In this document: piece by piece, positions 1-45,348 of the stretch
Numbering within the stretch: the first letter of the stretch is position 1
Layout: each line of letters begins with the position of its first letter
Source of the DNA: Bacteroidaceae bacterium
GTDB lineage: Bacteria > Bacteroidota > Bacteroidia > Bacteroidales > Bacteroidaceae
Length of the DNA stretch: 45,348 nt
Direction of reading: 5' to 3'
Assembly (NCBI GenBank): GCA_017480685.1
Contig: JAFUSD010000126.1
Coordinates: 1 to 45,348 of the forward strand
Made by a program: the position numbers and the translations under genes
Notes under the pieces: model-generated
Seen by the model: only the letters and a program-made list of their open reading frames with translations
Told to the model about the DNA's origin: nothing
Database searches by the model: none

Positions 1-1511
1 AGAATGAATCTATCGAACCCTGCTTCGGCGGCACGTAGAAGGAGCCCGTCTCGGACAATCCGGCCATCGGGCGTGAGGGTAACATTGAATGGAATAGCGT
101 TGAAGCCGAATAATTCTTGGAGCTGATGGAAACGGTTGTCATCAATGGCTATGTTTTCCTCTCCCTCCAGGTTCTCTCGGACAAATGCAAGGTAATCCTC
201 GCGATTGGGATTGCGCTCATTGGCCAGAAACACAAATTTGACATCCGAATGTTCCTGCAGACGATGCCGGAATTCCTTTGTCGCCCTAATCTCAGCCTTA
301 CAGGGTGCACACCACATTGCCCAGAAATCCAGAACAATATAGCGACCAGGGTATAGGGCAAGGATGTCTTTCACGAAGTGTGTGGCATCGCTTTCTGGCA
401 AAGGGAGTGTGAGATCCATATTGGCCTGCTCATCAAAAATCTGTTGTGCCTTTCTTTGAAGAGTCGGATGTGTGAGGAATGATCGCGTCGAACGGAAATT
501 TTCTTCTGCCGTGCCTGCTTCCATCCATTCGCCAATAGCCTCGTTGATGCAATGGAGCTGCAACAACTGTATTGGCAACACGTCGTTCTCCGAAGCAAAC
601 AACCTCCGTCCTGTGTCGCGAAGCAATGACAGCTGCTCCGTTACCTCATCCCTGCTGTTTCCCCATGCCATCCCACGTTTGACAAACAAGGGATAGCGAA
701 AAGGTGCAGAAAACTCGAGACCGTTCAAATACCATTGAAAGAATTTGGCTGCGAGCATGAGCTAATCATTATTAGGCAACCGCCTCAGCAGAGGATAGAT
801 TTCAGGGAGGCTGAGCCGTTCCATCATGGCATTACCCGCGGTATATGGAGCCGCAGGGTCATCTTGCGCCATCTTGTCCTGTATCTGGCTGAAATAGCTG
901 AGATAGGCGGTTCCGAAGACTGCTGCCATGTCGCATTCTGCCAACCGACGTTCGAAAGAGGTGAAGTGGTGTGCATCTGCTATTGCGCCGATTATACGTT
1001 GCCAAGTAGTATATAAAGAGTCGGCAAAATGGTTGTAGGCTTCGATGTCACCTTCAAAGAAACGACAGAGTTTTTGCAGGCTAAGATAGTCGTTTCTGAC
1101 TTTTAGCAGTCGTGCGACTTCTGCGGAGTGTCCGCCTCTGTATCTGCAATCTGGTACATCGCCGTCATGGAAACATATCGTGATGTCCAACGTGTCACCT
1201 GGACAGAGGTAGAAAGGCACTTGTTGTTTGCTGATATGTATTTCGCTCGTGTAAAACCAGTTGAGGATTGGATGATGCAACAACAGCCGCTTCTCAAACG
1301 TCCCATCTTCCCGTATCTCTGCAGTCGCAGTCTTCAACTCTCCCGTGAAGATGTCCGTCACCTGTACCGTCAGATTCTGAAAGCCCATCACCGGTGAATA
1401 GTCAACAATCCGTCCTCGGACAACTGCCGAATCTGTGCAGAAGAACGGCTCTTGCGCCTGCGCCGCCACAGCGGCGAGGGCGAGCAGGATGGTGATGATG
1501 GTTTGCTTCAT
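1..1511 (-). pseudogene. TlpA-like thioredoxin-family protein, interrupted by in-frame TAG, runs off left edge
   Basis: Reading leftward from ATG at 1511, a signal peptide (MKQTIITILLALAAVAAQAQ) and a 249-residue N-terminal region end at TAG (764-762). The same frame then stays open for at least 253 codons to the window edge. This second part contains the thioredoxin motif WCAPC (codons 314-300), preceded by IVLDFWAM, and a likely cis-proline in NAIPFNVTL near 85-60. Bacteroidota TlpA/DUF4369-type proteins have exactly this order: leader, about 250 variable residues, then a thioredoxin domain. I therefore read it as one gene broken by a stop, not two genes, although an ATG at 758 lies two codons after the TAG and could allow reinitiation without a signal peptide. 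It starts 12 bases after the paralogue at 1524-2618, and both share the leader core IITILLALAA. An intact product would be a periplasmic disulfide reductase; its substrate is unknown. Confidence 0.8.
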
Positions 1512-1523
1512 GTTTATTTCATT

Positions 1524-2618
1524 TTATTTGTTGTCGGGGAATATCTCTTTGAGTTTCGCTTCCAGTTCTTCTACGCTGTTAGGCACGGCAATGATGGTGC
1601 CATCGCGGTCGATGAGGAATAGGGCACTATTTTGAGTGCCGTGCTTACGGAATACGCCGAACTCGTCGTCAAGGTCAACGAGGCATGGCCAGGGGAAGGT
1701 GTGACGCTCGATGGCCTTGCGCATGGCATCGGTGGTCTTAAATTCGTGGGCGAGGCTGAACACGTTCAGGCCACAATTGCGGTATTCGTTGTAGATAGGG
1801 ATGATGTCGCAAGCGTCGCGGATGCAGGGCGAGCACCACGAGGCCCAGCAGATGACGAGCGTCAACTTATCCTTGTAGTATTCAGAGGCGCGGACTTGCT
1901 GCCCGTCTATTGTGCGCACATCGTAGTCGTTGTACTTTCGTCCGCAAATCTGATAACCCACAGCCTCTAGCTCGGCGATACGCTGATGCACGGGGTGGTC
2001 AGGATAGAGCGTGGTGTATTGGCGGTGGTAAATGTCAAGCATAGCGGCAAGGCTCGTGTCATTGAAGTGAAAGCCCTTGAGCCGCCCGTCGAGTTCGAAC
2101 AGGAAACCGAGCATCGGGTGGGCTTTGTAGTAGTCAAGCGTCCATTGGTGGTATTCGTTCTCCAGTATCGCCATCTTCTGCTTGTCGTTCTCGTCCAGTT
2201 TCTCATAGGCAGACATAAACTTCTCTTCGGCAGCTTGCTCCATAGCGTGCCACGCCTGATACTCCTTGCCTGTGGATTGGATGTCGAATTTGTCGCCGTC
2301 GAGCTGGATGGTCACGGTCGCGCCGCCCTCCACGAAGAACTCCCCTGAGCGGAGGGTCATGCCCTTCTCCATCACCTCGCCGAAGTCCACAATGTGCCAT
2401 CGCTCAATCTGCACATCCTCCACATCACACTCGAAGTGTCTATCCTTCACCACTGGTCGTAGCTTGCTGTCTTTCGGGTCTTCCCCGTCCCGATAGATGA
2501 CTAGTTCCACAGGTGTGGTTCCCTCTGCTACAGAACCGATGACATGACTTTTCACTTGCGCCTTTGATGTAAGAGCGGCGAGGGCGAGCAGAATGGTGAT
2601 GATGGTTTTCTTGTTCAT
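1524..2618 (-). CDS. TlpA-like thioredoxin-family protein
   Basis: This 364-residue exported protein has a signal peptide at 1-21 (MNKKTIITILLALAALTSKAQ). A variable N-terminal region of the kind found in DUF4369/TlpA proteins follows to about 225, and a thioredoxin fold occupies about 235-364 with WCSPC at 261-265. The family reduces or exchanges disulfides in the periplasm, usually held near the inner membrane. The residue that is normally a cis-proline before the ALFLID strand appears to be Ser or Ala (GTQNSALFLID), which may alter redox behaviour. Its ATG overlaps the TGA of the upstream cyclic-nucleotide-binding-domain gene as ATGA, so the two are probably translationally coupled. The next gene, a paralogue, begins 12 bases downstream. 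Confidence 0.88.
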   Translation of the reverse strand: MNKKTIITILLALAALTSKAQVKSHVIGSVAEGTTPVELVIYRDGEDPKDSKLRPVVKDRHFECDVEDVQIERWHIVDFGEVMEKGMTLRSGEFFVEGGATVTIQLDGDKFDIQSTGKEYQAWHAMEQAAEEKFMSAYEKLDENDKQKMAILENEYHQWTLDYYKAHPMLGFLFELDGRLKGFHFNDTSLAAMLDIYHRQYTTLYPDHPVHQRIAELEAVGYQICGRKYNDYDVRTIDGQQVRASEYYKDKLTLVICWASWCSPCIRDACDIIPIYNEYRNCGLNVFSLAHEFKTTDAMRKAIERHTFPWPCLVDLDDEFGVFRKHGTQNSALFLIDRDGTIIAVPNSVEELEAKLKEIFPDNK

Positions 2619-3073
2619 ATTCTTTGATTGTTTTTGAAGTAAAAGTTATTGATGTGTGATTTGACTTGTCCTAAGCAGTAGGCCATGTAGTCACGGCCCA
2701 TACGTTCCGCTACCTGACTCTGGCGGTAGTGCCGTTCGAGGTCTGCGCCATCGACGACATAGACCGCGCTGGGCACGACGGCAACGAGGGACGTGGGGGC
2801 GGCGTCGCCGTCGAGACAATAGGGGAAGTCGGCAACAAACTCGCCCTCGAAGGCGAAGCCCGTGCAGTATTCCTTGCCCTCCTCGTCGTTGTGAACCATG
2901 TACTTGAAGCATCCCCGCTCCACGAGCACCACCCACTGCGCCGGCTCGCCCGCCTCCTCCAGCGTCTCGCCCCGCAGGAACGTCCGCCGCTCCCCGTGCT
3001 CCATGCAGTACTCTCGCAGGAACTCCAGATCCAGCCCCTCCTTGTAGGAATTAAAGTGCTTGTTCATTGTCAT
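2615..3073 (-). CDS. Crp/Fnr-type cyclic nucleotide-binding domain protein lacking an HTH
   Basis: The product of about 152 residues is a beta-roll sensor domain of the Crp/Fnr family: FLRGETLEEAGEPAQWVVLVERG, then GKEYCTGFAFEGEFVADF, then the C-helix region (described here in pieces). It stops at HINNFYFKNNQRI, where Bacteroidota Crp-like regulators normally continue with about 40 residues of winged helix, so the DNA-binding domain is absent. The frame is open from a TTG at 3082; I chose ATG 3073 (MTMNKHFN), with ATG 3067 as an alternative, because a Bacteroidota -7 element lies at 3101-3108. Its stop overlaps the ATG of the TlpA-like gene. It may be a ligand sensor acting through a partner, or a decayed regulator. 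Confidence 0.78.
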   Translation of the reverse strand: MTMNKHFNSYKEGLDLEFLREYCMEHGERRTFLRGETLEEAGEPAQWVVLVERGCFKYMVHNDEEGKEYCTGFAFEGEFVADFPYCLDGDAAPTSLVAVVPSAVYVVDGADLERHYRQSQVAERMGRDYMAYCLGQVKSHINNFYFKNNQRI

Positions 3074-3100
3074 ATTCGCCAATTATCTGATTCGCGGGTA

Positions 3101-3117
3101 CAAAGGTAGTCATTTTT
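3101..3117 (-). promoter_or_regulatory. Promoter -7 region of the cNBD-TlpA operon
   Basis: On the minus strand the 17-mer AAAAATGACTACCTTTG includes TACCTTTG, a match to the Bacteroidota -7 consensus TAnnTTTG, 28 bases before ATG 3073. No good -33 TTTG is visible. The identical 17-mer occurs in the opposite orientation before the divergent gene. Confidence 0.6.
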
Positions 3118-3215
3118 CAGCACAATTCGTTTCTTTTTGTTATACCACAGCCTTGTTTTAGACAAAATTTGCTTAAATTACGCGCAAAACGGTAAACGAA
3201 TGCCTTACTTTCAAT

Positions 3216-3232
3216 AAAAATGACTACCTTTG
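3216..3232 (+). promoter_or_regulatory. Promoter -7 region of the AlbA_2 regulator gene
   Basis: The plus-strand copy of AAAAATGACTACCTTTG contains TACCTTTG (3225-3232), 26 bases before ATG 3259. It is an exact inverted copy of 3101-3117, so the two divergent start regions share 17 bases extending upstream of the -7 element. Confidence 0.6.
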
Positions 3233-3258
3233 CAGGGTAAAAAGAGAATTCATATAAA

Positions 3259-4635
3259 ATGGAATTAAAGACTCTGATAGCGGAATGTACTGCATACGAC
3301 TTCAAGGTGATGCTTGAAGAAAAGAAACCTAAGAGTTGGTTGAAGAGCGTAAGCGCTTTTGCCAATGGCTTGGGTGGTTCTCTTTTCTTTGGCATTGATA
3401 ATGACGGCGTCGTCAAAGGACTTGATGATGTGCAGCATGTATGTGAGGCCGTCAGTAGCAGGATTCGTGACTATATGGATCCCCTGCCAGAGGTGGAGAT
3501 GATTCCTCATGATATAGATGGTTTACATATCTTGCAACTCAAAGTCGATGTTGGGCATTATACTCCATATTACTATGTTGGCGATGGTCAACGTATTGCT
3601 TTTGTTCGTATCGGTGACGAAAGTCTTCCTGCCACGGCAGAACAGATGGTTCGCTTGGTGCTGAAAGGTTCCAACAAAACTTTTGATTCCCTTCACACTG
3701 ACTATAAAGCAGAGGACTATTCCTTTACAATATTGGCGAACACCTTCAAAGACCGCACCAAACAAGAATGGGACAAGAAATATCTTTTGTCGTTTGGACT
3801 GGTAACTGGTGCAGGTCACCTTACGAATGCGGGTGCATTGTTTGCTGATGATTGCCCATTGTGGCAGTCTCGTCTTTATTGCACCCGTTGGGATGGAACG
3901 GAAAAGGGCGATGCCATCAACGATGCAGAGTTTACAGGCAATGTTCTCATGCTACTCCGTGAAGCAATGAACTTTGTGAAGTCTAACACCAAGAGAGGCT
4001 GGGAAAAACTGCCTGATGGACGAAAGAACAAACCGGAGTATGCGGAACGTGCTGTTTTGGAAGCAATGGTAAACCATTTCATCCATCGTGACTATACAGT
4101 AATGGGTAGTGAAGTTCATCTGGACATCTATAATGACCGCCTCACTGTAACATCCCCAGGAGGAATGTACAATGGTATGCTGATTCAAGATTTAGACATC
4201 AAAGATGTGTCGTCTGAAAGGCGTAATCCCATACTTGCAAACGTGATGGCTCAACTTGACTATATGGAGAAACGAGGTAGCGGACTCACACGCATCTGCA
4301 ATGAGACCAAAGCCTTGGAAGGATACAAGGATGAATTGAAGCCACTTTTCAAATCTACTCCAACTCAATTCCAAACCATCATCTTTGCCTCCTCCGACAC
4401 CCCGAATGTCGGAGACCATGACGGAGACATGTCGGAGAGCAAACTCTCTGAGCGTCAACAAAAAATACTCAATCTCATAAAAGAGTCTCCGACAATCACC
4501 GGCAAACAAATGTCGAAGGCATTGTCGGTGAGCCAGCGCACCATCGAACGCGATATTTCTGCTTTGCAGAAGCTCGGTGTTTTGAAACGCGAAGGCAAGG
4601 ATAATGATGGTAGGTGGATGGCGGTACAACAGTGA
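3259..4635 (+). CDS. AlbA_2 (Schlafen-like) domain putative transcriptional regulator
   Basis: The 458-residue cytoplasmic protein has three parts. Residues about 11-125 form an AlbA_2 domain (formerly AAA_4), with SAFANGLGGSLFFGIDNDG and a later YVRIG-like strand (FVRIGDES). Residues about 262-372 match the C-terminal HATPase_c_4-like region (VLEAMVNHFIHRDY, then MEKRGSGLTRI). Residues 396-447 are a winged HTH with RTIERDISALQKLGVLKREG. Bacteroidota carry many such proteins, usually annotated as ATP-binding or putative DNA-binding proteins, and few have a tested function. It is transcribed away from the cNBD-TlpA operon, sharing a promoter sequence with it, so it could regulate itself and that operon; this is inference. 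It is often found in accessory DNA. Confidence 0.85.
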   Translation: MELKTLIAECTAYDFKVMLEEKKPKSWLKSVSAFANGLGGSLFFGIDNDGVVKGLDDVQHVCEAVSSRIRDYMDPLPEVEMIPHDIDGLHILQLKVDVGHYTPYYYVGDGQRIAFVRIGDESLPATAEQMVRLVLKGSNKTFDSLHTDYKAEDYSFTILANTFKDRTKQEWDKKYLLSFGLVTGAGHLTNAGALFADDCPLWQSRLYCTRWDGTEKGDAINDAEFTGNVLMLLREAMNFVKSNTKRGWEKLPDGRKNKPEYAERAVLEAMVNHFIHRDYTVMGSEVHLDIYNDRLTVTSPGGMYNGMLIQDLDIKDVSSERRNPILANVMAQLDYMEKRGSGLTRICNETKALEGYKDELKPLFKSTPTQFQTIIFASSDTPNVGDHDGDMSESKLSERQQKILNLIKESPTITGKQMSKALSVSQRTIERDISALQKLGVLKREGKDNDGRWMAVQQ

Positions 4636-4663
4636 TGAGACATGAATAATACAACAAACCTAA

Positions 4664-4765
4664 AATAACAGCATATATATCACCCTATACGTTCCCGTCG
4701 GTTCGGCCGAAGCATATAAAGCCACGACACCATGGAAGTATTTCAAAGAAATCATAGAAGAATAG
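4664..4765 (+). pseudogene. Remnant C-terminus of a BspA-like leucine-rich-repeat protein
   Basis: Starting just after TAA 4661-4663, one frame reads 33 residues to TAG 4763-4765, including ITLYVPVGSAEAYKATTPW followed by KYFKEIIEE. The pattern LYVPxGSxEAYKxxxxWKxF followed by I and E is the typical end of Bacteroidales BspA/LRR_5 surface proteins. There is no start codon and no LRR sequence before it, because the regulator gene ends at 4635. It is therefore a fossil left after a deletion or insertion. Confidence 0.72.
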
Positions 4766-4819
4766 AAGTGGAAACACACACATAAAAAACACACGGTGAA
4801 TAGGACAGAACACACACAT

Positions 4820-4860
4820 AAAAACACACGGAGGCGACATCGCCTCCGTGTGTTTTTTTA
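4820..4860. terminator. Bidirectional rho-independent terminator
   Basis: AAAAACACACGGAGGCG (4819-4835 region), a 4-base loop ACAT, and CGCCTCCGTGTGTTTTTTT form a long perfect stem with T runs on both strands. It lies between convergent genes (3259-4635 and 4894-6537), so it can serve both. Confidence 0.9.
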
Positions 4861-4893
4861 AGTTTTGTCAATTCTTCTTATATCCAATTCTCT

Positions 4894-6537
4894 TTAACCC
4901 TGGCGCTGCATGTGTATCTGCTCAGTTGCAAAATCGACGGCACTGAGGCGGTGGGTTACGAAGATGATGGTGATATCGGAATAGTGTTGCTTGATGTTGG
5001 TGAGTACTCGTTTCTCGGTCTCCACATCGAGGGCCGATGTAGCTTCGTCGAGCAACAGTATGCTGCATGGGCGGAGTATGGCTCGCGCAATGGCTATTCG
5101 TTGCGCTTGTCCTTCTGAAAGTCCGCCACCACCTTCGCCGCACGGCGTATCGAGTCCTTTGGGCAGGTCGCGCACGAAGTCGGCCGAGGCTATATGCAGT
5201 GCATCGTACATCTCGTCGGTAGTGGCGTTGCGGTTGCCGAATCGCAGGTTCTCGCGTATGGTGCCCGAGAAGAGTGTGTTGCCTTGTGGCACGTAGGAGA
5301 AAGCAGAGCGTGGCAGACGGGGGCTGATGGTGCCCGACTGGGGGGTGATGAGGTGTAGCATGAGTCGCAGCATGGTGGTCTTGCCGGCTCCCGTCTCGCC
5401 CAGCACTGCGGTGAACGAGCCGGGCATGAAGCTATGACTGAAACCTTGCAACACGGGGCGTCCGCTGTCGGTGTAGCTGTAGTTCACGTTGGTGAAGGTG
5501 AGTGGTTGGAGCATCTTGTCGCGGCTCGTGGCAGCTGGAGGGGTCGTTTCGTCGTCTTCCTGTGGCAGTGCCTCGAGTTCCATGAGTCGCTCCGACGATG
5601 TGAAACTGCCTACGAGTGTGGGCAGTATGCGCCCCAGGTCGAGCAGGGGATGCTGTATCTTGTTGATGAGTTGGGTGAATGCCAGGAGTACACCTACGGT
5701 GATAGCACCTTCTGACACTTGCCAGAGGCCGTAGGTGAGTGCCACGAGTGCTCCGCCGCGGAAGCCTACGAAGACGATGGTACGGGTGAGAATCGACAGG
5801 CGTGCACGGCATTTTATCTGCCATCGCAGCAACGACTGGCGGCGTTCGAGGCGGCGCACCATCTCGTCGGTCATCTCCATCACCTTTATCACCATCTTGT
5901 GTTGTATGCTTTCCTGGATGATGGCTTGCACCGAGCTGTTGCTGTCTTTCACCTTGCGCACTATGCGTCGCATCTTGCGGAAATATATGCGTGAGAGGAT
6001 GAGGAACACAGGGCTGCACACCACGAGGATGTAGGCGAGGGTGCGGTCCATGATGAAGAGGTAGATGAATGACGCGAGGAACTGTGTGGTGATGACCACG
6101 ATGAATGGCAGGACTTCGGTCATGAGGTTCACGATGTCGGCCACATCGCCGAAGAGGCGGTTCATCACGTCGCCGCTGTGGTATCGCTCTATGCCCTGCC
6201 ACCGTGCTTTCAGCAGTCGCGAGAAGAAATGTTGTTGCATCTGGTTCTGACTCCTCACTCCCAGCACGGCCGATATCCATGTGTGGGATGCATTGCACAG
6301 GAAGTCGCACATCATGACTGCTATGTATATGGCAGCGGTGGCCAGCAGTTCTCCCTCGCGCTTGCCGGTCGCTATGTCGGTCAGTTGGCGCAGCAGTTCC
6401 ACTCCGTAGAGGCTCAGCACCACCTGCACCAGTCCTACCACCATGTTGATGATGGCTTGCATGCGGCATCCGCGGTGGTGGTTCCACAGCCACGACACGA
6501 TGCGGCGGGTGGATTGTTTCGTTCGGTTGAGTTTCAT
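4894..6537 (-). CDS. ABC transporter, fused permease and ATPase (exporter type)
   Basis: The half-transporter of 547 residues has an N-terminal membrane region (about 20-315, with segments such as AIINMVVGLVQVVLSLYGV and FIVVITTQFLASFIYLFIM). An ATPase domain follows, with Walker A GETGAGKTT (380-388), signature LSEGQ (473-477), Walker B ILLLDEATS (493-501) and a switch histidine in THRL. This arrangement is the type-IV exporter (MsbA/LmrA-like) family, which works as a dimer. The substrate cannot be told from sequence. I chose ATG 6537 (MKLNRTKQ) because it overlaps the nadK TGA as ATGA; the frame is open nine codons further, to 6564, inside nadK. The coupling suggests one mRNA, but no functional link to NAD kinase is obvious. 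Confidence 0.92.
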   Translation of the reverse strand: MKLNRTKQSTRRIVSWLWNHHRGCRMQAIINMVVGLVQVVLSLYGVELLRQLTDIATGKREGELLATAAIYIAVMMCDFLCNASHTWISAVLGVRSQNQMQQHFFSRLLKARWQGIERYHSGDVMNRLFGDVADIVNLMTEVLPFIVVITTQFLASFIYLFIMDRTLAYILVVCSPVFLILSRIYFRKMRRIVRKVKDSNSSVQAIIQESIQHKMVIKVMEMTDEMVRRLERRQSLLRWQIKCRARLSILTRTIVFVGFRGGALVALTYGLWQVSEGAITVGVLLAFTQLINKIQHPLLDLGRILPTLVGSFTSSERLMELEALPQEDDETTPPAATSRDKMLQPLTFTNVNYSYTDSGRPVLQGFSHSFMPGSFTAVLGETGAGKTTMLRLMLHLITPQSGTISPRLPRSAFSYVPQGNTLFSGTIRENLRFGNRNATTDEMYDALHIASADFVRDLPKGLDTPCGEGGGGLSEGQAQRIAIARAILRPCSILLLDEATSALDVETEKRVLTNIKQHYSDITIIFVTHRLSAVDFATEQIHMQRQG

Positions 6538-7430
6538 AGGTTTTCCCTTCCGTCTAAGCCCCACATCATCTTCTGTCTCAGTGTGGAGAAGAATGTGTGG
6601 TCGGGGTGTGTTAAGAGTTTTAGTGTGTAGGGAGCTTTCTGTATGTGCAGGCTGATTCCTGTCTTGTAGCTTTGGCTCCTGCCGTCGAGCGATACGAGGA
6701 AACTGCCGCTGCGGCTTTCCACTTCGAGGTCGATGGTCGAAGTGTCGGTCACAACCAGCGGTCGCATGTTGAGGCTGTGTGGTGCCACTGGGGTGAGTGT
6801 CAGGGCACTGAGGTGTGGTTCAATGATGGGGCCGCCCACACTTAGTGAATAGGCTGTGGACCCTGTAGGTGTGGCAATTATCAGGCCGTCAGCACGGTAG
6901 GTGGTCAGATATTCGTGGTTGACGAAGGTGTGTATGTTAATCATTGCCGATATGTCGTGTTTCAGTATTGCAATCTCGTTGAGTGCGCTGGTGCATCCTT
7001 GCAGTGTGGTTCCTGTAGCAGACAATGTGATGACTGTGCGCTCCTCGATATGGCTGTGTCCGTTCATCACCTCGCGCAGTGCGTCTTCCACTTCGCCTGG
7101 CACGTAGTTGGCAAGAAATCCCAGGTGGCCGGTGTTGATGCCCAGCAGTGGTATCTGTTTGTGGCCCACTCGGCTTGCCACGTCGAGGAATGTTCCATCG
7201 CCACCCATGCACACTGCAACATCGGCAATCAGTTCGGCAGTATCGGGCACCAGGGTGCATCCCTCAAGGCTGAGACCGAGGCGGTGGGTGATGAAGTCGT
7301 AAAAGGCTTGAGGTATCACCACTTCGGCATCGAGCCGGCGGAACACGTCAAGCAGCTCGCCCACGAGCGACCATTTCTTTTCTTGATAGAGATTTCCTAA
7401 CAGTGCAATCTTAAATTTATCGGCGTACAT
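6534..7430 (-). CDS. nadK: NAD kinase
   Basis: The 298-residue protein phosphorylates NAD to NADP in the cytoplasm. Family signatures are GGDGT at 76-80, GINTGHLGFLA (97-107), the NE dyad in ALNEIAI (149-155), and DGLIIATPTGSTAYSLSVGG (181-200). The length is normal for the family. It is the first gene of a minus-strand pair with the ABC exporter, and it is divergent from pdxJ with a minus-strand -7 element at 7509-7516. Confidence 0.97.
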   Translation of the reverse strand: MYADKFKIALLGNLYQEKKWSLVGELLDVFRRLDAEVVIPQAFYDFITHRLGLSLEGCTLVPDTAELIADVAVCMGGDGTFLDVASRVGHKQIPLLGINTGHLGFLANYVPGEVEDALREVMNGHSHIEERTVITLSATGTTLQGCTSALNEIAILKHDISAMINIHTFVNHEYLTTYRADGLIIATPTGSTAYSLSVGGPIIEPHLSALTLTPVAPHSLNMRPLVVTDTSTIDLEVESRSGSFLVSLDGRSQSYKTGISLHIQKAPYTLKLLTHPDHTFFSTLRQKMMWGLDGRENL

Positions 7431-7473
7431 ACCCTATTTTAGTATTTTTTATGCTAAATAATCTTAACGTGCG

Positions 7474-7503
7474 TTTGCGCCTCGATTTTTTTAGCTAATT
7501 TTG
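7474..7503 (+). promoter_or_regulatory. Promoter of the pdxJ-exbB-exbD-tonB operon
   Basis: TTTG (7474-7477), an 18-base spacer and TAATTTTG (7496-7503) fit the Bacteroidota consensus. Transcription would start near 7510, leaving a leader of about 100 bases before pdxJ. Confidence 0.7.
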
Positions 7504-7508
7504 TGCCA

Positions 7509-7516
7509 CAAAGGTA
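7509..7516 (-). promoter_or_regulatory. Promoter -7 element of nadK
   Basis: On the minus strand TACCTTTG matches TAnnTTTG, about 80 bases before the nadK ATG. It lies immediately beside the oppositely directed pdxJ promoter, so the two start regions nearly overlap. The -33 box is not clear. Confidence 0.6.
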
Positions 7517-7612
7517 AGAAAAAAACTGGAGTTGACGAGTGCCATAGCACATAAGTTGTGTTTTTAGGCCTTAAAAAAGCTCTGGCAACAACAATAATTA
7601 AACCAAACAGAC

Positions 7613-8329
7613 ATGACAAACCTTAGTGTAAACATAAATAAGGTTGCCACACTTCGAAATGCCCGCGGCGGCAATGAACCCGATGTTGTGGCAGTAGCCC
7701 TGGATTGTGAGCGCTTTGGTGCCGACGGCATCACGGTGCATCCACGGCCCGACGAGCGCCACATACGCTATCAGGATGTGCTCGACCTAAAGCCGCAACT
7801 CAAGACGGAGTTCAACATAGAGGGATATCCGTCAGTTCGTTTCCTCGACCTGGTGTGCAGCGTTGTGCCTACACAGGTGACCTTGGTGCCCGACTCGCCC
7901 GAGCAGATTACTTCAAACTCGGGATGGGACACACGCGCCAACCAGCAGCTGCTTACCGACATTGTGGCGCGGCTGCATGAGCATGAGATTCGTGCATCGA
8001 TTTTCATCGACCCCGTGCCGCAGATGGCTGAATATGCAGCGCTGACCGGTGCCGACCGCATCGAACTGTATACCGAGCCATACGCACGGCTTTACCCTAC
8101 AGACCCTGCCAGTGCAATACGCCCATTCATCGAGACGGCACACGAGGCGCGCTCTTGCGGACTGGCTGTCAACGCCGGGCACGACCTGAGCTTGCGCAAC
8201 CTGGGCTATTTCATCAATGAGATTCCATTCGTGGCTGAGGTGAGCATAGGGCATCAGCTCATCTGCGATGCTCTTTACTTAGGACTGAACGAAACAATTA
8301 AACAATACAAACAACTATGCAAGAATTAA
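7613..8329 (+). CDS. pdxJ: Pyridoxine 5'-phosphate synthase
   Basis: PdxJ condenses 1-deoxyxylulose 5-phosphate with 3-amino-2-oxopropyl phosphate, the last ring-forming step of the DXP-dependent vitamin B6 route. The 238 residues begin [17 protein letters not shown] and include [16 protein letters not shown], the family substrate-binding segment, and [10 protein letters not shown] near the C-terminus. The 3' end overlaps exbB by 13 bases, consistent with cotranscription. The order pdxJ-exbB-exbD-tonB after divergent nadK is familiar in Bacteroidales. Confidence 0.97.
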
Positions 8330-8934
8330 GCATTCTCGAACTGGCCAAGCAGGGCGGATGGATTATGATACTGCTGGCCCTACTTTCAATCGTTGCCGTC
8401 TACATCTTCACCGAGCGTTATCTCGCCATACGCAGTGCAGGAAAGGTAGACAAACTGTTCATGGACCGCATTCGCGACTACATCAAGAATGGTGATGCAC
8501 GCAGTGCAATAAACTACTGCCGAGTGACCAACACCACCACTGCACGCATCATAGAACGCGGAATAAGCCGCATCGGACGGCCCACACCCGAGATTCAGGC
8601 TGCAATCGAAAACAGCGGAAACCTTGAAGTAGCCCTGCTCGAGAAGCGGTTGCCGGTGCTGGCCACAATTGCAAGCGGAGCCCCTATGATTGGATTTCTT
8701 GGCACGGTAATCGGTATGGTCGAAGCATTCTGGCAGATGTCTAACGCCGGAGGAAACCTCGACATCAGTATGCTCTCGAGCGGTATATATCAGGCAATGG
8801 TCACCACCGTAGGTGGACTCATCGTCGGCATTGCGGCACTGTTTGCCTACAACTACCTGGTGGCTAAGGTAGACGGAGTGGTGAACGAGATAGAACGCGA
8901 ATCGATGGCGTTCATGGACCTCATCAACGAATAA
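8317..8934 (+). CDS. exbB: MotA/TolQ/ExbB proton-channel family protein
   Basis: The 205-residue inner-membrane protein has three hydrophobic segments: [17 protein letters not shown] near 15-32, [17 protein letters not shown] near 118-135, and [17 protein letters not shown] near 162-178. Members form the pentameric channel that uses the proton motive force to energise TonB. ATG 8317 lies inside the end of pdxJ. A 78-bp hairpin repeat follows 23 bases after the stop and separates the gene from exbD. TolQ is the alternative name; the TonB-like gene downstream favours ExbB. Confidence 0.93.
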
Positions 8935-8957
8935 TAACGGTGTCATGACAACATCAC

Positions 8958-9035
8958 AACGTTTTCGTTAAGCCAGATGAGCAGAGAAAGCTTGCTTGCT
9001 CTGCCATGGCGAGAAAACGTCTGAATTTATTCGAA
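8958..9035 (+). repeat. 78-bp hairpin repeat, copy 1 (exbB-exbD gap)
   Basis: This copy is identical base for base to 9464-9541. It can fold as a nested stem: ACGTTTTC pairs with GAAAACGT, CCA with TGG, and GCAGAG with CTCTGC around a 12-base loop. It lies in the same orientation as copy 2, inside the operon. Confidence 0.95.
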
Positions 9036-9050
9036 CCATAATACATCATA

Positions 9051-9464
9051 ATGATTAAGCGCAGAACAAAAATAAGCCCCACTTTCTCCATGTCGTCGAT
9101 GACCGACATCATATTCCTGCTCCTCATCTTCTTCATGATAACCAGCACGATGGTGGCGCCAAATGCCATAAAGGTGCTGCTGCCGCAAAGCAAGAAGCAG
9201 ACAGCAGTGAAGGCTGCAAGCCATGTGGTAATCGACAAAGACCTCAACATGTATGTGGCAGCGGGGGCCGACAAGGAACAACTCGTCAGCCTCGACGAGT
9301 TGCCCCAGGTTTTGGAACAGACCCGGACCGACTCGGCCGACACCTACGTGTCATTGTATGCCGACGAGTCGGTGCCATACCGCAACATAATTGAAGTGCT
9401 CAACGTGGCAAACGAGAACCACTTCAAGATGGTACTCGCCACACGACCGCCCGAGCATAAATGA
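9051..9464 (+). CDS. exbD: ExbD/TolR family biopolymer transporter
   Basis: The 137-residue protein has one N-terminal membrane segment (IIFLLLIFFMITSTMV, about 20-35) preceded by the conserved aspartate in SMTDIIF, which carries the proton in this family. A periplasmic domain follows. It completes the motor with the upstream ExbB. The TGA stop at 9462-9464 ends on the first base of the second 78-bp repeat. Confidence 0.94.
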   Translation: MIKRRTKISPTFSMSSMTDIIFLLLIFFMITSTMVAPNAIKVLLPQSKKQTAVKAASHVVIDKDLNMYVAAGADKEQLVSLDELPQVLEQTRTDSADTYVSLYADESVPYRNIIEVLNVANENHFKMVLATRPPEHK

Positions 9465-9541
9465 ACGTTTTCGTTAAGCCAGATGAGCAGAGAAAGCTTG
9501 CTTGCTCTGCCATGGCGAGAAAACGTCTGAATTTATTCGAA
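9464..9541 (+). repeat. 78-bp hairpin repeat, copy 2 (exbD-tonB gap)
   Basis: This is an exact copy of 8958-9035. The flanking bases differ on both sides, so the identity ends sharply. No target-site duplication or transposase is visible. Confidence 0.95.
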
Positions 9542-9586
9542 GTATCATGTAGCTCTCAATAACTACAGATAAATCTACACCACCCG

Positions 9587-10582
9587 ATGGACAAGAAAAA
9601 ACGCAAGACCATATCGGTAATTGTAACCATAGTGCTACACCTCGCAGTGTTGCTCTTCATGATGCTCATAAGCCTGCACCTTGCACCAACCAATGAGTAT
9701 GAAGACGCTGTGCCGGTGCTCTTGGGCAATGTAGACGATGCGGCAGGTCCGCTCGATGCCGACATGCCCACCCTGCCCGAGACCGACGAGGCAGAGGCGG
9801 AAACTGAGGACACCCCCGAGCCGGAGCCCGAAGTGCAGCAGACCGTCAGCAAGCCGGAACCTCAAGCCACCCCCGAGCCACGCATAACTCAAGACGACGA
9901 ACGCTCTATAGCTGCCGACCGCGAGAAACGCAGGCAGGAGGAGGAATTGCGCCGACGGGCTGCGGCAGAAAATGAACGCCGACGGGCTGCCGAAATAGCT
10001 GAACAGCAGCGCAAGCAAGCCGAGGCAGAAGCAGCACGCAAGCAAGCCGAGGCAGAAGCAGCACGCAAGAAGGCTGAGGCTGAAGCAGCACGCAAGAAGG
10101 CCGAGGAAGAGGCAGCACGCAAGAAGGCTGAGGCAGAAGCAGCACGCAAGAAGGCTGAAGAAGAGGCTGCACGCAGGGCTGCAGTGAACGGACGTGTGGC
10201 AGGAGCATTCGGCAATGGTGCCTCAAACACCGGAAGCGGTAACACAACCGGCAGTGGCAATCAAGGCTCGCCCACAGGAAACAGCAACACCGGAGCCACC
10301 AACGGCAACGGCGGAACCGGCACGGCAGCAGCACAAGTGGGCAGTCGCACCGTGAAGTATCTGCCAAAACCACCATACGACGACCCCACGAGCGAGGGAA
10401 CCGTAGTAGTGGCCATCACCGTCAACTCTGCCGGAGTGGTCACATCGGCCAACGTGAAGAGTGCCACAACCACATCGGCCGTATTACGCAATGCAGCCGT
10501 CAGCACAGCCCGCAGGTCTACATTCTCGGCAGCTGCAGCGAGCGAGAGTGGAACCATAACATACATCTTCAAGCAGAAGTAA
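9587..10582 (+). CDS. tonB: TonB-family energy transducer with long K/E/A-rich coil
   Basis: The 331-residue protein has an N-terminal anchor (ISVIVTIVLHLAVLLFMML, about 9-27), a Pro/Glu-rich stretch, then about 100 residues of Ala/Lys/Glu coil made of AARKKAEEE and AARKKAEAE units. A Gly/Asn/Ser/Thr-rich linker and a short TonB-like C-terminal domain (SEGTVVVAITVNSAGVVTSA, ending YIFKQK) complete it. The coil resembles TolA, but the operon with ExbB/ExbD and many SusC receptors makes TonB the likely role: linking the inner-membrane motor to outer-membrane receptors. The coil repeats are nearly identical at DNA level and may vary in number between strains. Confidence 0.85.
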   Translation: MDKKKRKTISVIVTIVLHLAVLLFMMLISLHLAPTNEYEDAVPVLLGNVDDAAGPLDADMPTLPETDEAEAETEDTPEPEPEVQQTVSKPEPQATPEPRITQDDERSIAADREKRRQEEELRRRAAAENERRRAAEIAEQQRKQAEAEAARKQAEAEAARKKAEAEAARKKAEEEAARKKAEAEAARKKAEEEAARRAAVNGRVAGAFGNGASNTGSGNTTGSGNQGSPTGNSNTGATNGNGGTGTAAAQVGSRTVKYLPKPPYDDPTSEGTVVVAITVNSAGVVTSANVKSATTTSAVLRNAAVSTARRSTFSAAAASESGTITYIFKQK

Positions 10583-10591
10583 GAAAGATGA

Positions 10592-10669
10592 GGATATCCT
10601 CGCGACCCTGCGAGGATATCCTCAACGATGCGCGAGGATATCCTCACAGCCTTGTGAGGATATCCTCGT
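10592..10669. repeat. Palindrome array 1: four GAGGATATCCTC at 22-bp period
   Basis: Perfect 12-bp palindromes lie at 10592, 10614, 10636 and 10658, exactly 22 bases apart. The spacers are GCGACCCTGC, AACGATGCGC and ACAGCCTTGT. The array starts ten bases after the tonB stop and lies between convergent tonB and gpmI. Adjacent copies could pair as a 12-bp stem with a 10-base loop, and GTTTTC follows the last copy. Confidence 0.97.
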
Positions 10670-10727
10670 TTTCTTTCCCCCTCATCCTCACCCCTCGGAT
10701 AGAGTCATGTCATGTCGTTATGACACA

Positions 10728-10763
10728 ATAAAAAAAGAAGATGCACCCGCTAGTGGATGCATC
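10728..10763 (-). terminator. Terminator of gpmI (minus strand)
   Basis: On the minus strand GATGCATCCACTAGCGGGTGC and ATC form a hairpin (10763-10740, about 10 of 12 pairs), followed by TTCTTTTTTTA. It lies about 115 bases past the gpmI stop. Confidence 0.75.
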
Positions 10764-10878
10764 CTCACATATATATTATACGTGCGCACGTGTGACAGCC
10801 GCCCGTGTCAGGCGGGTTGGCCATAGGGTCAGACACTACATATCTCTTTGTCCATGAAATGCGCGCGCGGGTGTGTCA

Positions 10879-12396
10879 TCAGTCGCTTATAAGGCAGCGG
10901 CCGGTCATTTCGCTTGGCTGAGGCAGACCCATGATGTGGAGGATAGAGGGTGCCACGTCGGCCAGTACGCCATCCGATACCTTGGCGTTCTTGTTTTCGG
11001 TCACATAGATAAACGGCACGGGATTGAGCGAGTGGGCTGTGTTGGGCGTTCCGTCGGGGTTGATTTCGTTGTCAGCATTGCCATGGTCGGCTATGATGAT
11101 AACTTCGTATCCAACAGCTTTGGCAGTCTCAACCACTTCGTTCACACACTGGTCGACAGCAACTACGGCCTTCTCTACCGCTTCGTAGATGCCTGTGTGG
11201 CCCACCATGTCGCCATTTGCGAAGTTGACAACCACAAAATGATACTTGTCTTGCTTCAGTGCATCGACCAGCTTGTCCTTCACTTCGAATGCGCTCATCT
11301 CGGGTTTCAGGTCGTAGGTTGCCACCTTTGGCGAAGCAACGAGTATGCGCTCCTCGCCGTCGTAGGGTGCCTCGCGGCCTCCGTTGAAGAAGAATGTCAC
11401 GTGTGCATACTTCTCTGTCTCTGCCGTGTGGAGCTGCAACAGGCCCTTCGATGCTATGTATTCGCCCAGCGTGTTCTCTACGTTCTCCTTCGGGAAGAGG
11501 ATGTGTACGCCTGTGAACGATGCATCGTACGGGGTCATGCAGTAGTATTGCAAGCCGGGTATGGTGTGCATTCCTTGTTCTGGCATATCTTGCTGTGTGA
11601 GCACGATGGTGAGTTCCTTGGCGCGGTCGTTGCGGTAGTTGTAGAATATCACAACATCGCCATCCTTGATAGTACCGTCGACGGTCGAATTGTTGATTGG
11701 CAGGATGAATTCGTCGGTCACTCCGTCGTCGTAGCTCTCCTGCATGGCTTGCACCATGTCGGTTGCCTGCTTTCCTTCACCGCTGATGAGGAGGTCGTAT
11801 GCAATCTTGATGCGCTCCCAACGCTTGTCGCGATCCATGGCATAGAATCGGCCTATGATGCTTGCTATGTCACATCCCGTCTCCTTACATTTGTCGGTGA
11901 GCTGTGCTATGAAGCCCTTTCCGCTGTGCGGGTCGGTGTCGCGGCCGTCCATGAAGCAGTGTATGTAGGTGTGCTCAATGCCATATTCCTTGCTTATCTC
12001 GCAGAGTTTGAACACATGTTCGAGCGAGCTGTGCACACCTCCGTCGCTGGTAAGGCCCATGAGGTGGACGCTCTTGCCGTTCTGCTTGGCGTATGTGTAT
12101 GCGCTGATAATCTCTGGATTCTTGAGTATCGAACCGTCCTTGCATGCGCGGTTTATCTTCACGAGGTCTTGATACACGATGCGACCGGCACCGATATTAA
12201 GGTGGCCAACTTCTGAGTTACCCATCTGTCCGTCGGGCAGACCTACGTTCTCGCCCGATGCCAAAAGCTGTGAGTGTGGATAGTTGGAGTTAAGATAGTC
12301 CATGTAGGGTGTGGGTGTAGAGTAGATGACGTCACCCTTTGTCTTGTTTCCGATTCCCCATCCGTCGAGAATCATGAGTAGTGCTTTCTTTGACAT
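10879..12396 (-). CDS. gpmI: 2,3-bisphosphoglycerate-independent phosphoglycerate mutase
   Basis: The 505-residue cytoplasmic metalloenzyme interconverts 3- and 2-phosphoglycerate in glycolysis. It begins MILDGWGIG, and the catalytic serine lies in [15 protein letters not shown] (Ser61). Other signatures are [14 protein letters not shown], the [11 protein letters not shown] segment, and the C-terminal metal site ADHGNADN. The length is normal. It follows the CpsB-like phosphatase gene by 65 bases on the same strand, so it may belong to the tyrS operon, though the gap could hold its own promoter. Confidence 0.98.
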
Positions 12397-12461
12397 AATA
12401 CTTATTTGATGTTCAATGAATGATGAATAATGAATAGCGGATGCTATTTCAATGCATATTT

Positions 12462-13139
12462 TTACTTTGGGATTTTTGTTTCGAGTATTGTGTGCAACAA
12501 ATGTATGTTGTGGAGGTCGGTGCCTGTATAGTCGTAGGCTCCTTCTTTCATGAGCATGAGCGCTTTTTTACGCGCCGTCGGTCCATATACTTCGGCAATG
12601 GAGCCGAGGTTCATCTGGAACTTCACCCCCATGCGCTTGAGTCGGCGGTAGCCCTCGATGTCGGCAATGTAGCGGTATCGCTCGGGGTGTGCCAGCACGG
12701 GGAAGAAGCCATGCGACATGATATCATGCAGCGTGGCTTCCATGTTGAGCGGTGGATTGAAGTATGATGTCTCTACAAGAACCATGTCGGAGTTGGCGCC
12801 CAACGGCAGGAGATCGGAGTTTGACAAGCGTTGGTCGAACAAGCCGTCGAGCATGTACTCAGCTGCCAGATGGAGGTCTATACCTCCAGTGTATGCAGCC
12901 TTCAAGGCCTGGAAACGCAGGCGCAAGCCCTCGGTGGTGTTGGGCACATCCTCCATGACGTGTGGAGTGAGCCACACCGTCTCAACGCCCAGACGCTCAT
13001 ACTCTGCAAGTATCTCGAGCGCCTGATTCATTGTCTTCACCCCGTCGTCCACTCCTGGGAGTATGTGGCAGTGGTAGTCGGTGAAGCCGTTGAAGAACCC
13101 CGACGACTGATACGTGGGATGTTTCTTGAAGAAAAACAT
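12462..13139 (-). CDS. CpsB/YwqE-type PHP-domain tyrosine-protein phosphatase
   Basis: The 225-residue PHP-fold metallophosphatase has the metal ligands [13 protein letters not shown] (21-33), TPH (58-60), AEYMLD (93-98), AHPERY (150-155) and GTDLH (206-210). The family dephosphorylates the tyrosine-rich tail of its partner kinase and so controls exopolysaccharide chain length or export. It lies six bases after the Wzc-like kinase gene, the expected partner. Confidence 0.92.
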
Positions 13140-13145
13140 GGTGTG

Positions 13146-15590
13146 CTACTTGCTTTTGAAGAGTGAGAACCCTTTTTTCTTCTTGTGTTCGCCGTAGCTG
13201 TAGCCACCGTAGCGCGAGCCGTAGCCATAGCGCGAGCCGTAGCGTGAGCCGTAACGGCCGCCTTCGCTGTAGGTGCCATTGAGTATGAGCGACATGTTCT
13301 TGAACTTGCCCTCTTGGTACAAGCCTTCGAGGTCGGGCAGGAGCGATTTGTCCATAAGTCCGGCACGTACAACGAATATCGTGCTGTCGGCCAGTTGCTC
13401 AATGATTTGTGTATCGGCAAGTATCTCTACCGGCGGACAGTCAATCATGATGATGTCATACTGACTTCGCAGTTTGGATATGAGTTCTGCGAACCGAGGC
13501 TCGGATATGAGCTCGGTGGGGTTAGGCGGCATGGTTCCTACCGGCAGTATGCTCAGGTTGCTGTAGTCGGGGTGCTGCACTATCACGTCGTCGATGTCGG
13601 CCACCTGTCCGCTCAGGTAGTTGGATATGCCGCTCCTGGGTGAGTTGACATACATGGAGAGCGACGCCTTGCGCAGGTCGCCGTCGATGGCAAGCACTTT
13701 CTTGTCTTTGAGCGACAGGGCGATTGAGAGGTTCATCGAGATGAAAGTCTTTCCCGAGTTGACGTTGTAGGATGTGAGGGTGATGACGTTTGACTTGCGG
13801 TCGCGTGTCATGAACTCGAGGTTGGTTCTCACCACGCGGAATGCTTCGTTCACCACGTCGCGTTCGCCTTGCTTCACCACTACTATGGCTTGCTTGTCTT
13901 CCACCTTCTTCTTCCACCAATTTTGCTTCACTTCGGTTAAGGCCTGCGGTATTTCGCCGAGGAATGGTATGGTCAGAGTCTCGAGGTCCTGGCGTCCGTG
14001 CAGCTTGGTGTTGAGTGTTTCCATCAGGTATATGATCACGATTGGAATTGCGAGTCCGATGACAAGTGCAATGAGCCATATCTGTGATTTCTTTGGCGAT
14101 GATGGGAATATGCTTCCTGTTGGGTTCTTGATGATTCGGGTGTTGTAGGCGGTGAATGCCTGTGATATCTCGTTTTCCTCAAGTTTCTGCAGCAGGAAGA
14201 GGTAGAGTGCCTCTTTTACCTTTTGCTGTCGTGTAACGGTGAGCAGGTCTTTCTCTTGTGAGGGGCTTGCTGCCAGTTTGTTGTTGGCTCGGTTTTCGCG
14301 TTTTGCGAGATTGTTGATTTGTGTCTGCAACGAGAGTATGAGGTTGTCGAGCGATGCGAGTATGGATGTCTGCAGCTGGGCTATGTCTTGTTCGAGTCTT
14401 ATCACGCTGCTGTGTTGCTCGGTTGCGGCTTCGAGCAGTTGGTTGCGTTCCATCACCAGCTTGTTGTAGTTGGTGATTTGTGCTTCGATGGCAGCGCTGC
14501 CTATGCCGCTGTTGGCTGGTATGAGCTGTGAGAGTGTCGCTTTGTTTACATAGTCGCGGATGTAGCGTGCCATATACATCTGGTTGTTGAGTTCGAGTGT
14601 CTGGCGGCTTATCTCGTTGGTTTGTGTCAGTGCTATCTGTGCTGTTGCCGAGAGGTCGGGGATGAGGTTGGCGCTCTTGTAGTCTGAGATGTCTTGGTCT
14701 ACTTGCCCGAGGTCTTCGGTGATGAGCTTGAGTCGTTCTTGTATGAATTCTGACGTGCTCTCGGTCACCTTGTTCTTGTCTTTCACCCATTTGTCGTTGT
14801 ATACCACGATGAGGCAGTTGAGTATGTCTTCGGCGCGTTGTGGCGAGACGTCTGACATTGCTATTATCAGTACGTCGGCCATTTTGTCGGCAAGGTCGAC
14901 GGAGAGGCGTCGCAGGTAGTACTCTGATGCTATGCGGTAGCTTACTCGCATGACGTGTATCACTGGATACTTTACGTTTCCATGGTATGTCTCGTTGGGT
15001 TCTACTTTGATGTTGCCTACGGGTGTGCGTATGGAGTCGTTGAGGTGGCCTTTGACTGTGGTGTCATACTCTTGTTTCTCGAATTTGAATTTCGACAGGG
15101 TTACTTCGTTGCCGCTTAGTTGCATGTCGAATGTCACGATGTCGTCGTCGGTGAGTCCTCCGATGGTTACGGTTGCAGGCAGGTTGCGCCCGTAGAGGGT
15201 GTAGTCGTGGAATGTGCCGTCGACGCTGTAGTTCATGTCGAGGTTCATGATTCGCACGATTTCGTTCATGTTGTCGGGCGACTGGAATGCTCGCAGCTCG
15301 TTGTTCACGTTGGTTGATGAGCGGAAGATGCCGAGGTCGCTGAAGCCTTGCACGCCTCCTGGCATTGACTTTCCTTGTGTTTCCGATTTTATCTGAATTT
15401 CCATCGAGCGAGTGTAGACTGGTGCTTTGCGCATGATGTAGAGTGTGGCAAATCCCAGGCATACCAGCAGCGAGAGTACAAACCAATACCATTTTGACAG
15501 GCATTTGAATAGCATGTCGCGGTATTGCAGCAGGTCGTTTTGTTTGTCTTCCACAATCCTGCGTGGGGTTGTGTTTTCTTCGTTGCTCAT
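13146..15590 (-). CDS. Wzc-like polysaccharide co-polymerase with tyrosine kinase domain
   Basis: The 814-residue inner-membrane protein has two membrane segments (about 34-54, WFVLSLLVCLGFATLYIM; and about 504-523, IWLIALVIGLAIPIVIIYLM) around a periplasmic Wzz/coiled-coil region. The C-terminal BY-kinase has Walker A SYNVNSGKT (607-615), Walker A' LAIDGDLR (633-640) and Walker B IIMIDCPP (713-720). The tail holds eight tyrosines among Gly/Ser/Arg (774-799), the autophosphorylation cluster of this family. I chose ATG 15590 (MSNEENT); the frame is open to a TTG at 15599 that overlaps the tyrS stop. It sits between tyrS and its likely phosphatase. No glycosyltransferases or export genes are nearby, so the polysaccharide is not known. 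Confidence 0.93.
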   Translation of the reverse strand: MSNEENTTPRRIVEDKQNDLLQYRDMLFKCLSKWYWFVLSLLVCLGFATLYIMRKAPVYTRSMEIQIKSETQGKSMPGGVQGFSDLGIFRSSTNVNNELRAFQSPDNMNEIVRIMNLDMNYSVDGTFHDYTLYGRNLPATVTIGGLTDDDIVTFDMQLSGNEVTLSKFKFEKQEYDTTVKGHLNDSIRTPVGNIKVEPNETYHGNVKYPVIHVMRVSYRIASEYYLRRLSVDLADKMADVLIIAMSDVSPQRAEDILNCLIVVYNDKWVKDKNKVTESTSEFIQERLKLITEDLGQVDQDISDYKSANLIPDLSATAQIALTQTNEISRQTLELNNQMYMARYIRDYVNKATLSQLIPANSGIGSAAIEAQITNYNKLVMERNQLLEAATEQHSSVIRLEQDIAQLQTSILASLDNLILSLQTQINNLAKRENRANNKLAASPSQEKDLLTVTRQQKVKEALYLFLLQKLEENEISQAFTAYNTRIIKNPTGSIFPSSPKKSQIWLIALVIGLAIPIVIIYLMETLNTKLHGRQDLETLTIPFLGEIPQALTEVKQNWWKKKVEDKQAIVVVKQGERDVVNEAFRVVRTNLEFMTRDRKSNVITLTSYNVNSGKTFISMNLSIALSLKDKKVLAIDGDLRKASLSMYVNSPRSGISNYLSGQVADIDDVIVQHPDYSNLSILPVGTMPPNPTELISEPRFAELISKLRSQYDIIMIDCPPVEILADTQIIEQLADSTIFVVRAGLMDKSLLPDLEGLYQEGKFKNMSLILNGTYSEGGRYGSRYGSRYGYGSRYGGYSYGEHKKKKGFSLFKSK

Positions 15591-15595
15591 AGATT

Positions 15596-16894
15596 TCAAT
15601 CTACAATTATGAGATAATAGTTTTTCTTGCCTTTTTGTATGAGTAGGTACTTGCCGTCGATGAGGTCGGCCGTTGTGAGTGTTTGGTCGAATGCGGTGAG
15701 TTTTTCTTTGTTGATGCTCACTCCGCCGCCTTGTGTCATCTTGCGCATCTCGCCTTTTGAGGGGAATATGTCGGTGCGTTCGGTGCAGAGGTCTACTGCT
15801 TTGATGCCTGTGTCGAGGTCGGTGCGTGGGAGGGTGTAGTGTGGCACTCCGTCAAACACGGCGAGCAGTGTCTTCTCGTCGAGTCGCATGAGGTTTTCCT
15901 TGGTCGACTTACCGAAGAGTATGTTTGATGCTTCGAGGGCCATGTTGTAGTCGGCCTCTGAGTGTACCATGATGGTGAGTTCCTTGGCCAGGCGGCGCTG
16001 CAGCGGGCGTAGGCCGGGGTCGGCATCTTGCTCGGCGATGAGTGCGTCGATTTCGTCTTTCTCGAGCGAGGTGAATATCTTGATGTATCGTTTGGCGTCT
16101 TCGTCGCTGGTGTTCATCCAGAACTGGAAGAATTCGTAGGGTGACGTGTAGTCGGGGTTGAGCCATATGTTGCCTTTCTCGGTCTTGCCGAACTTGGTGC
16201 CGTCGGCTTTGGTTACGAGCGGGCATGTCAGTGCAAAGCATTCGCGGCCGTTGGTGCGGCGTATGAGTTCCGACCCTGTGGTTATGTTGCCCCATTGGTC
16301 GGCTCCGCCAAGCTGCAGTTTGCAGTTTTTGTGTTCGTTGAGGTAGAGGAAGTCGTAGCCTTGCAGTAGTTGGTAGGTGAATTCGGTGAACGAAAGTCCG
16401 TCGCGGGCTTCGCCGTTCAGGCGTTTCTGCACGCTTTCTTTGGCCATCATGTAGTTTACGGTGATGTGTTTGCCTACGTCGCGTGCAAAGTCGAGGAAGC
16501 TGAAGTCTTTCATCCAGTCATAGTTGTTGACCAGTTCGGCACGGTTGGGGGCGTCGCTTTCGAAGTCGAGGAACTTGCTCAGCTGTGCTTTTATGCATTC
16601 CACGTTGTGACGTAGTGTTGCCTCGTCGAGCAGGTTGCGCTCCTGGCTTTTGCCCGAGGGGTCGCCAATCATGCCGGTGGCGCCGCCTATGAGGGCCAGG
16701 GGCTTGTGTCCGCAACGTTGGAAGTGACGGAGCATCATCACTCCACACAGGTGGCCTATATGCAATGAGTCGGCTGTGGGGTCTATGCCAAGATAAGCTG
16801 TCACTTGTTCTTTCTCAAGTAGTTCTTCTGTGCCGGGCATCATCTGGTGAATCATGCCACGCCACTCCAGTTCCTTTACAAAATTCTTATTCAT
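15596..16894 (-). CDS. tyrS: Tyrosyl-tRNA synthetase
   Basis: The 432-residue class I synthetase charges tRNA-Tyr. It shows HIGH at 45-48 (SLHIGHL), [10 protein letters not shown], the tyrosine pocket segment [11 protein letters not shown] (193-203), and KFGKT (234-238) in place of KMSKS. A C-terminal S4-like RNA-binding region starts near 370. It leads the minus-strand group tyrS-wzc-cpsB and has a near-consensus promoter just upstream. Confidence 0.98.
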
Positions 16895-16923
16895 CGGTGT
16901 ATATGTCGGTTATGTTTAGCGTG

Positions 16924-16954
16924 CAAAGATACGATTATTATTTGTAATGGCAAA
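16924..16954 (-). promoter_or_regulatory. Promoter of the tyrS operon
   Basis: On the minus strand TTTG (16954-16951), a 19-base spacer and TATCTTTG (16931-16924) match the Bacteroidota consensus exactly. Transcription would start near 16917, about 22 bases before the ATG. Confidence 0.85.
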
Positions 16955-17045
16955 GACAAAACACACTTTTTCGCATATAAGGCAATTATTTGGCTGTGGT
17001 CTTCGTTATGTTTTTGGTGTAAGATAGCAACTGTACTCACTTTTT

Positions 17046-17426
17046 ATGAAACGTACTGTCTATATAGTGCTTATGGCTGTCATTGTGTTTGCCGGCCTCT
17101 GGTCACGCCGCGTGGCATGGGTGCCGGCGGGGATGGGCGATGCCTTGTGGGCCATGCTCATGTATTGTCTCTGGCGTGTGGTGTTCATACGCCGTTCGCT
17201 GCGGTGGGTTGCCTTGTGCAGTCTGGCTGCATGCTATGCCGTGGAGTTCTCGCAGCTCATAAGGTGGCCGTGGCTCGTGAGTTTCCGCTCTACTGCCGTG
17301 GGACATCTGCTGCTGGGGCAGGGATTCCTCTGGACCGACCTCGTGGCCTACACGGCGGGCATTGTCTTCATCTACACGGTCACCCACTGTGTGGCCGAGC
17401 TGGTGTGGCTCAGACGTAGTGAATGA
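17046..17426 (+). CDS. DUF2809 family membrane protein
   Basis: The 126-residue protein is mostly hydrophobic, with about four membrane segments (VYIVLMAVIVFAGLW near 5-19, then segments near 34, 57 and 100). The order AGMGDALWAMLMYCLWR, then VEFSQL, then GHLLLGQGFLWTDLVAYTAG fits DUF2809, a small inner-membrane family with no known role. It is divergent from tyrS and ends six bases before palindrome array 2. I see no clear promoter of its own. Confidence 0.75.
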   Translation: MKRTVYIVLMAVIVFAGLWSRRVAWVPAGMGDALWAMLMYCLWRVVFIRRSLRWVALCSLAACYAVEFSQLIRWPWLVSFRSTAVGHLLLGQGFLWTDLVAYTAGIVFIYTVTHCVAELVWLRRSE

Positions 17427-17431
17427 AAAAT

Positions 17432-17509
17432 GAGGATATCCTCGCGACCTTGTGAGGATATCCTCAACAGCCTGCGAGGATATCCTCAATGCTTGTTGAG
17501 GATATCCTC
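17432..17509. repeat. Palindrome array 2: four GAGGATATCCTC at 22-bp period
   Basis: Perfect copies lie at 17432, 17454, 17476 and 17498. The spacers are GCGACCTTGT, AACAGCCTGC and AATGCTTGTT. The first spacer differs from the first spacer of array 1 at two positions, and both arrays are preceded by AT and followed by GTTTTC. The array fills most of the 113-base gap between the convergent DUF2809 and aminopeptidase genes. Confidence 0.97.
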
Positions 17510-17539
17510 GTTTTCATGCAGGCCTGCATGCGTGTCGGG

Positions 17540-19369
17540 TCATATAGGCCGTGTCACCTCGTAGAGCCAGTTGCGGTGTTCCTCGTCGAGGTGGGGGCTG
17601 AGGCGGTCGAAGACGGTCTGCTGATAGCGGTTGAACCAGCTGCGTTCCTCTTCTGTCAGCATGTCTGTGAGTATAGGTGAGGTTATGATGGGGCACACGG
17701 TGAGGTGTTCGAACGTGTAGTATGGGCCGAACGTGATGCCTTCGGCCACAGGGCCGTCATACGGTTGTGCGGTGGGTTCCACTGCCTTGCCGTCAGGGCC
17801 TGCGAAGTTGGCGTTGACCACCAGCATCGTGTCCTCGTGGCGCACTCCGTGGCTACCTTCGATGTATATGCCGGGCTCCACGGTGATTATCATGCCGGGC
17901 AGCAGCGGAGTGGGACGCCACTGCATGCGGAACTGGTGCAGGTCTATGTTTTCGTGTACCGACATGAACTGTCCCACACCATGACCCGTGCCGTGCAGGT
18001 AGTTGATGCCATAGCGCCACATGTCCATCCTGGCCAGCGTGTCGAGTTGGGTGCCGTTCGTGCCGCGCGGGAAGGTGGCACGCCCCAGGTTTATCCATCC
18101 CTTCAGCACCAGCGTGTAGTCGCGGCGCATCTGCCGCGTGAGGGGTCCGAGGGGCAGGGTGCGCGTTATGTCGGTCGTGCCGTCCAGGTATTGTCCGCCC
18201 GAGTCGATGAGCAGCAGTCCCTCGGGTTTCACTTCTATGTCGGTCTCGGGCGTGGGGTCGTAGTGTACTATGGCCCCATGGTGTGCATATCCCATGATGC
18301 TCTCGAAACTGATGCCCATGCACAGCGGCTGCTCGCGGCGCAGGGCTTCGAGCTTTGCAGCCAGCGACAGCTCGGTCTCGCCACCCTTCGGCACATTCTC
18401 CAACGTCCACTTCATCCACTTCACCATGGCCACTCCGTCCTTCTCCATGGCACGGCGGTAGCCTGCAATCTCGGTAGGATTCTTGAACATGAGCATGTGT
18501 GGGATGGGCGACTCCTTCTCTACCGGCTTCTTAATAGCACGGTATGTGGCATAGTTGGTCTTGTTGGGCTGAACCTCGACAGGCAGCTTGCACGCAGCCA
18601 GGTCGGCCACGATACTCTCGTAGGGACGCAGGCCGACGCCCTCGCCTCTGAGATAATCAGCAACCTCAGTCGGCACCTTCTCACTATTTATATATAAGGT
18701 GGCATCGTCGGGGGTTATGATGAGATAGCTCACAAAGAACGGCGTGTAGAGAATGTCGTCGGCACGCAGGTTGAGCGTCCATGCAATGTCTTCGAGGAAC
18801 GTGGTGAGCAGTGCATGCTGCCCTATGGCCTTCCTCACACGTGCAATCTTGCTGCTTGCCGTCTCGCCGGCATACTCCACCCCCTGCACAAACACCTTGC
18901 TGTCGGGGATTGCAGGACGGTCGGTCCATATCTCGGCATAGGGGTCGATGTCGGCCCTCAGCGTCAGCCCATGCTGCGCCAGCCGCGCCCTCATGTCGGC
19001 CACATCCTCCACAGTGTTCACCCATCCGTCGAGCGCCACAGTGCCACCTTCCTTCACCACCCGCGCCAGCCATTCGTCGACCGATGGAGTACCTTCAATC
19101 TTCTCCTTCATCAACACATAGCCCGTGTCTTTCAGCTGCTCAGCAGCCTGAATGAAATAGCGCGAGTCGGTCCAGAGGGCAGCCTCGTGCAGTGTCACCA
19201 CACTGATGCCGGCACTGCCGGTGAAGCCCGATATCCAGCGGCGCGACTTCCAACGCTCGGGGATGTATTCGCCGCAATGAGGGTCTGTACTCGGAGTGAT
19301 GAACGCATCGATGCCTTCACGCTCCATCAAGGCACGAAGCCTCGTCAATCTGTCTGTTACGTTACTCAT
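17540..19369 (-). CDS. Xaa-Pro aminopeptidase (aminopeptidase P, M24)
   Basis: The 609-residue enzyme removes N-terminal residues that precede proline. Two creatinase-like N-terminal domains (to about 300) are followed by the pita-bread M24 domain, with metal ligands D389 (LLIDSGGQY), D400 (GTTDITRT), H463 (HGTGHGVG), E498 (VEPGIY) and E512 (VRHEDTM). This three-domain length matches the long, eukaryote-like form common in Bacteroidota. No signal peptide is visible, so it is cytoplasmic. A promoter lies at 19408-19437. Confidence 0.95.
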   Translation of the reverse strand: MSNVTDRLTRLRALMEREGIDAFITPSTDPHCGEYIPERWKSRRWISGFTGSAGISVVTLHEAALWTDSRYFIQAAEQLKDTGYVLMKEKIEGTPSVDEWLARVVKEGGTVALDGWVNTVEDVADMRARLAQHGLTLRADIDPYAEIWTDRPAIPDSKVFVQGVEYAGETASSKIARVRKAIGQHALLTTFLEDIAWTLNLRADDILYTPFFVSYLIITPDDATLYINSEKVPTEVADYLRGEGVGLRPYESIVADLAACKLPVEVQPNKTNYATYRAIKKPVEKESPIPHMLMFKNPTEIAGYRRAMEKDGVAMVKWMKWTLENVPKGGETELSLAAKLEALRREQPLCMGISFESIMGYAHHGAIVHYDPTPETDIEVKPEGLLLIDSGGQYLDGTTDITRTLPLGPLTRQMRRDYTLVLKGWINLGRATFPRGTNGTQLDTLARMDMWRYGINYLHGTGHGVGQFMSVHENIDLHQFRMQWRPTPLLPGMIITVEPGIYIEGSHGVRHEDTMLVVNANFAGPDGKAVEPTAQPYDGPVAEGITFGPYYTFEHLTVCPIITSPILTDMLTEEERSWFNRYQQTVFDRLSPHLDEEHRNWLYEVTRPI

Positions 19370-19407
19370 ATCTGCAATGTGATTAGGTTGTTGTTACATT
19401 ATCACCG

Positions 19408-19437
19408 CAAAATTACAAATAAAAATCCACTTGCAAA
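19408..19437 (-). promoter_or_regulatory. Promoter of the Xaa-Pro aminopeptidase gene
   Basis: On the minus strand TTTG (19437-19434), 18 bases, then TAATTTTG (19415-19408), 39 bases before the ATG. Confidence 0.7.
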
Positions 19438-19518
19438 GCATAGAATGCAAAAAAAAGGAGGAGTGGAGCGAAAAAGTGGAAAACTGAGGTCGCAGCACGA
19501 AATAATTATCAATTGTCA

Positions 19519-19549
19519 ATTGTCAATTCTCAATTATTTTCTATCTTTG
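19519..19549 (+). promoter_or_regulatory. Promoter of mdh
   Basis: ATTG (19519-19522), a 19-base spacer and TATCTTTG (19542-19549) fit the consensus. The region 19508-19535 also carries a short run of CAATTGT/CAATTCT direct repeats that overlaps the -33 box. The rest of 19438-19647 shows no gene. Confidence 0.78.
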
Positions 19550-19647
19550 CAGCCTAAAGAGCAAACACCAGCCACGCGCCGGAGCCATGCTCTGCAGCAA
19601 GCAGTCGTGTGTACATTCATAACATTTAACAATAAAACTCAAAAGCT

Positions 19648-20652
19648 ATGGCATTTTTAACAGACGAGAAACTCGTAATCGTAGGAGCCGGCGGTATGAT
19701 CGGTTCAAACATGGTTCAGTCAGCACTGATGATGAACCTCTCCTCAAACATCTGTCTATACGACGTATTTCCACCCGAAGTAGGCCCCGTGGGCGTGGCA
19801 GAAGAAATGCGCCAGTCAGGATTTGTAGACGCAACCATCACCGCCACTGCCGACCCAGCAGTGGCATTCACCGGTGCCAAGTACATCATCTCATCGGGCG
19901 GTGCACCACGTAAGGAAGGCATGACCCGCGAAGACCTCCTGGCAGGCAACTGCAAGATAGCCGAAGGACTGGGAAAAGACATACAGAAATACTGCCCCGA
20001 CGTGAAACACGTAGTAATCATCTTCAACCCAGCCGACCTCACAGGACTCGTAACCCTGCTCTACTCAGGACTGAAGCCCGGACAAGTGACCACACTGGCA
20101 GCACTCGACTCTACACGCCTGCAGAGCGCACTGGCAAAGAAGTTCGGCGTGATGCAGAACAAGGTGACCGGTGCACACACATTCGGAGGACACGGAGAAC
20201 AGATGGCCGTATTCGGAAGCGCTGTCAAAATCGACGGCAAACCTCTCTACGACATCGTGGGAACACCCGAATTCCCAACCGAAGAGTGGGAACAGATGAA
20301 GAAAGACGTGACACAGGGCGGAGCAGCAATCATCAAACTGCGCGGACGCTCATCATTCCAAAGCCCAGCACTCCTCTCTGTACAGATGATAGCAGCAGTC
20401 ATGGGAGGCGAACCATTCCGCTACCCAGCCGGCACATACGTATCAAACGGCAAGTATGACCACATCATGATGGCAATGGACACCACACTCGACAAGAACG
20501 GATGCACATACCGAGTGCCGCAAGGAACACCCGAAGAGAACGCCAAACTCGACGCATCATACGAGCACCTGTGCAAGATGCGCGACGAACTGGTGACACT
20601 CAACATCGTGCCGCCAATATCGGAGTGGAACAAAATCAACCCGAACCTATAA
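19648..20652 (+). CDS. mdh: Malate dehydrogenase
   Basis: The 334-residue LDH/MDH-family enzyme oxidises malate to oxaloacetate with NAD. It shows the NAD fold VGAGGMIGSN (12-21), a substrate arginine segment GGAPRKEGM (84-92), NPAD (127-130), the SRL-like segment ALDSTRLQSAL, and the catalytic histidine in GGHGEQMAVFG (His182). It is a single gene with its own promoter and terminator. Confidence 0.96.
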   Translation: MAFLTDEKLVIVGAGGMIGSNMVQSALMMNLSSNICLYDVFPPEVGPVGVAEEMRQSGFVDATITATADPAVAFTGAKYIISSGGAPRKEGMTREDLLAGNCKIAEGLGKDIQKYCPDVKHVVIIFNPADLTGLVTLLYSGLKPGQVTTLAALDSTRLQSALAKKFGVMQNKVTGAHTFGGHGEQMAVFGSAVKIDGKPLYDIVGTPEFPTEEWEQMKKDVTQGGAAIIKLRGRSSFQSPALLSVQMIAAVMGGEPFRYPAGTYVSNGKYDHIMMAMDTTLDKNGCTYRVPQGTPEENAKLDASYEHLCKMRDELVTLNIVPPISEWNKINPNL

Positions 20653-20687
20653 GACACCAGGCTACAACCGATAATAGCCAATTCACA

Positions 20688-20730
20688 AAGCGCACCCCTC
20701 ACACAAAAAACGAAGGGTGCGCTTCCCTTT
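20688..20730 (+). terminator. Terminator of mdh
   Basis: AAGCGCACCC (20688-20697) pairs with GGGTGCGCTT (20715-20724) around a 17-base loop, followed by CCCTTT. The stem is strong but the T run is short. Confidence 0.65.
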
Positions 20731-21003
20731 ATATTATGCATTATAACCGTCCCCCTCACTTTTTTTGAGCCGTTTCGATAAAAAAAAAGAAAAACAACAC
20801 CATCGTTAAAAAGAAAATCATTATATTTGCAACTGAAACAACAACAAAAAACAAATCCTCCCCCCAGCCCACCCCCTCTATGAGGATGGAGGAACCATCA
20901 GGAAAGAAGACCCTCTCCACAAAAAAGGTGAGATGTCCGAAAGACACAGACAGAGAGAGCCCATAAATCGTAAATCGCAAATAATAAATAATACCTAAGC
21001 ATT
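20731..21003 (+). promoter_or_regulatory. Upstream region of the fasciclin lipoprotein gene
   Basis: A -7 element TATATTTG lies at 20822-20829 without a good -33 box, which would leave an A-rich leader of about 165 bases. I see no gene in this stretch. Confidence 0.5.
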
Positions 21004-23061
21004 ATGAAAACAATAAACCATTACCAACACATCTTAGCACTTATTGCCTCCGTGCTCGTCATGGCCATCACCTCCAGCTGCGACGACGACCCGGGTGTGG
21101 CAAACTACTACACCGCAAAAGGCGATATGGCCAACACCTACCTCTCAAACCGCTCCGACCGCTTCAGCGAGTTTATAGCAATCATCCAGAAATCCAGAAT
21201 GGTCAACTTCGACCTACTCGGCACATACGGCTCATACACCGTCTTTGCACCAACCAACACCGCTATAGACCAATACCTCAGCGGACGCGGCATGACATCG
21301 GTCGATGAGCTTACCGTCGAAGACTGCGACACCATAGCAGCCACGCACATCATAGAGCAGTCGTTCTTCACCACCGACTTCTCAGACATGACACTGCCCA
21401 CGCAGAACATGCTCGACCGCTACCTCACCATCACCTGCGACACCATCACCGGCTCCGACGGCAACAGCGACATAGCATACTACGTAAACAAGAAGTCGAT
21501 GCTCATACTGAGAGACGACTCGGTGGAGAACGGAGTGGTGCACACCATAGACCGTGTAATCGATGCCGCCAACGAAATGCTGCCCGAACTCATGAGGCAA
21601 GACTCAACCATCACACTCTTCTATGCCGCACTCGATGCCACACACATGAAAGACTCACTCCAACTCTACTACGACGAAAACTACCACTGCTCGCCCGACT
21701 CGTTCGAGAAAGGCACATGCTACCCCACCGCAGTGGAGTATGACAACGTGATGTATATGGAAAAACGATACTATGCCTACACCGCATTTGTAGAGCCCGA
21801 CGACGTATATGCTGCACACGGCATCTACACCCTCGACGACCTCAAGGCATACGCTGCCAGCATCTACGACGACATGTATCCCGAAGACGCCGACATCACC
21901 GACCTCACCGACCGCCGCAACTCGCTCAACCGATTCGTGTCGTACCACTTCCTGCCAGAACGAATCATATACAACCTGCTCACCCCCGACAACATCATGC
22001 TCACAGCCAACTTCGACCGCCGCCATTGGGACGCAGCCGACTGGTATGAGACCATGATGCCACACTCACTGATGAAGGTGTCATACCCCTCCGGCTCTGA
22101 GCAAGGACGATACATCAACCGCCGAGGAGTACAAAACCGCAAAGACAGCCGCGGAGTCAAGATACCAGGAGCACGAATACTCTCGCCCAACGAAGCAGGA
22201 AGCGACCTCATGGCCGTCAACGGAATTTACCACTACATAACCGACATCATCGACTATGGACGGCAGACACAGGAAGTGGTGCTCAACGAGCGCCTGAGAA
22301 TCGACGCCACATCACTCTCGCCCGACTTCATGAACTCAGGAGCCCGAGGCCACGGAGTGAGAGGCACGGGTGGATGCCCACAATACCCTGGACAATACGG
22401 ATTGAAGAGCACCTCGTCCGACCCCGAAGTAAACCCCAACACATGCATCGGATTCAAAGCCAACTCTGTGCGCAACTTCAAATACGACGACGTACATACA
22501 CACCTCCACGTACGCAACCGTTATCTCGACTTCTGGTCATACTATGGCGACGAAGTCATGATATGCGGTATGTATGACGTCTCGTTCAAGCTGCCGCCTG
22601 TGCCAGAGGGCGACTACGAGTTCCGCATACAGGTATGCCTTGGGTTCGACAACCGTGGTATCATACAAGTCTACCTCGACGGAGCACCATGCGGAATACC
22701 TGTAGACATGCGCCGCGACGGCAACGACCCCAGCATCGGCTGGAAGTCGGACACAGAACTGGGCGACGACGAAGCAATAGCGGCCTACGACCGTGCACTC
22801 CACAACCGCGGATGGATGAAAGGCCCCGCAGGATATGGCAACACTGCAGCCGATGGTTCGGGCTCGCGGGCACCCAACCGCGACACACGACAGACACTGC
22901 GACGCATATACACCACGTTCCACACCGACGGAAAGACCGACCACTGGGTGCGCGTGCAGCAGAAACTCGAGAGCGACAACGGCACGTTCCCGTTCGACTA
23001 CATAGAACTGTGCCCACGCTCGGTATATAACAACGAGAACTATCCTGAAGATAAATGGTGA
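21004..23061 (+). CDS. Fasciclin (FAS1) domain surface lipoprotein
   Basis: The 685-residue protein has a signal peptide with lipobox ITSSC (Cys26) followed by DDD, so it is probably an outer-membrane lipoprotein. A FAS1 domain spans about 50-190 (FDLLGTYGSYTVFAPTNTA, later GVVHTIDRVI). A second, more diverged FAS1-like region lies about 205-425 (NRFVSYHFLPERI, later NGIYHYITDIIDY). The C-terminal 230 residues look like a beta-sandwich (SFKLPPVPEGDYEFRIQV, then IIQVYLDGAPCG). FAS1 domains mediate adhesion, and such lipoproteins are common in Bacteroidota, often beside SusC/SusD. Here it stands alone between mdh and the peptidase gene. The ligand is unknown. Confidence 0.85.
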   Translation: MKTINHYQHILALIASVLVMAITSSCDDDPGVANYYTAKGDMANTYLSNRSDRFSEFIAIIQKSRMVNFDLLGTYGSYTVFAPTNTAIDQYLSGRGMTSVDELTVEDCDTIAATHIIEQSFFTTDFSDMTLPTQNMLDRYLTITCDTITGSDGNSDIAYYVNKKSMLILRDDSVENGVVHTIDRVIDAANEMLPELMRQDSTITLFYAALDATHMKDSLQLYYDENYHCSPDSFEKGTCYPTAVEYDNVMYMEKRYYAYTAFVEPDDVYAAHGIYTLDDLKAYAASIYDDMYPEDADITDLTDRRNSLNRFVSYHFLPERIIYNLLTPDNIMLTANFDRRHWDAADWYETMMPHSLMKVSYPSGSEQGRYINRRGVQNRKDSRGVKIPGARILSPNEAGSDLMAVNGIYHYITDIIDYGRQTQEVVLNERLRIDATSLSPDFMNSGARGHGVRGTGGCPQYPGQYGLKSTSSDPEVNPNTCIGFKANSVRNFKYDDVHTHLHVRNRYLDFWSYYGDEVMICGMYDVSFKLPPVPEGDYEFRIQVCLGFDNRGIIQVYLDGAPCGIPVDMRRDGNDPSIGWKSDTELGDDEAIAAYDRALHNRGWMKGPAGYGNTAADGSGSRAPNRDTRQTLRRIYTTFHTDGKTDHWVRVQQKLESDNGTFPFDYIELCPRSVYNNENYPEDKW

Positions 23062-23082
23062 GCCACCAGGCCACGCAGGCTG

Positions 23083-23148
23083 GGCGGACTCTCACGGCAG
23101 ATGTGCATAAAAAGCCACAACTCGCGCCGTGAGAGCCCGCCGTTTTTT
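23083..23148 (+). terminator. Terminator of the fasciclin lipoprotein gene
   Basis: GGCGGACTCTCACGGC (23083-23098) pairs with GCCGTGAGAGCCCGCC (23126-23141), 15 of 16 positions, followed by GTTTTTT. Confidence 0.88.
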
Positions 23149-23414
23149 AATATATAATATAGAATTGATAATATATAATAGGGCTGTGCCGGCGAGGGGG
23201 AATGACGTGTTGAGAGGTTGCATCGCATGACGTGTTGAGGTTACACCGGTGTTTACGGTCTTGTTGTTGCGGTATGTGTTGCTTGTCGGCGTTGCTGTTT
23301 TTGTGGGTTGATGAGGGTGGCGACTTGTTTTTTGGCTGTTTCGCGTCATTATATGGGTGGGTGTATGTTTTTTTTTCGTAACTTTGCGGTTGTTTATCAA
23401 AATAGTGTTTTTTT
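23149..23414 (+). promoter_or_regulatory. Upstream region of the DPP III-like gene
   Basis: A -7 element TAACTTTG lies at 23379-23386, 28 bases before the ATG, without a clear -33 box. A 13-base direct repeat ATGACGTGTTGAG occurs at 23202 and 23227. No gene is visible. Confidence 0.5.
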
Positions 23415-25445
23415 ATGAAGATATCTACAAAGATTATGACTATGATGGTGGTTGGCTTGACGGCATGTACGCCGCAGCCGGACAAAGAGAAGTCGGGTGC
23501 CGACTTTGAATATGCTAACGAGCGTTTTGCCGACTTGCAGATGCTGCGTTACAAGGTAGAGGGTTTTGAGGCTTTGAGCCTGAAACAGAAGTTGCTTATA
23601 TATTATCTGAGCGAGGCGGCGCTCTGTGGCCGTGATATTCTCTATGACCAGAACGGCAGGTATAACCTCACCATCCGCCATATGCTTGAGACGATTTATA
23701 CTAACGATGGTGTGGACCGCACATCCGATGACTTCAAGGCCATGGAGGTGTATCTGAAGCGTGTGTGGTTCTCAAACGGCATTCACCACCATTATGGCTC
23801 CGAGAAGTTTGTACCGGCATTCAGCGAGCAGTGGCTGAGACAGCAGATTGATGCTACCGACGCGTTGGCCGAATCGCCTTACTCGGCAGACGAGGTGTGT
23901 CGCGTCATCTTCGACCCCACGGTGCTTCCCAAGCGGGTGAACCTGGCCGAAGGTGTCGACTTGCTCATGACGTCGGCCAGCAACTACTACGATGGTGTGA
24001 GCCAGCAGGAGGCTGAGGACTTCTACCTGGCTCAGAAGGAGAAAGGCGACAGGGAACACCCTGTGATGTATGGCATGAACAGCCGGTTGGTGAAACTGGC
24101 TGACGGAAGTATAGTGGAGAAGCGTTGGACCACAGAGGGCCTGTATGGCGAGGCTATTTGCCGTATTGTGGAGAACCTGAAATTGGCACGCCCCTATGCC
24201 GAAGATGAACAGCAGCAGGCTGTTATCGACAAGCTAATAGAATACTACGAGACGGGCAACCTCGAGACGTTTGACCAATACAGCATACTGTGGGTGGAAA
24301 ACACCGAACCGCTCGTAGACTTCGTAAATGGTTTCATTGAGTGCTACGGCGACCCGCTGGGGCTGAAGTGCTCATGGGAGTCGATTGTGAACTTCAAAGA
24401 CTTGGAGGCCACCAAGCGCACTGAATGCCTGAGCAGCAATGCGCAGTGGTTTGAAGACAACTCACCGGTGGATGCCAGATTCAAGAAGCAGAACGTGAAG
24501 GGCATATCGGCAAAGGTGATCACGGCTGCCATACTGGGCGGCGACCTCTACCCCTCGACCGCAATTGGAATCAACCTGCCAAACTCTGACTGGGTGCGCA
24601 AGGAGCACGGAAGCAAGTCGGTGACCATTGGCAACCTGACCGATGCATACAACAAAGCAGCCGGAAGCGGCATGCGTAAGGAGTTCTGCTACTCTGACGA
24701 AGAGGTGGAACTCATAGACAAATATGGCGACACGACCGACGACCTGCACACCGACCTGCACGAATGCCTGGGTCACGGCTCAGGCAAACTGCTGCCTGGA
24801 GTGGATGGCGACAGCTTGAAGGCTTACGGCTCGACCATCGAGGAAGCACGTGCAGACCTGTTCGGACTATACTACGTGGCCGACCAGAAGCTTGTGGATT
24901 TGGGCCTTACTCCAAACCTCGAAGCCTACAAGGCACAGTACTACACCTACATGATGAACGGACTGATGACTCAACTGGTGCGCATACAGCCAGGCAATGA
25001 CATCGAGGAGGCTCACATGCGCAACCGCTCGCTCATTGCACACTGGTGCTACGAGCAGGGAAAGGCCGACAATGTGGTGGAGATGGTGAAGCGCGACGGC
25101 AAGACCTACGTGAAGATAAACGACTATGAGGCCCTGCGCAACCTCTTCGGACAGCTACTGGCCGAGATACAGCGCATAAAGAGCACCGGCGACTACAAGG
25201 CTGCCCAGGCACTGGTCGAGACCTACGGAGTGAAGGTAGACCCCGAATTGCATAAGGAAGTGCTCAGCCGCTACGAGCGACTCGACCTCGCTCCCTACAA
25301 GGGATTCATCAACCCACGCTATACCCTCGTGACCGACAAGGATGGCAACCCAACCGATGTAACCATCGACTACACTGAAGGCTATGCAGAACAAATGCTC
25401 AGATACAGCAGCGAATACCACACACTGCCTCTTGCAAACAATTAA
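23415..25445 (+). CDS. DPP III-like zinc peptidase (M49), lipoprotein
   Basis: The 676-residue protein carries the M49 zinc motif HECLGH (449-454) and the second motif EEARAD (476-481), the counterparts of HELLGH and EECRAE in dipeptidyl peptidase III. It removes dipeptides from the N-terminus of oligopeptides. Its first 18 residues (ending GLTAC) look like a lipoprotein signal, so it probably faces the periplasm or the surface, unlike cytosolic eukaryotic DPP III. The AlkD-like gene overlaps its 3' end by 62 bases in another frame. Confidence 0.92.
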   Translation: MKISTKIMTMMVVGLTACTPQPDKEKSGADFEYANERFADLQMLRYKVEGFEALSLKQKLLIYYLSEAALCGRDILYDQNGRYNLTIRHMLETIYTNDGVDRTSDDFKAMEVYLKRVWFSNGIHHHYGSEKFVPAFSEQWLRQQIDATDALAESPYSADEVCRVIFDPTVLPKRVNLAEGVDLLMTSASNYYDGVSQQEAEDFYLAQKEKGDREHPVMYGMNSRLVKLADGSIVEKRWTTEGLYGEAICRIVENLKLARPYAEDEQQQAVIDKLIEYYETGNLETFDQYSILWVENTEPLVDFVNGFIECYGDPLGLKCSWESIVNFKDLEATKRTECLSSNAQWFEDNSPVDARFKKQNVKGISAKVITAAILGGDLYPSTAIGINLPNSDWVRKEHGSKSVTIGNLTDAYNKAAGSGMRKEFCYSDEEVELIDKYGDTTDDLHTDLHECLGHGSGKLLPGVDGDSLKAYGSTIEEARADLFGLYYVADQKLVDLGLTPNLEAYKAQYYTYMMNGLMTQLVRIQPGNDIEEAHMRNRSLIAHWCYEQGKADNVVEMVKRDGKTYVKINDYEALRNLFGQLLAEIQRIKSTGDYKAAQALVETYGVKVDPELHKEVLSRYERLDLAPYKGFINPRYTLVTDKDGNPTDVTIDYTEGYAEQMLRYSSEYHTLPLANN

Positions 25446-25944
25446 GCAGGAGCTGCATGCCAGCATGAACGGTGTGGCATCGGCCGCCATGAGGCAGACA
25501 GCCGACTACCGAGTGAACTTCGGGGTGGAACTGCCAAGGCTGCAAACCATAGCTGCCGAATACAAGCCCGACGACACACTGGCACAAGCCCTGTGGAAGG
25601 AGCCGGTGAGGGAATGCCGCATACTGGCCACAATGATAGTGGACAGCACGCAGATGCAGGCCGACATGGCCGACGAGTGGGTGGCAGGCATCAGCACCGC
25701 CGAACTGGCTCAGACGGCAAGCATCAACACATTCCAACACATGCCCGATGCAGCGCAGAAAGCCTTGGAGTGGATGGCAGCCGATGACGACATACGCCAG
25801 CTGTGCGGCCTCTGTACCGCCTATCACCTCAAGCGCCGCGGGCTGCTCACAACACGTCAGCAAGAAGAACTGAGCGACCAGGCACAAGCACTGGCCAAGA
25901 GCGGGAATATGGCAATAAGAAGAGTGGCAAACAACCTGTCATGA
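25384..25944 (+). CDS. AlkD-like DNA alkylation repair family protein
   Basis: The product has up to 186 residues, with all-helical HEAT-like composition. Features such as TIKQELHASMNGVASAAMR, RVNFGVELPRL, and LWKEPVRECRILATMIVD resemble the AlkD-like alkylation repair family. The start is uncertain: ATG 25384 makes a 62-base overlap with the peptidase gene, TTG 25432 is closer to the conserved LLQTIKQEL beginning, and ATG 25465 would cut the first helix. The stop overlaps the Fur-family ATG as ATGA. Confidence 0.72.
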   Translation: MQNKCSDTAANTTHCLLQTIKQELHASMNGVASAAMRQTADYRVNFGVELPRLQTIAAEYKPDDTLAQALWKEPVRECRILATMIVDSTQMQADMADEWVAGISTAELAQTASINTFQHMPDAAQKALEWMAADDDIRQLCGLCTAYHLKRRGLLTTRQQEELSDQAQALAKSGNMAIRRVANNLS

Positions 25945-26450
25945 AAGAAAACCAGAGACTGAAGCAGGCAAGAGACCTGCTGACTGACTATGTGCGCATG
26001 AAAGGAATGCGCATGACCCCCGAGCGCATTGCAATACTCGAGGCTGCATACGTGTTTGACACTCCATTCACCATAGACCTGATGAAGGAATACCTCGACC
26101 ATGTGTATCCGGTGACACGACAGACCGTCTACAACAACCTCGAACTCTTCTTTCAGATAGGCATAGTGATGAAACGCCCGATAGGCAGCGGTGCCGTGGA
26201 ATATGAGACATGCTTCCTCACTCAGACACACCACCACCTGGTGTGCAAGTCGTGTGGCCAGATATTCGAGTTCAAAGACTCAAGCATAGAGCCATTCCTG
26301 GCACAGAAACGCTACAAGCAGTTCAAGATGACCAACTGTGCCGTCGTGATATATGGCCTGTGCAAGAAATGCCAAGGCAAGATAAACCGCGAGCGTAGGA
26401 AACAACAAGCCAAAATAGAAAAGCAAACAAACAAAAATAAGAATCGTTAA
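25941..26450 (+). CDS. Fur-family transcriptional regulator
   Basis: The 169-residue protein has a winged helix (RMTPERIAILEAAY and TRQTVYNNLELFFQIGIV, about 24-78) and a dimerisation domain with HHH (97-99) and two zinc-binding pairs, CKSC (102-105) and CKKC (141-144). The family represses metal-uptake or peroxide-response genes when metal is bound; the subtype cannot be fixed here. The tail is unusually Lys/Asn-rich. ATG 25941 is chosen because it overlaps the preceding TGA; the frame is open 46 codons further upstream, inside the AlkD-like gene. Confidence 0.93.
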   Translation: MKENQRLKQARDLLTDYVRMKGMRMTPERIAILEAAYVFDTPFTIDLMKEYLDHVYPVTRQTVYNNLELFFQIGIVMKRPIGSGAVEYETCFLTQTHHHLVCKSCGQIFEFKDSSIEPFLAQKRYKQFKMTNCAVVIYGLCKKCQGKINRERRKQQAKIEKQTNKNKNR

Positions 26451-26471
26451 AATAACTATCACACACAAACG

Positions 26472-27743
26472 ATGAAAGTAGACGTACTCTTAGGTCTCCA
26501 GTGGGGAGACGAAGGAAAAGGAAAAGTGGTGGATGTGCTCACACCGCGATACGACGTGGTGGCACGCTTCCAGGGAGGTCCGAATGCCGGACACACACTC
26601 GAGTTTGAAGGCAACAAATATGTGTTGCGCTCTATTCCATCGGGCATTTTCCAAGGCGACAAAGTGAACATCATAGGCAACGGAGTGGTGCTGGCTCCCG
26701 ACCTCTTCATGGACGAAGCACGCGAACTCGAGAAGTCGGGGCACAACCTGCACGGACGCCTCCACATATCGAAGAAAGCACATCTCATCATGCCTACACA
26801 CCGGCTGCTCGATGCTGCATACGAAGCTGCCAAGGGCAAGAACAAGGTGGGAACTACAGGCAAAGGAATAGGGCCCACATACACCGACAAGGTGAGCCGC
26901 AACGGACTGCGTGTGGGCGACATTCTCGACGACTTCGAAACTAAATATGCAGCCCACAAGGCACGCCACGAGCAGATGCTGCGAGCACTGAACTACACCC
27001 ACTATGATATCACCGAAGTGGAACGCCACTGGATGGAAGGTGTGGAATACATGAAGCAATTCGAACTGGTGGACAGCGAGCACGAAGTGAACCGCCTGCT
27101 GAAGGAAGGCAAGTCGATACTCTGTGAGGGCGCTCAGGGCACCATGCTCGATGTGGATTTCGGTTCCTACCCATTCGTCACCTCAAGCAACACCATATGT
27201 GCCGGAGCATGTACCGGACTGGGCCTCGGCCCCAACAAGATAGGCGAGGTGTATGGAATCATCAAGGCATACTGCACACGTGTGGGTGCCGGTCCGTTCC
27301 CCACCGAACTGTTCGACGAGACAGGAGCTCTGATTCGCCAGATAGGGCATGAATATGGAGCCGTGACCGGACGTGAGCGCCGCTGCGGATGGATTGACCT
27401 CGTGGCTCTGAAATATGCCATCATGGTGAACGGAGTGACGAAACTCATCATGATGAAGAGCGACGTGCTCGACACGTTCGACACCGTAAAGGCATGTGTG
27501 GCATACAAGCATAACGGAGAGCAAATCGACTACTTCCCCTACGACATCAACGAAGGAATCGAACCCGTGTATGTAGAGATGCAGGGATGGAAGCAAGACC
27601 TCACGACCATAACGTCGGAGAGCGAGTTCCCACAGGCATTCAAAGACTACATAGCATTCCTCGAACGCGAACTCGAGACACCGATAGCCATCGTGTCGGT
27701 AGGCCCCGACCGCGAACAGACCATAGAGCGCACAACTATATAA
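26472..27743 (+). CDS. purA: Adenylosuccinate synthetase
   Basis: The 423-residue enzyme joins IMP and aspartate with GTP in AMP synthesis. It shows LQWGDEGKGK (9-18), GGPNAGHT, the TTGKGIGPTY segment and the GTP specificity segment MMKSDVLDTFD. It starts 21 bases after the Fur-family gene. Its last codons and stop lie inside the first copy of a 31-base tandem duplication. Confidence 0.98.
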   Translation: MKVDVLLGLQWGDEGKGKVVDVLTPRYDVVARFQGGPNAGHTLEFEGNKYVLRSIPSGIFQGDKVNIIGNGVVLAPDLFMDEARELEKSGHNLHGRLHISKKAHLIMPTHRLLDAAYEAAKGKNKVGTTGKGIGPTYTDKVSRNGLRVGDILDDFETKYAAHKARHEQMLRALNYTHYDITEVERHWMEGVEYMKQFELVDSEHEVNRLLKEGKSILCEGAQGTMLDVDFGSYPFVTSSNTICAGACTGLGLGPNKIGEVYGIIKAYCTRVGAGPFPTELFDETGALIRQIGHEYGAVTGRERRCGWIDLVALKYAIMVNGVTKLIMMKSDVLDTFDTVKACVAYKHNGEQIDYFPYDINEGIEPVYVEMQGWKQDLTTITSESEFPQAFKDYIAFLERELETPIAIVSVGPDREQTIERTTI

Positions 27744-27788
27744 ACCACATCAGCAACAGCGCACAACTATATAAACCACATCAGCAAT
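27727..27788 (+). repeat. 31-bp tandem duplication across the purA stop
   Basis: The 31 bases at 27727-27757, containing the last purA codons and the TAA, recur at 27758-27788 with one difference at the last base. A third partial copy AGCGCA follows and leads into the aroA ATG at 27797. Confidence 0.93.
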
Positions 27789-27796
27789 AGCGCATC

Positions 27797-29155
27797 ATGT
27801 CGTATGTCGAGATAGTTGCTCCAGAAGCACTGAACAAATGTACCATCAACCTGCCGCCATCAAAGAGTGTAGCCAACCGCATGCTCATCATGGCGGCACT
27901 TGGTGATGTGCAACCACAGGCGGTGCTGCACAGGCCACTGAGTGAATTGTGTGATGACATAAGTGCCTTGGCGCTACTCATACAGACAGCATCTGAGAAC
28001 TGCAAGCAGGAACGCACATCTGACAGCAAGCAAAGCCTGTCTGACAGCAAGCAAACTGACAGCAAGCAAAGCCCGTCTGTCGTCGATATCGGTGCGGCAG
28101 GTACCGCAATGAGGTTCGGCACTGCTTTCTTATCAGTTACACTCGGAAACTATATCATCACGGGCACCGAGCGCATCCGTCAGCGACCCATAGGTCTGTT
28201 GGTCGAAGCGCTGCGAAGCCTGGGAGCGGATATAGAATACGTAGGCGAAGATGGATTTCCACCGCTGCACATTGTGGGGAATACCAACCTACGTGGCGGA
28301 CAGCTGACGCTAAAAGGCAACGTGAGTTCGCAATTCATCTCGGCATTGCTCATGATTGCCCCTACATTGAAGGGCGGACTGACCCTCACACTCGAGGGAG
28401 ATATCGTGTCGCGACCCTACATCGACCTCACGCTCGCGCTGATGAAGCAGTTCGGAGCTAAGGCCTGTTGGATGGATGAGCGGGCGATACACATCGAACC
28501 CTCTGAGCTCACCCCGCCTGCCGACCTTGCTATCGAAGCCGACTGGACCGCTGCATCGTATTGGTATGAGATTGAAGCGCTGTGCAATACGAGCAACATC
28601 AAGTTTCGTGAGCAGTTGAACCATCACAGTATGCAGGGCGACAAGGTGTGCGACGATATATTCAACAAGATAAAGAGCCACACAGCATCGAATGGCTCGG
28701 ATGCAGAGCAGACGCTTATTACATCAGAGCAGACGACGCATGACAGCGCGGATGCACTACAATCTGTATTCTGTTACGATTTCACCCGTTGTCCCGACTT
28801 GGCTCAGACCATCGTGGTCACTTGCTGTATGCTCGATGTGCCGTTCCGGTTCACAGGCTTGCAGACTCTTCGCATAAAAGAGACCGACCGCATCGAAGCG
28901 CTTTCTACCGAACTCGCGAAGTTGGGCTATGTGCTCCAAACTGCTGAATCGACCATCTGCTGGGACGGCAGTCGCTGCACCCCACAGCCGAACCCAATTA
29001 TCGATACCTATCACGACCACCGCATGGCCATGGCTTTCGCTCCGTGTGCCCTCAAGCTGAAGCACATCTGCATAGCCGACCCCGACGTGGTGACCAAGTC
29101 GTACCCAACATATTGGCACGACCTTAGAGCCGCTGGAATTATATGTAGGAAATAA
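27797..29155 (+). CDS. aroA: 3-phosphoshikimate 1-carboxyvinyltransferase (EPSP synthase)
   Basis: The 452-residue enzyme transfers enolpyruvate to shikimate 3-phosphate in aromatic amino-acid synthesis. Signatures are LPPSKSVANRML (19-30), DIGAAGTAMRF (97-107), RQRPIGLLVEAL, LRIKETDRIEAL (358-369) and DHRMAMAFA. Two insertions are odd: residues 66-94 contain three DSKQ repeats (76, 83, 88) just before the GAAGTAMR loop, and 294-322 are Ser/Thr/Glu-rich. The region 258-300 also diverges from the usual sequence. The catalytic segments are intact, so it is probably active. Confidence 0.93.
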   Translation: MSYVEIVAPEALNKCTINLPPSKSVANRMLIMAALGDVQPQAVLHRPLSELCDDISALALLIQTASENCKQERTSDSKQSLSDSKQTDSKQSPSVVDIGAAGTAMRFGTAFLSVTLGNYIITGTERIRQRPIGLLVEALRSLGADIEYVGEDGFPPLHIVGNTNLRGGQLTLKGNVSSQFISALLMIAPTLKGGLTLTLEGDIVSRPYIDLTLALMKQFGAKACWMDERAIHIEPSELTPPADLAIEADWTAASYWYEIEALCNTSNIKFREQLNHHSMQGDKVCDDIFNKIKSHTASNGSDAEQTLITSEQTTHDSADALQSVFCYDFTRCPDLAQTIVVTCCMLDVPFRFTGLQTLRIKETDRIEALSTELAKLGYVLQTAESTICWDGSRCTPQPNPIIDTYHDHRMAMAFAPCALKLKHICIADPDVVTKSYPTYWHDLRAAGIICRK

Positions 29156-29174
29156 ATAATATGTAAAATAAATA

Positions 29175-29304
29175 ACATAAAACGGGGTATCTACTCTACA
29201 ATATAAAACGTGGTGTCTACTCTACAATATAAAACGGGGTGTCTACTCTACAATATAAAATGGGGTGTCTACTCTACAGTATAAAACAGGGACTCTACTC
29301 CATA
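29175..29304 (+). repeat. 26-bp tandem repeat, five units
   Basis: Units begin at 29175, 29201, 29227, 29253 and 29279, with consensus ATATAAAACGGGGTGTCTAC then TCTACA. Since 26 is not a multiple of three, the array does not encode a peptide repeat. It fills the gap between aroA and the ATG at 29316. Confidence 0.95.
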
Positions 29305-29315
29305 ATCCTAGAATC

Positions 29316-29732
29316 ATGATATATCTTATACTTTCACTCATATTGCTTGCCATAGTTGCCGCCTTGCTGGGGTGGCTGCGCAATCGCAGGCTTCATCGTC
29401 AGCTTGAGCGTGGCGAGATAAGCCAACTGCCCACACTGCAGCAGGTGGAGGACATGGAGTGTTGTGGTCAGCATGAAGTGTGTGAGCGCGACAGCCTGTT
29501 GGCCGCAGTGAGCAAGGAGATAGAGTATTTCGACGATGAGGAGCTCGACCGCTTTCGTGGCCGAAGCAGTTCTGACTATGACGAGGATGAGACCGATGAG
29601 TTTCGCGAGATTCTATATTCCATGCGCGAAGCTGAAGTGGCAGCATGGGTCCGCAGCCTTCAGCTACGGGCTGTAGAACTGCCCGACGCACTGAAGCCCG
29701 AGGTGTTGCTGATAGTGGGCGAGAGACGCTGA
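29316..29732 (+). CDS. Conserved small membrane-anchored protein, unknown function
   Basis: The 138-residue protein starts with one membrane segment (MIYLILSLILLAIVAALLGW). An acidic cytoplasmic region follows, with MECCGQHEVCERDSLLAA, IEYFDDEELDRF, and the C-terminal VRSLQLRAVELPDALK and VLLIVGERR. I recognise this layout from uncharacterised Bacteroidales proteins; the two Cys pairs near 48-57 could bind metal, which is a guess. ATG 29316 is chosen because upstream codons would lie in the 26-bp repeat array. Confidence 0.75.
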   Translation: MIYLILSLILLAIVAALLGWLRNRRLHRQLERGEISQLPTLQQVEDMECCGQHEVCERDSLLAAVSKEIEYFDDEELDRFRGRSSSDYDEDETDEFREILYSMREAEVAAWVRSLQLRAVELPDALKPEVLLIVGERR

Positions 29733-29794
29733 TAAACGGCAAAACTGGAGTGCTTTATGTAGGTTTGGCTTATACTCAGAGTAGTGAAATGACA

Positions 29795-29828
29795 AAGAGT
29801 GCCGGGTCAGTATTGACTCGGCACTCTT
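29795..29828. terminator. Hairpin terminator between convergent genes
   Basis: AAGAGTGCCGGGTCA, loop GTAT, TGACTCGGCACTCTT, with one mismatch. It lies between the plus-strand gene ending 29732 and the minus-strand lipoprotein ending 29863; the T runs are weak on both sides. Confidence 0.75.
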
Positions 29829-29862
29829 CTGTGTTTATATGCTGTTCGCTATGTTGAATGGT

Positions 29863-30729
29863 TTATTCCTCGTAATAGCTTGCAGGTTTAAATACATCGA
29901 ATGCATTGTATCCGAGGCTTCCTGCGCTTACATAGTGCTGCAACATGAACTTTGCATAGTAATCGTCGAGATAGATGAGACATGGGTAACTGTAAATCCA
30001 GTCATCACCACCCTGCCAGTATGCAATGTCGCGTACATAGATTGCGCCATAAGATTCGTATGTATATGCTGTCTGCTGTGGAGCTACACGACAATAGTTG
30101 AACTCATATCCAAACTCGTCAACGCCGGTGTCGTCGGTAACAACGAACTTGAGGCTGTAGCCTTCGGCATATACGTCCTTGAAACGGAAGAGTGTTTCAT
30201 CGGTAGTACATACCTGCAGTGTGGTAGGATGGGGTGCAAGTCCAAATCTTGTATTAAGTATACCGAAGTTGTATATACCATCTGTAATGTCCTCCCAGTC
30301 GAGTCCGAGGAATGTAGTCTTGAACATGTTCTTTGTATTGTTCTTGCCCACAGCCACTGCAGAGATTGTCCATTCGCCAAAGAGTCCGGTGAATATAGAG
30401 TCTACATACTGGTCGTTGAGTTCGTCAAGTTTGGTTCCATGTTCGATTACATAGTCTTTGTATCCAGCCTCACCAAGTGCAGCGAAGTTTTCGTCGTAGG
30501 TTTCGGTTTTCTCGGCAAAGAGATATACCGCATTTACTTGGTTGTTGACTGCAACACGCACTTGCACGTCGTTGTCGGCATTGTAGGGCAACGTAGTGGC
30601 GTAAGAGTACATGGTTGCTACAGGTTGTGAGTCACCACCTGGGGTTGCACCTCCGTCGTCGGCACTACATGCCACGAAGAGTGCGGCAGTGAATGCAGAG
30701 AGTGCTAAAGCAAATATCTTATTCTTCAT
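29863..30729 (-). CDS. Lipoprotein of the SusC/SusD locus, unknown function
   Basis: The 288-residue protein has a signal peptide with lipobox LFVAC followed by SADDGG, so it is probably an outer-membrane, surface-exposed lipoprotein. The rest is rich in Tyr, Asp and Asn, with beta-strand character and no family I recognise. It lies 27 bases after susD on the same strand, the usual place for a SusE/F-like accessory ligand-binding protein. That role is inferred from position only. Confidence 0.8.
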   Translation of the reverse strand: MKNKIFALALSAFTAALFVACSADDGGATPGGDSQPVATMYSYATTLPYNADNDVQVRVAVNNQVNAVYLFAEKTETYDENFAALGEAGYKDYVIEHGTKLDELNDQYVDSIFTGLFGEWTISAVAVGKNNTKNMFKTTFLGLDWEDITDGIYNFGILNTRFGLAPHPTTLQVCTTDETLFRFKDVYAEGYSLKFVVTDDTGVDEFGYEFNYCRVAPQQTAYTYESYGAIYVRDIAYWQGGDDWIYSYPCLIYLDDYYAKFMLQHYVSAGSLGYNAFDVFKPASYYEE

Positions 30730-30756
30730 ATCTTACTTTGTTTACGGTTAATGATA

Positions 30757-32454
30757 TTATTCTACAGAGCCTGAATTGTCGGTCCAGTTGGTGAATTCAG
30801 GATCCTGACCTACAGGTGCAACAGGGGTTGGGTTGTTTGTACAAGCCTTGTTGTAGTTGGTTTCGGTCTGTACGATACAGAGGTGCATCCACTGTGGTAC
30901 GGTCTCGCTGTTCCACTGGTAGTCTTCTGGGTGGTTGCTTCCAGGATAGCTGCGGATGATACCCTTGTTCAGACGTTTGATGTCGAATGTGGCCAGTCCT
31001 TCGCCCCAGAACTCGACACGGCGTTGCCACCATATTTCGTTGCGGAATGTACCGGTGCTGGTGTTGTAGTATGCATCGGTGTGCTTGCCGTAAACATAGT
31101 TTGCATCGCGGGTCTTTGCAAATGCGGTGAGCAGTGCAATACCATCGGCTTGGTTGAGCATACCGGCTGCTTCTGCCTGGATGAGTTTCATCTCTTCTAC
31201 GCGCATGAATGGCACTGCCACGGTGAATGCGTGATACAGGTCGGCATGTTCGCCGTCTTTTGGACGGAACTTGAGTGGAATGTATCCTACTGCTTCGTGT
31301 TCAGACACGATGTATCCTGTCTGGAATACGCCTTCTGGGTCGTCGGTATAAGCCTTGAGTGCTTCTATGATTTCTTCCTCTGTCTCGAGTTCGTCTAATG
31401 CAGGGTCGATCCAGAGCTTGCGACGGAAGTCGGTTTCAGGGATTGTGCTGTAGAGGTGTGCGTCGATGCACTTAGGTCCTACGTAGTTGGCGCTGTATCC
31501 CATGCGTGAGGGTGATACTTCTACAATCATCTGTGAGCCCCAGCTTGAGTCTCCGTCGTTGAGGGTGATGTTGGGGTCTGACGACTTGTATGTGCATCCG
31601 AACATCCATGAAGATGTTGGGGTGTTGAAGCCGTTGGTGTGTGAGAGGTATTCGTCTTCTGACATCATTTCATAGCCTTCCATTGCCTTTTCGGCATAGA
31701 GTTTGGCGTTGGCCCAGTCTTCCATTACGAGGTATGCACGGGCTTTGAGGCCGTATACCACTGACTGGTCGGGGGTGTAGATGTCTGCTCTCTCATAGCC
31801 TTCGAGATATTCTTCTGCCTTGTCGAGGTCGGAGAGGATGAATGCCCACATGTCTTTGTTTGTTGCGCGTGGGTTGTTGGTTGAGCTGATTGGTGTTGTG
31901 TTTTCGTCTACGATTGGCACAGTCTCGGCCTCTGGGTTCTTGGCGTATGTCTCAGGGGCGAACATGCGTGCGAGGTCCATGTAGAAGAATGCTCGCATGG
32001 CGTATGCGATACCGGCGCCTACGATTTTCTGATCGTCGGGTTCGGGACCTGCCATGCTGATTACAGTGTTACAGCTCAGAATCCATCCGTAGTAGTATGT
32101 CCAAGGCACCTGGCACACTGCATAGGTGGGGCCGAGGCCTACACCGCATGCATACCATGAAGTGTACCATTCTGAACCTGACGAGTTGCAGACGATGTCT
32201 TGTCCCATGACATCGCGCTGGAGCATGAATGATGGGTATCCGAAGTCCCATGGTGTGGTATCGTCGGGGTTGTAGGTGAACTGTCCACACAATGAGCTGG
32301 TGATTGCATTTACGAAGTTGTCGTACGCACCTGGTGCGTCGGCTGCTTGACGCTCTGTCACGGTGCTGCCTTGCGGGTCGAACTGCTTTTCGCAACTCAC
32401 GAAGGCAAGCGATGCCAGGGCGAGTGTTGCAAAGATTTTTATTGTTTGTTTCAT
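30757..32454 (-). CDS. SusD/RagB family nutrient-binding lipoprotein
   Basis: The 565-residue protein has a lipobox FVSC (Cys21) and family segments YGWILSCNTVI, AGIAYAMRAFFYMDLARMF (near 145-163), VYGLKARAYLVMEDW and IWWQRRVEFWGEGLATFDIKR (in parts). SusD proteins are surface lipoproteins that cap the SusC barrel and help bind glycans or peptides. It lies 22 bases after the broken susC. No degradative enzyme or sensor is nearby to name the substrate. Confidence 0.95.
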   Translation of the reverse strand: MKQTIKIFATLALASLAFVSCEKQFDPQGSTVTERQAADAPGAYDNFVNAITSSLCGQFTYNPDDTTPWDFGYPSFMLQRDVMGQDIVCNSSGSEWYTSWYACGVGLGPTYAVCQVPWTYYYGWILSCNTVISMAGPEPDDQKIVGAGIAYAMRAFFYMDLARMFAPETYAKNPEAETVPIVDENTTPISSTNNPRATNKDMWAFILSDLDKAEEYLEGYERADIYTPDQSVVYGLKARAYLVMEDWANAKLYAEKAMEGYEMMSEDEYLSHTNGFNTPTSSWMFGCTYKSSDPNITLNDGDSSWGSQMIVEVSPSRMGYSANYVGPKCIDAHLYSTIPETDFRRKLWIDPALDELETEEEIIEALKAYTDDPEGVFQTGYIVSEHEAVGYIPLKFRPKDGEHADLYHAFTVAVPFMRVEEMKLIQAEAAGMLNQADGIALLTAFAKTRDANYVYGKHTDAYYNTSTGTFRNEIWWQRRVEFWGEGLATFDIKRLNKGIIRSYPGSNHPEDYQWNSETVPQWMHLCIVQTETNYNKACTNNPTPVAPVGQDPEFTNWTDNSGSVE

Positions 32455-32476
32455 AATGCGTTCTCTGTTTTATGCG

Positions 32477-35400
32477 TTAGAATGAAATTTGAATACCACC
32501 CATGATTGTGCGGACGGGTGAAACAGATGAGAGGTATGCGCCAGTGTCGTATCCGTAGCGTGGGTCGAGTCCACGGCGTGCTGACCAGAAGCAGAGGTTT
32601 TCGCCTGTTGCATATACACGCAGTTTGCTGATTCCGAGTCCTGCTGTGAGTGACATCGGCAGTGTGTAGCCCACTGTGAACGACTGGAAGTTGAGGTATC
32701 CGGCGTTGGTGAGCCAGCGGTCTGATGATGCGTTGGTGTATTGGTCTTGATACTGATAGCGTGGTATGTTGCTTGATGTGTTGTTTGGTGTCCAAGCCTT
32801 GAGCATGTCTACGTGGATTGCGCTTCCGCCGTCGCCTGAAGAGGCTGAGTTGCTCATGAGGCCTTGGTAGCGGTAGTCATAGATTTTGCCGCCAATCTGA
32901 TAGTCGAAGTTGAATGATACATCGAATCCGTAGGCATTGAGTGTTGTACCGAATCCGCCGATGAAGTCGGGCAGGAGGCTGTGGTGTGTGTAGCGTGATG
33001 CCTCACCGATGTTGGTTGTGGTGCCTGAGAGTTTGGTTCCGGGCTGTGAGGTGTTGTTGGTTGAAGCGTTGCCTGCCGGCGAGAGGTCTTCGTCGTAGTA
33101 GTAGAGTGCTTCACCTTGTGCGTTCACGCCTGCATACTTGTAGAGGAACGGTGTGTAGAGGTCGCCTCCTTCGGCATACCACATCTGCATGTTGCGTGCG
33201 CCGTTGCTTTCAGAGAATCCGCCGTAGTTTGCGGTCTTGGTTTCTGGCAGTTTGGTGATGCGTGCGGTGTTGGTTGCTATGTTGCCGTAGATTTTCCAGT
33301 CTATGTTGCGTGTGCGGACTGGTGTTCAGGTGAGTTCGAGTTCAAATCCTTTGTTGCGGATGTCGCCGATGTTACCGTAGTAGCCGCGTGTACCGTTAAT
33401 TTCTGGTATTGAGAGCCAGAAGAGCTGTTCGTAGGTCTTCTTGCTGTAGAAGTCGAGACCTCCGGTGAGGCGGTCGTTCCAGAGTCCGAACTCAACGCCG
33501 AGGTTGAAGCTCTTGGTGCTTTCCCATGTGATGCTTGGGTTCTTGTACAGGCGGAAGTTTGGTGACATGGTGTAGTCGCCGTTCTTTGCCAGGGTGTAGG
33601 TGGTGGTGTATCCGTAGGATGTGATGTTGTCGTTACCGAGTTCACCGTAGGATACTTTGAGTTTGAGCATGTTGACCCAGCTGAAGTCTTTCATGAAGTC
33701 TTCGCGTGAAACGAGCCATGATGCACCTGCACTCCAGAAGTTGCTGCCCCAGTCGCCGCGGCGGAATGAGCTTGAGCGGTCGTGACGGAAGGAGAAGCTT
33801 GCGAAGTATTTCTCTTGATAGTCGTAGTGGCTGTCGAAGAAGAAACCTTCTACGTTGTAGCTGGATTGTGATGATGTGGTGGTGTCGAGTATCTTGTCGA
33901 CAGCAGCGAGTTCTTCGATTTCGGGCGAGAACATTCCTTGTCCGGCTCCGTAGAGTGACTTGGAGTTTTGGTTGTAGTATTCGTGTCCGAGGATTGCACT
34001 CACGTTGTGGTCTCCGAATGAGCGGTCGAAGTTGAGTTGCTGGATGTGTGTCTGGCGGTATGTGTCGGTTTGTTGCTTACCCAGTTCGCCGTTTACACTG
34101 ACTTTTGGTCCGTAGTATGGGTTCTCCATTGAGGTGGCGTTGGTGTGTCCCCATGTCACGGTGCTCATTACGTGGAGGTTGAGCCAGTCGGTGAAGAAGA
34201 TGTCGGCATATCCTGAGAGGTTGAGCTGGTGTCCTTCGTTGTGGCTGTTGTTCCAGCGGTTGGCTCCCAGTGGGTTACCTGTCTGGAGGAATGCACGGTT
34301 GACTGGATAGTCATTGCCTGCCTCTCCATAGTCATACTGTTGGCGTCCGTATTCGTCGGTACGTATTACGGGGTTGCCGTTGGCATCGAGCACACGCACG
34401 TAGATTGGATAGATAGGTGCGATGTTTGATGTGTAGTATGCAAGGTTGGTTGAGCCGAGTGTACCCCATGAGAGTCCTGGGTTCGACTCTTGTTCAGAGT
34501 TGTTGAAGTTGACGTTGGCACCGACGGTCAACCACTTGCGTGCCTGATAGTCGGTCTTGAAGCGTGCGGTGAAGCGCTGGTAGCTTGAGTTGTCGATGAT
34601 ACCGTCTTCATCGAGGTAGCTGATGCTGCCGTAGTAGCTGCCACGGTCTGAGCGTCCGCTCACGCTGGCTGTGTATTCCTGGCGGAATGCGGTGTGGTAT
34701 GCAGCCTTCTCCCAGTCGTCGGGGGTGAGGTAGTAGTCTTCGCCGTTGTAGTTGATGACGTTACCGAGTGTGGCGTTGGGGTTGAGCTTGCCGTCCATTC
34801 CGATGAGGTATTCGCCGTCGGGCACACTGTAGACGTTGTAGCCAAGTTGGTCGATGAGGTTATCGTTTGCCCAGGCGTTGGCTGTCACGGCGTCTTTGCC
34901 CTGGCTGTAGAATGAATAGTTGTAGAGTTGCTTGTAGTAGGTCTCGTAGTACTGTGCAGGGTCTTTGATGGTCTTATACTGCTGCACGGCGCGTGAGTTG
35001 GCACCCCACTTCATGTTGACGTTGATTTGTGCTTCGCGGCTCTTGCCCTTCTTGGTGGTGATGAGGATTACACCGCCTGCTGCACGCGAACCGTAGAGTG
35101 CTGCACTGGCTGCATCTTTCAGCACGGTGATTGACTCGACGTCGTCGGGGTTGATGTTGTTAAGGCTTGCAGGGAAGGTGGCTCCATCGACAATGATGAG
35201 GGGGTCGGTTCCTGCATACATGGATGCTATACCACGGATGTGGATTGAGCCTTCGCCGGCTCCTGCCAAACCGCTGCCGCCACGCATCTGGAGGCCAGGC
35301 ACTGTACCTGCCAGTACGTTGGCTACGTTGGTGGTGACGTGCTGCTCGAGTTGCTCTGAGCCAACCACTGCTGCCGAACCGGTGAAGGCTGCCTTCTTCT

Positions 35401-35731
35401 GGGTACCGAAGGCTACGACCATCACTTCGTCAATCTTCTCGACAGCTGGTGCCATGGCGATGCGGATGTTTGATTTCACTGCGCTCATTGCGTCCTCATA
35501 ACCCATGTAGGAGAACTCAATTGTCTTTGCACTTTCCGGAACATTGTTGAGAGTAAACCGTCCGTTTACGTCTGTGATTCCGAGAGCTTGACCGTTCACG
35601 ATGACGTGAACGCCAATCAGTGGTTCACCCGTATTGATGTCGGTCACTGTACCTGTTACCGACTTCTGGGCAAACGCCATACTTGCTGAAAGCATCAGAC
35701 AAGTAAGGAAGAACCATAATCTTTTTCTCAT
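32477..35731 (-). pseudogene. SusC/RagA TonB-dependent outer-membrane receptor with in-frame TGA
   Basis: The reading frame would encode 1,084 residues, a normal SusC length. It has a signal peptide (to about 21), a carboxypeptidase-regulatory-like domain (VTGTVTDINTGEPLIGVHV, about 25-105), a plug (ALYGSRAAGGVILITTKKGK) and a beta-barrel ending in Phe (GIQISF). A TGA at 33328-33326 stops it after residue 801. The same frame continues for 282 codons of clear barrel sequence (TPVRTRNIDWKIYGNIATN next to the stop). TGG would restore ELELTWTPVRT, a plausible SusC segment. Truncated protein would lack the last barrel strands and probably fail to assemble. The downstream susD is intact. Confidence 0.9.
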
Positions 35732-36162
35732 TCTCTGTTTGTTTTAAGTTAATAATAGTTATTGGTTTGTGTCTCGATTTTGTTTATAGTAAACTATTGC
35801 ACTGCGGTTGCCCTGCGGAGGCGAGCGCCGGAGGGAGAGGCTGGCGCACCGACAGTTCATTCATCTTACACCTTATTATATTATTACGCGCACGACTGCC
35901 ACCGCCACACTACGCAGTGTTTTTCGCTGCATTTTTACCTTTTGGGGGGCAAATTTAAGAAATTTTTCTTAAACAATCATTAAATTCTCTTAATAAAATG
36001 CGTTATTTAACATTTTGCCTCACAAATTGAAAGAAAACGCTTCCATTTTGTTACGAACTAAGGCAGAAATAAAACAAAATGATTTTAATAACTGTTAAAA
36101 AACCAACCTCGTGATTCAACACCTGCGCGCGCAACAACGACTCAACGCTGCCGAGGGAAAAC
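35732..36162 (-). promoter_or_regulatory. Upstream region of the susC operon
   Basis: On the minus strand a -7 element TAAATTTG lies at 35957-35950, without a clear -33 box. It would give a GC-rich leader of about 210 bases. No gene is visible, although short reading frames exist. Confidence 0.5.
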
Positions 36163-36284
36163 GACGATATCCTCACAGGGCGATGAGGATATCCTCACAA
36201 GGCGACGACGATATCCTCACAAGGCGACGACGATATCCTCACAGGGCGACGACGATATCCTCACAGGGCGACGACGATATCCTC
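36163..36284. repeat. Palindrome array 3: six units at 22-bp period, mostly GACGATATCCTC
   Basis: Units start at 36163, 36185, 36207, 36229, 36251 and 36273. Only the unit at 36185 is the perfect palindrome GAGGATATCCTC; the other five read GACGATATCCTC. The spacers are nearly constant (ACAGGGCGAC or ACAAGGCGAC, once ending GAT). It lies between the susC upstream region and the 3' end of the giant gene. Confidence 0.95.
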
Positions 36285-36415
36285 ACAAGGCGCTTCGTCT
36301 GGTTAGCACATTTGCCACACACCTATATATTATTTATTTTTGCTGTCCGGTAACACTTTTGAGCAATCACTATTCATTATTATTGCTATTTCGTCTCCTT
36401 TGTGTAGAGGGGATA

Positions 36416-36458
36416 GCAATAAGAAAAGAGCCATGCGGTATAGTCCGCATGGCTCTTT
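36416..36458 (-). terminator. Terminator of the giant surface-protein gene
   Basis: AAAGAGCCATGCGG (36425-36438) pairs with CCGCATGGCTCTTT (36445-36458) around 6 bases; on the minus strand TTTTCTTATTG follows. It lies about 80 bases past the giant gene stop. Confidence 0.82.
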
Positions 36459-36482
36459 GCTTATCTCTTTACCGTCCCACTG

Positions 36483-36517
36483 CCTCCCCCCCCGATTCTT
36501 CGGAAGGGGGGGGGAGG
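36483..36517. repeat. Poly-C/poly-G inverted repeat
   Basis: CCTCCCCCCCC (36483-36493) and GGGGGGGGGAGG (36506-36517) can pair around GATTCTTCGGAA. The eight-C and nine-G runs are prone to length change. Confidence 0.85.
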
Positions 36518-36535
36518 AGGAGGGGTGAGGTCGTC

Positions 36536-39500
36536 TTACTTAATCAGCACCTTCTTGCCATTCACGATGTTCAGGCCTCTCTGCATCTGGTCGAGTTTCT
36601 GACCCTGTGCGTTGTAGATGCCTTCTACCTGCTGTGCGGCGTTGACGCCGTTGATAGCAGTTGCATCCTTAACACCGGCTGAAGCGTCTTCTACCCAGAA
36701 TACGATGTTGTCGAAGTAGAATGTGTTGTTGTCGCTGTTATCAAGGTCGATTGTGAATGTCTGGAATGTACCAGCATCTCCAGGCTGAGGAGCTGCACCA
36801 GTCCATGTATAGTGTGTCCACTCTGTAGTGAAGTTCACGTTGCCGAATGGTGTCCAAGCAATATATTGCTGTGGACCAGCATGTCCCTGAGTGTTTGGTG
36901 AAGCAGCTGCATCAGCACGGCAGTCGAATTCGATGCGAATCTGTGTACCTCCGGCGATTGGTTCGTCAGCCTTGATGAAGAACTGAGTCTCGTAGCCGTT
37001 GTTGTGGCTTGCAGGTGTAGACACCTTGATACCATGTCCACCGTCAACACCGATACCTTCTTCGATGGTTGCAGTCTGCAGACCATCTGCAGTAGGAGAA
37101 GCCCAGAAGTAGTTCTCAACCTCCTCGCCTGCAAAGTTACCGTTAGAGATAACGCTTCTCCAGCCTTCAGCAACTTCCGGCTCTGGATCGTCGAGTGATA
37201 CATCGCCGAACTGGAGGTTTACTGCAAGGATGACAGCCTTATTCTCTTCAGGAGTGTCACCTAAAACGAATGCATACTTAGTAGTGTAGATAGTTGGTTC
37301 TGTGAGGTGTGCGCCAGAGTGGTCTGGATGTGCACCTACGCTGTAGAGTTGATCTGCTTCACGAGTGAAGTCAGCCTTTACGAAGAACTGTGAAGTTGCA
37401 TTGCTCCAACCAGCCCAGTCGCCGTTAGCATCACGCCATCCGTCGGTTGAGTTAAGCTTATAGTCGTTGTCCAACTTGCCGTCGCTTTGGATAGCGTAAA
37501 CTGTTACGTCACTCATTGATTCAGCACCAAGCTCTGTCAAAATACTTGCTACGTCTACTGTAGCTGAAGTATTTGAACCATTGTTGTAGTTATCGCCGAT
37601 GTTGAACTGCACTGTTACAGGAACTGTAGTTGATACATTGAGGTCAGCGAGGTCGGTAATAGCAGCAGGAACTTCGTCGCCATGAGCAACATGGAGTGTA
37701 ACCTTGAATGTAACCCAGTTTCCTTCTTCATCACCAGTCTTCACTGCCTTGTATGTAGCAGTAAGTTCGAGGTCTTCATCATCTACCATCTTGTTGCGGA
37801 AGTTCATACCACCGATAAAGGTAATGTTGAGTGATTCATCAAGTTTCACGCAAACCATATTTTCACCAGAGCCCCAATTAGCGAAGTCACCATTAGTGCT
37901 ACGCCATCCGTCGGAACTACCTCCAAGAGTGAAGTCAGGATTAAGTGTACCGTCGCTCTGAACGGCATATACTGTTACGTCGGCAAGAGACTCGACGCCA
38001 AGTTTCTGAAGGATAGTAGCCACGTCGATAGTCTGATCTGTTGTACCTGGCTGGTAGTCGCCATCTGCATAGTTGATGTCAACCTTAGTTTCAAGAACTG
38101 CAAGTTCTTCTGCTTCTGGAGCAATGTACTTCACGTTCTTGTAAGAGAGCCAGCTGATGTTGTTGTCTTCAGCTACGGTGAAGTCAATCTTGAGGACTCC
38201 GTCTTCGCCTACTTCACCAACAGCAGTGAATGTGCCGTAGCGGAATGGTGTACCGTCGTCGCAAGTTTCGCCTGTGCATACGTCAACAGCTTCGCCGCCG
38301 TTTACAGAAAGTGTGATTCCGTGAGCGTCTTCGGTATTATCATTCTTAATACGTACGCGCACGAGGGCCTCAACTTGGTATGTACCTGCTGGCAGGTCAG
38401 TAAGTGTAGCCTCGAGAGTGTTGGCACCGAGTGAGTTGGCATCACCTGTCCAGTACTCGAAGAATGGAACATGCATACCAGAGCCGTTCTCCTTGTTGTC
38501 AGCCTCTACAGACCATGTGTTGATGTAGAGCGATGTGTTGAAGTCAGCACACTGGTTGCCGCCGATTGTCCAAGCCGAGAGGAGCAGGTCGTCGAACTGG
38601 TTGGCAGCATGCCATCCCTGTACTACGTCTGGGTTGACGAGCACTTCTTCGAGTGTTCCGTCTTCGTAAGCATTGAAGTACTGCTGGAACTTGTCGAATG
38701 CTTCGGCAGTGTAAACGTTAGTATTCTCGGTCAGAGCCTTCATTGCAGCGACAGCCTCGGCGTTCTTCATGCTCAGGTTGGCAGCATCGGTAGCAGCCTT
38801 GAGAGCTTCAGTAGCCTGAGCCAGTGTCTCGGCTGTATATTCACCATCGAGCACTGAGTTGTAACGGCTGAGTGCAGCCTGGAGAGCAGCGAGCACTGCA
38901 GGAGCCATTTCAGCTTCCTGGTCAATAGCCTCGGCAGCATCGAGAGCTGCGAGGTAAGCGTCGACGTTAGCCTGTGCAGCTACTTCGTCGATAGTTGCGT
39001 CAGCTCCGTAGTAGTGGAGTACGAAGTTGTCCCAGATACACCAGAGTGTGGTGTTGTTCTCAAGACGAGTACCAACGGTGAGTGTACCAGTGCCTTCGCC
39101 TTCATCCTCAACATTCACGATGATGGTCTCAGCCTTATACTTGCCAGCTTCGAATGCGTTGCAAGCGTCGGCCATAGAGTTTTCAGTACCAGTGCGGAAA
39201 GGTATGAGTGTTGTTACGTCGTTAGCATAGAATACAGGGAGGTTATCGTTGTCGGTTCCATCCTGACGATAGAATCCCTGAGCATCGAATGTGTAAACAC
39301 CAGCCGGAACGGTGAGAGTCTGGTATACGTTGTATGTGCCGTGATACTTCTCAGCGTCGTGCTTGTTGCTGTTGCCGCCGGTGAGTGCAGCACCACCTTC
39401 GTTGGTCCATGCGCTTACGTAGCGGTGGTTACGTCCGAATGTGTGGTCGGTGATGAGGAATGTAGCATCGACAGGATCGTATACAGTTGCATTGTGCAGG

Positions 39501-42367
39501 CTTGCGTGCATTTCGTCTTCTGATGCGATAAACCAGTAAGCGCCGTCGCCTTCAACACCTGCTGCCAGAACTGTTGAGTTGCCATCATATCCGTAGCACT
39601 TGCCATCAGCTGCGTTAGCTATTGTAACACCATAGACAGGCTCAGTCTCTTCGTCGTCGAGATATCCAATGAGGTATCCAGAGTTCTTGATTACGAGGTT
39701 GACTGGTGAACCGTTGTCCATGAAGCTACCGTTGAAGTAGTATTGAGTTCCACCGTTGGTTACCTGTGACTCCATCTTGTATGTACCGTCTTCGTTCGGG
39801 ATGAGGGTTACATAGTCAGGATGTTCGAGCAGTGAAGCCTGAGTACCCCAGTTGTTGCCGGCACCCCAGTAGCGCTCTGACTCAACATTTACAAGATAGT
39901 ACTTGCCTTCTGCAAGTTCAACCTTCGAGTAGTCAACCACGAGGTTTACGTTGAGGATGACTGCATCGTTATTTGCATTTACGAATGCATACTTAGCAGT
40001 GTAGGTAACGGCTTCAGTGAGGTGAGCACCGCTGTGGTCTGGGTGTGCGCCCAGGTCGTAGAGCTGTCCGCTCTCACGGCTGAAGTCGGCCTTTACATAG
40101 AACTGTGATGTAGCATCGCCCCATCCGGCCCAGTCGCCGTTAGCTGCACGCCATCCGTCGGTAGGTCCAAGCTTGTAGTCCTTGTCGAGTGTGCCGTCGC
40201 TCTGTACTGCATAGATCTTGAGGTCATCGAGTGATGTAGCGCCAAGAGCAGTGAGGATAGCGTTGAGGTCTACGTCAACATCTGCAGCAGCTCCGTAGCT
40301 GAAGTTTTCAACACCAATCTCGAAGTCGAGGTTCTGAGCTACATCGGTTGTGCTGTTGAGGTCAGCAAGTGTTGGAGGAGCTTCTGGCTCTACTACGTTG
40401 TGAGTTACTTTGAGTGTTACCCAGTCGCCATCTACTTTGTTTGCATCGACAATCTTGAACTCAGCAGTGAAGCTGATAGGTTCAGATGTACGCATACTAC
40501 CAACGCCTACGAGGTTCAGTCCGTCGAACTGTACGTAGAACATGTTGTCCTGCGAGTTCCAAGTAGCCCAGTTGCCTTCAGCGTCGCGCCATCCGTCGGT
40601 GCCCTTTGAACCTCTTTCGTAGCTTTCGTCGAGGGTTCCGTCAGGCATAACGGCGTAAATCTTGAGGTCGTCAGTGCTTACTGCAAGCGATTCTGCGATA
40701 GCTTCCCAGTTGATAGTGATACCATGGTCGCCACCTGGCTTGTAGTTGTCTTTGTATTCGCACTGAGTTGATACTTCAACTGCGTCGAGCTCTTCAGCAA
40801 AGTATGGAACCTTAGCTTCTTCGCATGCACGGATGATGGTTTCCATCTCGTCCATACCGTCGCCGGCGATTGTTCCGTCTTCAAGTCCCTGAAGGATTGC
40901 AGCTACGTCGGCATTAGCGTCGAGTGCGGCTTGCTGCTCTGCGTCGAGGAATGACTTGTTGCTCTTGTAGCATGCGTCGATACCCTTGTATGCTACGATG
41001 CTTGCAACAGCGTCGTCGACTGCATCGCGCAGTTTCTTGGCTGCTGTTGGAACGTCAGCATAGCTCTTTCCGTAAGTTGTATAAGCAGCTTCGAGGGCAG
41101 CCTTCACGTCTTTGTTCATTGGGTCTTCAACATGGAGCAGAGACTTAGCCTTTGCTGCGATGGCAGCATAGTCGTCCTTAGCAGCCTTTGTGAAGTCAAC
41201 GAATGTGAGGCGGAAGTTGTCGTAACCGCAGTAGCATTCGCCCTGTGCGCTTGGAGCAGTAGTGTTCTTCACACCGATTGTGAGGACTCCGTCTTCACCT
41301 ACTTCTACGGTGAATTCGTTCTCGTACATGCCGCGAGTGAATGCATCGGAGAATGCACCACCGTTGTTTGGCAGGTAGATTGTAGCACCGTTGAATTCGT
41401 GGCTTGACCATGTGCCTGCACCAGCTTCGTCGAGGTGTTCGTCGGTGAGTTGCTTAACAGCAACCTTTACGTCATCGTTGTTTGCATACAGATAGCAGTT
41501 GTTCTCGAGTTCTGTGCCGGCAGCGATGAGGTCGAGTGTACCCTGGTTGGTTGTTGGGCGTGAGAATGCCTGTGCCTGAACCTTGTATATACCAGGTCTG
41601 AGGTCGGTGATTGTCTGGCTTACGTCGAATTCGTAGTTGAAGGCAGTGATGACGTTGTTGTCGGCGCTTCCCTTGAGTTCTATTTTGCCCTTGTTGACAG
41701 TCCAACCAGCTGTTGAGCCGCTGAAGTTAGGATTCTCGATTGCGAAAGTAGCGTCGTCGCCTGGCATGAGTGCTGCCTTGGCAGCCTTGAGTTCAGCAGC
41801 CTTCTTAGCTTCTTCCTCAGCGAGGGCCTTCTCTACTTCTTCCTTAATCTTGGCATAGTCCTCTTCAGAAACGAAGTTCCAGTAGATGGCTTCGGTTTCC
41901 TCAGTGGTGAGCACGAGCTTGCCGTTCTCTACTGCGAGGTACTTGCCTTGCTCTGAATATTCAACCTGAGAAGAAACGTAGATGGCACGGATTACCCATC
42001 CTTCTTCTCTCTCCTCGATAGCCCACTTGTGGTATCCGCTACCAGTTGTAACTGAAGTGGAACCAATCTTCAAGTATGAACCAGTGTTGGGTGCATACTG
42101 GAAGCGAGTGTAAGTGTAAGTGTGTCCAGGATCGCTGAAGATGTGGCTTTCGCTGTGGAAGCCGTCGGCTTCATCACCTTCGTTTTTCACCTGAAACGCA
42201 GCACCGAGAGCATCAACCGTTGCGGATGATGTCACGAACTGACTTGTTGCCTTGTTCTGCAGATAAAGGACAGTGCCTGTTGCAGGTCCGAGTGCCAGAC
42301 GTGCAAATGCAAACACAGCTCCCAATACTGCGAGGGTAGCAACGAGAATAATTCTTGATTTTCTCAT
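36536..42367 (-). CDS. Giant modular surface protein (1,943 aa) with four DUF4859-like modules
   Basis: A signal peptide covers about 1-25, without a lipobox. By inspection the modules run: ricin-like beta region 30-165; charged helix 168-200; jelly-roll, possibly carbohydrate-binding, 205-393; FIVAR-like helices 395-465; DUF4859-like modules 530-660 (type A) and 675-813 (type B); ricin-like 815-950; jelly-roll 960-1122; FIVAR-like helices 1125-1240; jelly-roll 1245-1415; DUF4859-like 1425-1562 (A) and 1585-1722 (B); CBM-like sandwich 1735-1895; C-terminal tail 1905-1943 (GIYNAQGQKLDQMQRGL, then NIVNGKKVLIK). The DUF4859-like modules share IYAVQSDGTL, TDGWR and NGDWAGW; both B modules contain AHPDHSGAHLTE. 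The tail resembles type IX secretion signals, so the protein is probably exported to the surface. No catalytic domain is evident; adhesion or glycan binding is inferred. Confidence 0.88.
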   Translation of the reverse strand: MRKSRIILVATLAVLGAVFAFARLALGPATGTVLYLQNKATSQFVTSSATVDALGAAFQVKNEGDEADGFHSESHIFSDPGHTYTYTRFQYAPNTGSYLKIGSTSVTTGSGYHKWAIEEREEGWVIRAIYVSSQVEYSEQGKYLAVENGKLVLTTEETEAIYWNFVSEEDYAKIKEEVEKALAEEEAKKAAELKAAKAALMPGDDATFAIENPNFSGSTAGWTVNKGKIELKGSADNNVITAFNYEFDVSQTITDLRPGIYKVQAQAFSRPTTNQGTLDLIAAGTELENNCYLYANNDDVKVAVKQLTDEHLDEAGAGTWSSHEFNGATIYLPNNGGAFSDAFTRGMYENEFTVEVGEDGVLTIGVKNTTAPSAQGECYCGYDNFRLTFVDFTKAAKDDYAAIAAKAKSLLHVEDPMNKDVKAALEAAYTTYGKSYADVPTAAKKLRDAVDDAVASIVAYKGIDACYKSNKSFLDAEQQAALDANADVAAILQGLEDGTIAGDGMDEMETIIRACEEAKVPYFAEELDAVEVSTQCEYKDNYKPGGDHGITINWEAIAESLAVSTDDLKIYAVMPDGTLDESYERGSKGTDGWRDAEGNWATWNSQDNMFYVQFDGLNLVGVGSMRTSEPISFTAEFKIVDANKVDGDWVTLKVTHNVVEPEAPPTLADLNSTTDVAQNLDFEIGVENFSYGAAADVDVDLNAILTALGATSLDDLKIYAVQSDGTLDKDYKLGPTDGWRAANGDWAGWGDATSQFYVKADFSRESGQLYDLGAHPDHSGAHLTEAVTYTAKYAFVNANNDAVILNVNLVVDYSKVELAEGKYYLVNVESERYWGAGNNWGTQASLLEHPDYVTLIPNEDGTYKMESQVTNGGTQYYFNGSFMDNGSPVNLVIKNSGYLIGYLDDEETEPVYGVTIANAADGKCYGYDGNSTVLAAGVEGDGAYWFIASEDEMHASLHNATVYDPVDATFLITDHTFGRNHRYVSAWTNEGGAALTGGNSNKHDAEKYHGTYNVYQTLTVPAGVYTFDAQGFYRQDGTDNDNLPVFYANDVTTLIPFRTGTENSMADACNAFEAGKYKAETIIVNVEDEGEGTGTLTVGTRLENNTTLWCIWDNFVLHYYGADATIDEVAAQANVDAYLAALDAAEAIDQEAEMAPAVLAALQAALSRYNSVLDGEYTAETLAQATEALKAATDAANLSMKNAEAVAAMKALTENTNVYTAEAFDKFQQYFNAYEDGTLEEVLVNPDVVQGWHAANQFDDLLLSAWTIGGNQCADFNTSLYINTWSVEADNKENGSGMHVPFFEYWTGDANSLGANTLEATLTDLPAGTYQVEALVRVRIKNDNTEDAHGITLSVNGGEAVDVCTGETCDDGTPFRYGTFTAVGEVGEDGVLKIDFTVAEDNNISWLSYKNVKYIAPEAEELAVLETKVDINYADGDYQPGTTDQTIDVATILQKLGVESLADVTVYAVQSDGTLNPDFTLGGSSDGWRSTNGDFANWGSGENMVCVKLDESLNITFIGGMNFRNKMVDDEDLELTATYKAVKTGDEEGNWVTFKVTLHVAHGDEVPAAITDLADLNVSTTVPVTVQFNIGDNYNNGSNTSATVDVASILTELGAESMSDVTVYAIQSDGKLDNDYKLNSTDGWRDANGDWAGWSNATSQFFVKADFTREADQLYSVGAHPDHSGAHLTEPTIYTTKYAFVLGDTPEENKAVILAVNLQFGDVSLDDPEPEVAEGWRSVISNGNFAGEEVENYFWASPTADGLQTATIEEGIGVDGGHGIKVSTPASHNNGYETQFFIKADEPIAGGTQIRIEFDCRADAAASPNTQGHAGPQQYIAWTPFGNVNFTTEWTHYTWTGAAPQPGDAGTFQTFTIDLDNSDNNTFYFDNIVFWVEDASAGVKDATAINGVNAAQQVEGIYNAQGQKLDQMQRGLNIVNGKKVLIK

Positions 42368-42716
42368 GATGTTTGTTGTTTAAAGTTGTTAATAAATATT
42401 TTGGTTTTAAGTTGTATTTTTTTTCAGCCTTTCCGGCGTTTTGCCGCTGGACTTGCCGGTAGGTTGCCGCGGTGTAGCACTCATGTACGCACGCGATACG
42501 CGAACCTTAATTTATACGTGTACACGCACAAATTGCTTGCAAATATAGGTTTTTTTAAGAAAAGCAACAAACTTTTTAAGAGAAAAATACGCTTTTTGAA
42601 GTAAAAAAACAGAAATTGGGCATTTTACACCACTGTTGGAAGTCAACACAGCCGGCGCGAGTCACAAGACGACACCCGACGAAGGGACAACACCAACCGC
42701 CTTTGTCTCCATTTGC
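42368..42716 (-). promoter_or_regulatory. Promoter and leader of the giant surface-protein gene
   Basis: On the minus strand TTTG (42571-42568), 20 bases, then TATATTTG (42547-42540). The leader of about 165 bases is GC-rich and can fold, for example CGGC-AAAAC-GCCG near 42435-42450. Positions 42572-42716 hold no visible gene. Confidence 0.65.
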
Positions 42717-42794
42717 GAGGATATCCTCAACATGCTGCGAGGATATCCTCAACACACCGCGAGGATATCCTCAACAGGCCGCGAGGATATCCTC
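42717..42794. repeat. Palindrome array 4: four GAGGATATCCTC at 22-bp period
   Basis: Perfect copies lie at 42717, 42739, 42761 and 42783. The spacers are AACATGCTGC, AACACACCGC and AACAGGCCGC, all beginning AACA and ending GC. The array lies between the divergent giant gene and fhs. Confidence 0.97.
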
Positions 42795-42931
42795 ACACGA
42801 CGGTGCCCCCACACCCCATTGTGGAGCACATTGCAGTATGCGCCCCGAAAAGACATGCCGCAACGGCGTAAAACATTGGTCTTTTACGTAAAAACATGGC
42901 GTGCAGCCTATGCTATTCCGATAATTATTTG

Positions 42932-42939
42932 TAACTTTG
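42932..42939 (+). promoter_or_regulatory. Promoter -7 element of fhs
   Basis: TAACTTTG matches TAnnTTTG 36 bases before ATG 42976; the -33 box is weak. An in-frame TTG at 42937 lies within this element, so it cannot be the translation start if the promoter is used. Confidence 0.65.
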
Positions 42940-42975
42940 CACCCTGAAACCATCAATTGCAAACAACACAAGTCA

Positions 42976-44643
42976 ATGAAGACCGACATCGAAATTGCAC
43001 GCGAATGCGCCCTGGCACCCATTGCCGACATTGCGTCCACAACCGGAATTCCTGCCGGATGCATCGAACCCTATGGCCGCTACATAGCCAAAGTTCCAGA
43101 AACCCTTATCGACGAGAGCCGTGTGGCCAAAAGCCATCTCATCCTCGTCACCGCCATCACCCCCACCAAGGCCGGCATCGGGAAGACCACGGTGAGCATC
43201 GGCCTTGCCCTCGGCCTCAACCGCATCGGCAAAAAAGCCATAGTAGCACTGCGCGAACCCTCGCTCGGTCCATGCTTCGGCATGAAGGGCGGAGCTGCCG
43301 GCGGCGGATATGCACAAGTGTTGCCAATGGAGAAAATAAACCTCCATTTCACCGGCGATTTTCATGCAATTTCGACTGCACACAACATGATTTCCGCACT
43401 CCTGGACAACTATATTTACCAGCACCGGAACGACGGTTTTGCACTCCGTGAAAAATACTGGAGGCGAGTGGTCGACATCAACGACCGGACCCTGCGCGAG
43501 GTGGTGACCGGCATAGGGGCCAAGACCAACGGCGGAGTCGCGTCGAGCGGGTTCGACATAACCCCTGCAAGCGAGATAATGGCCATACTCTGTCTGGCCA
43601 CCGACATCGACGACCTGCGCCGACGTATAGACAACATACTGCTCGGCATCACCATCGAAGGCAAGCCCTTCAGGGTGAAAGACATGGGAGTGGGCGGAGC
43701 CATCGTCGTCTTGCTGCTCGATGCGCTGCATCCCAACCTGGTGCAAACCACAGAGCAGACACCTGCCATCATTCATGGCGGACCGTTTGCCAACATAGCA
43801 CACGGCTGCAACTCCATACTTGCTACCAAGACCGCCATGACATTCAGCGACTACGTAGTGACCGAAGCCGGATTCGGTGCCGACCTCGGTGCCGAGAAGT
43901 TCTTCGACATTAAATGCCGCAAGGCCCGACTGCAGCCAAGCCTCACAGTCATCGTAGCCACCACACAGGGGCTGAAGATGCATGGCGGAGTGCCACTCGA
44001 CCTCATAAAAGAGCCCAATCGCGAGGGACTGACAAACGGACTGCAAAACCTTGACCGCCACATCCAAAACCTGCAGGCATTCGGCCAGTCGGTAGTAGTG
44101 GCATTCAACCGCCATGCCACCGACTCAGACGACGAGCTCGACCTGGTGCGTCAGCACTGCAAAACCCTCGGAGTGGGATTTGCAGTCAACAACGCATTCC
44201 TCGAAGGCGGCAGCGGAGCCGTGGAACTGGCACGCGAAGTGGTGCAGACCATAGAGCAACAGCCATCGCAGCCACTGCGCTACACCTACGCCGACTCCGA
44301 CCCCATCAAGACCAAGATAGAGAAAATCTGCAAAGGCATCTATGGCGCAGCATCAGTGAGCTATTCCAAGACGGCAGAAAATGCCATTGCACACATTGAA
44401 GAGATGTGCATGAGCCACTTCCCCGTGTGCATAGCCAAGACCCAGTTCTCTTTCTCGGCCGACTCCGGCCTCTACGGCGTTCCTACAGGCTTCAACATCC
44501 ACATCCGCGAACTGGTAATCAACGCAGGTGCCGAAATGATAGTTGCCATTGCAGGCGACATCATGCGCATGCCGGGACTGCCCAAATCGCCACAAGCCGA
44601 ACGCATTGACTACATCGGCGGAAACATCGAAGGACTAAGCTGA
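42976..44643 (+). CDS. fhs: Formate-tetrahydrofolate ligase
   Basis: The 555-residue enzyme makes 10-formyltetrahydrofolate from formate, ATP and tetrahydrofolate for one-carbon metabolism. It shows a P-loop-like [55 protein letters not shown] and the late [19 protein letters not shown] (in parts). The length is normal. ATG 42976 (MKTDIEIA) is chosen because the only longer start, TTG 42937, falls in the promoter -7 element. Confidence 0.97.
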
Positions 44644-44691
44644 GCCACACCACCGACACCGGCTCCACACCTCAAACACATAACGCAAGAA

Positions 44692-44729
44692 AAACTCCGC
44701 AGGACAACAACAACCTGCGGAGTTTATAA
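44692..44729 (+). terminator. Terminator of fhs
   Basis: AAACTCCGCAGG (44692-44703) pairs with CCTGCGGAGTTT (44714-44725) around 10 bases. The stem is perfect, but the following T run is short (TTTATA). Confidence 0.75.
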
Positions 44730-44840
44730 TATGGTCGCCATTTGCTACACGATGTAATGATAAGCAGCATCGTCTGGATATTTTTTGCAGATAATTTATA
44801 AAAAAACTTAAAGCATGGTCAAATAATAAATTATTTGTAG

Positions 44841-44848
44841 TATCTTTG
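44841..44848 (+). promoter_or_regulatory. Promoter -7 element of the PASTA-domain gene
   Basis: TATCTTTG matches TAnnTTTG, 30 bases before ATG 44879; no clear -33 box is seen. Confidence 0.6.
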
Positions 44849-44878
44849 CAACTTGAAACCAAAAGAACCCAACGCAGT

Positions 44879-45348
44879 ATGAATATAAAGAAGTATTTCA
44901 CAGGCAAGAGCGGTGCCATCTTCTGGATTAACGTGGCACTGGCCGTTGCATTGCTCGTATGTATACCCGTCATCTTGTTCAACACCCTCGATGCCTACAC
45001 CCACCACGGCGAAAAGGTGAGTGTGCCGTCGGTGGAGGGCATGAAATACTACGAAGCCGAAGCCCTGCTCGACCAAAACGGTTTTGTGGCAGTGATAACC
45101 GACTCGACCTACAAGAAATCGGCCAAGCCGGGAGCCGTGCTCGACCAGACACCCAAGGCAGGCAGCCTCATCAAGCAAGGACGCATCGTATACCTCACCG
45201 TCAACCTCAACGGCGAGCCGCTGGTGAAAATGCCCGACCTCGTTGACAACAGCTCGTTTCGCGAAGCCGAAATCACACTCAAAGCACTGGGATTCAAACT
45301 CACAGCACCTACCTACGTGGAGGGTGTAGAGAACGACCGTGTGCTGAA
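44879..45348 (+). CDS. PASTA-domain membrane protein, 3' end beyond the window
   Basis: At least 156 residues are present. One membrane segment (AIFWINVALAVALLVCIPVI, about 13-32) is followed by a PASTA domain at about 45-112 (VSVPSVEGMKYYEAEALL, then VLDQTPKAGSLIKQGRIV) and the start of a second (VKMPDLVDNSSFREAEITL). PASTA domains bind peptidoglycan stems. No kinase domain precedes them, so this is the short membrane-anchored form seen in Bacteroidota, possibly a cell-wall sensor or division factor. Confidence 0.88.
   Translation, partial: MNIKKYFTGKSGAIFWINVALAVALLVCIPVILFNTLDAYTHHGEKVSVPSVEGMKYYEAEALLDQNGFVAVITDSTYKKSAKPGAVLDQTPKAGSLIKQGRIVYLTVNLNGEPLVKMPDLVDNSSFREAEITLKALGFKLTAPTYVEGVENDRVL

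Follow-up and report, generated by a model that had tools for sequence, protein, structure and literature searches.

In the window, the whole 45,348-nucleotide stretch of Bacteroidaceae DNA that was analysed, both intercistronic gaps of an exbB-exbD-tonB operon contain the same mobile REP-like repeat. Judged from sequence, the two copies are very probably separate recent insertions of a non-coding mobile palindromic repeat, which would have landed twice, independently, after the split from the sampled relatives. Copy 1 (8958..9035, + strand; 101.6 bits for R1) occupies the exbB-exbD gap and copy 2 (9464..9541, + strand) the exbD-tonB gap. The analysis confirmed what the first-pass annotation had described, namely two 78-bp copies identical at 78/78 positions, both in sense orientation. 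Their flanks are unrelated and diverge from the first base outside the element on either side. The operon, listed with pdxJ at the locus, consists of exbB (MotA/TolQ/ExbB family; 8317..8934, +), exbD (9051..9464, +) and a tonB-like gene (9587..10582, +; TonB_C E 1.7e-4, slightly below the Pfam cut-off), separated by 116 nt and 122 nt respectively. Copy 1 starts 23 nt 3' of the exbB stop codon, and copy 2 overlaps exbD by a single base, the final one of its stop codon. Misassembly of the operon was ruled out, as the gene order agrees with that of relatives.

Whether related species carry one, two or no copies had been raised at the outset, and within the genus the answer was none. Thirteen genus relatives with an exbD gene were all read across both gaps and 0/13 carried either copy; most have gaps of only a few bases or an overlap between exbD and tonB. 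Because the element is absent from all thirteen, both operon copies are best seen as later additions; less simply, it would have been lost thirteen times.

In each unit a short hairpin comes after a long one, with AA at each end; the unit measures about 76 bp (78 bp when AA is counted at both ends). The terminal AA dinucleotides lie at 8958..8959 and 9034-9035 (+) in copy 1 and at 9464-9465 and 9540-9541 in copy 2. The long hairpin (8959..9020, +; 9465-9526 in copy 2) contains an outer stem CGTTTTC/GAAAACG, an internal loop GTTAA/GA, an inner stem and an apical GCTTGC, with the internal and apical loops being conserved. The short 3' hairpin TGAATTTATTCGA (9022..9034, +; 9528-9540 in copy 2), helix 3 of the covariation test, is replaced in other subfamilies by GGATGAAATCC. 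The fold is stable (-26.2 kcal/mol, z -3.2 against dinucleotide shuffles). The structure is larger than the nested stem described by the first-pass annotation: the short second hairpin, which covariation supports, follows the long stem. Across 15 diverse copies standard pairs fill 92% of pair cells, both sides have changed at 10/23 pairs, compensatory cells changed on both sides number 30 compared with 9.7 in shuffles, and pairing drops to 34-55% in slid controls; as the same 15-copy alignment served in part for fitting the structure by eye, these counts are biased towards the model, and the shuffles leave relatedness in. An Rfam search of the window gave no match at gathering score, and a RydC match (E 1.5, far under its cut-off) was dismissed as chance. 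Loci L038, L040 and L049 contain composite elements, reaching about 180 nt in length, in which members of a second hairpin family are nested inside the first.

The element is dispersed through the genome. The further copies that the first-pass annotation had proposed to look for were found: with a threshold of E below 0.01 the same genome yielded 19 matches, one of which is truncated at the end of a contig. Ten are 78/78 identical, several have diverged, and C215, C2 and C194 each contain a tandem pair. A covariance model recovered these elements again and added one weak match, at C97, to a related family. Matches to R1 were present in 9/17 genus genomes and in 90/301 sampled family genomes from 16/30 genera. 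The richest family genomes have no fewer than 15 copies; copy counts per genome are minima, 15 candidates having been scored for each. Named carriers include Prevotella conceptionensis, Xylanibacter rodentium, Hoylesella loescheii, Palleniella and Leyella. In an order-wide sample, R1 matched in three genomes only, apart from the one studied here. Of 25 matching plasmids, mostly of Bacteroides and Parabacteroides, 24 carry a copy whose long hairpin is 89% identical; no mobilising gene adjoins these plasmid copies, and recombinase genes are at distances of about 5 kb or more. Among 128 non-redundant copies, 116 lie outside ORFs and some lie inside, and the neighbouring genes are unrelated.

Copies also tend to lie close together. 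Two non-tandem pairs less than 600 bp apart were counted in this genome against 0.05 expected (P about 0.001, descriptive only, since the operon pair itself prompted the question). Given this excess, the double insertion at exbB-exbD-tonB is in keeping with a tendency of the element to cluster locally, not with a requirement of the operon. The close arrangements in this genome are one inverted pair, one direct pair and three direct tandems. The inverted copies (L010 and L012, C4:1402-1849) surround about 290 bp upstream of ruvA, and this pair could in principle invert. Comparison of genome G014 with the present genome showed copies in the same intergenic regions and in opposite orientation (L025 and L033 versus L013 and L010), near der and behind a FecCD-type permease gene, as if these regions had been reused.

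Filled and empty sites were then compared at other loci. One copy in this genome lies within a TPR-like ORF; in genome G015 the same gene is uninterrupted and reads GGCG-TT-TGAC, giving a net gain of 72 of 74 bases with one TT/AA common to both, and G014 is also empty at this site. The copies at L002 and at L025 of G014 sit in a second repeat (AAAAGCG-AA-CGAAGTTAA), the empty form of which is present near der in the genome studied here. In these pairs the empty sites have one AA and the filled sites have AA at both ends, a pattern that fits both a target duplication and a fixed dinucleotide; tandem units have one AA in common. The empty-site screen was filtered for tandem copies, and listed pairs that were repeats or self-hits were left out of the count. 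For 107 non-tandem copies the target consensus was the palindrome-like AAAnG-AA-CnTTT, with G at -1 in 73/107, C at +1 in 74/107, an A-rich left arm and a T-rich right arm, although this flank signal may derive partly from other repeats, since elements often land in or beside them. The exbD-tonB junction (AAATG-AA) is consistent with the target pattern, and no close empty site was found for either operon copy. No replication-strand bias, as lagging-strand targeting would produce, was observed by local GC skew (51/112 positive, p 0.40). Taken together, the dispersed identical copies, the exact filled and empty sites and the tandem arrays lend good support to the suggestion, made in the first-pass annotation, of recent copying of a REP-like mobile element.

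The element may, tentatively, belong to a class of bacterial mobile hairpins of its own, made up of non-coding units with two hairpins each. Prevotella-like bacteria would contain two or more related families of it, mobilised in trans by a non-Y1 enzyme that joins the ends at AA in a palindromic target. An enzyme of a known type, a recombinase with a 2-bp overlap (serine or IS110-type), could act in trans on a 76-bp circle and cross over at the AA dinucleotide; the single AA of empty sites, the AA at both element ends, the palindrome-like target and the AA common to tandem units all agree with this. Nevertheless, it appears unlikely, as neither Resolvase (PF00239, serine recombinase) nor IS110 (PF01548) was detected in this 90% complete genome or in high-copy G015, and ORF clustering over 230 loci found no transposase or recombinase family recurring beside the copies.

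It is quite unlikely that a RAYT (Y1 tyrosine transposase), encoded in the unassembled tenth of the genome, moves the element as a classical REP. The element does consist of short dispersed hairpins that are mostly intergenic, tandem and clustered, and the RAYTs of subclass 2.6 in Bacteroidetes have atypical structures at their flanks (PMC6006769). The RAYT-type transposase envisaged by the first-pass annotation was, however, not detected: Y1 transposases gave 0 matches in this genome, a 90% complete draft in which absence of a gene is no proof. Across 301 genomes, Y1 showed no association with the element, being present in 33/90 element-positive and 67/211 element-negative genomes (p 0.42); Y1 was the only gene family for which association was computed. 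Moreover, 12/23 high-copy genomes are without a detected Y1, the best Y1 genes of the family are IS200-type or subclass 1.2 by motifs, and R1 has no matches at 30 Y1 loci.

Comparison with REP/REPIN and RAYT systems leads to the same view. Like them, the element is short, structured, dispersed, sometimes tandem or clustered and sometimes in ORFs; it is a short palindromic hairpin in several copies (19 matches being at the low end) and mainly extragenic (116/128). Unlike them, it measures about 76 bp, has two hairpins per unit, reaches copy numbers in the tens or fewer and uses a symmetric target with AA. The GTAG head is absent, with CGTC following the stem in the subfamily of the window and CGAAGG and others elsewhere; the right flank is constrained as well, and no cognate RAYT or Y1 was detected in the 90% complete genome. 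The element is not, on the evidence here, a RAYT-linked REP.

Other known systems share some of these features. Another class of hairpin repeat likewise has no known associated transposase, is present in Bacteroidetes and other phyla and occurs in part within ORFs, but its stems of 8-9 bp, loops of 4-5 nt and CCA-like tails differ from a long hairpin of about 60 nt, and CGTC is confined here to the window's own subfamily, others having CGAAGG. MITEs such as BrickBuilt of Porphyromonas gingivalis (PMC4596501) are likewise small, mobile and non-coding, and are present in Bacteroidales. The terminal inverted repeats of BrickBuilt match IS5-family elements, and it contains an internal 23-nt minisatellite; neither was seen in the element, where AACGTTTTCG and TTATTCGAA, the two ends, do not form inverted repeats. 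Compared by eye, integron attC sites resemble the element in forming a folded single-strand hairpin with an internal loop and in their AAC/GTT ends, whereas the element occurs in both orientations at scattered loci without cassette ORFs, and the R''/R' pair was not found in its own subfamily.

The first-pass annotation had also proposed that the hairpins set the ExbB:ExbD:TonB ratio. That they are regulatory hairpins kept by selection for this role, protecting upstream 3' ends or causing processing, is very unlikely. The stable fold and the sense orientation of both operon copies accord with such a role, and effects on transcripts have been reported for intergenic REPs in E. coli (PMC12306157). 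A general sense bias points the same way: of the 128 non-redundant copies, those between co-directional genes are sense in 28 cases and antisense in 13 (p 0.028), and sense copies located no more than 60 nt from a gene end outnumber mirror cases by 27 to 8 for starts and again for stops. Genes were identified here with a simple ORF rule, and copies from the same genome are not independent. Plain random insertion does not predict this dominance near genes, which could reflect selection against antisense copies or RNA-level effects. In addition, three species of another genus (G101, G130, G156) carry an orthologous related copy, in sense orientation, 3 nt past the stop codon of another exbB. Divergence of this copy between species pairs is, however, 2.5, 7.5 and 10%, compared with 3.2, 9.0 and 7.9% at exbB third positions; the copy drifts at about the synonymous rate, so that no strong constraint is seen at these few sites. 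As a conserved function the proposal is unsupported, since the operon lacks the copies in all thirteen genus relatives and copies elsewhere adjoin unrelated genes or lie inside ORFs. No terminator-like T run follows either copy, which also ruled out an intrinsic terminator. With respect to a cis-regulatory RNA family, no constant gene class adjoins the copies and Rfam gave no match. Thus a conserved stoichiometry device is not supported, and an incidental effect of the copies on expression is possible.

The 78/78 identity on its own could also come from gene conversion, and ten such copies exist in the genome (gene conversion is raised for REPs in the title of a review cited in PMC12306157), but homogenisation of old repeats is highly improbable as the explanation, because the operon in relatives is without the element, the filled and empty sites of other copies are exact, identity breaks off sharply at the element ends, and conversion, which might act in addition, is unable to create new sites.

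On the insertion reading, each operon copy would correspond to one insertion of the roughly 76-bp non-coding mobile palindromic repeat, in two independent events after the lineage left its sampled relatives. The compensatory changes in structure between subfamilies, together with an orthologous copy drifting at about the synonymous rate, suggest that an enzyme acting in trans would recognise the folded hairpins; it would probably be other than a Y1 transposase. The outcome for the operon would be two longer, structured gaps (116 and 122 nt), with any change in protein ratio as a by-product.

Several further features of the locus were observed. A short reading frame (MARKRLNLFE...; 9006-9041 and 9512-9562) starts in each copy and ends 9 nt before exbD or 24 nt before tonB, and these frames are candidate leader peptides. 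Within the tonB-like gene a 27-bp tandem repeat (9950-10198) encodes an Ala/Lys/Glu-rich stretch. A second repeat in the window (10583-10673, 17425-17537, 36156-36290 and 42710-42822) has a 22-bp period of the palindrome GAGGATATCCTC, a unit bearing a faint resemblance to the BrickBuilt 23-mer; its copy 3' of tonB forms a terminator-like hairpin of 17 pairs with a T-rich tail (10632-10669).

The element also has relatives. A second family of the same layout (AAAATGCGATTAAG...GCTTGC...GCATTTTGGGCGAAAGCCAA) was reached through weak R1 matches in the genus, and a model of it, built without window sequence, detects both window copies at E 0.005. It has matches in 16/17 genus genomes, up to 62 per genome, although some of the weaker matches may belong to the first family. 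Loci L060-L077, and genomes G003, G013 and others, contain this related two-hairpin family.

These results attribute a conspicuous feature of a nutrient-uptake operon to mobile DNA, and they point to an abundant repeat superfamily, with no Rfam match and no detected transposase, in Prevotella-like bacteria of the gut, mouth and rumen. With exact empty sites and a structure supported by covariation, the search for the enzyme is now a concrete problem. Because the repeats lengthen intercistronic gaps, they may tune operons by accident.
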